Assembly (NCBI GenBank): GCA_010093605.1
Contig: MU004190.1
Coordinates: 186,001 to 250,000, forward strand
Reading direction: 5' to 3'
Source: Lophium mytilinum
Taxonomy: Eukaryota; Ascomycota; Dothideomycetes; Mytilinidiales; Mytilinidiaceae
DNA: 64,000 bases
Each line of letters opens with the position of its first letter. The stretch's first letter is position 1. A model generated the notes under the pieces. It made no database searches, was not told where the DNA came from, and was given only the letters and a program-made list of their open reading frames with translations. Made by a program: the position numbers and the translations under genes. This document shows positions 1 through 64,000 of this stretch, piece by piece.

Positions 1-693
1 TATTTCTTGGAAAACCCAAGCTCGAGTGAACCATTCATTTCGGAAGATGCGGATGAGAGCGCCGTGAGCCTCCGCAACGTCGGGCTGCTTGAAGGACTTG
101 ATCAGCTTCTCTTGCAGAAGGTGCACTGTCTCCCTCTTCTTGGACGAGGCTTTGCAGATATCAATCAGCTCAATGAGGTAGCCGTCGATAGGTATGTCCC
201 TAAGCCATACCAACACTCGCTCGCCGTGCCTGTAGATGTCCCCCATAATCTTCACCTGGTGGTTTCTCTCGTTGATAATGGTCTGGTTGATGCAAATTTG
301 ATCGATCCACAGGTAACCGGTGCGGCAATGCCATGAAAGCCAGGGAATAGCTTCGGCAAGATTGCTATTGATGAGCATTGTTTTGAACTTCCCATTCACC
401 CCAATCGATCCAAGATTGAGCTCGCATGCACGAGTAGCATCGCCCCAAACGTATGAGACCGTCTCGAAGGGCGGAGCCTTATGTAAGACGTGGTGTTCGA
501 TGCTATATTCCCATGTTTCATCCGCAGATGATTTGGCGACTCGAAGAAGACGGATTTCGTTCGCGTGTAGAAGAGGGTCGAAAGTGTACCGCAAGGTTCG
601 ACTTTGAGGGCTCGTAGAGGTAATGCTTTTGAGGGACTGTGAAGGCGACTCGAGAGTTTCGGAGGCTCGTCGCTTTCTCGAGGTCGTGGTCAT
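1..693 (-). CDS. HET-domain (heterokaryon incompatibility) protein, 3' part off the left edge
   Basis: An open frame of 231 codons runs from an ATG at 693 to the window edge without a stop. Residues about 76-85 read FETVSYVWGD, followed by LWIDQICINQ, then ERNHQVKIMGDIYRHGERVLVWL and WFTRAWVFQEI at the edge. These are the successive blocks of the fungal HET domain (PF06985). HET proteins trigger cell death after fusion of unlike strains or in related self/non-self responses; the specificity partner cannot be told from this fragment. The N-terminus before the domain is Ser/Thr/Arg-rich and probably disordered. No intron is needed in the visible part. Overlapping plus-strand frames in this stretch are shadows. 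Confidence 0.9.
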   Translation of the reverse strand, partial: MTTTSRKRRASETLESPSQSLKSITSTSPQSRTLRYTFDPLLHANEIRLLRVAKSSADETWEYSIEHHVLHKAPPFETVSYVWGDATRACELNLGSIGVNGKFKTMLINSNLAEAIPWLSWHCRTGYLWIDQICINQTIINERNHQVKIMGDIYRHGERVLVWLRDIPIDGYLIELIDICKASSKKRETVHLLQEKLIKSFKQPDVAEAHGALIRIFRNEWFTRAWVFQEI

Positions 694-1590
694 TGTGTTC
701 GAAGATCGACAACGAAAGAGGTGTCGTGGGCGGTTCTGGTATAGCCTGGTGGGCTGGGAAAGAAGACATTGTAGAAGAGGGAGCCCGCACGCCCTGCATC
801 GCGACGTTGGGAGAGGTGCATGAGGCTGAGGCTGTGCGTGAATGGGTTGAGGTTGAGAGTGGCAGCCTGAATGCCTGAGGCATCATTTCGTGCACAGGCC
901 ATCAACGCCATCCGCCCATCCTCGACTATAGGCATGCATCTTCATCGACAGAACTTTCCGATTGTGCAAACGAACAAAATGATTAGAGTAACTAGGTTTT
1001 AGTGTACGCGTGAGCTACAGACCCAATAATGCCGTTTCTAACCTTAGCCATCCCTCTTCTAACGTTCTTCTACTCTACCTCTAAATCCGCATCGCTATCC
1101 TCATCGTCATCAAGACTGTCCATCTTTCATCTCATTTCTTCTTTATCACTCTCAAACAATGTTCTTGCTTCAGTTATTGATGCGTTCACTATTCTTAGGT
1201 GCTCTGAACAGTCACGGGTCCTCGAGACATCTTCAGCTCCAGCGCCTCTCATGCAGCCTAGCGTAGCTTGCAGAAATCGGTTGCCTAGACTTGCCCTAAG
1301 CCTCAGCTCCCAACTCCTCAGAGCTACGATTTGCCATCAACGCTCAGCCAAGTCAAGAGCGGTGATAGTCCACAGTAATGGTGGACTTCAAGCTGACCCA
1401 ATCATGGGATACTGAATATGCGATTGCACCCGAGCTGAAGACACCAGGGTCTCCCGCAAGGTCGAGGCCCGGTCAAGCGAAAAGATGTCCTTAAAAAGCC
1501 GCGTATTCCTGCTTGGAGATTTAGAGCTGAAGTGAAGACTTCCCGCTCCAGATACTAGAGTGCGGTAAGGTACTTGAGCCTTTCTGTTCT
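694..1590. other. Intergenic, no gene supported
   Basis: This is the shared upstream region of the HET gene and the membrane-protein gene. A Ser/Leu-rich plus frame at 1029-1415 has no recognisable motif and no homologous look; I do not support it as a gene. Confidence 0.5.
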
Positions 1591-3531
1591 ATGATCTCGT
1601 ATGTTGTCATGAACCAACTATCTCCTCCTAAAATCGCATTTCTCTTCCTATCACTCTTCGTGATATCAACAGTTGCGCCCGCCTTACAGAACTTCACGGT
1701 CCTACTCCCACCCGGTACCACCAACCATGGAAACCCCGAACTCTTATGCACTCCGCCTGGGTGGACCGACATTGCGACTTTCTACGTGGGCAACTACCTC
1801 ACCCATGCACTGACGGTGGTCCATATGCCAGGAGAAGAGACGCCAAGCTGGATCATAAATGCGCTCGCATCATTACTCTTCCCACCCTTTGGCCTGTACA
1901 GGGGACTTCGTGCGATTTGGACAAAAGCGGCCTTTGCAAAGAGCGATTTGCAGAAAGCGGCAAGATCGGGCGCGTTATGTATGGTGGTCCGGTCGAGCTC
2001 CTGGAGGCCGATTCAAGATACTGAAATGGCGAATGCCATTCTATTGAGTCCAGAAGACCAAGCTCCCGTTGAAAAAGGGACTAAAGCGGAACCTAGAGCG
2101 GCAAGGCCACATCACCAGGACGATGAGCCCAATCGTTCTACTCCTGAAGACACCGAAGGGCTTCTGGCTTCTGATACTGCCCAAGAAACTATCCACCTCT
2201 CAGATATCCCGTTGAAAACGGATGGCCCAGTATTGCAACGAGTACACGTTTGCGTCTTCGCAGCTCCGTGGTCATACTGCCGCTACGAAGGGCCCGAATC
2301 CGCCAACTCTCGCACAGTACGATCGTCACCCGACCTTCCAGAAGGATACAAACTCGTGATAGTCCCACCAGATACGCCCATACGACCTCTGAACGTCGAT
2401 AACGGGGACAACATCATCTCGTGCAGCCACGATTGGGTCACAGGACTAATCGCAGTAGCTCAGGCGATCTTTGCTATCGTAACTCTCTGGCAGTCCCGAG
2501 GAGATCAGGTCCAGCGTTATGGGTACGCTGCTTTTGGCCTCACAGTCGCGCCCTACGCTACTATGTCTTTTGTCAACCTGCTAGGCACGCTCATGCGGCC
2601 AGATTTTGATGCAGTGTATCTAGTGGGCTCGCCGGCCATGTTGGAGGCACGGTCACGGGTAAAGGGCAGCCCGGAGGGATACTTCCCAGGAACGGTCGCG
2701 GAGCTAGAGGTTGATGAGACGTTCAACTTCCAGTCTCACAACGTAAATCCTAGGATGCGGTTCATGAAACACCCGCTTGAATTCAAAGCTTCCAATGGAA
2801 TTTTGGAAGTACACTCACCAGAACTGAACGTGCTGTATGGAAGCGCTGTCAAAGAAACCGAGATGCCGAAGAGGTGAGTTCGAAAGCTTTCAAATCAAGT
2901 CCCAGACCCACACTAACATGTCCTACCCAGCACCACCACAACCCAAACCACCGAAATCTCAGAGACCATTTCCGCAATAGTCCTCCAAGCGCGCAAAAAG
3001 TGGCCCGGCTACACCAACAACCCCGAGCGGCCCCTCCTCCTCATCCCCTCCTGCGACCCCTTCCGCTACCTCCAACGCGACCAAACCCTCTACACCCTCC
3101 CCCTGCCCCGCTGGAGAGGCTCCCAGCGCGGCTGGGACATCAACTGGACCCTCGACGGCCACAACTCCCTGCTCCCCTACAGCAGCTCCTTCGTCGAGCG
3201 GGCGCGCTGGTATGGGTTCTTACTCGGCATGTTGCCGCTGGCCATTATCGGCGGCATATCGCGCTTCCGTGGTGGCTCGAGTAGTGTGACGCAGCGAGCT
3301 TTGACGATGTTGTGGGTTAGTTGGGGGGTGGCTATAGGGTTCGCGAAGGCGGAGAGTACGAGGGGAGATGTGATTGAGTTGGCTAAGGAGAAGGGGAGGC
3401 TGAAGAAGTGGAAAGTTTTGGGTTTGGAGCTGTTGCTGTTATTGCCGATTGGTGCGCCGGCGGTGGCTGGGTTTGTGGTCGTGGGGTTGATGCTGAAGGA
3501 GTTTGGGGTTTGTTTGGTGCTGCCATCTTAA
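1591..3531 (+). CDS. Multi-pass membrane protein of unknown function
   Basis: Two exons, 1591-2873 and 2931-3531, joined over a 57-nt GTGAGT...CAG intron with a CACTAAC branch site, give 627 residues. An N-terminal hydrophobic segment (about residues 12-32) may be a signal peptide; an alternative ATG lies at 1609. Further hydrophobic segments lie near residues 90-110, 283-305 and 312-335, and in the C-terminal third after RARW, ending with a long Leu/Val-rich helix. An acidic, Pro/Glu-rich loop lies around residues 155-205. I do not recognise the family; it resembles the many fungal integral membrane proteins known only as hypothetical. Exon 2 changes from strongly C-rich to strongly G-rich third positions. 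Confidence 0.75.
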
Positions 3532-4590
3532 CTATCTAGTGCTTGGACCGCTGGCACTTCAGGCAGCGTTTTCTCTCCATCTTCTGTCTTTCAAACCTAC
3601 TTTTTAGCGGATTTCTCTGTTGTAATTGCCATAAGGCGCAAGGGGGGTTTTGCTTTCTCATAAGTTCGCAGCGGAGCTGCTCTTGGGTTGAAATCCACTC
3701 TCCTCGGGTTTCTTCCTCTAGACTCATACAGGCTCGCTTATTGAATCGACTGGGGACGATCTAGATGAAGCCATCGGTGTCGCCGCATTCATCTTTATCC
3801 TGCCGCGAAGAACTGTATACCGATTCTGCAAGCGACTGTACATGCAACTGCACTGGTTTAAAGAGAGCTCTGACGTGAACCCGGGTAGCCCTGTAGTTCC
3901 TGGCCATACTAATAGCTCGAACCGGCTCCACTTTGTACAGGTTAATCGGGTTTCCTGGGTTTCTTTGGGTTTATTAGGCTGGCATATAAACAATTTCAAA
4001 CCGTCAGTACCTAGTAGTCGCACATAGTGCCCAACTGCAGGCTCTGCCAACCCGCTGTTTAGAGCGCGAGAGAGCTCCAATGCACGAACTAAGGTCCTGC
4101 CCGGTAATCACCCAACTCACCCATTACAATTCCTTGCGAAACCAGGTTCCCCCGTTTTTCGGTTCAGTACCTATCCGTCCTGAGTGGCTGGTAAAGAACA
4201 AATTCTCACGGAAAGATGGCACGTTTCAACTCTCGCCTCGGTCGGACGTTTTTCTTTTTTTGCATCGCCACACCTTACCGGGCGCAGCAAGCCAGCTGGC
4301 AGGTGAGGCAGACTGATACAACGTTTTGCGGTGACCACCCATATAATTAATTCCCTCGGCCGATACCATTTGGCCCACTGCCTCTTCTTCAACTATGACG
4401 AATCTTTCATCGCCTCAGCCTTGACGCAAGAACGGTGTAATGCGGAGTGGCTGCTGCCTGCATGTACGACGCGAAAATTCAAGCTTTGATCGATAGCTCC
4501 TCTCAATCAACACCACCATTTCTCTAAATCCGCAACCCTAACAGTTCGCGCGAACTAAAATAAAAGCTTCACCGGTATCCAACTGTAGCC
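3532..4590. other. Intergenic, about 1.06 kb, nothing recognised
   Basis: No frame with domain-like sequence on either strand. It holds the 3' flank of the membrane gene and the promoter of the SNF2 gene. Short frames at 3543-4316 lack any motif. Confidence 0.5.
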
Positions 4591-7500
4591 ATGAACGGCA
4601 TTCCCTCCACGCAAGACAACAACAGTCACCTCAAGAGGCGACACCAGGAGGACGACGCGGACAGCGGTCCTAAGTTTCTACACCTTCATAACCAATCTTC
4701 AATTCTAACGAATCCGTTCAAAAGAAGTCGCAATAACTCGGAGTCCTCCTTTACATCCTTGCAGATTGGAACCGAGGAGTCCACGAAATCTAGAAATCCT
4801 CGAGCTAGTCCCACCAGCCTCGTTGGTCGTACAGCCTCTCCGGCATGGCGCCCGAGCTCAATTTATCATGATGAGATTCCTCCGGACCATACGGCTCCTG
4901 GAGAAACTCTGACAATATTGTCTTCAAACGGACCCCCGAAGGTTGGTTCAGAGAATCTAATTCATTTCGCGGCCGACAAAGACAGCACATTCCCACCAAT
5001 GGTTTTTGAGAATGGGGAACCACACTGGGAAATCAATATTCCTGGCGTCATTACGGAAGATGACAATCTTTTCGTCTCACATCCACGCGACAGCAACTCT
5101 GCATTGGCACATGACAATATTCTGTGGCCCTTCGAGGCCCAGGAACAAAATCTGGAGAATAAAGATCCAGCCACACATATGCCGCCACTTGCTGAGGTTG
5201 ATACCTGCTTTGGAGCGGTGAGTATACGATTCAATAATACGGAAAAGACACTAACTCTGGTCAAAGATTGAAGTAGGGAATTGCGCAATTCCACCGGAAT
5301 TCTCGAACCAACGGAAAAAGAAGAGAGAAATTGATCTTGATATTAATGGCCGTTTAGTCACACTACGGGATCCAGAATCTCGAGAAAATGTGTGTACTCT
5401 TCACCACGATGCAGCACTTCTAATCACAACACTTGCCAATGAATATGGAGTAACTTTTGATGTTGCTATTAAAGACTGCAACAGACTGTGGATTACTTTG
5501 TATGGTTTTCAAGAGAACAGTGACACCGTGGGAGATTTTCTCGCGGAGAAAGAGTATTTTCTGCAGGCACCAGACGACTACAATAGATCTGTAAGATACT
5601 TCAACCCGCAGATGTTACTACGGCCAGTGACGGATTTCCAGGCGTATTTAGACATAGAGTCAGAGACTCCTTCGAATCAGACTCTGCCAATGGACACCGC
5701 TACAGAATCAAGAATCTCTGCAGTCCTAGATTCTGCGTCTGGTCCCACCAAGTTCAGTGAGGTTCAGGTCAGCAATAAGCTTGAGACGGAACTAATGGTG
5801 TGAGTTCTTGTTCTGAAACTTAGTATCTCTTTCATGTTATACTAATCGAAGTGATGTAGTCACCAGAAGAAGGCTCTTGCAATGATGGTTGAAAAGGAGA
5901 GGGGAAATATAATCAGTCCAGAGTTTCCGTCCGTGTGGCTCGAAACCAGAGATCTTGCCGGTAAACCAAAGTATAACACCGGACTTGTTCATTTATTCAA
6001 GAGACCTTTATTGACCACGTTCTAGATATCAAAACACTATCACGAACTCATCTCGACGACAAGATCCCTCCGTATGTTTGGGTGGCATCCTAGCAGATGT
6101 AGGTTGTGGGGAATTTCACATGACTGCTTCAAAAGCTGACAGGGCTGTGTAATTAGGACATGGGTCTAGGTAAAAGCCTGACTGCTTTGGCCTTGATTGC
6201 GGGCTCGATGCAAGAATCAATATCCCCTTCCAAGGATCAGTCAACATTAAACGATAGCACCTTGATTGTTGCACCCTTGTCCAGTGAGTGATCCTAGTGG
6301 ACGGTTGCGTCTGACTGCTATATATGTACGAGACTAAAATACTAACAGCGCTTCCAAACTGGGAAAATGAGATAGCGAAGTAAATCACTTATCTACATGA
6401 TACATACAAGCACTCATTCGCTAATAATTCCTATAGGCACTTCAAACCGAAGTCCATTACGGTCACAGTCTATCATGGCCCAAAACGGGCTCAGCACGTT
6501 GCGTCCCTTCAACGCAGTGAGATCGTTCTCACCACGTATGATATTGTGAAGATGGATTCGTTCCAGACTTCCAGAGCTAAAAGCAATGAGCTGGGGCCGC
6601 TTCATAGAGTCCACTGGCGTAGAATCATTCTCGACGAAGGCAAGAGCCACTTCCTCATTTATAGGACTGAATTAACTCATTCTTCCATGTAGCACATATC
6701 ATAAGAAATCAGAAAACGAAAATCTTCCAAGGAGTGGCCACGCTGCAAGCTCGACATCGATGGTGCCTTACAGGAACACCGATACAGAACAACATTGAAG
6801 ACCTAGGAGCACTCGTGCAGTTCCTTCGAGTTGCGCCTTTCGATACACCTGCAAGCTTCAAGAATATCTTCCTGACGCCAATAATAAAGGAACAAGCCGA
6901 CGGTTGGATGAAGCTTACTTCGCTTATCCGGGCCATTTCCCTTCGCCGTACAAAAGAATCAGAAAGAATCAACCTACAGCTTTCCAAAGTAAATGAAGCT
7001 CTCCAATTGGTAAAGTTAGATGCACGAGAAGAGACCATCTACAATACCATCAAGCGATCATTTAGTCTTGGAATCGAATCATCTAGGTTGAACGATTCCG
7101 TTCTTCAAACCATTCTTCGACTTCGACAAGTCTGCAATCATGGATCCGATCTTTTACCCATAGCCATCCAAAATTGGTTGGATTGCGCTCTGAAATCTGC
7201 CGATATTCCTCCTGGCGACATTTTACGGATCCAGCCTTGCGAATGCTGCGATGACATAATGGAAATCGAAAATGACTTCGAACACCTGTTATTGTGTCTC
7301 CACTCAATCTGCTCCCGGTGTCTCATGAATACAAGAGATGAATACCAACCAGATGTCAAGATCTGCCCGATCTGCTCCAATCATAGTTCCCAGGGACATA
7401 TCAGAGAAAAATCAATGACCAACACAAGCACATACACACCGTCGTCGAAAGTCAAAGCACTCTTACAAAACTTAGCAGCGTCTGGACTTGACTCCAATGG

Positions 7501-8240
7501 CAATCCCGTAAAAAGGTACCGTGCCCATTGGCCCAAATTCTTATCATTACTGACGAGTTTCCAATCATCATAGTGTCGTCTTCTCTAATTGGACGAGAAT
7601 GCTCGATTTATTAGAGAAGGCTTTTGAAAGGAGTCGATTTACATATCAAAGAATTGACGGCACAAAGTCGCTGCAACAAAGAAGGGAGGCACTTACGAAA
7701 TTCAAAGAAGATTCGTCCTGTAGAGTTCTTCTGGCTACTTTAGGAAGTGCCGCGGTTGGGTATTATGCCTACGTTCGTAGCTGTAGTGTCAGGACTAATT
7801 CCCAGCTAGACTTGATCTTACCGCTGCTAGCCATGTTCACCTTGTAGAGCCTGGGTGGAACCCCATGCAAGAACGGCAAGCTCTCGATCGGGTTAACAGA
7901 TGGGGTCAGAAGAACCCCGTAAAGGCGTTCCGATATGTCGTCGAGACAGAAGATTCTGTCGAAAAAGTAGGTTAATTGCCTGCAGCTTCCAACTTTTGGC
8001 CCGTTCGCACAATATTGGAACCTAATCTTGCTCCAGCACATAGTCGTTGTGCAGCAACGTAAATTGCAGCTCATATCTTCCTCGTTTGGAGATGAGAAGA
8101 CAATTTCAGAGGAGCTGAAGCATAGTATCAATGTAAGTGTAAACACTAATTCTTCTTCTTTATGTCTCTTTCACCATATTTTCTACGACAATGTTCTAAT
8201 TAAATGACCATAGGAATTCGCGAAGAGACTCGGTGGCTGA
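4591..8240 (+). CDS. SNF2-family DNA translocase with RING finger (RAD5/ULS1 type)
   Basis: Twelve exons give 997 residues: 4591-5217, 5267-5799, 5860-5970, 6026-6098, 6157-6283, 6349-6379, 6437-6639, 6693-7515, 7574-7759, 7810-7966, 8037-8132, 8214-8240. The spliced protein shows the SNF2 ATPase core: GGILADDMGLGKS (Walker A, about 444-456), DEAH (567-570), GTPIQNN (about 590); a C3HC4 RING between the lobes (CECC ... CLHSICSRC ... CPIC, about 749-795); and the helicase C lobe (VVFSNW, RIDGT, AAVGLDLTAASHVHLVEPGWNP, RVNRWGQ). This layout is that of RAD5/ULS1/HLTF-type ubiquitin-ligase translocases used in DNA repair or SUMO-conjugate clearance. No HIRAN domain is visible. The N-terminal 200 residues are low-complexity. 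The seventh intron has a GC donor. It ends 56 bp from the convergent NLR gene. Confidence 0.92.
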
Positions 8241-8296
8241 AACATAATTTCTCAAGCTCTGTAGCAAGGAGACTCGAATTCTACAAGATACTATTA

Positions 8297-11200
8297 CTAA
8301 CCTCTGTCCTCGGAGGGTTCCTCTTCTTGAACAAAATCATGATCTGGAGTAATATCTTCACCGGTCCGTATTTTCTGCACTAACTCATCCCAACTCATCC
8401 CGAAATACGTTTCTACCCTCTTCATGCCCACCATCTCCTTGATTGACTTTGCGACGCCCCCTTCTTGCGCTTTTTCATCCTTAATCGAAGGATAAGGATC
8501 TGCGCCTGCCCGCAGGAAGATTGGTATAAAGTCGTTGGGGCCCCAACGCACCGCTGCACATAACCCGCTATCCAGGTCTTTGTGGTAGGATTCAGGAAGA
8601 ATGGGATCACCGCCGCTTTCCAAGCAGGCCATCAATGCCGCTTTGTTTTTAAAAATTACAGCACACCTTATACCGTCACTGTAATCCCTTGGAGAGATGA
8701 ATCTAGACATGTTCCCCCAACGCTCTGGGAAACCACTCTGACCATTCTGACTTGTCGCGGTCGACTCTATGGCTGATGAGAAGAGCCCATCTGGCCGCAT
8801 CGTAACTGCGAACTCATCCACGAGGATCTCTAACGTTTTGTGACTAAGTTGTTCGAAAGCGGCTTGTATTGCCCTGGTCTTCTTTGATTTCCTCCTAGCG
8901 TACGGTATTGATATGCCTCGGGGGTACAGGAATCTCCTTCTGAAGTCCGGATGTATCACTCCCCCATCACCGGTAGGACTAGTACCGTTCCTCACCAGAG
9001 CTCTGAGTGTGGTGAAATTTTCGAGAAGAATTGAGACCAATAATGCATTCTCCAGGATGGTTGAAAGCGCCTTTGTATTCAGTCCGGTTGATCCACTGAC
9101 GCCCAACTGTTTACCCTGCAAGATCAAGTAGTCGATCAAGTCGCCCGACCCTTTCCAAGCTGCCAGTTGGAGGAGCAGATTGAAGTCGACATCTCGACCC
9201 TGCTCCGAAATAACAGGGATAATATTGCGGGTCAGTTCGAGGTCATCACTTAGAATTGTGTGTTCTAGCATCGCTGACAACTCCCTGGCAGTCAGCCCGC
9301 TCAGTTGAACGCCTGGTTGCAATCTGTCTCTGGGGTTTCCATGATCGGGATGAAAGGCGACACGGTGTTTTTGCAGATCCTCTTCGTACTGAAACCCAAG
9401 GCTAGCATATATGCAATTGGATGCCGGGCATCTGTTCAGCCTTCGATGCGTCTGTTCGTGACTGTCTCGTTCTACGATGCTGGAAAACCCGTTGTGATGA
9501 AATTGGCAGAATCTCCATTTGCATTTGAAGACTTTGGTGCCATAGAGCTTAGATAGGATCTGGCAGTCGCATTGCGTTGGGGACGAGGAGTGTTCACAGT
9601 TTTCTACCATGCTTCCTAATGCCACTTCAAAACGTTCCACGGCTAAGGACACCGCGGTGGGATCCTCGTATATCCAGTCCTCATCTACAGACCATGTCAG
9701 TGGACCTCCCTCGGTCAACGTCTGGATTAGGGATGTCTCACCATCCGGCGTTGTATGACCGTATCGAAGTCTGTCCAAGAATTGAGCTGAAGCAGCCAAT
9801 GAATTTTGGATAGTTGGTGCACCACTGAAGTATTGGAAGTCTGCTAGGAAAAAGCTTGAGCTATCGGACTCATCAGTCGTGGCCGTATTTCCTCGTTCTT
9901 TATAGAATCGAGCTAGAAGACGGTGTATCAAGTCGGCTCTTTCGTCCTCCAGCGTTGAATTTTGAGTCAATGCCCTTACGTGCTCTAACCAGAAGTCTGC
10001 AGCATACCGAAACAGGATGAAGTCTCCTGACAGTATTCGACTTTGCAAATTCTTTTCGTTCTGGTTGGCGAAATCAGCAGAGAAGATTTCGTCGAAGCAG
10101 TTGAACAAGAAAAACGTTAGACAACTTGATATTGCCTCAAAATGTCCGTCCATACGGCTCAAGAAGTTGTCGCTCTGCATCCCAAAGAGATACCTGTACG
10201 AGTATTTCGTCAATGCTGTCTTTTCTAATGTGTACAGCGTGCTGGAGGCCTTCACTTACTCGAATGCTGTGAAATGCACGAACCGAACCACACCGTCTTT
10301 CATCTCGATGACTGAACCGCATGCTGCGTTGATATCTAGCCATAGCTTCCTCTGTTTTGTGAAGTCTGTCATCAAAGAGTCAATGAGAAGGGCCTGCAGC
10401 ACTTCGCATTCAGTAAGTGGGACCTTGGCGCACCCAACCCACTGCAAGATTCGCTTGGCAATTGGATTGCCGTGAATGCGAATCAGAATGCGTTTGTATC
10501 TAAAAATAGTCAGAGAGAAGATCGGAAACGAAGAGAAGGGTCTCTATTTACGCTTGGTCAAGACCGTTGGGAAGGTTTGCCAGTTCTGCCCGTATGCTGT
10601 TGAGGTCTGGCTGGGATTTTGCAATCCCGAGAACTAGTTTAGCATATAGGAACATTCCTATTTATTCATTAATAACTTAGCACATTTAGAGGCACATTCA
10701 CGTAGTTGCTCACCCTTTGCTCTTGTCACGACTCCGTTCAGGCTGGCTGCTATCTCAGAACAGTCGGAGTCATCAGCACCAAGAGCCCTCAGCTCTGCGA
10801 ACCAACCCTTCGCCTCTGACTGAACATAACCTCCAATGTCCGGTCCATTATTCTCATCCACTCTTACAGATACCATTTTATCGTTGAAGGATCCCACGAT
10901 GTCACTCTCTGATCTCGCGCTTAGGAGTAATTTGAGGTTCTCACAACCTTCAAGCGCTTCTAGTAGCATCGGCGCGAGTTTTCTTCGTTTGTGATCGTTG
11001 ATTTCGTCAAGGCCGTCGACAACGACGAAAAGAGAACCAGAATCTTTCGCGATATTGAGGAACAGCTCTTTGACGAACTTGGAATCGCTGGTAAAGTCTT
11101 GCCTCTTGTTAGTGTAGGCGTCCCAGACTATTGGCACCAGCTTGTCATGGTCAGCATTGATAGCTTGAATGATGAGCGAATGTAGAATAGGAATTGGATC

Positions 11201-12438
11201 GCCGAGAAACTGTGAGTCATGAGACAGAAAGACAAACAACACGAGCCGGCCTTCGTTTCGTAAGTGATGAATAACATTAGCAGTTAAGTTTGTCTTGCCT
11301 GAAGCGTGAATTAGCTTGGTCTCTACCGTACCTTTTGCAATCACGTTGATAAAAGACCGATCGTCTACGAAGGAACACTCACCAGCGCCAGGTATGCCCC
11401 GAATCCACAAACCTTTTTCACTAAATGCCTTAGAATTGAGCCATGACTGGAATGCGAGGCTGCTGAAAAACCACTCGCCTGACCCCGCGGAAGTTGCCTC
11501 GATGGAACTATGCAGCTTTGAATGGCACGAAACGCTTGTCATGATGTCAGAAAGTATCTTGAGGCGCATCTGATTTTGATATTTCTTATCATCCTCGTGC
11601 TTCTGTAGGGTGATTCGGCGATGGTGATACGCCTGGAGAACATGCTCGAGTGTCACATTGCTATTCATTATCATCTTGTGATTCTCAATATTTCCTTGGA
11701 TGGCGGCTAGTTTTCTTCGAAAGGTAGGCCACAGCGCTTCGAGTGCCATGTGGAGACCTGTAGAGTAAAGGTATTAGTTTCGATGGCTGAGGGAGCAGTG
11801 ACATATAATGCTGTTCTTACCCTTTTTATTGAAGAAGTTCAACATCTCCATATGCAGGTCAAGAATATCGCGATAGAAGAGACACATCATGCTCTTGACC
11901 TCGTTGTTCTGATCAAACATTTTTGACTCAGCATATTTTCGGAATTGCGGGAGCATGGCCCCAACTTCTTTCAAGACACCAAGTAGCTTCTGGAACGCGG
12001 TGGCGACTGAACTGGCAAACTATAATATATTTGTCAGACCAGCTAAGCAAAGCAAGCATCTTTACCACCAAAATGAGACTAGAGTACTGACCTGGAGGAT
12101 CATCTTCAGAGGCCCCTAAATGGAGTTAGTGCCGATGCAATTTTTGCAATAACCCCTACACTCACCCAAATCAAGCAAATGAATTCAGGTTTCAGCTGAG
12201 CGAATGTGTCCATAGCGCCGATATAGTCTCGCAGGCCCTCTATGTAAGGCTCAATTCTCCTCAAGGCAACCAAACTTTTTGACTTCGACTGAATTTTCTG
12301 AATCTTCTCCACCTCGTCATACACATCTTCAATGGTTCCAAATCTGAGGAATTGATAGCTGAGCGGATTCTTCAGTTCGGAGAAGAAATCCCGCCTGGCA
12401 TCACTGAATGCATCCTCAAGCCATGCATTAGACGCCAT
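8297..12438 (-). CDS. NACHT NLR-like (STAND) protein with C2H2 fingers and ankyrin-like C-terminus
   Basis: Eight exons give 1232 residues: 12438-12166, 12115-12092, 12019-11821, 11757-11383, 11298-10714, 10657-10552, 10499-10260, 10193-8297. Residues about 50-165 look like the DUF7708 N-terminal domain of fungal NLRs (ICLIW-GPLKMILQ-FASSVATAF). The NACHT core follows: WIRGIPGAGKT (P-loop, about 283-293) and LFVVVDGLDEIN (Walker B, about 380-391), then a winged-helix-like FLYAKLVLG and FVHFTAFEYLF. Residues about 825-885 hold two C2H2-type fingers (C-x4-C ... H-x4-H). The rest is Leu/Ala-rich with ankyrin-like helical repeats. Fungal STAND NTPases act as ligand-triggered switches in incompatibility and xenorecognition. 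Exon 2 is only 24 nt, and an intron splits the P-loop. Confidence 0.9.
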
Positions 12439-12558
12439 CTTGACCTTTTGAACTCTAATAAGAGGTAGGCATTTACGACGACAGCGTGTGAATGTAATAG
12501 ATACGGACAACTGCGTGAGGACTGGAGTGCTTGAGACAGACAAAGTCTGGGCTCGAGA

Positions 12559-12663
12559 CGTAGGAAGACTAGAGGTAGGAAGGGTAAAGGTAGGAAGGGT
12601 AAAGGTAGGAAGGGTAAAGGTAGGAAGGGTAAAGGTAGAAAGAGTAGCGGTAGGAAGAGTAGA
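12559..12663. repeat. 15-bp minisatellite, seven units
   Basis: Seven head-to-tail 15-bp units with consensus GGTAGGAAGGGTAAA on plus; units 2-5 (12574-12633) are identical, outer units differ at a few sites. It lies 121 bp upstream of the NLR start codon, so it reads as a pyrimidine tract in that gene's promoter or leader. Confidence 0.9.
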
Positions 12664-12731
12664 GCTAAGTATATGTCGTATGAAAGTCCTAGCAAAACCG
12701 CTGAATTAGGGTGTAGAAGTGAGGCAATTCC

Positions 12732-12818
12732 GTGAGGCACATCGTAAGGCACCCCCGCACTGCACACCGCGAGGCGCACCCCGCAAGGTACACCGCAAGG
12801 CACATAGCAAGACCCACC
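12732..12818. repeat. Imperfect 12-14 bp tandem repeat
   Basis: About seven units near the consensus GCAAGGCACACC, 12 to 14 bp long, with substitutions and one- to two-base length changes. It lies about 70 bp beyond the 15-bp minisatellite, further upstream of the NLR gene. Confidence 0.75.
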
Positions 12819-12961
12819 GGAAGGGCGAGCAGCCTTCTCAGATGAACGGACTTGAAAACATACATCTTATGGCTGGCACTCATCGCGCACCGCTCTCGTT
12901 ACTTTCCCATGAATAGTATGAGTTCTAGTACCTGAATACGTACCTACCTAGGTAAGGTAAG

Positions 12962-13301
12962 TACAGTAAAATCTCGGTATAGAGTTTTCGGGGTATATTA
13001 ATATACTCTATAGAGTGATATATTGCGGCTGACTGTACGTTTTTGCATGAGGAATAGTAATATCCTGCTTGCTATGGTATCATAAGCCCCCGCTCACCAA
13101 TATCACACTCACCAAAGGAGAATTTTGTATGGGCGAGTGGTCCGTGGCACCTCTAATTCCCACTGGGACCCCTTAATCTTGTTGTTTTGGGCGGCATTGG
13201 CTTACAATCACTTACTCGTGACCCTCGATACAGTAATACTCTCTATACAGTGATACACCCTCGGTGAACAACCCCCATCACTATGCCGAGGTTTTACTGT
13301 A
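12962..13301. mobile_element. MITE, pogo/Tc1-mariner type, 340 bp
   Basis: The ends are inverted repeats: the left begins TACAGTAAAATCTCGGTATA and the reverse complement of the right end begins TACAGTAAAACCTCGGCATA. They match at 19 of 21 positions, and both differences are C/T. The element is bounded by TA on each side, as expected for TA target duplication of the Tc1/mariner-pogo group. It has no transposase frame and is AT-rich inside, with a second CTCTATA..AGTGATA motif near each end. It is a plain non-autonomous DNA transposon. Confidence 0.8.
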
Positions 13302-13672
13302 TTAATGAGCCCCCATGCCTCAGCCACACCTGATCATCTCACACGTAAATTTGTTAGGAGACATGATGATCCAACGCCACCTGAGCACTGCACCTTATTC
13401 CGCAACCACTGCAAGATACACCTCCACCCCTAGTATCCTAATATCATGAGAGTACAGAATCGATACTAGTTCTTCGGTAGGTATTTCCAAATATTCTATT
13501 CTATTAGCCATCACTCCAAAATCCCTCGTTGCCTAAAATCAATTCCCGCACATCTTCTAATCATCCCAAATTCACCCCCATAAAGCCTCTCCAACCCCCC
13601 GTTCCCCTCTCCATCTTCACAGACCCGATTCCTATTCTCTCCCATCTCCACTCCCCTTCACCTCTATCCACA
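13302..13672. other. Short intergenic stretch
   Basis: Region between the MITE and the phosphoesterase start. The frame before 13673 starts only at a TTG and is better read as leader. Nothing else recognised. Confidence 0.5.
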
Positions 13673-14736
13673 ATGCCCCCACCCCTCCTCCCCCCTGCCC
13701 CCCTCACCCTCCACGTCCTCTCCGACCTCCACCTCGAAACCCCCCTCCCCTCCCACCTCTACCAGACCTACAACCCCCTCCCGGGCGGGTGGGCCGGCTG
13801 CACCCACCTCTGCCTCCTCGGCGACACCGGCCTTCTCGCACACGCCCCCCTCTTCACCTTCCTGCGCCGCACCCTCCTTCACAACCCCCGCCTGCACATC
13901 CTCTACGTCCCCGGCAACCACGAATTCTACGACACCTCCATCCCTGCCGGCCTCACCCTCCTACACGCCTTCGCCGCAGAGGTCGCGAAAGACGGCGAGT
14001 ACGGCGCGGGTAAGCGGTTCTGGGTACTTGACCGTGCGCGGGTGGATATCGGCGCCGTGACGGTGCTGGGGTGTACGTTGTGGAGTAAGGTGTCCGCAGA
14101 GGAGGCGGGGGAGGTGGCGGGGCGGATGAGCGATATGCGGCGGATTGCGGGGTGGGATCTCGGACGCTGGGGGGAGGCGCATGAGAGGGATTTGGCGTGG
14201 TTGAATGGGGCTGTGGGGGAGGTTGAAAGGGAGGAGAGGGGGAGGAGTGTGGTTGTTTTGATGTAAGCCGGTCAAGGGCGTGATGGAGGCTGGATAGTTG
14301 TGCTGATCGAGTCCCCCCCACTCTTAGGCACCATTCGCCGACGACGTTGCCGCAGGCGGTGGATACGCGGCATGCGGGTGGGGGGATGTTGTCGGCGTAT
14401 CATACCAATCTTTCCACGGAGTTGTGCTGGACGAGTCCGGTGGTAAGACTGTGGGCGTTTGGGCATACGCATTTTAGTTGCGCGTTTGAGGAGCCGCTGA
14501 CGGGGAAGTTGGTGTTTGCGAATCAGAAGGGGTATGCGGGGCATGAAGGGGTGGGATTTGATGCAAGAAGGTATGTGGAATTTGAGGAAGGGAAGTGGGT
14601 TGTTAAGACCTCAAAAGCTAGGAGGAGGGCGGGGGGAGGAGGTAGCGAAGAGAATGTCGAGAATAAGAAAAGGGAAGATACGAGAAAGAGCGTGGAGAAG
14701 AAGAAAAATGAGAAGACGAGTTGTTGTGTAAGTTAA
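13673..14736 (+). CDS. Calcineurin-like metallophosphoesterase
   Basis: Exons 13673-14262 and 14328-14736 (65-nt intron) give 332 residues. Metal-binding motifs are in the family order: SDLHLE (D18, H20), GDTG (D51), GNHEFYD (N82, H83), MHHSPT (H198/H199, joined across the intron) and GHTHFS (H243, H245). The intron is required: without it the HHSPT and GHTH blocks are lost. The C-terminal 45 residues are Lys/Arg/Glu-rich and end in SCCVS, which looks like a tail outside the fold. The substrate is not predictable; such fungal proteins are usually annotated only as Ser/Thr phosphatase-like. The first half uses C-ending codons, the second half G-ending ones. Confidence 0.9.
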
Positions 14737-14950
14737 TTGTAGCTGAGATCTATGCTATCTCTGCTTCGACTTAGGTATAACTTTTATGAGTTGCCGAGAA
14801 TCCCAGAATGCTCAAGTTGTGAACGTATTATCGCTATGCCTCCCTGAAACCGACCTGAACCCATGACCGCAGTTTTCGTCAAAGCTTATACTCCCTTCTT
14901 TCCCCAGATCCCATTCCTCTCACTCAAGGCGACGTGATCTTTCGGAGATC

Positions 14951-16402
14951 TTAACTTCCATCTCGACCCACATCCCTTGAAAACGTCCTCATCAAGAACC
15001 TTCTCACCCCAATCTTGCGCTTGTCATCCGCTGCCCTCGTCGCATCCTGGACATACCATGCCGCCCCCACCAGCCCCGCCGCTATGGCATACATTGTCCC
15101 CGCATACAACTGCGCAACCGCATACCCCCCTCCAAATCCCTCCACAATGGCTCCCCCAATTGGCGGCCCCATAAGAATTGGGATACTCGTCACAGCGGTA
15201 CACGTTGCCATCCTAGCACCCAGCCCATTTCGCTTGAGTATTACACTCGCGGCTGCCGGAATGAAAAGTGCATACATGGCGTGCCAAAAGAAGCCGTAAT
15301 AGGCGGCAAACGTCCAGAGCGCGGTTTCGCTATCTACGATGAGCCAGCCGAAGGTGGCGGAGGCATTGAAGAGGATGCAGACGGTGAATGCTGGAAGGGG
15401 CCCGAGGATCTGTTCGGCCAACCAGGACATGAGAATGCACCCAATGATGCCGCAGGCGTTGAAGAGGAGAAGTGCGTTGAAGTTGGAGGCTGTGGAATGG
15501 TGGAGGGCTGATTTGTCGAAGGATGGTATCTATGAGAATAAGTGGATTTGACGACTGTCAGTGGAGGAAGGAGGGGCTTACGTAGAATGGAACGAAGCAG
15601 CTGACTAGAAAATTGAAACTAGCGCCAGCCACGAAGAGGGCAAAGTCCAGGCGTTTGAAGGCGGAGAAGTCGACGAGGGGGCTGGGAAGAGGTTTTTCTG
15701 AGGCTTGGTATGGGCGAGCGGCTAGAATGATGAAGACATTGGTGGCAGTCAAGATGTAGCCTATACCTCGTAGATAAGGCCCAATGCCATATGACGGGAT
15801 GATCGCTTTGCCTAGCTGGAAAACGTGAAGTTAGTATCTCCATGGTAACACTTGCGGACCACGTTTAAGAAAAATAGAGCACTTACTCCAATAAACATTA
15901 AAGCACCGACTGGGACGCCCGTCGATGAGATGGCAATCGCAAGCATCTTTCTTCTCTCAAAGTGCGTCGCAACAACCCATATACACGGTGTATATGCCAA
16001 CCCACTCCCCAGCCCCATTATAATCCCCTGTGTTACAAACACCGGCCAGTACCCCTTCGCCGCACTCGCACTGAAGACCCCCACAACCTGCAAACAAGCC
16101 CCCACTATTACCGCAACACGGAAGTGCCCAGTATCCACGAGCCTCCCGCTGATTATGCTGGCAATCGAGACGACGAAGATCGGGGTGGAGCCGATCCATG
16201 ACACCTTAGATGCGGAGGTGTGGAGCAGCTCGGGGTAGTAGATCTGGAAGACGCCGAAAGAGGTGAGGAAACCGAAGGAGTTGATGGCGGCGAGGAAGCC
16301 GACAAAGATTTGGAGGCAGGCGATGCTGCGTGTCTTTAGGGTTGTCCGGCGGTAGTCGTCTTGCGATACGAAGATGTGCGAAGTGGCGTCTTTGTTGTGC
16401 AT
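14951..16402 (-). CDS. MFS transporter, monocarboxylate-porter (MCT/MCH) type
   Basis: Exons 16402-15887, 15815-15582 and 15529-14951 give 442 residues, all junctions in phase 0. The sequence has twelve probable membrane helices and the fungal MCT pattern: first helix with FGVFQIYYPELL, then SWIGSTPIF, GLGSGLAYTPCIWVVATHFERRKMLAIAIS in helices 4-5 and GPPIGGAIVEGFGG near the end. Fungal members are plasma-membrane porters for monocarboxylates, riboflavin or small metabolites; the substrate cannot be read here. It lies downstream of the enoyl reductase on the same strand with a 457-bp gap. Confidence 0.88.
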
Positions 16403-16859
16403 CGTCGGTGGCTAATCGCAGGCAGCCGCAGCGTGCGATGAGAGCGTAGCAGGTGGAAGGGGTTCAGATTGCTTGGGTGCAAGGAGTGTGGTTGAAGTTG
16501 GAGAAAGATGAAGTTGTGGAGCGAAGGTAAAGGAAACGGCTCCGCAGTTGAGGAAGTCGCGAAGCTCCGCGATGGAGACGCAGTTTCATAGCAAGATTTC
16601 TGAGAATCCGAAAACGATACCGATTATTGATTTTGGCTATCCTCTTTGGAAAGGGATTGTGCTGCATAATAACCTACTTGACCTTGTTTGGGGTGCTCCA
16701 TCGAGGTGTCACATATAAACAAACTTACCTCACATCGAGACTCTCACAACAGTATCAAAGCGCCCCAAGCAGTCATGAAAGTAGGATCAGCTAACCTATA
16801 GCTCTCGAAAATAGCAGACCGAGCCAATTTTACACTCGCTTGACAGTACTAGACCATTG
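16403..16859. other. Promoter region of the MFS gene / 3' flank of the reductase
   Basis: No coding signal. It should hold the MFS promoter. Confidence 0.5.
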
Positions 16860-18248
16860 CTACAACTTGTAGACCAATTTGACTCCACTCACCTTCCCAT
16901 TCTTCAAATCATCCAGGCCCTGCAGAATTCCAGTCAACCCACCCTCCCGCACCTCCGCCGGATGCGCCTTTAGCTTCCCCGAGTTCAGCAATCCCTCCGT
17001 ATCCTTCCAGAACTTGACTCCGAACTCGTAATCTTCGACCCCTTGCTCCGGAGTTTTGGTCATAACACCGAAGATGGTGTACGCCAAAGTCATAGTAACG
17101 CTCACGTCGTCTCGCCCAAGTGTCTTCACAGGCAACAGCGAAGAGTACTTCCCACCGGACGGGCCGATCGCCGCCGCGGATATCTCTGGAGAACCAAGTT
17201 CGGAGATAGTGTCGAAGACAAGGGAGATCCGGCCTTTGGTAGCTTCACGGATCTTGGCACCGACGTCTGGTTCCTTGTAGTCGAAGACTTGGTCTGCGCC
17301 GAGACTGCGGCAGAGGTCGAAGTTTCGGGGCGACGCGGTAGCGATGACTTCGAGGCCAGAACTGGTTGATGTGAGTGACAAAGCCATATTCAGAGGAAGA
17401 GTGTAACTCACAGCTTCGCGTACTGAATGGCCAGAGTACCGGTTGCGGTGCTACCGCCATATATCAAGATGGTAGTCGGCTCCTTAACCTTCTGGGGCGG
17501 AAGAGGTAGACCGAGAGCTTGGTACAGGCCTTGTCCTACGGTGGTAACGCCAACGCCCAAGGTAGCACCCTCTTCAAAAGAGACGGAATCGGCAATCTTG
17601 ATCTGTAGGTTGCCCTTCGCAGCGATGATATCGGCAAAGGCGCCATCAATCTTGTTGGGGTCCGCTGTTGCCATTAGCTCAAATACAAGTTTGCATATGC
17701 AGCGTCTCGTCACATATTTGCGCACGCTCCCTCGAAACTGCTGGGAGGCCTCTCCAATGTAGGTGTAATTCCGACAGGACGTCGCCATCTGAGGTGTCCC
17801 GGCGAGTATCATGATTGCTCAGGATGATGAGCGTCCATCCTGCTTAGACTTTCAAGGATACCCCGAAGCCCTGAATAGTGATGGGAAAGTGTGCAAAGGC
17901 CTATGACGAGACGCTGTAGGTCCAAAATGAGCATCCTGACTTACCGCCACGGGTCATTCCCGCAACTCTGTCGCCAACCTTGAGGCCGTTCGTGACAGCG
18001 CTTCCGACCTGCTCTACAACTCCGGCATAATCGCAGCCGGCGATGGCTCCTGGGGTGTAGCGGGTATGCAGGCTCTTCCAGTCCGTCGGATTGAGTGCAA
18101 CAGCTTTGTTCTTCACGAGGATATACTCATCTCTCTGTTCTGGAACGGGGATAGTCACGACTTCGGCAACGCCTGCAGACTTGTGGACGATAGCTTTGCG
18201 GGTGGCCATGGTTGCTGCTCGGGAGATAGAGGAGTATTGTCTGAACAT
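16860..18248 (-). CDS. ToxD-like medium-chain enoyl reductase (zinc-binding dehydrogenase family)
   Basis: Exons 18248-17945, 17664-17412 and 17361-16860 give 352 residues. The N-terminal GroES-like part reads [30 protein letters not shown]; the Rossmann part has [20 protein letters not shown] (NADPH site) split by the second intron, then [15 protein letters not shown]. The zinc ligands of true alcohol dehydrogenases are absent, as in trans-acting enoyl reductases of polyketide pathways and ToxD of Pyrenophora. The first intron is long for this window (280 nt). The first 13 residues ([13 protein letters not shown]) precede a second ATG at the usual start MATRKAIVH; they could be a weak mitochondrial leader. 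No polyketide synthase lies nearby. Confidence 0.88.
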
Positions 18249-18412
18249 GAAGAGGCGGCTTTAGTGTATTTACACAACTATGTAGGCGGAAGGAATGCTT
18301 ATATATCAAGATGTCCGGAAGGAGTAATCGGGATTACAAAGCAGTGAGGGGCCATTGTCTACTACTGTACTATTGCGCATGGCCGTATAGCATGTTGGCT
18401 CGGCGATTGCCG

Positions 18413-18498
18413 ATTAGACGCGTCAGATATGTCCCAAGCGTTAGACGAGTCAAATACGTCCCAAGCTTCCAATTAGACGCGTGAAATACGTCCCAAGA
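18413..18498. repeat. Three 27-bp direct repeats upstream of the reductase
   Basis: Copies at 18413-18439, 18440-18466 and 18472-18498; each runs TTAGACG[CA]GT[CG]A then a short A/T part and TACGTCCCAAG (ATGTCCCAAG in the first). The first two abut and the third follows a 5-bp spacer. They lie 165-250 bp upstream of the reductase start codon. Copy 1 contains the palindrome GACGCGTC. They may be a set of binding sites. Confidence 0.85.
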
Positions 18499-19213
18499 CT
18501 TTATGGCAACGCCAAGGAGGTTGGGGCTGCACGACCTGGGAAGACTTTCTCTTCACAAGAAGCGGTGAATCATAACTTCTATCTCAACCTCCTGCTTTAT
18601 CAATATCTCAGTTTCTTGATTCCTGTCCACGGTTTTTAGCTCAGCTGAGTGTTGTCCTCGAGGTTACGTCAGAAATTGAGGACCAAGGGATCGGATACTC
18701 GCTGCGTACTCTATTCGACACCACAACCAAGCAAAAGAAGGCAAGGTTTGTTCTCGCTAGATGTGAGAGATGCGCATCACTAGTCTCCCAAATACTCAAC
18801 GTTCAATGGGGAAAACTCGGGGCCTTTGCTGATGAAGGCAGGAAGGATGGGGTGGAGTTCCTTCAGTTTCGGAGCTCCCGGACCGTCGTCATAATACGCT
18901 AGGATTACAGTGCGAACCGAGGCCCTTTTTCTTTCTTGTCAACATCTAGAATGTTGCTCCGCCTGTCTTGATACCTGCCTGGTGTAGACAACAGTTCATG
19001 CTTCACAAGGCAACCGGACAAAATCATACCACCGCATAAACACCAATCGCCACTATCCATCCTGCATCTGCAAGATAGACTGATAGACGAACCCTGCAAT
19101 CCTGAGACGACCTCATTACATCATATATAGCCTGAGCACTACTTTCAACATCAAGCTCCAACACAACCCCAACACCACCACTCAACCACCAAACCCCCAA
19201 TCTACCCACCACC
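18499..19213. other. Intergenic between reductase promoter and FMP52-like gene
   Basis: No gene recognised; minus frames over 18905-19099 are short and without motif. The last 100 bp, with TATATAG at about 19124, are the likely FMP52-like promoter. Confidence 0.5.
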
Positions 19214-20001
19214 ATGACCTCCGCAGTTCTCGCCGGCAGCACCGGCCAAGTCGTACGTCTCCCCTCCCATCTCCAACCTACACGACTTCCCATCTCCCAA
19301 CCAGCTGTCCACCACTCCCACCAGCTCACCAAACAACTAACCTCCCTCTCCAGGGCACCCACATCCTCACCGCCCTCCTCGCCTCCCCCTCCACCACCAC
19401 CGTCTCCGCCTTCACCCGCCGCGACCTCCCCCACTCCTCCTCCCCCAAACTGCACCCCCTGCAATCCACCTCCACCGACGCCTGGCTCTCCCTCTTCCCC
19501 CCGAACGCCCACCTCTTCCTCTCCGGCCTCGGCACCTCCAAAGCCGCCGCCGGCTCCTTCGAAAACCAATACAAAATCGACCACGACCTCAACCTCGCCC
19601 TCGCCACCGCCGCCCGCGCCGCCGGCGTCTCCACCTACGTGCTGATCTCGGCCGCGGGCGCGAGCTCTGCGAGCCGCTTCGCGTATCCGAAGATGAAGGG
19701 GGAGCTGGAGGAGGCGGTGACGGCGTTGGGGTTTAAGCATACGGTGATTGTGCGGCCGGGGATGATTTCGGGGGCACGGGAGAGCGCGGGGGTGGCGGAG
19801 GTGGTGTTGAGGGGGGTCGCGAATGGGTTGGGAAGGGTGTGGAATGGGTTGAAGGATCCGTGGGCGCAGGATCCCGTGGTGATTGCGAGGGCGGCGGTGA
19901 GTGCGGGGTTGGAGTGTGTGGAGGGGAAGCATGGGGAGGGGGTGTGGGTGGTGGGGATGGGGGATATTGTGAGGTTGGGGAGGACGGAGTGGAAGGAGTA
20001 G
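19214..20001 (+). CDS. FMP52: FMP52-like mitochondrial NAD(P)-binding protein
   Basis: Exon 19214-19252 encodes 13 residues (MTSAVLAGSTGQV); after a 101-nt intron exon 19354-20001 completes 228 residues. The joined start LAGSTGQVGTHIL is the atypical SDR glycine motif, followed by KIDHDLNLALATAARAAGVSTYVLISAAGAS and YPKMKGELEEAV (the YxxxK-like pair), then TVIVRPGMISG. This is the pattern and length of fungal FMP52, found at the mitochondrial outer membrane in yeast; its reaction is unknown. A long minus-strand frame over it is a shadow caused by extreme base skew: C-rich to about 19640, G-rich after. Confidence 0.9.
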
Positions 20002-20561
20002 GGGTTTGGTGGGATAGGGAGGGGATGGATAATGGTAGTGGAGGTGGGAGGACTGGAGGCGTGGCGGGGAGATACCCAACGGCTATCAGTTTTGGTGTTT
20101 TCGGGATGCGTTTTATTTTCTACTTGAATCATGTGTTGCTGGGAGTGTTATGACGGTTGTAATTGCACGTCTAGCTGGTGGATTTGATTCATGATGATCC
20201 ATGTCTTCAATTCTGGTCCAGGGACCACGCTCTACAGCCCCCTCATCCCATCCGTGGTTTTACAGTGGTACATTTTACAGCGACAAGTCTCGCAATCGTC
20301 GGGACTAGCAAAAGCTCAAACGCCCCGTAAATGATATAAACAAGAACCAGAAAGTGTGAGTTGAGTGAGAAAAGTTGAACACGGGCGTTCAGCAGTCATG
20401 AGACCGGATGCCGGAACTTTAGGCAGACTCCGAAGTCCAGAACAAGAGGATCTCTTGTAGAGAAATGCTCATGTTCGATCATTCCAGCATCCGTGACCAG
20501 TTGCATTATATCCAATCCACCCACATTCGACTCCATTATGTATGCCGCAGTCTCACTAAAT
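20002..20561. other. Convergent 3' flanks of FMP52-like gene and TIM17
   Basis: No coding signal; contains both terminator regions. Confidence 0.5.
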
Positions 20562-21326
20562 CTATGCCACCATCATACCGCCACTACCAACTTCTGATTG
20601 CTGTGGGGGTGGTGGAGGAGGCTCGAGACGTGTGTTTTCTGCCATCATGCGTTGGAACCCGATCCCGACGCCTTCGATGACGGCGAGAAGGATTGCACAG
20701 CCGATGGCGCCGTTCCGGACGGCTCGTGGCCCTCCGCGAACGGCGAGGGAGCCGCCAGTGAAGAAACCGGCGATGATGGCATTCCAGGGATCTTCTTTCT
20801 GTCTATCCGCGAATTTGTTAGGCCGTGGAGAAGGTGGTAGCCGGGGTAGCGGGGAGAGAGTTATAGACGCACCGAATGCCCTTAACCGCACAGTCGAATG
20901 TTGAGAAGAGACCACCCCATACGCCAAAATTGCCTCCTAGTACTGGCGCTCGCGCTTTTATGGCCGTGATGGCTGGGTTATAACGTCAGATTGTGAGGAG
21001 GTTTCGGGGACGAGGGGCGTCATACCGCCTATCCGTCGTTCACCGTAAGGGCTGTTTCGGAACTGTACAATCGTGAGCTCATGGTGGATTTGACTTTGTA
21101 AAAGTACGTACGCCTTTTATGCCGTGCCATACTGGAGAGTTGTTAGCGCTTTAGGTCGGGTATCTGGTAGTTTGGGATTTAACACGGACCTGAGCCACCG
21201 ATTGCCTAGAGGATTATTAGCAGGAGTTTCTGGGGCGCGATTGTTTCCTCAACTTACTCCCATACAGAATGCGCCTCCGAAATCACTTAGCGCCACCCAT
21301 GGGCACGGGTCTCGTGAGTGATCCAT
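20562..21326 (-). CDS. TIM17: Mitochondrial import inner membrane translocase subunit Tim17
   Basis: Six exons give 160 residues: 21326-21258, 21205-21190, 21131-21112, 21062-21026, 20972-20873, 20802-20562. The protein starts [20 protein letters not shown] and carries the family signatures [40 protein letters not shown] and [35 protein letters not shown]. Tim17 is the gating core of the TIM23 complex that imports presequence proteins into the matrix; four membrane helices are expected and visible. The acidic start and the Cys in DPCPW are conserved. Exons 2-4 are tiny (16, 20 and 37 nt), so gene finders may miss the N-terminus. The length matches the family. Confidence 0.96.
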
Positions 21327-22919
21327 CTCTTGCGTTGGAGGGAGGGCCGAGGTTGAGGACGTTCACGACGTCGCGGAGGTTACAGGTCCGACGGGGATGC
21401 GTTGCGCCTGGCGTGTGGAGTAGAAATGAGATGGCGAGATAGCGGCGGCGACGATTGGACGTGATGGGGCGGATGGAGATGCGTGGATGATGTCTTCGGC
21501 GGCATCCTGGGAACTTTTTTCGAGAGTCGTGATTCCTTGGCAGTCTACACGTGATCTAGATTTCTCCGCTCTTCAACTTCATTCCATCCCAACTTCAAGT
21601 CTTCCCCTGAAAACTGCTCCGCATCAACGACATCGAGATCAGCAAACACGCTCATCTCAACAGAGTTATTCTTGAGGCTGGGGCTAGTGCCTAACTGCGA
21701 GTCTGAGAGCCGGAGTGCCAGCCCAGGACGAAGATCGAGAAGATGTGACTGCTCACCTAAAATCGTCCCAAAAACTTGGCGCCTCCTCCGGCCTGGGAGT
21801 CTAATGCAAGGCGTTACCATCCCTCGAGATACGGAGATAGCAAAAATGTTTTCATTTGTCGAAGAGCGCCTCAATTTCCGGAAAAGTTTGCCTCAGGAGC
21901 ACGGCGGACGGTCCGGCCGCCATCAATACGTATCCATCCGGGAGCTTGCAGGACACGAGTCACAGCTATTTATGGGTCAAGGCTAACTCCAGTTCTTGCG
22001 AAATGCCGCAATGGGCGCATCCATTGGAACAGTGATATTCCTTATAACATTTGCACCAAGTTGAACATTCTGACATGTATCTCTTTACAATTTGGTTCTG
22101 AGCTTCCTCTCCTTCTTATCTCTCGCCCCCTATGACTCACCTATGGTGTGATTGCAGGACAGCCAACTGTCGCACTCGGAAGCACGACCGCTGGCAGATG
22201 GGCGCCTTCCACTGGCTTCATTGGTGTACTGATATTCTGTCACTTTTCATCTGCAACCGAGTTCCCGAGCCCGACCAAGGTCTCTTTGAAGAGTGTTCTA
22301 GTCTCATCTCAAGAATGCAAGAGTGGGAGCTGTTCTGTATCGTTGCTTGGTGTTAGCTCCAAGGTGGTCTGGTACCTCCCTCGCCTGCATCGAATGCTGG
22401 AGAACAATGTCAAACCACATCCTGCACGTGACTTTCCACACATTGGACACGAGCACTTCATCCCCTTCTTCTTGGGCTGTGTTGCGAGAGCTTTTAGTCA
22501 GACAATGCTGCTGGACACCGCTCTTGGAAGAGTTTGGTATTCTTCTGCGAAGCCGCTGCTCTATAAAGCTAGCTATTCCTCCAACCTTTCGTCCCATCTC
22601 ACTTCAGAGCTTCCAATCTTCACTGTCTTCTCATCGTCAGCGTCAGCCCACCTTCCATTGCTGCCTGTTAAGCGAGGCTCCCCTTCACCTCTTTCTTTGC
22701 ATTACGTCAGCACTCGCTTCACCTCATCTTCAACCTCTTATTTTCGTTCCTCGCTCCACGTCTTCCTTTCCACCACCTCCTCTTCCTGCAGACCCTTGGG
22801 TGTCTGCTTCTCTGCGGTTTTCGCTCACGCACAGCCCGGTACGTCCTCTCTCCCACAAAAACAGTGCAGTCGATCGCTGTCATCAAGCGCCTTACACTAA
22901 CTCGGACTTGCAGCGCAGA
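21327..22919. other. Intergenic, 1.6 kb, between TIM17 and dynamin-like gene
   Basis: Holds the TIM17 promoter and a long pyrimidine-rich leader of the dynamin-like gene. An acceptor-like CTTGCAG just before the ATG at 22920 suggests a leader intron. Ser/Leu-rich plus frames at 22148-22900 and 22323 onward have no motif; I treat them as leader sequence. Confidence 0.5.
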
Positions 22920-25749
22920 ATGGTCACTAGGTCTCAGAAGGCGCCCCAGAGGGCAAAGAGCTCACGAACCCGCGAGTTCATCGACGTTGACGCAGTCGCT
23001 GGGGATCAGCCTAGTTCGGGCGAAACCACTATCCTTGACGACTCCACCTACGTGGATCCAGAACCCTCCACCCAGGACAACGTGGGCGAGTCCGCAAGCT
23101 CTTCTTCGACGGCGCAGAATAGTGGTGCCGACACTCATAGTAAGATGTCTCCCTCCCGGGTTCTCACATATGCGCTCTAACACCTCATGTTTCTAGCGTT
23201 AATTAAGCAAGAGGCTCTTGCACAGCTCCACAGCCACGACATGGATACCATGTCCCGCCGCCCGAAGGAGCTAATCAAGGCGCTAAATCGCCTTTCCGAG
23301 CTTGGGCTTCAGAATTATGAAGTTCCATTACCAAACATCGTGGTTCTAGGGGACCAGTCGGCGGGAAAGTCTTCCGTTATTGAAGCGATTTCCGAAATCA
23401 CGGTCCCTCGAAGCTCTGGCACATGCACTCGCTGCCCCCTCCTGATCAAGTCTCTTGTGGATGATGAGCCCGGTGCCGTGTGGCGGTGCAAGGTAGACTT
23501 GCACAGGAACTTCGAATACTATGGCAAGACGTTTCCCCGGTCCATGGACAAAGATGTAATTTTCAAGCCCTGGGTAGCCAACGCCACTCCAGTTGTCGTA
23601 CCGTTCATGAGAGTGGACAACAAAGACGATCTACGCGACGCGATCCACCGGGCGCAGCTTGCTCTTTTGAACCCCGGCAAACCTTCGGCAAGCTACGCTT
23701 CTGGTCCAGTTCAAGCTATTGGAGACAGCAACGGCCTCCAATGCGAATTTACTCCAAATGTGGTGTCCATCGAGATCTCCGGTCCGGGGATGATCAATCT
23801 GTCATTCTATGATCTACCCGGAATAATCAACCAAACCGAAGATGAGGATAAGCCATGGCTCGTTAGCATTGTCAGGAACTTGGCCTGCAAATATATCGAG
23901 TCCCCGAACACGATCGTCTTACTTGCAAAGTCTATGGAGGTCGATCCTCAGAATTCCAGTGCGGCGAGATTAGCCCAGGAAGAGGGCGCGAATAACCGGT
24001 GCATTGGTCAGTACTCCCAAATCAGAACGTCGCCATAATTTCTAAGCCATACATACTAATATGTCAGCAGGTGTACTCACTAAACCGGACCGTATTCCCC
24101 GCGGCGATTCCGTCGTCATGTGGCAGCGAATGCTTAGCGGGGAAGCCTTCACGCTGCCACTTGGCTACTATGTCACTAAGCAGCCGTCCCAAGCAGATCT
24201 GAACCGCGAGACTGTGACCCACGATAGGGCACGTCAGCTTGAGAATAATTTCTTTGCATCCGCAAAGCCCTGGTGTACCGACTTTGCTAAATTCAAGCAC
24301 CGTTTTGGTACTGTTGCTCTGCAGAAAGCTTTGTATGATGAACTTGTTGGTCGCATGGTTAAAGGCCTGCCCAACATTCGCCAGTCCATCCGCGCGCAGA
24401 TCAACGATTTGGATGAAGAGCTCGAGAACATCCCGGAGCCCCCGACTCAAAACGCACAAGCTGCGGTCAATGAGCTAGTGCAGTCATTCGCAAACCAAGT
24501 GGCGAAACTGATGGAAGGGGAGCACCCATTCAACGAATGGCGTCTAACGTGGAAGAGTCAGCGACAATCGTTCCTGAACAACCTGACAACGATGCGACCG
24601 ACTCTGCGTATCCAAGGGTCTCTGGATACTGGGCTGTATCCGAATCAAATTGATTTAACCGCAGATTCGGATGATGATGAACAGTCGCCCTTGCCTTTGC
24701 GCATCGCTGCCACGCCTGTCGTCACTCCCTCGAAGCGTCGCAAGGTAGAGGAACCATCCACGCCGAGACAGACAATGCCACGACAACAAGCTCCGAAGAC
24801 CCCGACACACAATAGGGACCAAGCCCCGCCAAAAGTTTTCGAGTTGGATGACATTTGTAAAGCCCTCAACGACATGTCATCTTCTGACATTCCTAGGGAG
24901 GTTGACTCGAAAGCCCTCGACTTCCTCATTCTGGAGTCCCTGCAAGAATGGGATAGGCCTACGGACGCCTTCTTCCAGTCATTGGATAGAGCTTTGCGGG
25001 TCCAGCTGCGAGGAATCTTCGACCAAACCTTCGGAGCGTGGCAAACTAGCGAACTCTACAAAAAGTCGTGGGAGATTATCGATCAGTTCTTGAAGTTACA
25101 CATGACCGAGCAGCGCGAGACCTTGGCAATGCATGCGCTTAACGTTGAGCGAGAGAAGCCTTTCGCCGGCGATGACCAACTTTGGGATCACCACATCTCC
25201 GAAGCCTTAGTCGCACTCCAACATGCGCGCACCATGAGACGACTCACGATATACGCCAATGAAAAGGCAGATGTCACTGGGAAGGAAGTCAAGCCATCAG
25301 AATTGGCCGGGTTGAAGTCGAAACCAGAGGTGGCGAAGATCGTCACGAACGACCCGTACCGTCGCGAGGTCGAAGTGATGGCGAAAATCCGAGGTTACTA
25401 CAAGATCGCGTCCGTCCGATTCTACAGCAACATCTGTCTGAGCCTGCAAAGCAAATTGTTCAAGATGCTTCGACTGTCTTTGCGCCACGAAATTACGATC
25501 GGTCTGGGTGTCTTCGCGGATGACGGTAAGCCTCCTCATTTCCTCTGTTTTACCTTTCGTACTAATTTAGCAAAAGGTCGCGACCGCTGCAAAGTACTTC
25601 TCGAAGAAGATCCACAGCGAGCCGAGCAACGACGCGTGCTTCTCAACAAGCGCCTGGCCCTGGTCGAAGGTCAAAAATGTCTTGATGACTTGTTGGACAA
25701 GTACAAGGACGCGAATGACGATGACGTCGACAGCATGGAGATATGCTGA
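22920..25749 (+). CDS. Dynamin-superfamily GTPase (Mx/fungal dynamin-like)
   Basis: Exons 22920-23139, 23197-24006, 24071-25525 and 25577-25749 give about 885 residues. GTPase motifs: GDQSAGKSSVIEAI (G1, about 125), PRSSGTCTRCP (switch I), DLPG (G3, about 279) and TKPD (G4, joined across the second intron). A middle domain and a C-terminal effector-like region with RCKVLLEEDPQRAEQRR follow. Residues around 540-600 are a low-complexity insert with a basic PSKRRKV, which could be a nuclear signal. The N-terminal 75 residues are Ser/Thr/Asp-rich. Such fungal proteins are membrane-remodelling GTPases of unknown cargo, distinct from VPS1, DNM1 and MGM1. The last intron is a multiple of 3, and its acceptor could be 25570 or 25576. 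Confidence 0.88.
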
Positions 25750-27663
25750 GCTATGGTGACCGGACAGATCTTGTTTCGCCTCGGTTCTTCCATAGCTCTC
25801 GCCTGTTCTTGCGAATAGCTTGTGATCTTCATGGATGGTAAGATGGACGATGTGCTTCAGGAACCTCGCAGGAGACCTGGCTGTGCTATCCATTGGCATA
25901 CGAGATCCCGTATCATGGCCTATCTCTTTCACTGTCAGTTCTTGTGGTTGATGGCTCTCCCTTTTAAGGTTGCGCTTTCAATGCTGGTTCATCTGCTGCT
26001 TTTCTTTCCAAAATCTGGGTTTCCTTGGCTACTTTTCCTCTTCTCCGACGAAGGCTTGGGTTGGATCGCGATTGGTCTGGCATCGCCCCGCGCTCTGAGC
26101 ATATTGCGTCGCTGTGCACGATTACCAAGCGCTGCGCATCGGAAACCTGTCTCGAGCTCAAATGTCTCAGCGCTAGGATCAACAGGCCTCAATGTTGGCT
26201 TCCAATTTCCTTTGCCTATCTCGGTGTTTCAGAATTGGTCTCATGGCCAGCTTTTGGTAGTCACCAGCAATGATGACACTTTCCCTAATCTTCTGACTTT
26301 TGAATACTCGAAGTGACTAGATTACTGCTTGAAACATCGTGTGTACTCCTACTACTGACTCCCAGCGTCAAAGTTACTCAATCGCGAAGCATGAGCAACG
26401 CCGCTCCTCGTGTCTTCATGACTGTAAGGTAATCTATTTGCATATGCTTAAGACGTACTAAAACTCGCAGCCCAGAAGTCCGAAATCGACTATAGTCACT
26501 CGCATTCCCTCCTCCCATCCCTCCCCGCCATCTCTGGTGCCCTCATGCTCCGCACCGCCGCCGAGACGAATCCTACCACCGCGGTAACTGCCAAAACTCC
26601 CTCCGGGTCTTCCGTCGCAGACATAGCCGCGTCTACCACGATACCACCGCTGATACATCAATCAACCTTCCCGACGGCAAAAGCTTTCTCCAGGGCCCCA
26701 GGACGAATAGCGGCCGCGCCGATTCGGAGCTCGACGATTGGGAGTTTGGTAGCATAATCGCGCCCTTTGCGCCTTGAGGCAATGGACATAGCAAGAGGAG
26801 GATGCCGCGGAGTTCGGTACGGGGAGTTGCGGAAGTCTGAGTTCAGGGGGGGAAGCTGCCGTGCGGGAGGGTTGATTGGGGGTCTGGAGTTTGTTCTTGC
26901 ATGGGAAAAGGAGAGCAACACCTCTCGTCGTGTGATTGGTAGGGTGATGAGAATGTATGGGTTAGAAAAGCAATTTTGCCTTCGTCAATACCGTCCCCAA
27001 AAAGCTGCCATGTCTCTGTTATCTTCTTCATACTTTTTCCTACTAACCCCTCTGCTTTCTTTCTCACACATTCCACGTGTAAGACTTCTTCGACGCTTTG
27101 CCGATAGGCGCAACCCCCCTTCACCAATCTTGATACCCTTGTTTAGACGGAGTGGAAACGATTGATAATCTATATGAGAAATCTCACGATGAAGCAAGAG
27201 GCGCTTCAGACTTTGGTCTTTTGCGACGAGTGGTTGGCTATGCCCATCGTCTTAGCTTGTATTTTCTCTTTTCCTGGTAACATTACATACTTAGTTTTTA
27301 GCTATGACTTCTTTCTTTTGAGGTGTTTCCATGTCTTGAATCAGCTCCGTTCAAAGAGCCTTACTCCAGCGTAGACATAACTCCTCTTCCGCGAAATCAA
27401 GTCTAGCATCTTGACTCCACATCGGTGACTCTCAGAGGCGGAGATGGCACATGAGACACTCTGACTCGCTTATGAGATGTCAATCGTCGAAGGAGTGATT
27501 CCGAGAGCATCAAAGTGCTCTGACTGAAATGGGGTTGCCATTCTCTATAAAACCTAGGCACCCTACCTATCTTCTCTCTTTAACATCCCTTACGAACATT
27601 CAAATACTTAAGCACCACTTCTCCATTCAACCATTTACAAAGCCAAACGAACAACTATTCACG
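25750..27663. other. Intergenic 1.9 kb with an unresolved GC-rich island
   Basis: No gene can be firmly called. The GC-rich part 26490-26780 has open frames on both strands; the minus frame from an ATG at 26786 gives 43 residues (MSIASRRKGRDYATKLPIVE...) and the same frame stays open and protein-like after its TGA. The plus strand has MSNAAPRVFMT followed by a GTAAGG donor at about 26423. Either could be a broken or short gene. The final 150 bp are the promoter of the first secreted-protein gene. Confidence 0.4.
27518..27552 (+). promoter_or_regulatory. Array promoter 1: octamer plus TATA box
   Basis: CTCTGACT at 27518-27525, 19 nt, then CTATAAAA at 27545-27552; the start codon is 112 bp downstream of the TATA box. 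The octamer is the most diverged of the six but sits at the same distance. Confidence 0.75.
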
Positions 27664-28312
27664 ATGAAGGCATATCTTATCCTCATCGCTGCTCTCTTTT
27701 CCGCGTCTGCCTTTGGCCATCCGGGTAACGGTGGGGCCTTCAAAGACGGGAAAGCGCATGGGCATAACCACGGTCATCATGGCCGTAACATGAAAGCGGA
27801 CTGGATTCCTAGATTTGGAATGCCATCATGGGGAAAGAGGGAAGACGACCAGGACAAAAACGTGTACTATCTCGCCAATTGTAGCAATGCCAATCCCTAC
27901 TACCTCCTCCTCTACAGCGACTTCAGCAAGTCGTACGACCCTAAGAACGAACCCACCTTCCGCGAAGCTCTTCAATACGTAGTCGATACCTTCAAGTTAG
28001 CAGCAAGCTCCGGGCATCAAGACTCTGGCTTCGAGGCCACCTTTAAAGACTTGGGTGCGAGTTGGTATGGGATTGATAACGGGAGCCGGTTGGGGTCTGG
28101 GAAGGATCGCTATGGTCCCTTGTATTGCTACAAGGATACCGGTCGGACATTATGGCAAGGGAGCACAGAAACTGAAATATGTTATGCGTGGTATTTCTGC
28201 TGGCGGAAAGGTCGTGGAACGGTAAGATAGAATTTTGTACTGAGTTGCAGTGACCAAGTGAGACATTGATTGTGCTAACTATAGACAGCCTAAAATAACT
28301 AAGCCGGGGTAA
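27664..28312 (+). CDS. Secreted four-cysteine protein, array member 1
   Basis: The exon 27664-28221 encodes 186 residues; a GTAAGA donor and GCTAAC branch site suggest a last exon at 28289-28312 (PKITKPG), with an alternative acceptor at 28284. The start MKAYLILIAALFSASAFG is a signal peptide nearly identical in style to that of member 4. A His/Gly-rich stretch (about 20-45) and a dibasic KR (about residue 60) precede the core, which starts NVYYLANC. Three further core cysteines follow the array pattern: LYCYKDTGR and EICYAWYFCWRKG. I do not recognise the family; four Cys suggest two disulfides. It is likely exported, perhaps after Kex2-type cleavage, and may be an effector or antimicrobial protein. 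Confidence 0.85.
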
Positions 28313-28924
28313 TCTAAATGAAGGATTGATGAGGACTTTACTTGATGGCTCTTCGCATCATGAGGCCAGGTTTCGATACTCAGTAGAGCTGTACTTGCTA
28401 TCTTTTCGTTGGAGGGATGCTTTGTACCATCTTTGTCTTTCATAGAGTTTTGTCAAATTGTAGTCTCGAAGATGCTCTTGTTAGAGTAGTACCCCAGGTT
28501 TCAAATATGCGGTGATGAGGTATCGTCCCCTGAACGCAGGAAGGAGCCGCATGCATGCACTGTTTAATTCTTTTCTTTCTCTCTAGATAGTTGCGTAGCC
28601 TTATTACCATATTCCAGTTTTCATAGACCTGTTACGTTCAGCACAAGATTCAATTGACCAAGGCGGACTGATCCTTCTGACTGTGCCTACCATTTTTAGT
28701 CTTTGACGAAGACTCCCTCTCGGAATCTTAATAATTTTCTATTTTTCACCGCCCTACACTTTTAAAAGAGTCATTTCGATCTGACTGCTCTTTCTTCGAT
28801 GTGAAGGTAGTGCTGGTTCGACCCAGACCGGTGACTCAGGATCGGGATCGTGGCATATACGACGCACCGAAACCGCGATGAATTATTGACTAGCAAAAAG
28901 ATCTTGCAGAGGCGGGAAGAACCG
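28313..28924. other. Spacer between array members 1 and 2
   Basis: AT-rich; no frame with the array core motif. Nothing recognised besides the promoter at its end. Confidence 0.5.
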
Positions 28925-28960
28925 TTATGACTGTATTACTGTAGCTGTCGACCATAAAAA
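28925..28960 (+). promoter_or_regulatory. Array promoter 2: octamer plus TATA box
   Basis: TTATGACT at 28925-28932, 19 nt, then CCATAAAA from 28952. The start codon follows at 29074. Confidence 0.8.
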
Positions 28961-29073
28961 GGTGTGCAAACCACAATCTTCTGCTTCTCTCTACACTTCA
29001 CACATCCACAATAGCACTACCCTCAGCTTTACCAACAAACACTCATAATCATCAAACATTACGACGAGGAAAT

Positions 29074-29703
29074 ATGAACCAGCAATTCCTTTTCATCCTT
29101 TTCCTGTGCCTCGCCGCTTCCGTTCTTGCTCTCCCTGGCAAACCTCGCCATGAGAGCAACCCTACGCACGAAAGTCACGCATTCGACTTCTCACGTCTAC
29201 AGCAAAGACAAGTCGACAGGGGATTCAACAACGTGTACTACCTCGCCAATTGTGCTGGCGGTTCGAAAGTGGCTTTTTACGAAAACATGGATGATTCTCA
29301 CGATCCCAGCCATCAGCCTGATATTACCCAAACGGCCATTGGCAGTAAAGGTCGTATAGACGCGTCGCATTTGATGGTGGTATGGGAGGATAACACAATA
29401 AAGATGTTGGAAGACACATCCAGAGATTTCGAGGTGCATATCAAGAAAATAAAATGGCATAAGGAAAAGGCAGCTATACCTGCGGGGGGTGGCGCAGATC
29501 GAGACGGGCCGTTGGCATGTTTCAAGGATAATGGAAGGAATCTTTTCCAAGCAGTCAGAGGGGACAGATGTAGCGCCTTCTACTTTTGTTGGCGGAAGGC
29601 TCATGCTCAGGTACGTTCTCTCTCTGCAACTTATGCTTTGTGAGGGGTTTATACTAAGCTGTAAAAGCCCGTACCGACGGAACCTGGGGAGGTTCATGAG
29701 TGA
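29074..29703 (+). CDS. Secreted four-cysteine protein, array member 2
   Basis: Exon 29074-29610 (179 codons) ends at a GTACGT donor; with a TACTAAG branch site and acceptor at 29667, exon 29668-29703 adds PVPTEPGEVHE. Unspliced reading would stop at 29643. The signal peptide is MNQQFLFILFLCLAASVLALPG. The core begins NNVYYLANC, continues VAFYENMDDSHD, and ends LACFKDNGRNLF and DRCSAFYFCWRK. This member has a longer middle than members 3, 5 and 6, rich in Lys and Asp. No catalytic motif is visible. Family unknown; role inferred only from export and clustering. Confidence 0.85.
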
Positions 29704-30232
29704 TCCTTCGGAGCCTAAGGTTTTTGGTGGTCAATTATTTCTGTTCTACTCTTATAGACTTTGTTTTTATTGCAGCATTTATGCTGGGGCGGCCAGGTGA
29801 GAAGCACTGGTATTGTCGGGTTCTGTATGCGTGTTATTCTTCATACCCTCTTAAGAACATCATTTTCTTATTGTATATTATTCAGTTCTTCTGTTTCAAC
29901 TAGAAAATCTTCAATTTACTGAAAGTGACCGCGAGACATTGACGATAAGAACGGCAAGGATAACGATGACTAGGCCACCCTCAGCCTCCCTCACAAATGG
30001 AAAAGCAGCATCCCTTTCTTCTACTTTGAATAGCTGCATAATTGACACTCTATGTCTCACTGCCGAACACTATTCGAAAATTCTATTCGTGACTCCTTTT
30101 CCCCCGCTATGAATGTAATGCCAGATTGACTGTACGAACGTGATTCTCAGATTTGCAAACGTAGCATGAAAGATATACTAGTGTAACTAGACATGAGTCT
30201 GCAAAAGAATCATGCCGATATGAGCAAGATGT
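29704..30232. other. Spacer between array members 2 and 3
   Basis: AT-rich. At 30090-30110 it carries TGACTCCTTTTCCCCC, which recurs upstream of member 4 at about 31357, so the shared promoter homology extends at least 150 bp above the TATA box. Confidence 0.6.
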
Positions 30233-30267
30233 TTATGACTACGAAGGTCTTGGTACTCCCTATAAAA
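30233..30267 (+). promoter_or_regulatory. Array promoter 3: octamer plus TATA box
   Basis: TTATGACT at 30233-30240, 19 nt, CTATAAAA at 30260-30267. Just upstream ATGCCGATATGAGCAAG resembles ATGCCGGTATGGACAAG above member 4. Confidence 0.85.
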
Positions 30268-30401
30268 CATAGACGCTATGCTTCCAACCAAGTCTTCTAA
30301 CCTCAACGGCCCGCAAATAAGTCTCTTGCCTCGACATCATTGAAAACCTTTACTACCTAAATTCTTTCTCAACCAACGAAACCAAACAACCCTTCCACTC
30401 G

Positions 30402-30981
30402 ATGACCATCATGATCTGGTCTATTCTCATTTTAGCATTTCGGCTGCTGGCCTTTGCTTCCGCATCCCCGCTGCCTAGCCCTAGTGGCACCCCTCTCACA
30501 CCTCAGGAGATCGCGAAGAACGTATACTACCTCGTCAACTGTCCGTCCGGAGCCAGGATCGCTTTTTACGACAACATAGACAACTCTCAAGGTGGCGAAA
30601 CTCCATTAATCACGTACAACGTGTCTGCTTCAGTACCAATCGACCATACTCAACAAGTATACTGGGGAGGTCAGACCTACTTTACCGATCCCGACGCGAA
30701 CCAGTTTCGAGTCACGGTCAAGGGAGATTGGTCCATGTATAACTACAAGAAAAGTGTAGGGGGAGGCAGTGATGGGAGGGGACAGTGGCTATGTTTTGGG
30801 GACAATGCAAGGATGCTTTGGACAGATACGTCCGGGAAATCCTGGCAGGATGAGCCTGGTTCAGCCTGTCAAACTAGATACTACTGCCGGCGAGAGGGCT
30901 ATGATTCAGTAAGACCTTAACCCGGCTAGATTTGTCGTTAAGACAAGGCTAACTTCACCTTAGGTTCCTCCACAGCCTTAA
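30402..30981 (+). CDS. Secreted four-cysteine protein, array member 3
   Basis: Exon 30402-30908 (169 codons) and exon 30964-30981 (VPPQP) give 174 residues, joined over a 55-nt GTAAGA...TAG intron with GCTAAC branch site. Signal peptide MTIMIWSILILAFRLLAFASASPLP; a second ATG lies three codons in. The core starts NVYYLVNC about 10 residues after a short Pro-rich stretch with no dibasic site, then RIAFYDNIDNSQGG, QWLCFGDNARMLW and ACQTRYYCRRE. The four cysteines are in the same order as in the other members. The signal peptide groups it with members 5 and 6. Confidence 0.85.
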
Positions 30982-31159
30982 TTGATTGTGATGGATCAAC
31001 TGCTGTTTTTGTTTAGCAGCAAGTTTGCTTACATGGGGTGGAGTTATGTTCGACTGGTGGAATTACACTGTTTGTCCCCATTGTTTTCCATTGGCTATCT
31101 TCTATTGGTGGTATTAGATTGTTTGTTTCTATGTATTTTCTACTGTAAATCTTTGATTC

Positions 31160-31290
31160 GCGGAAAGTGTTAAGCTTGAGTTCTGATATGCACAATGACC
31201 GCAACCCCACGGCTCCTACAAAGCCACGATAGATGAAACTGTTCCAACCTGCCTCCGCTAAATAATGAAAATAGTGTGGTCATCTTCCCC
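31160..31290 (+). promoter_or_regulatory. Decayed array promoter without a gene
   Basis: The stretch AATGACCGCAACCCCACGGC at about 31194 aligns with AATGACCGCAACACCATGAC above member 5 (about 32509), and homology continues through ACTGTTCC...CCTCCGCTA to the TATA position, where this copy reads CTAAATAA. The octamer is degraded. Only non-coding sequence follows, so this looks like the remnant of a lost array member or a duplicated promoter. Confidence 0.65.
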
Positions 31291-31504
31291 TCCGGACAAC
31301 CTGCAGAAATGAGAGTCGGTGCCTCACTAATATACACTATTTGTATGCTCATTTCTGACTCCTTTCCCCCAAACGTGAACGCTGAATGGAGTGCTCGCTT
31401 GACTCACCTGGATAACTCTTACAATTGCAAATCTGGCTTGGAGAAAGCCTAGTCATCTTCGCACTGTCAGTCGTCAGAAGACTAATGCCGGTATGGACAA
31501 GTCA

Positions 31505-31539
31505 TTATGACTTTGACGGCCTTTCCGCTCTCTATAAAG
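31505..31539 (+). promoter_or_regulatory. Array promoter 4: octamer plus TATA box
   Basis: TTATGACT at 31505-31512, 19 nt, CTATAAAG at 31532-31539; start codon at 31650. Confidence 0.85.
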
Positions 31540-31649
31540 CCAGGTGCTACCTTCCTCTTCTGCCTTCAACAACTTGCAACCATATTCGATCACCACAAAC
31601 CACGATTCTAAACTCCAACAATACCAAAGTACTGAAACCGCTGTCCAGG

Positions 31650-32180
31650 ATGAAGATCTACTTCGTACTCATCACTGCTCTTTTCTCTGCTTGTGCCTTC
31701 GGCCTTCCTGGTGATGGAAAGCGCTGGAACGCCAAAAAGCGCTATACGCAGAATCAACCTCCACATCATGACCCCACTTCCCACTGGCCTCGCAAACGCA
31801 TGGATGACACGCTCAAGAACAACGTCTACTATCTCGCCGACTGTATTCCAGGAGGGTCGGTGATCGCTTACTACGGCGACATAGACTGGTCTCAGAAGGG
31901 CGTATATCCTGACTGTTTTGGGTTTCCGAAGGACTCTCCACAATGGGGAAATGACACTCAGATCGGGGCCGCTGCCGGCGATAGGCACATCACGATTCCC
32001 CCGTGGAAATGGGTATGGGATTCAGCTAAAGTCGGAACTCAAGCGGGAGACCTTCATGACGAATTCGGAGGCCAGAAAGGAGACTGGCAGTGTTATCAGG
32101 ACAATAAAAGGCTGCTGGTAATTTTGCCGGGGGACAAAAAGTGCCAAGCTCGGTTTTGGTGCAGGCGAAAGGGGCTTTGA
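31650..32180 (+). CDS. Secreted four-cysteine protein, array member 4
   Basis: A single coding exon of 176 residues starting MKIYFVLITALFSACAFGLPG, close to the member 1 signal peptide; an in-frame upstream extension to 31425 contains the TATA box and is leader. A basic, His/Pro-rich stretch ends in RKR about 8 residues before the core NNVYYLADC, so Kex2-type processing is likely. The core continues VIAYYGDIDWSQKG, DWQCYQDNKRLL and KKCQARFWCRRKG. An extra Cys lies in the loop after the second strand (YPDC). The reading frame stops at TGA just before a GTACGT donor; the terminal intron of the other members is thus in the 3' UTR here. Confidence 0.87.
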   Translation: MKIYFVLITALFSACAFGLPGDGKRWNAKKRYTQNQPPHHDPTSHWPRKRMDDTLKNNVYYLADCIPGGSVIAYYGDIDWSQKGVYPDCFGFPKDSPQWGNDTQIGAAAGDRHITIPPWKWVWDSAKVGTQAGDLHDEFGGQKGDWQCYQDNKRLLVILPGDKKCQARFWCRRKGL

Positions 32181-32555
32181 AACGGTACGTCTTGACCCTG
32201 TTATAAGTCGGTTCTGAATATCTGCTTATTGAATTGTAGCATCGCCGCATCCTGTGCATCACACTTAGGCAGTAGTGCTAGCGGAGAAAGCTTCCACTTG
32301 ATAGGCTACCTCTTTAGCCGGAGTTTTGTTGCCAGCTAGAAACTTATGTTGTTTTCCTAGAGTTTTCTTTTGTTGCAACCTTCCTCGCCATGCAAGCGAG
32401 GTATTAGGGTTAATTTTGTTTGGTGGCTTTAGGATGTCAGTTTCATTAAATCTCCTGGAGCGGGTCCTTTATTCAGCGAAGTGTTTCATGATCAAGCTTT
32501 GATGTCCAAAATGACCGCAACACCATGACTCCCACAGCGCCAAGCTGTACATGTG
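32181..32555. other. Spacer between array members 4 and 5
   Basis: Contains a probable 3'-UTR intron (GTACGT at about 32185 to an acceptor near 32239). No other feature seen. Confidence 0.5.
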
Positions 32556-32590
32556 CTATGACTGTTCCTACTCCAACCTCCGCTATAAAG
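32556..32590 (+). promoter_or_regulatory. Array promoter 5: octamer plus TATA box
   Basis: CTATGACT at 32556-32563, 19 nt, CTATAAAG at 32583-32590; start codon at 32717. Confidence 0.85.
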
Positions 32591-32716
32591 TGAGAATATC
32601 ACACTGCTTCCAAACTTCAATCAATCGCTAGGAAATCTCCCTAATTTCAGAATCTAGCAAGCAAGCAGCACACCATACACATATCCATTGTCCGAGCTTC
32701 TATCAAACTTTCAAGT

Positions 32717-33181
32717 ATGATGGAGGTCTTGCTCATTGTCATCTTAGCATTCAAGCTCCTTTACACCTCTTCTGCATCGCCGCTCCCTGATAGCCCACTC
32801 ACTCGCAGAGCTGAGCCCAACAAGAATGTCTGGTACCTCTCCGACTGCAATGGCGGTGCAACCATCGCCTACTACGACAACATAGACAACACTCAGCAAG
32901 GACAAGCACCCCTCGCCGCAGATTTTGTCTATCTAAAACACCCAGTGAGCTGGGGAGTCGATGATATCCAGTCCAAATTTGCGGAAAGGAGCGTTACAAT
33001 CCCCGTTTGGAAACAGACATGGATTCCATCCCACGTCTTACTACCCGGACGTCTTCAAGACAAATTCAGGAACCAGAAAGGGGATTGGCAATGTTATCAG
33101 GATACGGGAAGGTCGCTGTGGAAGTTGGATAACGTTGGAGACTGTAAAGCTCAGTTTTATTGCAAGCGAGTAGTCCTTTGA
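32717..33181 (+). CDS. Secreted four-cysteine protein, array member 5
   Basis: The shortest member, 154 residues in one coding exon. Signal peptide MMEVLLIVILAFKLLYTSSASPLP, then LTRR (dibasic) 7 residues before the core NVWYLSDC. The core shows TIAYYDNIDNTQQG, WGVDD, DWQCYQDTGRSLW and GDCKAQFYCKR, with exactly four cysteines after the signal peptide. The stop codon precedes a GTGAGA donor, as in member 4, placing the terminal intron in the 3' UTR. It shares GDWQCYQD and a preceding DKFRNQK/DEFGGQK motif with member 4, so these two cores are close relatives although their signal peptides differ. Confidence 0.87.
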   Translation: MMEVLLIVILAFKLLYTSSASPLPDSPLTRRAEPNKNVWYLSDCNGGATIAYYDNIDNTQQGQAPLAADFVYLKHPVSWGVDDIQSKFAERSVTIPVWKQTWIPSHVLLPGRLQDKFRNQKGDWQCYQDTGRSLWKLDNVGDCKAQFYCKRVVL

Positions 33182-33558
33182 AATGGTGAGACTTGCCTCT
33201 TTGACGTTAGCTCTTGGATATGTGCTCATGATATCGTAGCTTCAGGTGCACCTCACTGGGACAGTAGCTGTTAGACGAAGATGAAGGAGTTTCCATCGAA
33301 TGTGCTACTGTTTCTAGAGCGAGATATGTTGAAGGCCATAGATTTCTTCTTTCTCTTATGGTATCTCCTTTTTTCTGATCTTCATGGCAATCTGGCAGCG
33401 TAGGCCATAATTCAGGCTCTTTGAAATGTGCTCAACCTCTATGAGTCTATAATTCGAGTTTTTCCAACCGTGATTCATTCTCATCGTCGTTTTCGCCGAT
33501 GATACCTCAAGAAGCGCGAAGTGGCCGCAAGATCATGACTCTAGAAACTTCGAGCTAC
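33182..33558. other. Spacer between array members 5 and 6
   Basis: Probable 3'-UTR intron at its start; GTGGCCGCAAGATCATGACTC at about 33520 matches the block above member 5. No gene. Confidence 0.55.
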
Positions 33559-33595
33559 TTATGAGTGGTCTAGAGTCTTCTTTCGCTATATAAGG
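33559..33595 (+). promoter_or_regulatory. Array promoter 6: octamer plus TATA box
   Basis: TTATGAGT at 33559-33566, 19 nt, CTATATAAGG at 33586-33595; start codon at 33742. Confidence 0.82.
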
Positions 33596-33741
33596 GGGCA
33601 GCATATTCCTCTCCTTCTCTTTCTTCAACAAACCTCACTCCAGTTCTCGAAACCTGCTATCCACCTCACAATCACACAACCAGGCTCTCTATCGATTCTT
33701 CAAAACCGGTACCATACCAATCAGACACACTCAATACCACC

Positions 33742-34283
33742 ATGATTTGGTCTTCCGCTGTTCTGGCTCTTCAGCTATTGGCCACTTGTGATGCATCGCC
33801 GCTTATCCAGCATGATGGATGGAACGAGAACAATGACAACGTTTACTACCTTGCGAATTGCAAACTCGACTCGAAGATCATGTATTATAGCGATATCAAG
33901 ATCTCTTATACAGACGAACATCGGGCCCAGACCACCACCGACCAATACAGGCCTCCCTTCCCCGGGGGGTGGGAAGGCAAAACCATTCTAGCATGGGGAC
34001 CCAACCCGACGTCCCGAAACTTCAACGTCACTATTTTTAGCAGGACATGGACGAAAGACAAGAATGTTGGGGCACTGGCAGGTCACGCTACCGACTGGTC
34101 TGGTGGATCGTGGGATTGCTTTCAGGATAACGGGAGGTGGTTGTATAAGGACCCCGAGGACTGTTCTGCTCAGTATATCTGTGGGCGAGCCGGCGTTGCG
34201 TTAGTAAGTCTATTTATGCTTCAGCTCTTAGTGAAATGATGCTTATTCGATTGCAGGCTCCTCACCCAATGCCTAGCTCGTAG
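33742..34283 (+). CDS. Secreted four-cysteine protein, array member 6
   Basis: Exon 33742-34203 (154 codons) and exon 34257-34283 (APHPMPSS) give 162 residues over a 53-nt GTAAGT...TTGCAG intron; read-through would end at 34239. The signal peptide MIWSSAVLALQLLATCDASPL resembles member 3. The core starts NVYYLANC directly after an Asn/Asp-rich linker without a dibasic site, then IMYYSDIKISYTDE, a Pro/Gly/Trp-rich middle (PPFPGGWEG), WDCFQDNGRWLY and EDCSAQYICGR. It is the most diverged core in the middle part. It closes the array; no further copy is seen to the right. Confidence 0.85.
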
Positions 34284-35777
34284 CACCTCGAAAATGACTG
34301 GGCATGCTCTTTCTTTACCATAGACTGCCTGTACTCCCTGCATTCTTTTGGTCGATTCTGTAGTCACTGGTTAGCTTTTTGCAATGCGAACTTCCGAACT
34401 TGTCGGCGAGGACGGAAACGGCGGTGAAAACCAGCGCGACCCCCTTTGTTTTCCTTACCTTTTTGGTCTGGTAAATTTGCTTTGTCTTTCTTTTCCTGCT
34501 GGTATATTCTTCGAATTCTTGGAGCGTCGGCAACATTACTGCGTTCGAACCCACTGGTACTACATGTGTGACTCTTTAATGAGAAATCTAACTGCTGACT
34601 CCGTGCGTTGACTTATCCACCTTATTCCTCAGAGAACAACACTAAGTAACGAATCCCCCTGAGCTTCGCCGCATTGCTTTCATCACATTCCTCAGACTAA
34701 CTAACAACCACATCACGCTTGTGAAGATGACAAGCCGAAGACCTCAGAACTAATCTATTCAACTGCAGAGTCAGAACTGAGATACCGAAACCACAATTCC
34801 CGCTCAAGCTCCGGCGTATCTAACATCGCCTTTCCTTTATGCTAATACTTCCCCTCCTCTTCGCTCCCTCTTCATGCATGACCTCGACCGCTTCTGCGGG
34901 GGATAATTAGAATTGAAGGCCGGTCTCCCAGCCTTTCGAAGGTGCGAGTTCACGGTGACGCTGTTTTCCAAGAAGACTTTTTCCCTTCTCAAACTACTCT
35001 CCGCGCTCTCGCAATCATCTACCTCACTTCCAGGACCGAACGGCATAACCACCTGATACCCAGCTTTAAGGAAGAGCGCATTCAAGTTGAAGGTCTCAAC
35101 AGTCGCTCACTAAAGTGACTTCGAGATAAGGAACAACGTGCATCTAACTATCAAAGTAACGTAGGGCCGGGGACTATCATTAGTTGATAGGGATGGGTCG
35201 CACCCGAAAAAGGCCGCACAGCACGTGACTGGCGCGGAATTGGAGGACATTGGTGGAGGTATCCTCCGCAGAGTTTATCGACGAATATCACGGATTGGCA
35301 GACATGGATATCGCTAATAAAAATGATCAGAGTATGGCGTATGCACGGTTTATTGACAATAGTGTAATTGTGGTGATGCGAATGAATATTCACTTCGCTC
35401 ATGGCTCGGTCGTTCGCTGCACCTGATGAGTATATGAAGGGTTTGGGGCTATAAGTTAGCCCTTGTCGATGGAGGTCTCTTCTGCGAGGGTAAATAGAGT
35501 TCGCGTATTCTGTACTGAGACGCCAAAAGACCTCCAATTTCACGGGCATGAGCACCAATGAGATCTCAAGTCTGGAATGAATATGTCCAAGAACTTGTGG
35601 TTTTATCAGGCTAGTTGAAAGTGTCGAACCTCTTCCCGTTCAGATCTATAACATCCTATTAAGACACTTCGCCCATTGCCAGAGATGTTCACACTAGCCC
35701 ACGACAAGGTACAAATTACCCCGTACATCCCCTACTCCACATGCTCTCAATCTGAACAAACCACTCGTGAAAAAGAT
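34284..35777. other. Intergenic 1.5 kb, nothing firm
   Basis: No domain-like frame. A minus frame at 34837-35100 (NALFLKAGYQVVMPFGPGSE...) reads like protein but has no clear start, family or partner exon. Another minus frame at 35151-35558 has no motif. Confidence 0.45.
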
Positions 35778-36974
35778 TCACAGCTTCGACATAATATGGC
35801 CCTTCTCACTCCCGACCACCTCCCCAACCAACCCCCTCACATCCAACGCACATCCGAATGCCAAGCTCCAACCACTACCCCCGTGTCCATAGTTGTGGAC
35901 AATTCTGCTCTGTCTATCCACTCGCACATTCCCCTTGCGGAACGGCCGTAGTCCCTGTGCAAGCGGGTATTCCTCGATCAGCTTCGCCTTCTTCAAGGCT
36001 GGCAGGAACCTCTCGCACCGCTCCCGCATGCGCTTGATAACCGGGGAGTCGAGGGTCAAGTCCAAGTTCGCCTCGTTTGGCTGCGCGATGCCACCAAGCA
36101 GGAGAGTATCTTCACCACGCGGGACCAAGAAGACAATCTCGTGGTCCTCGTTCGAGTCAGCGGAGATGCTCAGCGCGGCGGTGAGCTTCGGGAAGTCGGT
36201 GCCATCGTTGCGGACGCGGAGAAGAGCGCCACGTAGGGGGTAGCAGATGCTGCCAGTCTCAAGGCTCGTGGAACCAAGACCAGAGGCGTTGACGATGGCC
36301 GCGGCGGAGAACAGGGCCAAGAGGGCGTCCTCTTGCTGCGTCAAGTTGCCGGTGACAGTCCCCAAAAGCATAGTGGCGCCTTTCGATTTCACGAGGGAAG
36401 TGAGCCACGCCATGGCGCGGTCGGTGTCGATGACGGGCGCCAGGTGAGAGTAGCACTCCTTGATGGGGAAGGACATGTCGACGCCCAGATCGTAGAGAGC
36501 GTCGTTGTCGCGGCGGAAATCTTGGATGTCGGTGGCCATCATTTCGGCTAGCTTCGCGGCCTGGACAGGGTCCTCGGCGATTGGATTTGGGAAGCACGCG
36601 ATTGAAGTCTTCATGGAGACGCCGGTGGCGGCGGAGTCGAGTCCGGCGAGGGCAGAGTAGCAGTGGTAGGACTCCATGCACCAACGCTTCGAAGACTGGA
36701 GGGATATCGGGTCCGTATGGGCGCCGCAGACGGCTGGTGGGTACTCCCAGAGGGCACCCGCGATTTGCGAGGTCAGGCGGGCTGACTCGTTGAAGGTGGC
36801 ATACTGGCTGGCCAGGATGGTAACTGGGTAGCCGGCATCGAGGAGAACCCAGGCGCTTACGAGACCGGAGACGCCGCCGCCGATGACTAGGACACGGGGA
36901 AGAGTGGGCTCCCGCAGAGGTGCTGGGAGGGGGGTAATGTCTTCCCACATGCGGATGTGAGTTTGGGGAGACAT
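35778..36974 (-). CDS. D-amino-acid oxidase, peroxisomal
   Basis: One exon of 398 residues from ATG 36974. The FAD motif VLVIGGGVSGLVSAWVLLDAGYPVTILA lies at about 28-55; then YATFNESARLTSQIAGALWEYPP, NASGLGSTSL and GSICYPLRGALLRVRN, and the C-terminal block YGHGGSGWSLAFGCA that closes the flavin site. These are the DAAO family signatures. The protein ends in SKL, a canonical type 1 peroxisomal signal. It would oxidise D-amino acids to 2-oxo acids with release of ammonia and hydrogen peroxide. The open frame extends upstream only from a TTG, so 36974 is chosen. The active-site Tyr/Arg pair should be in the CYPLR and LRPF regions. Confidence 0.92.
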   Translation of the reverse strand: MSPQTHIRMWEDITPLPAPLREPTLPRVLVIGGGVSGLVSAWVLLDAGYPVTILASQYATFNESARLTSQIAGALWEYPPAVCGAHTDPISLQSSKRWCMESYHCYSALAGLDSAATGVSMKTSIACFPNPIAEDPVQAAKLAEMMATDIQDFRRDNDALYDLGVDMSFPIKECYSHLAPVIDTDRAMAWLTSLVKSKGATMLLGTVTGNLTQQEDALLALFSAAAIVNASGLGSTSLETGSICYPLRGALLRVRNDGTDFPKLTAALSISADSNEDHEIVFLVPRGEDTLLLGGIAQPNEANLDLTLDSPVIKRMRERCERFLPALKKAKLIEEYPLAQGLRPFRKGNVRVDRQSRIVHNYGHGGSGWSLAFGCALDVRGLVGEVVGSEKGHIMSKL

Positions 36975-38535
36975 CTTGTTGTTTGGGAGAATGGTGGTTG
37001 TAGGGCTCTCCGGGAGAGACAAGTGTGTGTGGATGAGGAACAATGAAGGGGAAGAGGGATATAAATAGGGAAGGATCGCTTCCGGACATTCACATACACC
37101 TTGATAGTTTCGTAGGATCTCGAAACGCCGTCTGAGGGCATGTAGCCAATTTCCACGTGGTGAAATGCGGCCGACTTTTGCGCCTATCAGGTTCCCTGGT
37201 ATACTTTGAGGTGAATCGACTGTTACAAGTTTGGCGTACGCACTTGTTAAGAGTGTCTTACGATGCGGTGAAAAGGGAACTGATCAGTGAGGCTAAACGG
37301 GTCTGAATTTCTAAATACCTAAAGAAGTGTTAGTGCATTTTTAGGGAACTCGATGGGAGTCTTTAGGTGGACTAGAAGCACACCTGCCTGCCTTGCAATC
37401 TCATCGAAGCGGGAAAAATTCTTGAAAGCCGCTTATCTCATGTCTGGGAGCCTACAAATCGTACCAAACGTTTAGGCGCATATCGTTCCCTATTTTGCAG
37501 AGCGAATCAAGCCGCTTACTAATGTGCGAAGCTGAATGAAGCAACGTCAATTCCTCGGAAACCCAATATAAGGCTCGAAGAAGGTTGTCGACATACTCAC
37601 CAATTGGGGGGTGTAACCATACAGGGTATGTCGTTCATTCCATCCCGCAGCACACCTGTCCAAGATCTGCGTACCTCGTTTGTATACTAGTTTGCTAATA
37701 AGTTCTATCGTATATAGCACTTCGGTCAATTTGAAGACCGCTCTCACTGACGAACTGTGTGTCTTACATCTGACCAGATTCTCGTAAGGATGTTCAAGTT
37801 CGTATAATAGTAGTAGACAATGTATTTACACCTACAATGAGGCCTTTCCTGTGTGTTCACGCCGCCAACCTACCAAAGAAGTCGAGGCAAAATGATGCAA
37901 GATATGACATGATCTCGCTTACCGCTTTGGGAGTCGGAGAGTCGGACAATCTCTCACCGTGCTTGTTTGCTCAACGCCACGCTTCGAGGGATCAATGCCG
38001 TCGCGTTTGCTCCTGATATTGCACCTTGTATTGTTAGCAGACATGTCCCATCAACAATAGCCTGCGATGCATACTTCTGGAGTAGTTTAACCGGAACAGA
38101 GAATCACTCACGCTTTCTTTGCCAATTTGATCTGTACCTGCGCTAGTCCGTTTACCTAGCTAGAGATTAAACGCACCCTCGAGATGGTAGAGTGTTCTTG
38201 AGTGGTTGAATTTGCGCCATGGTTTTGACGGGTTGATAAACCTTGCTTAATCCTGCCAAGTAAAGGCGAGTAGGAAAATGATGTAACACGAAAGTCTGAC
38301 ATAAGATAGCAAAAAAGTACTGAACGCAAAAAATTGATACAAGCATGAAATGTAGCAGTCCCATGAAATTAAGAACTACCGCAAATAGAACCAATGATTG
38401 TACGCTTCGCAACTGTTTGTAAAGACCAAGAAAAGACGTGAAAAGATCGCCCTGGGACACTTTGGAGACCCCTGCTGGCACTCGAAGCATCTGCCCCTAC
38501 CTGAAAAGAAGCGCCACAATACAATACTCACTCAC
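36975..38535. other. Intergenic 1.56 kb
   Basis: Contains the DAAO promoter (TATAAATAG at about 37060) and the 3' flank of the P450 gene. The rest is AT-rich with no supported gene. Confidence 0.5.
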
Positions 38536-40605
38536 TTATCCCCGCACCACAACCATGACGCCTTTACTCCCCTCCCGATATAACGGTGTAACTCCATCCC
38601 CCACAATCTCAATATCCCCGTGGGTAGTGTCATGCAACTCTAACCACCCCACGTCCCCGTTCCCACTTACCTCTCGACTCCCATATTTTCTAAAGACCGT
38701 CGCTAGTGCGAGATACAACTCTGCATAGGCCAGATTAATACCCACGCATTGCCGCGTGCCGCGCGAGAAAGGCACAAGGTATCTATCAAGCCCTGAATCC
38801 TCAAGCCACCGCTCAGGACGGAACTGGGCTGGATCTTTGAAGTAGGTGGGCGAGTGGTGAATGAGGAGACCGGTCATGGACAGGGGGATGCCGGGGCGGA
38901 GGACGGATTGGTTTTGCGTCGGCTGTTTGTCGGGGTTGGTATTGGGGATAGTGGCGGTGTAGATGAGGGTTTCGTGGGCGATGCGTTGCAGACGGGTGCT
39001 GATGCCGCTGCTGGTGCGGAGACCTTCTTTAATGACGGCGGTGAGATAGGGGAGTTGTTCGAGGGCTGTGAGGGTAGGAAGGCGAGAGGGGTCTGGTATT
39101 GCGAGGGCGAGTTCATTTTTTAGCTTTCGAAGTTGGGCGGGCTGTGAGAGGAGGTAGAATGTTATGTCTGAAAGTGCAGCGGCTGTAGTGAGCGTGCCCG
39201 CAATGACGGTCACCTGGCCATCTTGCCAGAGGCGCGCAGGTGTTTTCTCTCGTGCGGGAAGGTCGCTGTTAAGGATTTCGTGGAAGATGGTGGTTTGGTT
39301 CTCGTATTTGGGGTCGCCGCGGTGGGACTGGATCTCGGAAACATGGCGAATGATGTCCTGATGGCCGGCGAGAGTGTGCATTAGGAGTGATACGTGACAT
39401 CAACGATCACAGAAAACTAGAGAACGTACTTTGTTGAGTTTGATATACGTTGCCATCTCTGAATACGCAATCGTTTGCGCCTTGTCTGGAAGAACTTTCA
39501 TCAAGGTCAAGATCCATGGAAACTGCTTGATGAAGTGGCCTAGTTTGGCGCCTATCTCACCAGCTATCTTGAAGCTGGGATCAAAGTCGGGTGCATCCAT
39601 ACGATGGTCGCTGCGGCCAAATGCATACTCCATTGCAATATCTGAAAGCGTGAGAATGGAACGTAGAACGAATCTGTATGTAACGGAAACATTTGTACCA
39701 TTGGTAAGTGCTGCATATGCCAATGAAATGACCATCGGTTCCTCAGACTCTTGAAAATCTCGGAATCTGCCCATGAGCTTGTCAAGCACTTCAGTAATCC
39801 GGGGCTGCAAGCTTCGTACTTTTGACTTCGAGAAATATGGGTTCATAGCTGCCCTTCGCATGCGATGCATATCATGACCAGGTGTACCGAAAGCGGCTTC
39901 GGGAAGGCCTGATGAGTTTGTGAAGAAAGTCCATTTGTCGCGTTTTCGCGTTGCTCCGGTGTAAACTTCATCGTAGTAGTCCGCGTCTTGAATGTGGACT
40001 TCTTCTGGATTAATTCTTATGATTGAGCCGTACTTCTCATGCATGTTTCGTATCTTCCAGACATATTGCCCGCCGCACGTGACATCGTAGTAGAACTCAT
40101 ACCTTCATCTACGTGGTAAGCTGACGCTGCTTCTAACATTGCTAGACAATGGGAAGATGCTTAATACGCGCGATGTTACAAGCTGGTCCAATCGGGCCTT
40201 CCTTCTTACAAGTGCAGACTTGACGGCACAGGCCGCCGCTTAGCATGCTTTTACAAAATTGCTTAGAGAGATAAGAGAAATGTGATGAGTATAGACCATA
40301 GGGAAAGAAGAGTAGAGTAGAGTGGTCTCATAAATTTCTTCGTCTTACCAGTATGTGAGCTTTGCTAGAATTGGACCTGGTACTTCGCTGGCGGGGCTGA
40401 GATAGAGGCGATAGAAGCACAAAAGCAAGACGTAGACTATAGAAAGAACGGTGGCTGTGTAAATCCAGAACACAATTTGAGCAGGCTCCATTACCAGCAG
40501 GCTAAAAGCCGCCATCATCGCAATTATGTTGATGAAGGGCAGAAGAGATGTCGCTGTGATAGAGAAGCCGTGGTCCAATGAGAAGCAAGGTATTTGTAGG
40601 CGCAT
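38536..40605 (-). CDS. Cytochrome P450 monooxygenase
   Basis: Four exons, 40605-40349, 40102-39699, 39641-39430 and 39357-38536, give up to 564 residues. The second intron (57 nt) is in frame and easy to miss; removing it gives YAALTNDIAMEYAFG. Signatures: N-terminal membrane anchor followed by SEVPGPILAKLTYWYEFYYD, KEGLR (ExxR), FRPERW and FSRGTRQCVGINLAYAE with the haem cysteine near 493. It will sit in the ER membrane and use a P450 reductase. The substrate is unknown; it resembles fungal secondary-metabolism P450s of the benzoate-hydroxylase-like group in PEVHIQD. The I-helix segment reads AGTLTTAAALS. The start is uncertain: ATGs inside exon 1 would shorten the anchor. Its first ATG is 72 bp from DPH2's. 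Confidence 0.9.
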
Positions 40606-40677
40606 TTCGTGGTCTTGGCGTTTTGGGCGATCTTCAATTTTTCCCCTCCATCAGATTCTCAACTCCTGTAGAAAGCC

Positions 40678-42384
40678 ATGGCAGCATCACCACTTGCAGG
40701 TGCCCCTGTACTTTCAACACCGGATACCCATATATTCGAAGACCCTACGCCTCCGATAGCCTTTTCAACGCTTCCTAGGCTGTCCGACGAGCAGCTTGCT
40801 TTGACTTACGAAATAGCGCGCACTGTCGCTGAGATCAGAACCGGAAAATGGAAGCGCATAGCCTTGCAATTTCCAGATCGCATGCTTGTAGATGCACCGC
40901 GGGTGTTCGAGTCGCTGAGGCAAGGCCTGAAGCAATCCCGACTGCAAAACCGGAGAGTCACGGAGGAGCCTTGGCCAAATGGACATACTGTGGACGATGC
41001 TGCTAAAGCATTGGCGGGCACAACAATATCAGGCAAGGATGAGGTCGCCGAAAAGCTCTTCATCCTTGCAGACACCTCATACGGAGCGTGCTGTGTAGAC
41101 GAGGTCGCAGCAGAGCATGTTGATGCGGATGTAGTGGTCCACTACGGGAGATCGTGTCTGTCTCCGACCGCTCGACTTCCAGTTATATACGTTTTCACGA
41201 CCAGACCACTATCCTCGGACTTAGTTCTCAAGACTTTCAAACAAACATACCTGGAACGAGAACAGAAGATCATACTAATGGCAGACATCCCGTACTCGAA
41301 CCATATTCCAGAACTTGCTGAAAAGCTACGAGGCGAAGGATACACAGGAATCTTCACCACGTCTATCGTCCACAACCCTTCATCCCCTCTACCAAATCGA
41401 ACTGTTCCAGCTGACGTGGTTGAATCAAAGGATGCGTTGCGGGAATACCGACTCTTCCACATCTCCGAGCCTCCAACCTCATTACTCTTGACCCTATCCT
41501 CTCGAGTCGGTGCTGTTCACATCTTTCCTACCGACGGAGCCAGTAGCGAGATTCCTAAAGCATTGCTTGCCTCCTCTGCGATGACATTACGGCGACGGTA
41601 CGCCCTCCTCACGTCGCTGAGCACAGTATCGGTCTTTGGAATCTTGATAAATACGCTTTCTGTTAAAAATTACATGCATATGCTGGACCACGTTAAGCAG
41701 GAGATCGCGGCGGCCGGGAAGAAAAGCTATACATTCGTAGTCGGGAAAGTCAACGCAGCCAAAGTGGCAAACTTCAGCGAAGTTGGAGGCTGGGTGGTGA
41801 TAGGTTGCTGGGAAAGTAGCCTGATGGAGAGCAAGGACTTCTGGAAGCCTGTTATTACGCCCTTTGAGCTCAGTCTGGCGCTGAAGGGCGACACTGAGAG
41901 GATATGGACAGGCGAATGGAGCAGCGACTTCCAGGGTCTTTTAGAGCAGAAGGCCGTCCAGCCAGAGGCACCTTCGGATAGCGACCAGGGAGAGATAGTT
42001 GGTGAAGTCGAGGCGGAGGACTTCGACTCAGAAGAGGAGTCGGCGCCGCCAGAGTTTGATCTACGGATGGGCCGTTATGTCTCGAATTCTCGACCTATGC
42101 GATCATCGAATTCCACTGGCCAAAAGCAGGTGGGTCAAGGGCAGGCAATGTCGGCGAAACAGTCCTTAGTCAAGCGCGCCAACGGGGACATCGCGCAGAT
42201 TGGTGGGGTGGTGTCGCCTGGAGCTGAATATCTGCGCTCTCAGCGGACGTGGCAAGGACTAGGAAGCGATTTCGAGGCTCCTAGGGACGGTGAGAATGCT
42301 GATGCGGCTGGTGCTCCGGTGGAGATAGGCAGAAGCGGTATTGCTCGGGGGTATGTGGTGGGCGATGATAGGTCTGAACGGTGA
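40678..42384 (+). CDS. DPH2: Diphthamide biosynthesis protein 2
   Basis: One exon, 568 residues. Signatures: RIALQFPDRMLVDAPRV, LFILADTSYGACCVDEVAAEHVDADVVVHYGRSCLSP, and in the last third EVGGWVVIGCWESSL with KPVITPFELSLAL. Together with Dph1 it forms the Fe-S enzyme that moves the 3-amino-3-carboxypropyl group of SAM to a histidine of elongation factor 2. Dph2 is the structural partner and keeps only part of the cluster cysteines. The C-terminal 130 residues after SDFQGLL are acidic and low-complexity, longer than in yeast. It is divergent from the P450. Confidence 0.95.
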   Translation: MAASPLAGAPVLSTPDTHIFEDPTPPIAFSTLPRLSDEQLALTYEIARTVAEIRTGKWKRIALQFPDRMLVDAPRVFESLRQGLKQSRLQNRRVTEEPWPNGHTVDDAAKALAGTTISGKDEVAEKLFILADTSYGACCVDEVAAEHVDADVVVHYGRSCLSPTARLPVIYVFTTRPLSSDLVLKTFKQTYLEREQKIILMADIPYSNHIPELAEKLRGEGYTGIFTTSIVHNPSSPLPNRTVPADVVESKDALREYRLFHISEPPTSLLLTLSSRVGAVHIFPTDGASSEIPKALLASSAMTLRRRYALLTSLSTVSVFGILINTLSVKNYMHMLDHVKQEIAAAGKKSYTFVVGKVNAAKVANFSEVGGWVVIGCWESSLMESKDFWKPVITPFELSLALKGDTERIWTGEWSSDFQGLLEQKAVQPEAPSDSDQGEIVGEVEAEDFDSEEESAPPEFDLRMGRYVSNSRPMRSSNSTGQKQVGQGQAMSAKQSLVKRANGDIAQIGGVVSPGAEYLRSQRTWQGLGSDFEAPRDGENADAAGAPVEIGRSGIARGYVVGDDRSER

Positions 42385-42680
42385 CCAGCGAAGATTCTTG
42401 GAATTCACGGGCCTAGTGAATGAAACGCGATCGCGATCCTTGGGCGGCGTTGGCGACTCGATAGCAAGCGCCGTTTGTTGTTTCATTCTGCCTCGCCCTA
42501 TTGTGATGCTAGACAATATGATTCTGAAGTGAGAGGATAGGCACATGCCAAGCACGCCCGTGTTCTAATCTATCGACTCACCTCCAGGCAGGCACACGAC
42601 AACCTCAACAACACACGCCCGACACCGCCTGGCCATATACTGGCGTCCCCCGGCCCTCTCTCTCTGCATGCCGCTTCTGT

Positions 42681-45600
42681 ATGTTGCCGCCCCTCCTCCG
42701 CCGCGAAGACTGCCTCCCAGGCCCGCAGCTTGCTAAGAAACTTCGCCTGCAGCCAGACGGAAGCGTCAACACCATGCCCGGCCAGCTAGCCATCTCACCT
42801 CTCTTTGGGGCTCCCGCCGGCAGCAGAGAAGACGTATCCAAATCTTCAATACCTTCAAGATCCCCAACAAGTAGCGAGAAAACTTGCCCGGAAGCGCCTC
42901 TCAGCCTCTTTGAGGCCGTTGTCACTGCTTTCCCGCCCGTCCTCGAGTCGTTGCTCTCACAACTGCCAACAACATCAATATTCGACTTATACCATACCTC
43001 TCCTCACCTTCGCGAGTTTCTACAATCATATCCGTTAGCATGGAAGACACTGTCGTTCCGCCTACCTCAGCCGCCTAACCAGGCTATAGCAACCCCGGGG
43101 AACGAAACACCGGATGGCCGAGAGAGGCAGTCGAAAACTTATGCTCTCGATGCCTTGCTGATGGAAGTAGTGGTGCCGTTTGGAACCCGACTACGCAACC
43201 TAGACCTATGCAATACCGCCGTCTCTGGCGTGGCCCTAATCGCAAAAGTGCTTCAACCGCGCATCGAAACGCTACAGCACCTCTCCGTCCGTGGCTGCAA
43301 GAATGTGTCCATCAAATACCATATTGTCCCCTTCCTAGAGCCGTACACCCAAAAGGACTCGCCATGGGCTAAGAGAGGGGATCTGGCTTTGAAAAGCTTG
43401 TATGCATACCGCTGCCGGCACCACCGTCGGAGACCCTACCTTCCATCTTCCTTAGGCCGGAGAGACTCGGACTCGGATCCAACCCATCAACTAATCGAAA
43501 TATGTCATAAGCTTGGAATCTGGACCGATACTGCTTGGTGCCCCACTCCTGGTGGGAGATGCTTCAGGCGGAAGGACTATCATAACGGCCGTGGTGGGCC
43601 AGGGAACACGGAAGTTTGGGTGCCATTCGACAGGCTATGGCGGTCTAGCAACCGCATTGGACCCGCCGATGAAAGCGCCCCTGTTGGACACTCGGATGGA
43701 AGGCTATGGGAGCTTTGCGAGGATGGCCAGGACGGGGAGCCGCTTGGGCCTGAAAAGGGGCCTCCAGGGAAGGAAGGAAAGGACGTTCCCGCACATCTAC
43801 GCCGAAGCCACCAACTTTTTGTGGACGATTTGAAATGCTCCCGGTGCCACGACCCCATACACGAACGGTGCGAGCAGTGCAGCGTACGGATGCACTGCAT
43901 GGGCTGCCGCAAGACACTCTGTGCCAGCTGTGCATTCAACAGGCCAGTCCCTAGGAAGCGTACCAAAACCCGACATACAAACATCATGCTAGGCACCATT
44001 GCTCCGATGACCTCGATATTTTCCTCATCGTCGACGTTGGACGATGTCAAGGAGCAATCTTCGAAAGAGAGGTTTTGGTGGGCACCGGGCACGGTCCGAT
44101 CCCCAAATCTCATGCATGAGCCTGCCGGTGATGATGACTCGGATTCCGACGATGGAATATTGAATCACATCAACAACGGAATGGGTCCAGCGCCGATAGC
44201 ACCTCCAAAACTCAATATGCACTGGTGTTGCATGGAGCCCGTATTCTCAGGAGGAGGTGGCATCGCCTTCGTAGGACCCGGCCTTGCTGGCAAGGGCGCA
44301 GACAAAATACGAGCAGCACCTCTCCCCCGCATTAAGAAGTACGAGGACCCCGACTTCACATACCAGCTCCGTTCGTTCGATCCTCTCCGAGATTTGAAGC
44401 AGAGTGGGCTTTACACACACCTGCTTAACGAAGATCTGAATGTCATAGAATATCTAAAGCAGGACAGTCTCGACCTGCAGGCGTCAACGTGCCCACGGGG
44501 CCTCTGCCAAGAGTGCTACCAATCGTTCCGATGGAAAGTCTCGTGTAAAGCGTGCAAGAGTCCGCTTTGCAAAGAGCACGATTTCAGGGCTCTTAAGATT
44601 CGAAAGTGCGGATACCGGGATCTGCATGTTGAGCGCGACTACGTGCGGAATCATAAAGAGCTTCCACAGTTCATTATCCCGCCTTTCAGATCTGCGGCCC
44701 CGTCATCCAACAAGGCCGAAGAAATAATTGACGACAATGAAAGCTTTACTTCCGGCGAAGCAATGTCTATAAACGCTACTGACCTCGATATCGAGCCAGT
44801 AGTCTCCGGTTCGCTTTCTCAATCTCAAATACTGCCACCAAATCCGATATCGCTCGCACCAGCTGCTCCACCAGCTATGTCCGCCTCTACATCCGCCCAT
44901 TCTCACCAGTCGACTACTCCCAACGATATCCCTTTCACAGTTCACGTTTCGGTACCGGTCACTCCTTCTCGTCCACGTTCGTTGAGTGCGTCAAACTCCC
45001 GCAGCCGTAGCGCAGCATTGTGGCCACACTCTCCCCGCCCGGTAGCTTCTACCTTGATAAACATGATACCTCGACCAGGTAATCCTCGACATCCCGTCCA
45101 ATGGGAAGGCTGTGGGTCGTATTACTGCCCTGCTACGAGACATTTGGGGGACAACAGGCCGCGATGCCAGGAGCTTATCAGAGAGTGCGAGGACTGTCGA
45201 GTGTTGGTTTGCAGTGTATGTTTGCAGTTTCACTTTCTGGCTCCCGTCCACTTAAGAATATGGCTAATGTATCTACTTGGTGTCTAGACCTGCGCATCTG
45301 CTAATCCAGAGTGCACCTGCTCGTTTTGCTCCGTCCACTACTTCTGCCCGCATTGCAACGGCAAGCCGGAAATCCAGACACAGTGCGTGCTCGAAGAAGA
45401 GCTCGAGGTAGCCCGCGTCAAAGAAGTCAAGATGAAGGAGCGGCTGGTGCGGGAGAAAGAGCAGCGCGCGGTTGCGGATAAACTTGCTGAAACTTTATTA
45501 GAGTTCTGGGAGGGTTTACTGGGAGATGTGGCTGCTGAGACTTTCAGTGAAACCTCTGAAACCACCTCCTCTCCAGAAACGACTTCGAATTTCATACCGG

Positions 45601-45818
45601 AAGGAAGTCCGGACTTCAGCATCCCGGCTGTGAGTGCCTCGTCGAGTCCCTCAGCGACAGAGGAAACATCCGGAGATGTAGTAGAGCCTCCTCCTGTTGG
45701 TCAGCCATCGATCGCGGTACCAGTCTTGGAAGACGGCGTGGCGGACGACGAAACGGAAGCGGCGACGTTAGAAGTCCTTGACGAGCTCATTTCTAACGGC
45801 GAGCTGGTGCTGATGTGA
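42681..45818 (+). CDS. Large cysteine-rich F-box-like protein
   Basis: Exons 42681-45215 and 45288-45818 give 1021 residues in phase 0; without the 72-nt intron the frame ends at 45287 and loses a zinc-binding block. Residues about 85-125 (PPVLESLLSQLPTTSIFDLYHTSPHLREFL) look like an F-box, followed by leucine-rich-like NLDLCNTAVSGVALIAKVL and LQHLSVRGCKNVS. Cysteine clusters follow: CSRCHDPIHERCEQC with CMGCRKTLCASC; CPRGLCQECYQ with CKACKSPLCKEHD; and CEDCRVLVCSTCASANPECTCSFCSVHYFCPHC, made by splicing. A coiled coil (EEELEVARVKEVKMKERLVREKEQ) and an acidic tail end it. It is probably a ubiquitin-ligase-type factor; targets unknown. Related fungal proteins are common but uncharacterised. 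Confidence 0.85.
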
Positions 45819-46789
45819 AGAGGTACGCATTCGAAAGTGATTTCTGCATCTTGCATCCTATACATGCTGCAATCTGGTTTTCTTTTGGTCCAGCGTTCCG
45901 CTCAGCAGTCATGGGCGGAGGAAATCGAAGCACGAGCAGATTTATGAGATGTTTCCGGAAGATAGGCGACGGGCACCGTGTCACGACTGGTCACGGCTCT
46001 CGAGCATACGGTCATTTGCATTTGGAGTGGCTAGCATTTTTCTTTCGATTCCCTTCACTTCTTTTTTATTTCCGCTTTCTTTTTTGATGGAACGGGATGG
46101 AGGTGGCCTACGGGCTGCGAGAGGTGTTAGGGGGTTTGTCTATGGTATTGGCTGGGTGCGGTGCTAGGCTTCTTGGAGACTGAATCCTCGTAAGACCTCG
46201 GGGGGCAGATTTCGAGGTATATACTTATGAGGATGGCATAGGCCGTGATAGCTGAGGCATGGAGAATGACATTAGTAGTGATTCTGGACTGGCATTGGCG
46301 ACTTTGAGTTGTGAGTCGTCGTTTGATATGTTCGACTGCGCTTGAGCTGCTTGGCATGATTTGAGGGATGAACAGCATTCACATGGTAAGCCAGACCGAA
46401 ACCCGAATGAGATGACTGCTAATCTTTGCAGTTCGAGTCATGCCATCAACAAACTTGCCGTGTCTGCTCGCCAGTCCTGCAGATTGTAGTGTTCGTAGCC
46501 TCTCATGATCGTATGATCGGTACCCGGAAGAATTGTCTGAAGCAACGAAAGAGCCTCGAGTCAAGTGCAGGACTTACTCTGTCATAAGCATCACAAAATG
46601 TCTTGATTTGGAAAGATCTCATTGCCTATTATAGTATAGACGTCCTCTCCAGTTTATATTGGTAATGTGGAGCCATTTGTCAGCTACCCTTGCAGGTCGG
46701 TATACGATGGTCAGTATACGATATTTAAGTAAACCAAGTAGGCGGTATTCCATTTGGACCACAGGAATTTCCAAAGCCCATAACTCAAA
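45819..46789. other. Intergenic 0.97 kb
   Basis: 3' flank of the cysteine-rich gene and promoter of the propeller gene. No supported gene. Confidence 0.5.
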
Positions 46790-47851
46790 ATGCACTTCGC
46801 TTACAATCTCTCCGCCGTCTTCAAACTCTCCACTCTCTTCATCACCTCCTTCACGCCCCCAACCCTCGCCTCCCCCGTTTCCTCATCCAACCATGGCCCG
46901 TCCCCCTCCCCTGTCTCCCTCCTCCACCAATTCCCCCCCGGCGTCTGGGCCGAAAACCTCGCTACCACCTCCACCAACTCCCTCCTCATCAGCCTCATGA
47001 GCAGCCCGGACCTCCTCCTCTTCAACCCCTCCACCCCCTCCATCCCACCCACCCTCCTCCACTCCTTCGCCCGCAACGGCCCCTACGCCTCCCTCCTCGG
47101 CCTCGCCGCCACCACTCCCAATTCCTTCGCCGTCGTCGCGGGCAACTACTCCTTCACCGCCGGCGCCATCCCAGGTACCTTCGCCCTCTTCACCATCACC
47201 CTCCCGCCCGCCTCCGCCCCCGACCAAGCCCCCGAAATAAACCTCCTCGCGAACCTCCCTGACGCAGCCTTCATCAACGGGCTTATCTACCACGCCTTCC
47301 CGTCCCCAGCCGTGCTAGCCGGCGACTCCGCCCTGGGCACCGTCACGCGCGTCGAGCTCGCGACCGGCGCCGTGTCGACGCTGCTCGAGGTAGATGCGTT
47401 CAAACCGTGTGCGGGACCGCCAAGGGGGGAGGGGATCAACGGGTTCCATATCCAGGGCCAGACGCTGTATTTCACGAACTCGGGGTGCAGGACGTTTGGG
47501 ACGGTCCCGGTGAGTAGGGATGGGCGGGCAGTGGGGGAGGCGAGAGTTGTGGTCAGGGAGCCGGCGCCGTATTTCTTTGACGATTTCACGGTTGATGAGA
47601 CGGGGGTGGCTTATGTAGCGGTTTCGAATGGGAATGCGGTTGCGAGGATTACGCCGGATGGGGAGGTGAGGGTGGTGGCGGGGGGTGTGAATTCGACGGA
47701 GGTGGCGGAGCCGACGGGGGTGGTGTGGGGGAGGGGGGACGAGGGAAGGGTGTTGTTTGTGAGTACTGGTGGTGGGTTGGGGGATCCGGTTAATGGGACG
47801 ACGGTTGTTGGGGCGCAGGTTTTGAGGATTGGGGTTGAGGGGGGTTGGTAA
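46790..47851 (+). CDS. Secreted six-bladed beta-propeller (SMP-30/gluconolactonase-like)
   Basis: One exon, 353 residues. A signal peptide ends near TLASPV. The body has repeated propeller strands such as VWAENLATTSTNSLLISLM, PNSFAVVAGNYSF, GINGFHIQGQTLYFTNSG, FFDDFTVDETGVAYVAVSNGNAVARI and PTGVVWGRGDEGRVLFVSTGG. This is the six-bladed TolB-like fold used by SMP-30 proteins and by fungal secreted hetero-Diels-Alderase-like enzymes of meroterpenoid pathways; the resemblance is at fold and motif level only. Several N-x-S/T sites are present (NYS, NST, NGT). Third positions are C-rich to about 47340 and then G-rich; long frames on the other strands are artefacts of this. Confidence 0.85.
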   Translation: MHFAYNLSAVFKLSTLFITSFTPPTLASPVSSSNHGPSPSPVSLLHQFPPGVWAENLATTSTNSLLISLMSSPDLLLFNPSTPSIPPTLLHSFARNGPYASLLGLAATTPNSFAVVAGNYSFTAGAIPGTFALFTITLPPASAPDQAPEINLLANLPDAAFINGLIYHAFPSPAVLAGDSALGTVTRVELATGAVSTLLEVDAFKPCAGPPRGEGINGFHIQGQTLYFTNSGCRTFGTVPVSRDGRAVGEARVVVREPAPYFFDDFTVDETGVAYVAVSNGNAVARITPDGEVRVVAGGVNSTEVAEPTGVVWGRGDEGRVLFVSTGGGLGDPVNGTTVVGAQVLRIGVEGGW

Positions 47852-49240
47852 GGTGTGGGGGGGTTTGGTGTTGTGGGTTTGGTGGCAGGTTGAGAGGGTG
47901 GGAGGGCTGGTATAGGGTGTCTGTTTAGAGGATACGGTAATGAAGAGGTTTTGACGCTGCTTGCACATTAGAGGGGTGGAGGCGGTGGATTGGAAGAGTC
48001 GAAAACGAGGTGAAGATAGTCTGAAGGATGCGAAGCTAATCATGAGTTGCCTTGTAGGGGGGGGGGAATTAGACAACGGAGCTTTCTTGGGACGAGCAAG
48101 GTGCGAATTGAGACACTGCCGGCCTGATTCTGGCAGCGAGGTTGAAGGTCCAGGGGTGGTAGCATGGTGCCATGCATTTGTCAGATAGTGATAGATTCGA
48201 GTCTAATCTGCAGTGTTAGTCGCATAGGTTTGGATAAACGTCATGGTAAAGGGGCTGTTGGGAACTTTACAATTATTCTAGAGCTTTCTCTACCCTCCTA
48301 CAACGTCCTTACTTTCTGCACGTGTGCCTCTAAAGGATCACGTGTGCGTATTGATGCACGTGATACCACCATTTCTTCTATTACTTAAACAAGGCACAAA
48401 TCTTTCTACGTCTGCTTCCTTAAGGGCTTGGGGGAATGAAACAAAATCGCACTGCACCTGTCCCATGTGTGAGTGCAGTAAAAACTGCAACCACGTCCTT
48501 TTGATGGAGGAATGAGCAGTGTTCTTGAAACGCTTGGTAGTAAACAGGAGCAACTGCCGATGTATGGGTACTTTGTGGGTGTTCTACCTTTTTAACTTGA
48601 TGATGCGCCGCATGTTCAGCTTATAGAGGTGCGGTGCAGGCCCAGGCTGTGCAAATGCGTATTTAACACGCACTAAATTAGCATCTTTGTCTCAAGTTGA
48701 CAATCATCATCACTTTGCGTGCAGTACCCCAACTCAACTCCACACATGAGACATCCAATAGCCCCGTTTTACCCATCGGGTTCCTCAGTAGCGCTTGTTG
48801 CACCCAATCCAACCTCCTCCATTACTCCTGATAGTGTATCGTATTTACACTCTCCCCCCACCACGACCCTCGATCGGCCCAAGCTACGAACACCATTCGC
48901 AAGTCGAAGTACGAGTTTGTTCATACATCAGGGCCGTGACAGATGGTGCAACATGCGAGGTGCTGAAGCGATTTTTTGCATGGTAGGTCCGAGAACGACG
49001 TGTTGAACACACCAACGGAGGACTCTGGGGCTGTAAGGTTGGGGGCTTGGGGGCTTATATAGGGCTTTGCGGGCAGTAGAGGAGAGGCTGGCAAGCAGGC
49101 ATATGATAAGCACGTGATGTGGAGAATGTGGAGGTTGTTCTGCATAATCTTTGATCATTCACTCTGCCAACGGTCTCACTGGCCGCTTAAGCCGCTGGCT
49201 TGCAGTCGATATGTTATATATACTCCCATGACGCCAATCC
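47852..49240. other. Convergent intergenic region with an E-box trio
   Basis: Lies between two gene 3' ends, so no promoter is expected, yet CACGTG occurs at 48319-48324, 48339-48344 and 48357-48362. No supported gene on either strand. Confidence 0.55.
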
Positions 49241-50013
49241 CTAAAGCATCGCCGCCGCGATCGCAACTAAAGCTCCTAGAAGGCCCGCCGAAACATCTCT
49301 CGGCGGCGCAAACCCAGACGAAGCCGTTATGCACGGTTCTGCTGCAAGCGTAGTGGCCGCACTACCCGTATTGGCAAGCGTCGTGTCTATCGAAAGCGTC
49401 CGTGGCGCGCCTGACGTGATCTCAGACGCTATCGAAGTTAAGAAGCCAAGAGGGTTCGAACTGCTCGAAGCTGCCGCGGCAGCGGAAGAGTTGGACGGTG
49501 TGGCGGAGTCGGAGGATCAAGTGGCGGAAGTGGACACGGACTTAGTGGTGTCTGCAAGAATAGAGGTTGCGTCTAAGCTCGTGACTGGGGCAACGGTAGA
49601 CGCGGCGGCTGCAATCGAAGAGAGGGAGGCGGGGAGGGTGATGCTAAGGACGACGTCGTATTGCTTGCAGATCGCGTTGACGGTGGAAAGGACGCCTAGG
49701 TGGTATTAGACATTAATGTGCGAGGAGTGGATGTACGCACCTTGGAGATCTTTTGCCTTTGGGCAAGCGTCTATTACGCAGGGTTCCATGCCGCCCATGA
49801 AAGATTGGCTTTTCTTGCAGTGACATTCAAAATCTAGGAGACTCGAGCAGCCGTCGTCGCTGAGCTTTGAGATGAAGCAGTCGAGCTAACGGAAGATCAG
49901 ATCCAGCAAGAGTCGCAATATTCAACTTTCCTTACCGCGCATGCAGGCCCGGGTAGCTGGGCATAAGCGATAGATGCAGTGGAAGGCGCAAGTACAATTG
50001 ATGCGAGCTTCGT
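49241..50013 (-). pseudogene. CFEM-domain protein gene with internal stop and no ATG
   Basis: Exons 50013-49936, 49885-49741 and 49695 downward. The frame reads KLASIVLAPSTASIAYAQLP (signal peptide), then the CFEM pattern with all eight cysteines: PACALDCFISKLSDDGC, DFECHCKKSQ, MEPCVIDACP, NAICKQ. A Ser/Thr/Ala-rich stalk follows and the frame ends at 49241 in a hydrophobic AGLLGALVAIAAAML, a GPI-anchor signal. Two defects: where the ATG is expected (50013) the codon is ACG, in the context ACC-ACG-AAG, and a TGA at 49519-49517 cuts the stalk, after which the same frame stays perfectly open. CFEM proteins are cell-surface or secreted haem/iron-binding or host-interaction proteins. Either this is a young pseudogene, or a non-AUG start and a shorter secreted form are used. 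Confidence 0.8.
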
Positions 50014-50676
50014 GGTTCAGTTGGGCGTGAAGTACTGTCTTGCGCGAAAAGGGTTGTGATGTCTAGAAATTCAAGAATACGAACTGAACTGTTTCGAGAT
50101 TGGAAACAAACCTATAGTCAATAAGACGTCATTCCCAAACGTGCTCGAATTTCTATCTCGGCTTCACATGTATTGGCGATCCATGAGCTTCATGAAGCTC
50201 GAGCTGGTCGAAAGTGGAAAGCTTTCCAAGGATAGTTAGGGCTAATTTGTTGTCGGGGAAATTGCCATATCCTCGACTCAATTCGCCCGGAGAGCCCGCA
50301 AAGTATTTCCCCGGGACCTGCATTTTAACGAGTTTCTTCTTGTACGCAATACATATGCGCGTGCCATACAATGCTTGCTCGGTACCTACGAGCTGAGCCT
50401 CTCCAGGGTGGCTCGGCCGCCCACGTTGATGGGGAGTTGAACCGGTCGATCATTCACATGTATTGCCGAAGGAACGTTGGCCTTTAAGGTCGTAAGCGAG
50501 AGTGTACAACTGAGGAAACACTGCGCGGAGGCCAAGGTATATTGGGGTCACTTGCTTACAATGGAGACGCTTAGATGACAGTCTTTCGAATTTGTATCAT
50601 GCCACCTATCATTCCTCTTTCGGATTACCAAAACAGCACTTGTTGTCAACCAGATGTATAGTCTCTCGAGACTGCC
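50014..50676. other. Intergenic, 5' flank of CFEM and 3' flank of SSU1-like gene
   Basis: No gene. I found no upstream exon that would supply an ATG to the CFEM frame. Confidence 0.5.
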
Positions 50677-52017
50677 TCATGTCGTAGTCGCTTTTTCGTT
50701 ATCTGGAGGTGTGATCGTGGCATTCTCGTCCTTCTTCAGATTTGCGAGGCATGGTGCGTGAAAGAGTTTTCCGTCCCAAGCGCCTCTAGCGGTACCGATA
50801 GCGACTACAATCCAAAGCAAGATTACGGCAACACTGAAGATAGTGCCGAGGACCTTGAAAAACTGACTTGGCATCTGGTTTCCAAGTTCGATCGTGCTGA
50901 CCGCATAGACACCGAGAGGGAAGGTGAACCCCCACCACCCCATATTGAACGGAAACGGGCGAGATTTGTAGATCGACGCGAGAGCGAAAGCAAACCAGAT
51001 GAGGCCGAATCCCCACATAATAAGCGCCAAGAATACACCAAGGATGTATACAACGTCTCCTGCAACAGCTAAATCGTGGAAGAAGTGGACTTGAGGAAAG
51101 ACTTCTCGCGAGACTTTTCCGAGATACATTATCGTATAGCCGCCCATTCCAAGGGGACCAAGTGGCAGGAATGACGAAACCACAATCTCACGAGGAGGAA
51201 GTTTGTGAAGTGCCAGCCGTTGGTAGTAAATGACCAGAACTGTCATGGCCAGAGGAGTGGCCATACCCCACATTACATACGACGTGATGAGAGTTCCCAA
51301 TGCATGATCGGGATTCGGGAGCACCTCCGCAATCTCAGCACCGGCGCCAGCAGCAACAATAGTAGCTGCTATAGGCAGCAGCTGTGCAGCTGTGATGCGG
51401 TCCAGGGCTTGTTGATGAGATTGTGATATCAGAAGGAAGGTCAACGACACCGTAACAGCTCCAGCGACGATGCAGTCTATCATCCAGCACACCCAGGCAA
51501 ATGTAACTGCCCAAGGCCCCCAATAGGGGATGCAAAGAAAGATCCAACTTTCTACCAACGTAGCGAATCCCATTGGAAGAGTACCGAGAAAGAGCGAATT
51601 CGTACTGTCGTGGATCATTACCGTCCATATGGCGGGATAAAGCGTGTATCGGAGGATTGAAATGCCGAAAGCTAAAGCAAATAGCAGGGTGTTCAATGCA
51701 AAGAAGACCACAGACATCCAGTACAGCCAATCGCTCTGGAACGGGATGGTGATGAATAGTAAAGAAACAATCCCAGTGCCCATAGTAACGGAGAACCAGG
51801 AAGGGCTGAAATTCCGCACAACCCGTCGCCAGCCAACATCGTATTTAGTCACTTGATCCGGTGGAGGCTCCGTGATTACATCCTGCTCTCCCGAAGGATC
51901 TGAGGTCGTGGCATGGGGGTGGCGATGTGATGATCTCTGGCGAACCAGGCTTGGTGTAGATGCCAAAGCGGGCTTACCTGAAGCCAGGCGTGTGAGATCA
52001 TGATCAGAATCTTGCAT
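50677..52017 (-). CDS. SSU1: SSU1-type sulfite efflux / TDT-family transporter
   Basis: One exon, 446 residues. After a hydrophilic N-terminus (about 60 residues) come ten membrane helices of the tellurite-resistance/dicarboxylate transporter family, starting NFSPSWFSVTMGTGIVSLLF and including MIHDSTNSLFLGTLPMGFATL, SSFLPLGPLGMGGYTIMYLG and FNMGWWGFTFPLGVYAVSTIELG. These are hallmark SSU1 segments. Fungal SSU1 is a plasma-membrane pump for sulfite produced in sulfur metabolism or secreted to break disulfides. A malate-transporter role (MAE1) is the other option, but the FNMGWWGFTFPLG block favours SSU1. The C-terminus is short and hydrophilic. Confidence 0.88.
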   Translation of the reverse strand: MQDSDHDLTRLASGKPALASTPSLVRQRSSHRHPHATTSDPSGEQDVITEPPPDQVTKYDVGWRRVVRNFSPSWFSVTMGTGIVSLLFITIPFQSDWLYWMSVVFFALNTLLFALAFGISILRYTLYPAIWTVMIHDSTNSLFLGTLPMGFATLVESWIFLCIPYWGPWAVTFAWVCWMIDCIVAGAVTVSLTFLLISQSHQQALDRITAAQLLPIAATIVAAGAGAEIAEVLPNPDHALGTLITSYVMWGMATPLAMTVLVIYYQRLALHKLPPREIVVSSFLPLGPLGMGGYTIMYLGKVSREVFPQVHFFHDLAVAGDVVYILGVFLALIMWGFGLIWFAFALASIYKSRPFPFNMGWWGFTFPLGVYAVSTIELGNQMPSQFFKVLGTIFSVAVILLWIVVAIGTARGAWDGKLFHAPCLANLKKDENATITPPDNEKATTT

Positions 52018-52629
52018 AGTGGTTGGGGCTCAGCTATAATCCAAGAAGTCACGTATAATAGAAGCGCAGATGAAAATCAATGATGTTGAAATTTGAGATC
52101 GGAGTCACGGATGTGGCCCACTTTGTAAGTGGTACAGAGAAAGTGGTAATTAAATTACTTCTATCGTAGGTAATCAGTGCCCTCCTTGAATATAGCCACC
52201 CGACTTAACCCCTTCTACACCCCCCTACATTGCCTCCCACTCGCTTTATTTACCGGTCTTGTCGTTGCTTTACTCTGATCCATAGGACTAATCCCCGGCG
52301 TAATCCAAACATGAACCTCCATGGCAATAGCGACGGGCCATTGGCATGCGCCACAACCGCTTATGGTCCTCCCTCTTTGCATTGCAGTCAATGGTGAAGT
52401 AGATAGACTGTTTCCTCAATTCGCCTCAAGTTCCGCGCCCCTCTTCCCTTATCGATTCTATCAGCACGTCTCAATGCCACGGACCAGCTTGCGGATTATG
52501 GCATTGCCGGTTTTACTTATCTTCATACCTTCCCATAATTAAGATAGAAAAAAAAAGCATCTTCGTGAAGAACACGACTTGTATAATAGCGGTATTAAAG
52601 AGCAAAGAGATGCAAAAAAAGACAATTCT
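52018..52629. other. Intergenic: SSU1-like promoter and tRNA flank
   Basis: No gene. Poly(A) runs at 52547-52556 and 52614-52620; the second lies just downstream of the minus-strand tRNA, reading as a T-run Pol III terminator. Confidence 0.6.
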
Positions 52630-52765
52630 GGTCAGTACGGGGGTCGAACCCGCGACCTTGGCGTTAACATGTTGATATTAGCACCTGTGGTGGATTAGTA
52701 CAGGTGTTGGTTCATTCGAGGAAGGTGAACACATACCACGCTCTGACCAACTGAGCTAACCGACC
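52630..52765 (-). tRNA. tRNA gene interrupted in the anticodon arm (Ile-like)
   Basis: The minus strand has a full tRNA frame: acceptor GGTCGGT/ACTGACC, D arm GCTCAGTTGGTCAGAGC (B-box and A-box intact), variable AGGTC and T arm GCGGGTTCGACCCCCGT. The stem halves TGGTA and CGCCA of the anticodon arm are separated by about 70 nt, implying an insertion near 62 nt in a 74-nt tRNA. The insertion has two hairpins (GTTCA/TGAAC and ACCTGT/ACAGGT). The body resembles tRNA-Ile, but the anticodon is unclear: a simple 37/38 intron would leave G instead of U at position 33, while the 3' side shows TGTTAA (Asn-like). Could be an odd intron or a disrupted copy. Confidence 0.75.
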
Positions 52766-53080
52766 TGATTGGTTGAATTGTTGGCTCGTCAAAAATTTTC
52801 AGACTATAATGTGTCATTGCTCTACCCCTGTCCCTCCTTGCCATGGATGATACACAACCACAGCCATGGTCCATGTCAGTTTTCTCTTGGTACGGCTACC
52901 TACCATAATTTCAGGGTATCAGTGCCACGGTTTAGTAAGTCTCGACGCGGTCGGCAACGTTGCCTTTTATTCGCTACCGAAATTCCTTTTCCACCTACCT
53001 CAAACGTCCATTTTTCTTCTTCGTGCTCTTCTACTCTCCTCTTTCTCACACCGTCATCCTTCATCGATCATATCAAGACA
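52766..53080. other. Leader region of the frameshifted F-box-like gene
   Basis: Pyrimidine-rich; overlapping plus frames here have no motif. Confidence 0.45.
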
Positions 53081-53763
53081 ATGCTTCCCATCTTAGAACT
53101 CCCGAGAGAGCTGCGAGATATCATTTACGAGGCCGTTATGGACTCCGACATCGCGGATCCCCCCTTTCAACAACGACGCGATCCAACACCCCAGGTCCGT
53201 CTTACTGGCAACTTCACTATCGCGCTACTCCATCTCGTATTGTAACTCCGGCTGCGAATCTTCTTCTTCTCGCCAATCGCCAGATTAACCTCGAAACGCG
53301 AGAAGCAATCGAGCGTAGGAAGCGCCAGCGGCGTATGGAATACGAACTGGATGTGGTGCTCATGCCGAGGTGGAGAGTGTTTCCAACAATACCTACCCAC
53401 ATCGATGCTCTCGACGTACACATCGACATGAACATCATGAAAGACATGGATAAGGGAGACCAGAATGCATTTTGGAAATTGCGGGTCATCGAACTTGCTA
53501 AGTTCATTCAATCACTGATCAGGAACGGTATCAGAAGCACTCCACGTCGCAACATTACCATAGGAGTCATGACTATTCATATCCACTTCGACGCTGGACA
53601 ATATGTACCAGCACATCTATACGAAACCCTGAGAAAGCCTTATGTGGACGATCCTAACATAGGTAGGGAGTGGTGTTACTGGCAGCGTAACTTTAACGAG
53701 CTGTATACACATATCAATAGTGTTCACATCATCGTCAACGGGAAGCTCGTACCCGAAATCTAA
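53081..53763 (+). pseudogene. F-box-like LPRELRD-type protein, frameshifted in a C run
   Basis: The ATG at 53081 starts MLPILELPRELRDIIYEAVMDSDI, the N-terminus typical of a large fungal family of F-box-like proteins. That frame stops at 53245. A second frame carries the rest: GPSYWQLHYRATPSRIVTPAANLLLLANRQINLETREAI to the stop at 53763, including the family's LLxxNRQINxETR block. There is no usable donor/acceptor pair between them; the two frames meet at a run of six C at 53159-53164, where one extra C would join them. So this is a recent pseudogene or a base-calling error. Function unknown; related proteins are expanded in plant-associated ascomycetes. Confidence 0.7.
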
Positions 53764-54275
53764 ACTACCAGCACCCCGACGGGGATGCTGTTTTAGGTCG
53801 AGCCGGGCATCTCAATCTGAGGTTAATGTTTCAGGGGGATGGACATGCGACTCGTTGCATGACGTTGCTTGACTATGGACCAAGATGCCTCGGATTCCGA
53901 GGACTTTGCTATTGCTACGCTACCTCTTGGTTCATATTGTGTTGGGTGGATGTTGTCTAGATCATTCTCACTGGCCGCTATGAACTGAATGCGCTTCATT
54001 TGCTCTTTTTTGAATTCATTCGCTCCGTTATCATTTTCCGCGAGGCTGCATACACAATGTTTGACGCTTTACCACCGTCACAAAACTTTCAGGCCCTTTC
54101 GATGCCCTTCTGGAATCAACATATGGAGTACTAAACCGCCATGGTCGTCTGCATCAACTCCAAACTTTATCATCATCGCTTTTATTCACTCTGGACGGCA
54201 GCAAAACCGCTTCACATTTGCGCGATACCACGATATCATCGATCAAACTTGAGCGAACATCCTCGACCAAACGGC
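53764..54275. other. Intergenic/leader of the coiled-coil gene
   Basis: No supported gene. The next frame is open from an ATG at 54141, but that part (HHRFYSLWTAAKPLH...) does not look like protein. Confidence 0.45.
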
Positions 54276-55151
54276 ATGGACGATAAGAGTATTGAGGATA
54301 TCAAGAACGATATTTGGGTTATCAAGAATGATATCGGAGCAATGAAGAATGATATCGATGCCATGAAGAATGATATCGGAGATATCAAGAGCGATATCAT
54401 TGCAACATTGGTTGGGATCGCTGAGAACCTCCAGGAAGCACATACAGCGCGAGCACAAGGACCAGTCCATCCAGACCAGTCTTTTGTTTCCATCCCACCG
54501 TTGTTGCACCCGGTTACGAGCCCGCCCCCAGTTTCGTTCATGCCACAGTCGCAAGCACTTGGGCTACCGACAATAGATATCACGCAAGAGGATGCTGCTG
54601 AGCATCAGAACCCACCAAATGCTGCAGAGCAGGGCATTGACAACATGGCAATCGGGAGAAGCGCATATATTGAAGAAGATGGCGCAACTCCGGACGACAC
54701 TGAGAATATTACACTCGAGACCCCCGAAAGTCATACCGACACGTCGACGGGGATGACTCTTCTGGCCGACCCTCTGGGCAGCCCTACAGTGGCATCTGCA
54801 CGGAAAAGCTGTATCCCCGCGCCATCTCCTGCGGCACAGCCAATTTCACCCGCTTATCAGCTATGCGTAAGAGGAGGCATAATAGACAATCCTGACGCCC
54901 GCGCCCTAGGACCGTTTTGCCCAAACGGAGGTATAGAGGAATGCCACGTCTATGGCTGCCCCATGATACACAGCGACAAAGACTGTCGGAACCAGCATTG
55001 CTTCCAGCACCCTTGCACCTATCGACACTCACAGGGGCAGCGAGGGTACATGTGCGGATGGGAAGTGAATTGTCCTTGGTCATTCTGCGCGTTCCAACAC
55101 ATCCCAGGTCAGCGCATGTCTCAAGGGATTAGAGTGCATCATGATGGTTAG
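54276..55151 (+). CDS. Coiled-coil protein with C-terminal CCCH-type cysteine/histidine motifs
   Basis: From ATG 54276, 291 residues in one exon; a start at 54141 is possible. Residues 9-43 are five near-identical heptads of the type IKNDIGA/MKNDIDA, encoded by a 21-bp tandem repeat, giving a regular coiled coil. A long Pro/Thr/Glu-rich linker follows. The last 75 residues hold many Cys and His: FCPNGGIEECHVYGCPMIH, CRNQHCFQHPCTYRH and CPWSFCAFQH, which resemble CCCH zinc fingers of RNA-binding proteins. I do not recognise the whole protein. A multimeric nucleic-acid-binding factor is a reasonable guess, not shown. Confidence 0.65.
   Translation: MDDKSIEDIKNDIWVIKNDIGAMKNDIDAMKNDIGDIKSDIIATLVGIAENLQEAHTARAQGPVHPDQSFVSIPPLLHPVTSPPPVSFMPQSQALGLPTIDITQEDAAEHQNPPNAAEQGIDNMAIGRSAYIEEDGATPDDTENITLETPESHTDTSTGMTLLADPLGSPTVASARKSCIPAPSPAAQPISPAYQLCVRGGIIDNPDARALGPFCPNGGIEECHVYGCPMIHSDKDCRNQHCFQHPCTYRHSQGQRGYMCGWEVNCPWSFCAFQHIPGQRMSQGIRVHHDG
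54300..54404 (+). repeat. 21-bp coding minisatellite (five heptads)
   Basis: Five in-frame 21-bp units, each near AT[CG]AAGAATGATATCG followed by six variable bases, encode [IM]KNDIxx heptads. Confidence 0.9.
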
Positions 55152-55728
55152 TGGGGTCTGAGAGTATATCGAGCCTATACGTGTGATACGGGCTTGTAAT
55201 CTCTGGAAGAAATGGACTAGACTGAGCGCTTTGAAGTTTTATTGACGTTCGTAGTTTTATATTGGTAACATGAATGAATAGTGGCTTCAATATCACGAAG
55301 ATCTAAATGAAGAGTACCGTCGCCGTCTGAATAGTTGTATCAGTTTCGAGCACACTGCCCACCGGCTTGTAAATAGCTAACTGAATGACCTAAATTTACT
55401 TTGACTCGCTTATTGAACTTATGAGGTTCCATGAAACCTTATATGCGGGATAGCTGCGCTAGGCTCCAACCCTCCGCGAGGTTATCGCTAGTGCTCTGAT
55501 CGTCCAGAGTAGTGCTAGGCTCAGTATTTATTTTTCAAAATAGTCGGAAGAAGCTATTGGTCGAGCAGATTCAGCCTGACCCCCGCCACGTCAAGTTGCA
55601 TGCAGCCACCACGATCAGGCTGAGATACAACGATCAGGCTGAGATCTCGGCACATGACCGTCCAGCCCGTTATCAACCATCCGGTGAGATCGAACCCTCT
55701 TCTTCGGTCCCCACCCAGATAATTAGAA
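55152..55728. other. Intergenic 0.58 kb
   Basis: Contains a short direct repeat of ACGATCAGGCTGAGAT (about 55609 and 55629). Promoter of the BTB gene. No gene. Confidence 0.5.
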
Positions 55729-56913
55729 ATGTCTCTTTTCAATTTCTTGCTGAACGCACGAACTCGTTTGGCCGGCATCCAAGCTAGACGTGCTTGGGGA
55801 GACGACGGAGGTATCGACCTCGAAGCCAATCCGCCACTAGACACAAGAAAGTGGCCCAAGGCTGAGCAGCCGCAGCCACAACCAGGCTCTAGAAGCTTGT
55901 TACATTGGTAAGCAGTGCCATCATCCATTCAATGCCAGCTTGCACACAGGCCAAAAGGCTAATAACCTCGATTCAGTGGCAATGAGCTCCTCGACATCAA
56001 AGTTGGCAGATCCAGCAAGGCTCGACGTTGGCTGATTCACGAGAGGCTCATCTGCCGCTACTCGGAGCACTTCCAAAACGCAGCCCAAACGCTCACGGTC
56101 CGGCAAGGCGAAATCAAGACGTTTGACCTCAGCTACGCCGATGCGGGTGCTTTTGCTCTGTTTGTCGACTGGCTGTACAACGAAGAAGAGAAAGACGGCT
56201 CTGGCTTCGCTGCGGACGCGGACATCTATCGCGACAGCTATGCCTGGCGGACTCAATGCGGCAAAGCGTGGCTTCTGGCTGACTACCTTCGAGCAAGAGT
56301 GTTCGCGCGATACGCCCTGGGCAAGGTCATTCAGAATGCCAACTGGATCAGCAAACACACAATGGAACACGAATTCCAAAGGGTGCCTAATTCCCCATTG
56401 AAGCACTTCGCTGCGCAATGGGTGGCGTGGAGGGCTACTCACGACAAATCCGTACCGTGGTGGTGGTGGGGCTCCCAGAGGAGCCATGATCTGCAAGCCA
56501 ACATGAGGATGAAAGGGCAAACGCCCCAACCACTGCGCGGACGAACTGTGGGCGACCCTCGATGGTTCGAGGTGGAGCACTGGTACAGCCGTTGCGCTGG
56601 AAATCTGACTTCTCCAACCCCCCAGCCCTGTCGCCATGGGCAAGCTCCTACTCCCATACGACAACCTCCGCCAACCGAAGCGCAAGAAAATCTACTTAAC
56701 CCGTGGCCCCCGGGCCAAAGGATCAAGTTGTACACTGGCAACGAAAGATTCGATCGATTTCTCTCCGCTTTTGCGTACAAGCGGGTCCTGGTCATTGTTG
56801 TGTTGGTCCTCGGGATCGGAGTGATCTTTCCAGCCGTCTACGCTACGCGTAATACTTGGGACCCTCCGCCTGACTACGAGGAGGAGGACGATGATGGGTG
56901 TGTAGTAATGTAG
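55729..56913 (+). CDS. BTB/POZ-domain protein with C-terminal membrane anchor
   Basis: Exons 55729-55907 and 55977-56913 give 371 residues. After a basic N-terminus the segment LLDIKVGRSSKARRWLIHERLICRYSEHFQNA, then IKTFDLSYADAGAFALFVDWLYNEEE and WLLADYLRARVFARYALGKVI, matches the fungal BTB pattern (DIKVG..F.IHK.LLC..S.YF; LF.WLY). The C-terminus has a strong membrane helix (RVLVIVVLVLGIGVIFPAVYA) followed by a short acidic tail ending CVVM. BTB domains mediate oligomerisation and CUL3 binding; a tail anchor is uncommon and would place this one on a membrane. A hydrophilic Pro/Trp-rich linker joins the two parts. Confidence 0.8.
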
Positions 56914-57928
56914 ACTTGCGAGGTCGTAGGCTTCTCAATTGGTTGACGAGAGTTAAGTCGCTTGTTGCCCATTTTCGCGTTATGCTTCGATCTTACGGCT
57001 TACCCCTATGAGCTTCTTTGCTTTGAGGCAGAGTGGTAAAGATAAAGAATGGCCTGGATTCTCCATTATTGTGGGCTTGTTCCTCCCTAGGGATTTTGGA
57101 TGTAGTCTAGTAATCAGGCTTAAAGGTTGTTACTAGACAACGAGTTAAGTGTTTTTGGTTTAAATATAGGAAAAGCGAGATCTTAAATGAAAAGTGTATT
57201 TTGCACGGACTGCGCCCTGTTTAGTGCTTCTACGGCTGTAAGCCTCCAGGGCATAGTGTTTCCATACAGGCGAGGCTGCGAGGGATTTTCTTTTCGTACG
57301 AGCGGGCCTTATCGTCAACGTAGAATCGACGGGCCATGAATTGCTGCTAGAGGGTCGTTGGCTTTCATGCAAAGATGACAATCTACTGACCTGCGTGAGA
57401 GACAGTTGCACGGAATCGACAATCGGCAGGGCTGAAAGGGCCCTTGGTACAACACATGTGTATTCTGAACCAAAGGGGCTGCATGTGACACTGTACAATC
57501 AACATAGCAAAAACTAGTCTTAGAAATACGCAAATACGACACTCGAGAACGATCTCCGCCCTCGAGGCTGAATTTAGTCTCGCTTATCTTGCACTGCCGA
57601 ACTAAGGCTCGCTTACTCATGAGGTTCTATGTATTGTACACAGGACATCGCTTGAGAAAATTTGAGGAGCTGCTGTTCAGCAGACGTTCAAATAAAGTGG
57701 ACCTCGGAGTATAGTCTCAATCGGGGTATACATCCATTAGCCAATCGCGATAGTCTGACGGAAACATGACTCCCGACGACACTAGACTAGCGTACTAATT
57801 AATCAGAACAATAGGGCGCACGGCAAGTTTTATAAACATAAGCTGCTCCCGCAAGACCCAAAAGTAAGCAGAAGAGACAAAGCTCAAATTTCCCCCGTTC
57901 TCCCCCACTCTTCCGCAATACCGCAAGA
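56914..57928. other. Intergenic 1.0 kb
   Basis: No supported gene; minus frames at 57160-57620 lack motifs. The last 100 bp are the MFS promoter. Confidence 0.5.
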
Positions 57929-59374
57929 ATGAGCCAAACCGAGCTCCAAACAATCACAGCCTCCCACCACAACTCTAGGTCTCACCCCTCCACTCCTAAT
58001 ATCCAACCCCAAAACGAGATACGCCCCATCTCCCACACATCTCTCCAAAGCAATGCCGGAACCCACGAGACCCCTCGCCGCCTCTCCGACGACGAACGCC
58101 TCCAAACCACCGCCGAAACCCCCGACTCCACGAACGTGACCACCGCCATCCCCGACGGCGGCCCCGGCTGGACCATCGTCGCCGCCTGCAGCACCATGAC
58201 CTTCTGGTTCAACGGCTACAGCACCGCGTGGGGGGTCCTCCAAACCGCCCTCCTCTCCTCCTCCCTCTCCGCCACCACCCCGGCGACCATCTCCTTCGTC
58301 GGCACCCTCAGCATCGGCATCTGCGTCGCCTTCGGCCTCTTCAACGTCAGAGTCATGCGCCTCTTCGGCGCGCGCAACACCGCCCTCTTCGGCATGCTGC
58401 TCTTCGGCGCCGGCCTCATCGCCGCCAGCTTCACGACGACTAATCTCGGCGGTATGTTCGGCACCGCCGGCGTCTTGTCCGGGGTGGGCTCGGTCTTCCT
58501 CTACGGCATCTGCAATATCCTCCCCACGCAGTACTTCAGCACGAAGCTGGGGCTCGCGAATGGGTTGGTGAAAGCGGGCGGCGGGCTCGGGGGTACGGTG
58601 CTTTCGCTCGCGGGCGACGCGCTGATCCGCCATGTCGGCATCGCGTGGACCTTTCGCATCCTCGGGCTGCTGATGCTGGCGACGGGATTGCCGGCGGCGT
58701 GGCTGGTCAAGGAGCGCGAGGGCGCGAGGTTGCGGAGGAGCCAGTTTGTTGAGTGGAGCATGTTCCGCAGCGTGCCGTTCACAGCCGTCTTCATCGCGGC
58801 GTCGCTGGCGACGTTCGCGTTGTTTGTGCCGCCGTTTTTCCTGCCGCTGTTCGCGAAGTCGATTGGGCTGAGCTCGTCGACGGGGGCGGGGTTGGTGGCT
58901 GGGTTTACGTTGTGCACGACGACGGGGAGGTTGGTCGCGGGTCTGCTGTGTGACAAGATTGGGCCGGTTAATATGTTTCTGCTCACGATGCTGCTGAATG
59001 CGGTGAGTATGCTGGCGATTTGGCCGGTGTCGAGCACGCTGGCGCCGCTGATTATCTTTGCGATGCTGAATGGGGTGGCGAATGGGGCGTTTTTCACGAC
59101 GATGCCGACGGTGGTAGGCACGATGTTTGGGCCGGGGAGGGCGGCGGTAGCGATGTCTATGGCAATTACTGGGTGGACTGGCGGATATGTGATGGGTGCG
59201 CCGATTGCTGGGTATTTGCTGCAGGCGGCGGGAGGGAAGGTGGATGGGGGCGTTCAGGGGGTGGAGGTGTATAGGCCTGCCATCTATTATGCGGGGGGTG
59301 TCGCGTTGGCGTCGAGCTTCATTGTCTTGATTGCGAGGTTGGCGATGGATAGGAAGATTATCAAGAGAATGTAA
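57929..59374 (+). CDS. MFS transporter, monocarboxylate-porter (MCT) type
   Basis: One exon, 481 residues. A 70-residue hydrophilic N-terminus precedes IPDGGPGWTIVAACSTMTFWFNGYSTAWGVLQTALL, the classic MCT start (PDGGxGWxV). About twelve helices follow, with ILPTQYFSTKLGLANGLVKAGGGLGG at helices 4-5, a charged central loop (KEREGARLRRSQFVEW) and TMPTVVGTMFGPGRAAVAMSMAITGWTGGYVMGAPIAGYLL in the C-terminal half. It likely carries a monocarboxylate or similar small acid across the plasma membrane. It is only distantly like the MCT-type gene at 14951-16402. Third positions shift from C to G at about 58500. Confidence 0.9.
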   Translation: MSQTELQTITASHHNSRSHPSTPNIQPQNEIRPISHTSLQSNAGTHETPRRLSDDERLQTTAETPDSTNVTTAIPDGGPGWTIVAACSTMTFWFNGYSTAWGVLQTALLSSSLSATTPATISFVGTLSIGICVAFGLFNVRVMRLFGARNTALFGMLLFGAGLIAASFTTTNLGGMFGTAGVLSGVGSVFLYGICNILPTQYFSTKLGLANGLVKAGGGLGGTVLSLAGDALIRHVGIAWTFRILGLLMLATGLPAAWLVKEREGARLRRSQFVEWSMFRSVPFTAVFIAASLATFALFVPPFFLPLFAKSIGLSSSTGAGLVAGFTLCTTTGRLVAGLLCDKIGPVNMFLLTMLLNAVSMLAIWPVSSTLAPLIIFAMLNGVANGAFFTTMPTVVGTMFGPGRAAVAMSMAITGWTGGYVMGAPIAGYLLQAAGGKVDGGVQGVEVYRPAIYYAGGVALASSFIVLIARLAMDRKIIKRM

Positions 59375-59632
59375 GTGGAGGTGGATACTCTCAAGCTGGA
59401 GCGGCAGCATAGTGAGTGCTTCAACGAGAAAAATAAGCAGGAATGATCTTAAGATCGACTTCTTTTCATTGTGAGCCCATTGATAAGGAGATATGAAAGG
59501 GACTACCTAACCTTCCATCTCTAACTATGTCTTTCGAGGAGCTTTTGTGTCTCCTTCCAAGCTCTCTCTCTCTCTCTATTCAACGATGTTCGGCGGCATA
59601 GTCTGTGGAGTAGATATCGCGCTGCGATGCGT
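59375..59632. other. Short convergent spacer
   Basis: Contains a (TC)n run near 59565-59580; nothing else. Confidence 0.5.
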
Positions 59633-61808
59633 TCAGAGTCTCGCAGGTCCCTTGGTGACTTCTTTTTCCACCACTGCTGCCAGAGTCCCTTCAGCAACGT
59701 CGTCCCCGTCTTCAGCCTCCAGCACCCAAGCTACGCGACCACTACTCTGTGCGCGTACTTCCAGCTCCATCTTCATCTGTTGGATCACACACACTACATC
59801 TCCTTCCTTTATCACGTCGCCTTCCTCTACCGAAACCTCCACTAACTTGCCGGGGAAAGGGATGACGACATGAGATGGGTCCGCGGGATTATCACTGCGA
59901 TGATGGGAGCTCAGAGCTGAAGACGAGGCTGTCGTACTCTTGAGAGTCATAGTATAGGGCGTAGACTTTGACTGTGTGCCTGGTATGATAGAGGGCGTGG
60001 TGAACGTGATTTCGGCTGAGAGAGAAGCGGGAAACTCGTTGCGTAGGACACGAGTCAGTTGGAGGTGATGTGGTGGAGTGGCTTGGACAGCGTTGTGACT
60101 TTCCTCGCGATGAGCGCTTTCAAGGGTAATTGACCAGGCGTCGCCTTTCCGGAAGAGAGTGCTAGACTGAGATATAGACAGCATGGAAGAAGCGGCATTA
60201 TTTGCAGTAGATTGATCAAGAAAAGAGCGATTAGATACGGTCAGGCTCTGATTTTGACCGAGCTTGAGGATAGCTTGCTGGTATTTTTCAAGCCATTGGG
60301 TGTCACATCTTCCGTTCGAGAAGTCGGGATGGGATACTATACCTCGAAGGATGTCCAGATTAGTTTTGACGCCAACGATTTGCGTATCTTCAAGAGCACG
60401 CTTCGCTTTACGAACTGCATCCGGCCACGTGGCCGCAGTGATGATCAATTTCGCGAGTAGGCTATCAAAGTCGGCGGAGATGACCGAAGAGTAGTTATTA
60501 ATGAGATGTGTGTCGACTCGAATTCCGTTACCTGTGGGAAAACTGAAGGATTTAATTTTTCCAATGGATAGAGACCAGTCGGCTTGCACGTTTTCTGCCG
60601 TGACTCGCAGTTGAATAGAGTGGACAGCAGGCGGAGACTCGGGTTGGCGAATCATATCGGAGAGTCCTGAGTTAGCTAGTGAGACTCCCTGGGCTAACAA
60701 GAGCTGTATCTTGACGAGGTCCGTCATTGACATTGACTCGGTTATTGTATGTTCGACTTGTAGTCGCGGGTTGACTTCTAGAAAGTAGTACTCCTTGGTA
60801 TCAGGTTGTACTAAGAATTCGAAAGTACCAAGCGAGAAATATTGGATCTAGACTTGATGAGTAACGAGGCAGGCGAAGTCAGAGCGTCCGGGCTTCGTAC
60901 CTCCCGTGCCATTCTTAGCGCATCTTGGATGACTTTAGCAACAAGTTTCCTATCCGATATAGAACTCGGCGCAATCTCTACCACTTTCTGATACCGTCTT
61001 TGGATACTGCATTCTCGCTCCCAAAGATGTTGGACGTTCCCATGACCATCGCCAATAATCTGGACTTCCACGTGACGAAAACCATCGACTGCTGCTTTCT
61101 CCGCAAAGACTTGGCGGGACGGGCTCTCGTCAACAGCTCTCTTCACAGCCGCGGGAAGTGACTCTTCATTGCGGATAAGACGAATACCTCGTCCGCCTCC
61201 ACCGTCAACAGCTTTCACCACGATAGGATAATCGACGGAAGAAGCAAAAGCTCTGATTTCGTCAGCATTATTGGTTGATCGCTGCAACGCTGGTGACACC
61301 GGGACATTGCCTGCGTATCATAAGCTCTGCTCAGCAACATATCGGAAAAAGACTTCAGGAACGAACATTGATCAGCAAGAAGCCTTGCTCTAAGCTTGTC
61401 TCCAGTATTCCCGAGAATGCCCCACCCGGGTCCAATCACCACAGCACCAGCTTCTTCCCACATCCGCCTCGAGAACTCCTCGGACTCGGACAAGAAGCCA
61501 TAGCCTGGATGGACGGCGTCTATTTGGTGCTTTTTGGTAAGGTTGATGAGGTCTGGAATGCTTAGGTACGATGCTGCTGAAGGGAGCTCGATGGCTTTGG
61601 CAGCTTTGACCGCGTGGGATGCATCTCCAGATGTGTATATCGCATATGTCTCAATTCCTAATTCTCGGGCGGTTGATATGATACGTGTGGCTATCTCGCC
61701 CCTAGGCAAAAGGTCATTCTTGAAGGCTTTTGAAGGTTGAGATATTGTGTTTACTCACCTGTTGGAGACTAGTAGCCTTTTGATAGGCCGTTGAGGAGGT
61801 CGAGACAT
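59633..61808 (-). CDS. Acyl-CoA carboxylase alpha subunit: biotin carboxylase plus biotin carrier
   Basis: Exons 61808-61759, 61701-61367, 61310-60901 and 60847-59633 give 669 residues. Splicing restores VSNRGEIATRIISTARELGI, DAVHPGYGFLSES, ADQCNVPVSPALQ, VVKAVDGGGGRGIRLI (ATP-grasp glycine loop), ERECSIQRRYQKVVEIAP, FLEVNPRLQVEHTITE and DSLLAKLI. The C-terminal 80 residues are a biotinyl domain with VIQQMKMELEV; the biotinyl Lys is near 622. Length and layout match MCC/PCC alpha subunits, but the sequence is divergent (VDGGGGRG for SAGGGGKG, QQMKM for AMKM, EVNPRLQVEHTITE for MNTRLQVEHPVTE). No clear mitochondrial leader. It is divergent from the carboxyltransferase gene and very likely its partner. 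Confidence 0.92.
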
Positions 61809-62241
61809 TGCGACGTTGAATGAAAAGTATAAGAGGCGTATGTATTTGGGAAAAGAAAATCAAGATGACAATGGACCCGAATGACTCGACTCAGATATCT
61901 CGTGATTGAATATTTGGTAAAAGTGGGACGGTAGATGTAATGACAATGCTCCAATTTGACATGAAGAAGCGACAAGAAGACAATTAGGCATGGGAGTAAT
62001 CCCATAGTTATACTCAGATCACATCTCGGAAAGAATATGGGTAGGGCGTCGTTGATGTTGTTACATGGAGAGGTGTAGTTCCAATGGCGGGGATCTGAAA
62101 GATGCCTCGGTTCCCCAGCTTCTCCACGCTTCACGTCCCACCTCGACTTGCCTCCATCAAAACAACAATGTAAAAACTCGCTCTTGCTCCCCTCGAGGAG
62201 CCTCCGATTCATACGACAAAGCATCTGAAGGGGTATTCACG
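61809..62241. promoter_or_regulatory. Shared divergent promoter of the carboxylase pair
   Basis: 433 bp between the two chosen start codons. If the carboxyltransferase starts at the in-frame ATG 62065, only 256 bp remain. No clear TATA box seen. Confidence 0.6.
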
Positions 62242-64000
62242 ATGGGTGAAGACGACAACGACGAACCGAAGACCCACGACGCGTCAAAGACACGCAATAC
62301 GACCGCCGCAGAACGACTCGCTCAAGTCTCCTCCCATGTATCCCAAAACTCTCCGAATACTCCCAAAAGACGTCGACGAAAAGGCGCGGAATCCGACCTA
62401 CCCAAGGACTATTCCGATATCCTCGGTCAGCTCGATACTCTGAGGAAGATCGCTGCGACGCCAGATCTGAACAATAGAGGCTATGTGAGGCAGAAACAGG
62501 CCGGGAAACTATGGGTTAGGGAGCGTGTAGAACAGTTGCTGGATCCTGGTAGTTTCCGGGAGGTTGGAAGTGTCAGTGGTACTGTGACGTGGAAGCACCT
62601 GGGTGGGCTAAAGGAAGAGCCTGTGGAGTTCGTGCCATCGAATAATGTCCAGGGTAGGATTGCCAAGACTTTGAGAGCATATCCATTTGCAATGGCTCAT
62701 TATAATAGGATTTGGAAAACTTCGAGGTCGGAAGATAGTGTTCACGGCTGACGACTTTTCTATTCGAGCTGGACATGCTGATGGTGCATTGATGGAGAAG
62801 ACCGTGCGTATCCTCTTCGAGTTTCGTATACATATGCATACAGAATACTAACCTTCAAACTTAGATATACATGGAAAAGCTTGCAATAGCACTCAAGCTG
62901 CCAATAATCAAGCTCGTGGACGGCTCATCCGGTGGTGGTTCCGTAACTACTATTAAAGCGACCGGGTTCTCCTATGTTCCACCTCTGCCATCATTCACTC
63001 AGGTCGTTCAGCAATTGAATGCCGGTATACCAAATCTAGGTGCTGTTGTAGGCCCAGCAATCGGACTAGGCGCTGCTCGAGTGGTTGCATGCCACTTCTC
63101 CGTCATGGCGAACGACGTGGGTTCACTATTCAATGCCGGACCCCAGGTAGTCGCCGGTAAGCAATATACTTCACTCCCTCAATCACACGACAATTACTGA
63201 CACTGCATAGGCGCAACATTCGAAGAAGGGTTGAGCTTCACCGATCTCGGCGGTCCCGCCATGCATTGCACCAACGGCACAATTGACAACCTCGCACCCA
63301 ACGAAGCAGGCTGTTTCGAACAGATTCGGACCGTCCTTAGCTATCTACCAGACTGCGGCACAGCAATGCCTCCGGTCATACCCTGTGAAGACCCGACAGA
63401 TCGCATGTCACCTGAGCTTCGCTCCATCATCCCCCGCAAACGAGAGCGAATGTACAACCCCCGGAAAATCATTACCACGATAGTCGACAAGGACAGCTTC
63501 TTCGAGATAGGCTCTCTGTGGGGTACGACTGCTATCGTCGGCCTCGCAAGACTCGGTGGGCATCCTGTTGGCATAGTCTCCTTAAACTGTGAAGTCAACG
63601 CCGGCGCCATTGACGCACTAGGCTCGCAAAAGGTCACGCGTCTTTTGAAATTTCTCGATGTCTTCAACCTCCCACTCGTCCAATTCGTCGACGTCCCGGG
63701 ATACGCTATTGGTACCATAGCCGAGCGCAGTGCTACTATGCGCCACGGCGTCGCCCTCGGCCTCGCCTACTATAGCACGACAATGCCCATTTTCAGCGTT
63801 GTCGTACGTCGCGTATACGGCGTTGCCGGGGGCCTCATGCTAGATGCCCGGGATCCTCGCATGCGGGTGGCATGGCCGAGCGGTGAGTGGGGTAGTCTGC
63901 CACTCGATGGCGGGATCGAGGTCGGGCATTCCTATGAACTGAAAGAAATCGAGCGGAAAGAAGGTGTCGAGAAGCGTAAAGAGCGGTATAGAGAGTTGGA
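62242..64000 (+). CDS. Acyl-CoA carboxylase beta subunit: carboxyltransferase, 3' end off the right edge
   Basis: Exons 62242-62653, 62709-62803, 62865-63156 and 63211 to the edge. The spliced protein reads ERVEQLLDPGSFREVGSVSG, GKLRGRKIVFTADDFSIRAGHADGALMEKTIYMEKLAIAL, LVDGSSGGGSVTT, GAVVGPAIGLGAARVVACHFSVM, then the second crotonase half with VDKDSFFEIGSLWG, LPLVQFVDVPGYAIGTIAERSATMRHG and WPSGEWGSLPLDGGIEVG. This is the PCC/MCC-type carboxyltransferase order. The N-terminus is a basic, hydrophilic extension (KRRRRKG) and no obvious mitochondrial leader; an in-frame ATG at 62065 would add 59 residues. With the neighbouring alpha subunit it should carboxylate a short acyl-CoA; which one is open. 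Confidence 0.92.

Follow-up and report, generated by a model that had tools for sequence, protein, structure and literature searches.

Tandem, lineage-specific small secreted proteins are common in fungi, and among the Dothideomycetes AltA1 (PF16541) is a small secreted beta protein with disulfides. In the excerpted text of PMC13242284, MAX, LARS and RALPH are described as fungal effector families that are unrelated in sequence and similar in structure. An excerpt of PMC5023957 describes taxon-specific small secreted proteins in Cenococcum geophilum, which belongs to the Mytilinidiales.

The locus described here lies in Lophium mytilinum, which the taxonomy places in the Mytilinidiales (Dothideomycetes). 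We analysed a window of 64 kb (C10:186001-250000) from a 43.2 Mb, 24-contig assembly of this fungus; one strain, CBS 269.34, is listed in the taxonomy, and we infer that it is the source of the assembly. According to the excerpted part of PMC11514609, this strain came from Pinus, and the habitats of the group to which L. mytilinum belongs are wood, bark, resin, cones, needles and roots.

The window carries a tandem array of six paralogs, and a seventh copy lies elsewhere in the genome. We regard these genes as a real, unnamed family of tandem and probably secreted proteins, seen in one species within the searches made. As in MAX, LARS and RALPH, low-identity paralogs of small, probably secreted proteins share a kept scaffold. 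In contrast to those families, sequence relatedness among the seven Lophium members is still evident, and Foldseek (E<=0.001, two models) gave no fold link to such a family. The likeness to the Cenococcum proteins is that both are orphan, probably secreted proteins of the Mytilinidiales; the lifestyles differ, and no Cenococcum protein was matched in protein searches of limited sensitivity.

The Lophium family also resembles AltA1 in being small, probably secreted and predicted to be beta, with disulfides. The profile search speaks against membership, as AltA1 was listed for none of the seven members at E<=10. The genome has its own AltA1 match (L041 1195-1773, contig C1:977176-977418), the only one listed, which at 68.7 bits is over the family cut-off; comparison of our family profile with the first exon of this match gave a probability of 1.6% and an E-value of 0.031 over 24 columns. 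The AltA1 fold was absent among the Foldseek and VIA-align matches listed for two models, an absence that excludes nothing.

Gene models of the array

The first-pass annotation had claimed a cluster of same-strand genes, and this was borne out: six genes on the + strand start at 27664, 29074, 30402, 31650, 32717 and 33742, and the last exon of the sixth ends at 34283, in agreement with the end given in that annotation. Five of the six have public proteins labelled L. mytilinum, with tags within BU16DRAFT_539732 to 539736. Gene g1 (27664..28312, +) consists of exon 1 (27664-28221), an intron (28222-28288) and exon 2 (28289-28312); its protein of 193 aa (BU16DRAFT_539732) was derived from the ORF and the public spliced protein P0011, placed on the DNA by eye. 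In g2 (29074..29703, +) an intron at 29611-29667 separates exon 1 (29074-29610) from exon 2 (29668-29703), and the ORF together with the public spliced protein P0007 gives 190 aa (BU16DRAFT_539733). Gene g3 (30402..30981, +) has exon 1 at 30402-30908, an intron at 30909-30963 and exon 2 at 30964-30981 (ORF and P0009); the public model (BU16DRAFT_539734), which starts at a later ATG, 30411, has 171 aa. The last gene, g6 (33742..34283, +), with exon 1 at 33742-34203, an intron at 34204-34256 and exon 2 at 34257-34283, encodes 162 aa (BU16DRAFT_539736; ORF and public spliced protein P0010).

The remaining two genes are single open frames. The public model for g4 (31650..32180, +; P0012, BU16DRAFT_539735) is spliced differently and is without the last two family cysteines, both of which the genomic frame retains; it looks like a gene-model error, and the length of 176 aa given here for g4 is taken from the open frame. 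Gene g5 (32717..33181, +) encodes 154 aa, and an exact copy of this protein is present in the protein database.

In all four spliced genes (g1, g2, g3 and g6) the intron is in phase 0, is 53-67 nt long, lies exactly seven codons past the last cysteine and, in the public spliced proteins, is followed by a short tail containing proline. In g4 and g5 the frame stops at a TGA; a donor-like site follows 4 nt later, where the spliced genes have their intron. This common TGA placement fits the status of g4 and g5 as the closest paralogs (47% core identity).

A family of at least seven members

We searched the whole genome in six frames with each of the seven members as query, and the pooled results held, besides the six array genes, a single dispersed copy on another contig (C4:2340014-2340481, minus strand; BU16DRAFT_536151, P0008). 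Of the array queries, g1 (E 0.0054) and g2 (E 4.9e-7) matched the dispersed copy and g3, g4, g5 and g6 did not; g5 and g6 also failed to match g1. Because this search scores only the best candidates, the family has at least seven members. One further match, on contig C2 (E 0.10, with an internal stop), was taken as chance.

Paralogy, which the first-pass annotation had read from shared motifs, was confirmed for the seven cores, with all 21 pairs scoring 5.1 to 19.5 SD above 200 shuffles at pairwise identities of 26-47%; whole-genome protein searches also connected the family genes, with a best E-value of 2e-23. The patterns NV[YW]YLxxC, C[YF]xD[NT]xR and Cx[ATY]x[FYW]xCxR (of which the first and third are a little broader than in that annotation) each had six occurrences in the six-frame translation of the 64 kb window, all 18 of them in array genes. 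In a fourth proposed pattern, [IV]xxYxxxxD, only the tyrosine is invariant across all seven members. The four cysteines are invariant in seven of seven, as had been proposed, and the g4 core has a fifth. Twelve alignment columns are invariant across the family (the start Met, four Cys, Tyr, Trp, two Gly, Asp, Leu and Arg, this Arg being the residue after the last Cys); none of the invariant columns of the seven-member alignment is His, Glu, Ser or Lys.

The proteins are small (154-193 aa), and the hydrophobic N-termini of all seven, judged by eye, make the export proposed earlier likely. Kex2-like sites were found in the pro-regions of three members by pattern or by eye, including a KR ahead of the core in g1, where the pro-region is His-rich, and an RR in g5; by the same reading a [KR]R site before the core was absent from the other four (g2, g3, g6 and the dispersed copy). 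The seven cores have a pI of 5.26-7.83 and a charge of -2.2 to +0.9, their aromatic content is 11-20%, and five contain an N-glycosylation pattern.

Searches of Pfam, NCBIfam and PDB sequences gave nothing above chance, in keeping with the first reading, which had recognised no named family. We also searched 5.8 billion proteins (entries from NCBI, UniRef and nr), using the known paralogs as a sensitivity control. The only match to a g5-only query (E limit 0.001, 27 candidates scored) was to L. mytilinum or the window itself, and none of the six paralogs was recovered. A full-alignment query (E limit 10, 1608 candidates scored) gave three matches, all to L. mytilinum or the window, and recovered three of the seven members, while a query steered by the conserved blocks (E limit 10, 71 candidates scored) gave seven matches, again all to L. 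mytilinum or the window, and recovered all seven. Relatives elsewhere may exist, because the g5 and full-alignment searches were this insensitive; fungal relatives that keep the conserved blocks should have appeared in the block-steered search, and more distant ones need not have.

Proposed function and alternatives

Our preferred reading, held tentatively and at somewhat less than an even chance, is that these are exported, two-disulfide, barrel-like proteins that bind rather than catalyse, with the copies widening the range of targets. The proteins would be exported from the cell, and in three of them a Kex2-type protease would cut at a dibasic site ahead of the core. The core itself would be a small barrel-like domain, all-beta and braced by two disulfides. 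Around the cysteines the scaffold appears to be kept, with the loops and middle strands varying, which would give each paralog a different surface. Outside the cell each protein would capture or block a partner, most likely with no catalysis; candidate partners are molecules of a competitor or host, glycans and small compounds from the conifer substrate, and the tandem copies would extend the set of targets. A Foldseek search with two predicted models of the family, that of g1 among them, gave no match at E<=0.001, so the barrel reading draws on weak similarities of shape; for the g1 model the top-ranked structure, PvdP, is not a simple barrel-binding protein. We consider the sequence family to be new, the fold possibly new and the kind of protein familiar. 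A more specific version, which we regard as a long shot, is a new fold family of secreted fungal beta barrels with two disulfides, which originated or persisted in this conifer-bark lineage alone. Like lipocalins or odorant-binding proteins, they would bind small hydrophobic molecules, such as terpenoids of the resin or phenolics; if true, the array would be a set of pockets with differing specificities.

The near-neutral or acidic, aromatic cores without an invariant His, Glu, Ser or Lys favour binding over catalysis and disfavour a cationic, membrane-acting peptide. Fungal antifungal proteins are cationic, with a strongly basic mature form, and the pI and charge ranges of the seven cores are unlike these. 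The earlier suggestion of antimicrobial proteins or effectors fared unevenly, a strongly cationic antimicrobial being disfavoured by the core pI and an effector role being compatible but unspecific. Secreted antimicrobial or killer-type proteins aimed at microbial competitors or grazers that share the bark and wood are nevertheless an unlikely reading that deserves weight, as the proteins are small, probably secreted, disulfide-braced tandem duplicates with Kex2-like sites in three of the seven pro-regions, in a fungus isolated from Pinus whose group, in the excerpt of PMC11514609, lives on wood, bark and resin. Against this, a Pfam scan of 10 neighbouring frames (a subset of the neighbours) showed no immunity-like gene, and no Pfam toxin match rose above chance.

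Enzymes can make do with Asp, Tyr and Arg alone, and the family keeps a single invariant Asp, Arg and Tyr, together with one invariant Trp. An undescribed family of small secreted enzymes is still highly improbable, given the lack of invariant His, Glu, Ser or Lys and of any family or fold match in the searches made. A structural or developmental role in the cell wall, the spore or the carbonaceous fruit body would suit the aromatic content of the cores and the restriction to one lineage, which fits lineage-specific morphology. We consider this improbable, since by eye neither a GPI-like hydrophobic C-terminus nor long repeats were present in the single-frame genes or the public spliced models, where the one low-complexity stretch noticed was the His-rich pro-region of g1. 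It is also unlikely, though credible, that these are plant-directed effectors of pine colonisation with a kept structure and divergent sequences: L. mytilinum lives as a saprobe and is not known as a pathogen, no positive selection is apparent in the averaged dN/dS, and no effector-fold match was found for the two models at Foldseek E<=0.001, although the last point excludes nothing. In favour of effectors, the excerpt of PMC5023957 reports that the symbiosis-induced taxon-specific genes of Cenococcum (Mytilinidiales) are enriched in small secreted proteins.

Age, neighbours and upstream regions of the array

We applied NG86 to the 15 pairs of array genes, excluding the C4 copy. Ten pairs had no finite dS, which we read as saturation, so the copies look old; the five pairs with an estimable dS had dN/dS values of 0.36-0.74 and hence appear to be under average constraint. 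The first-pass description of the genes as rapidly diversifying thus finds no sign in averaged dN/dS, a measure that would not register selection confined to a few sites. Old-looking duplications in a single-species family make an uncomfortable pair, for which loss elsewhere, relatives that have drifted past search sensitivity or sparse sampling of related genomes are possible causes. The six natural variants on one scaffold are a good set for probing orphan secreted proteins, and the array bears on the role of such proteins in fungi not known as pathogens.

The Pfam scan matched seven of the 10 neighbouring frames that it covered, and the matched neighbours suggest no pathway for the array. 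Upstream lie an NPHP3_N (NACHT-like NTPase) gene (10658-11749, -), of a type common among fungal incompatibility-related genes, and a dynamin-like GTPase (23187-25749, +) whose N-terminal and middle domains fall in two adjacent frames that are perhaps exons of one gene. Downstream are a D-amino-acid-oxidase-like enzyme, a P450, a diphthamide-synthesis protein and an SMP-30-like protein. Beside the NPHP3_N gene there is a large open frame (8297-10255, -) with no Pfam match.

A TATA[AT]A box is present at -170..-90 in five of the six array genes; the corresponding figure for 20000 random window positions is 2.6%. The boxes, all on the + strand, are at 27546..27551 for g1 (118 nt before the ATG), 30261..30266 for g3 (141 nt before the first ATG), 31533..31538 for g4 (-117), 32584..32589 for g5 (-133) and 33587..33592 for g6 (-155); g2 has CATAAAAA in this interval instead. 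Stretches of 99 nt upstream of g4 and g5 are 70% identical and include the TATA box of g5 but not that of g4. A stretch resembling TGACCGCAA recurs at 29925, 31195, 32511 and 33523, upstream of g3, g4, g5 and g6.
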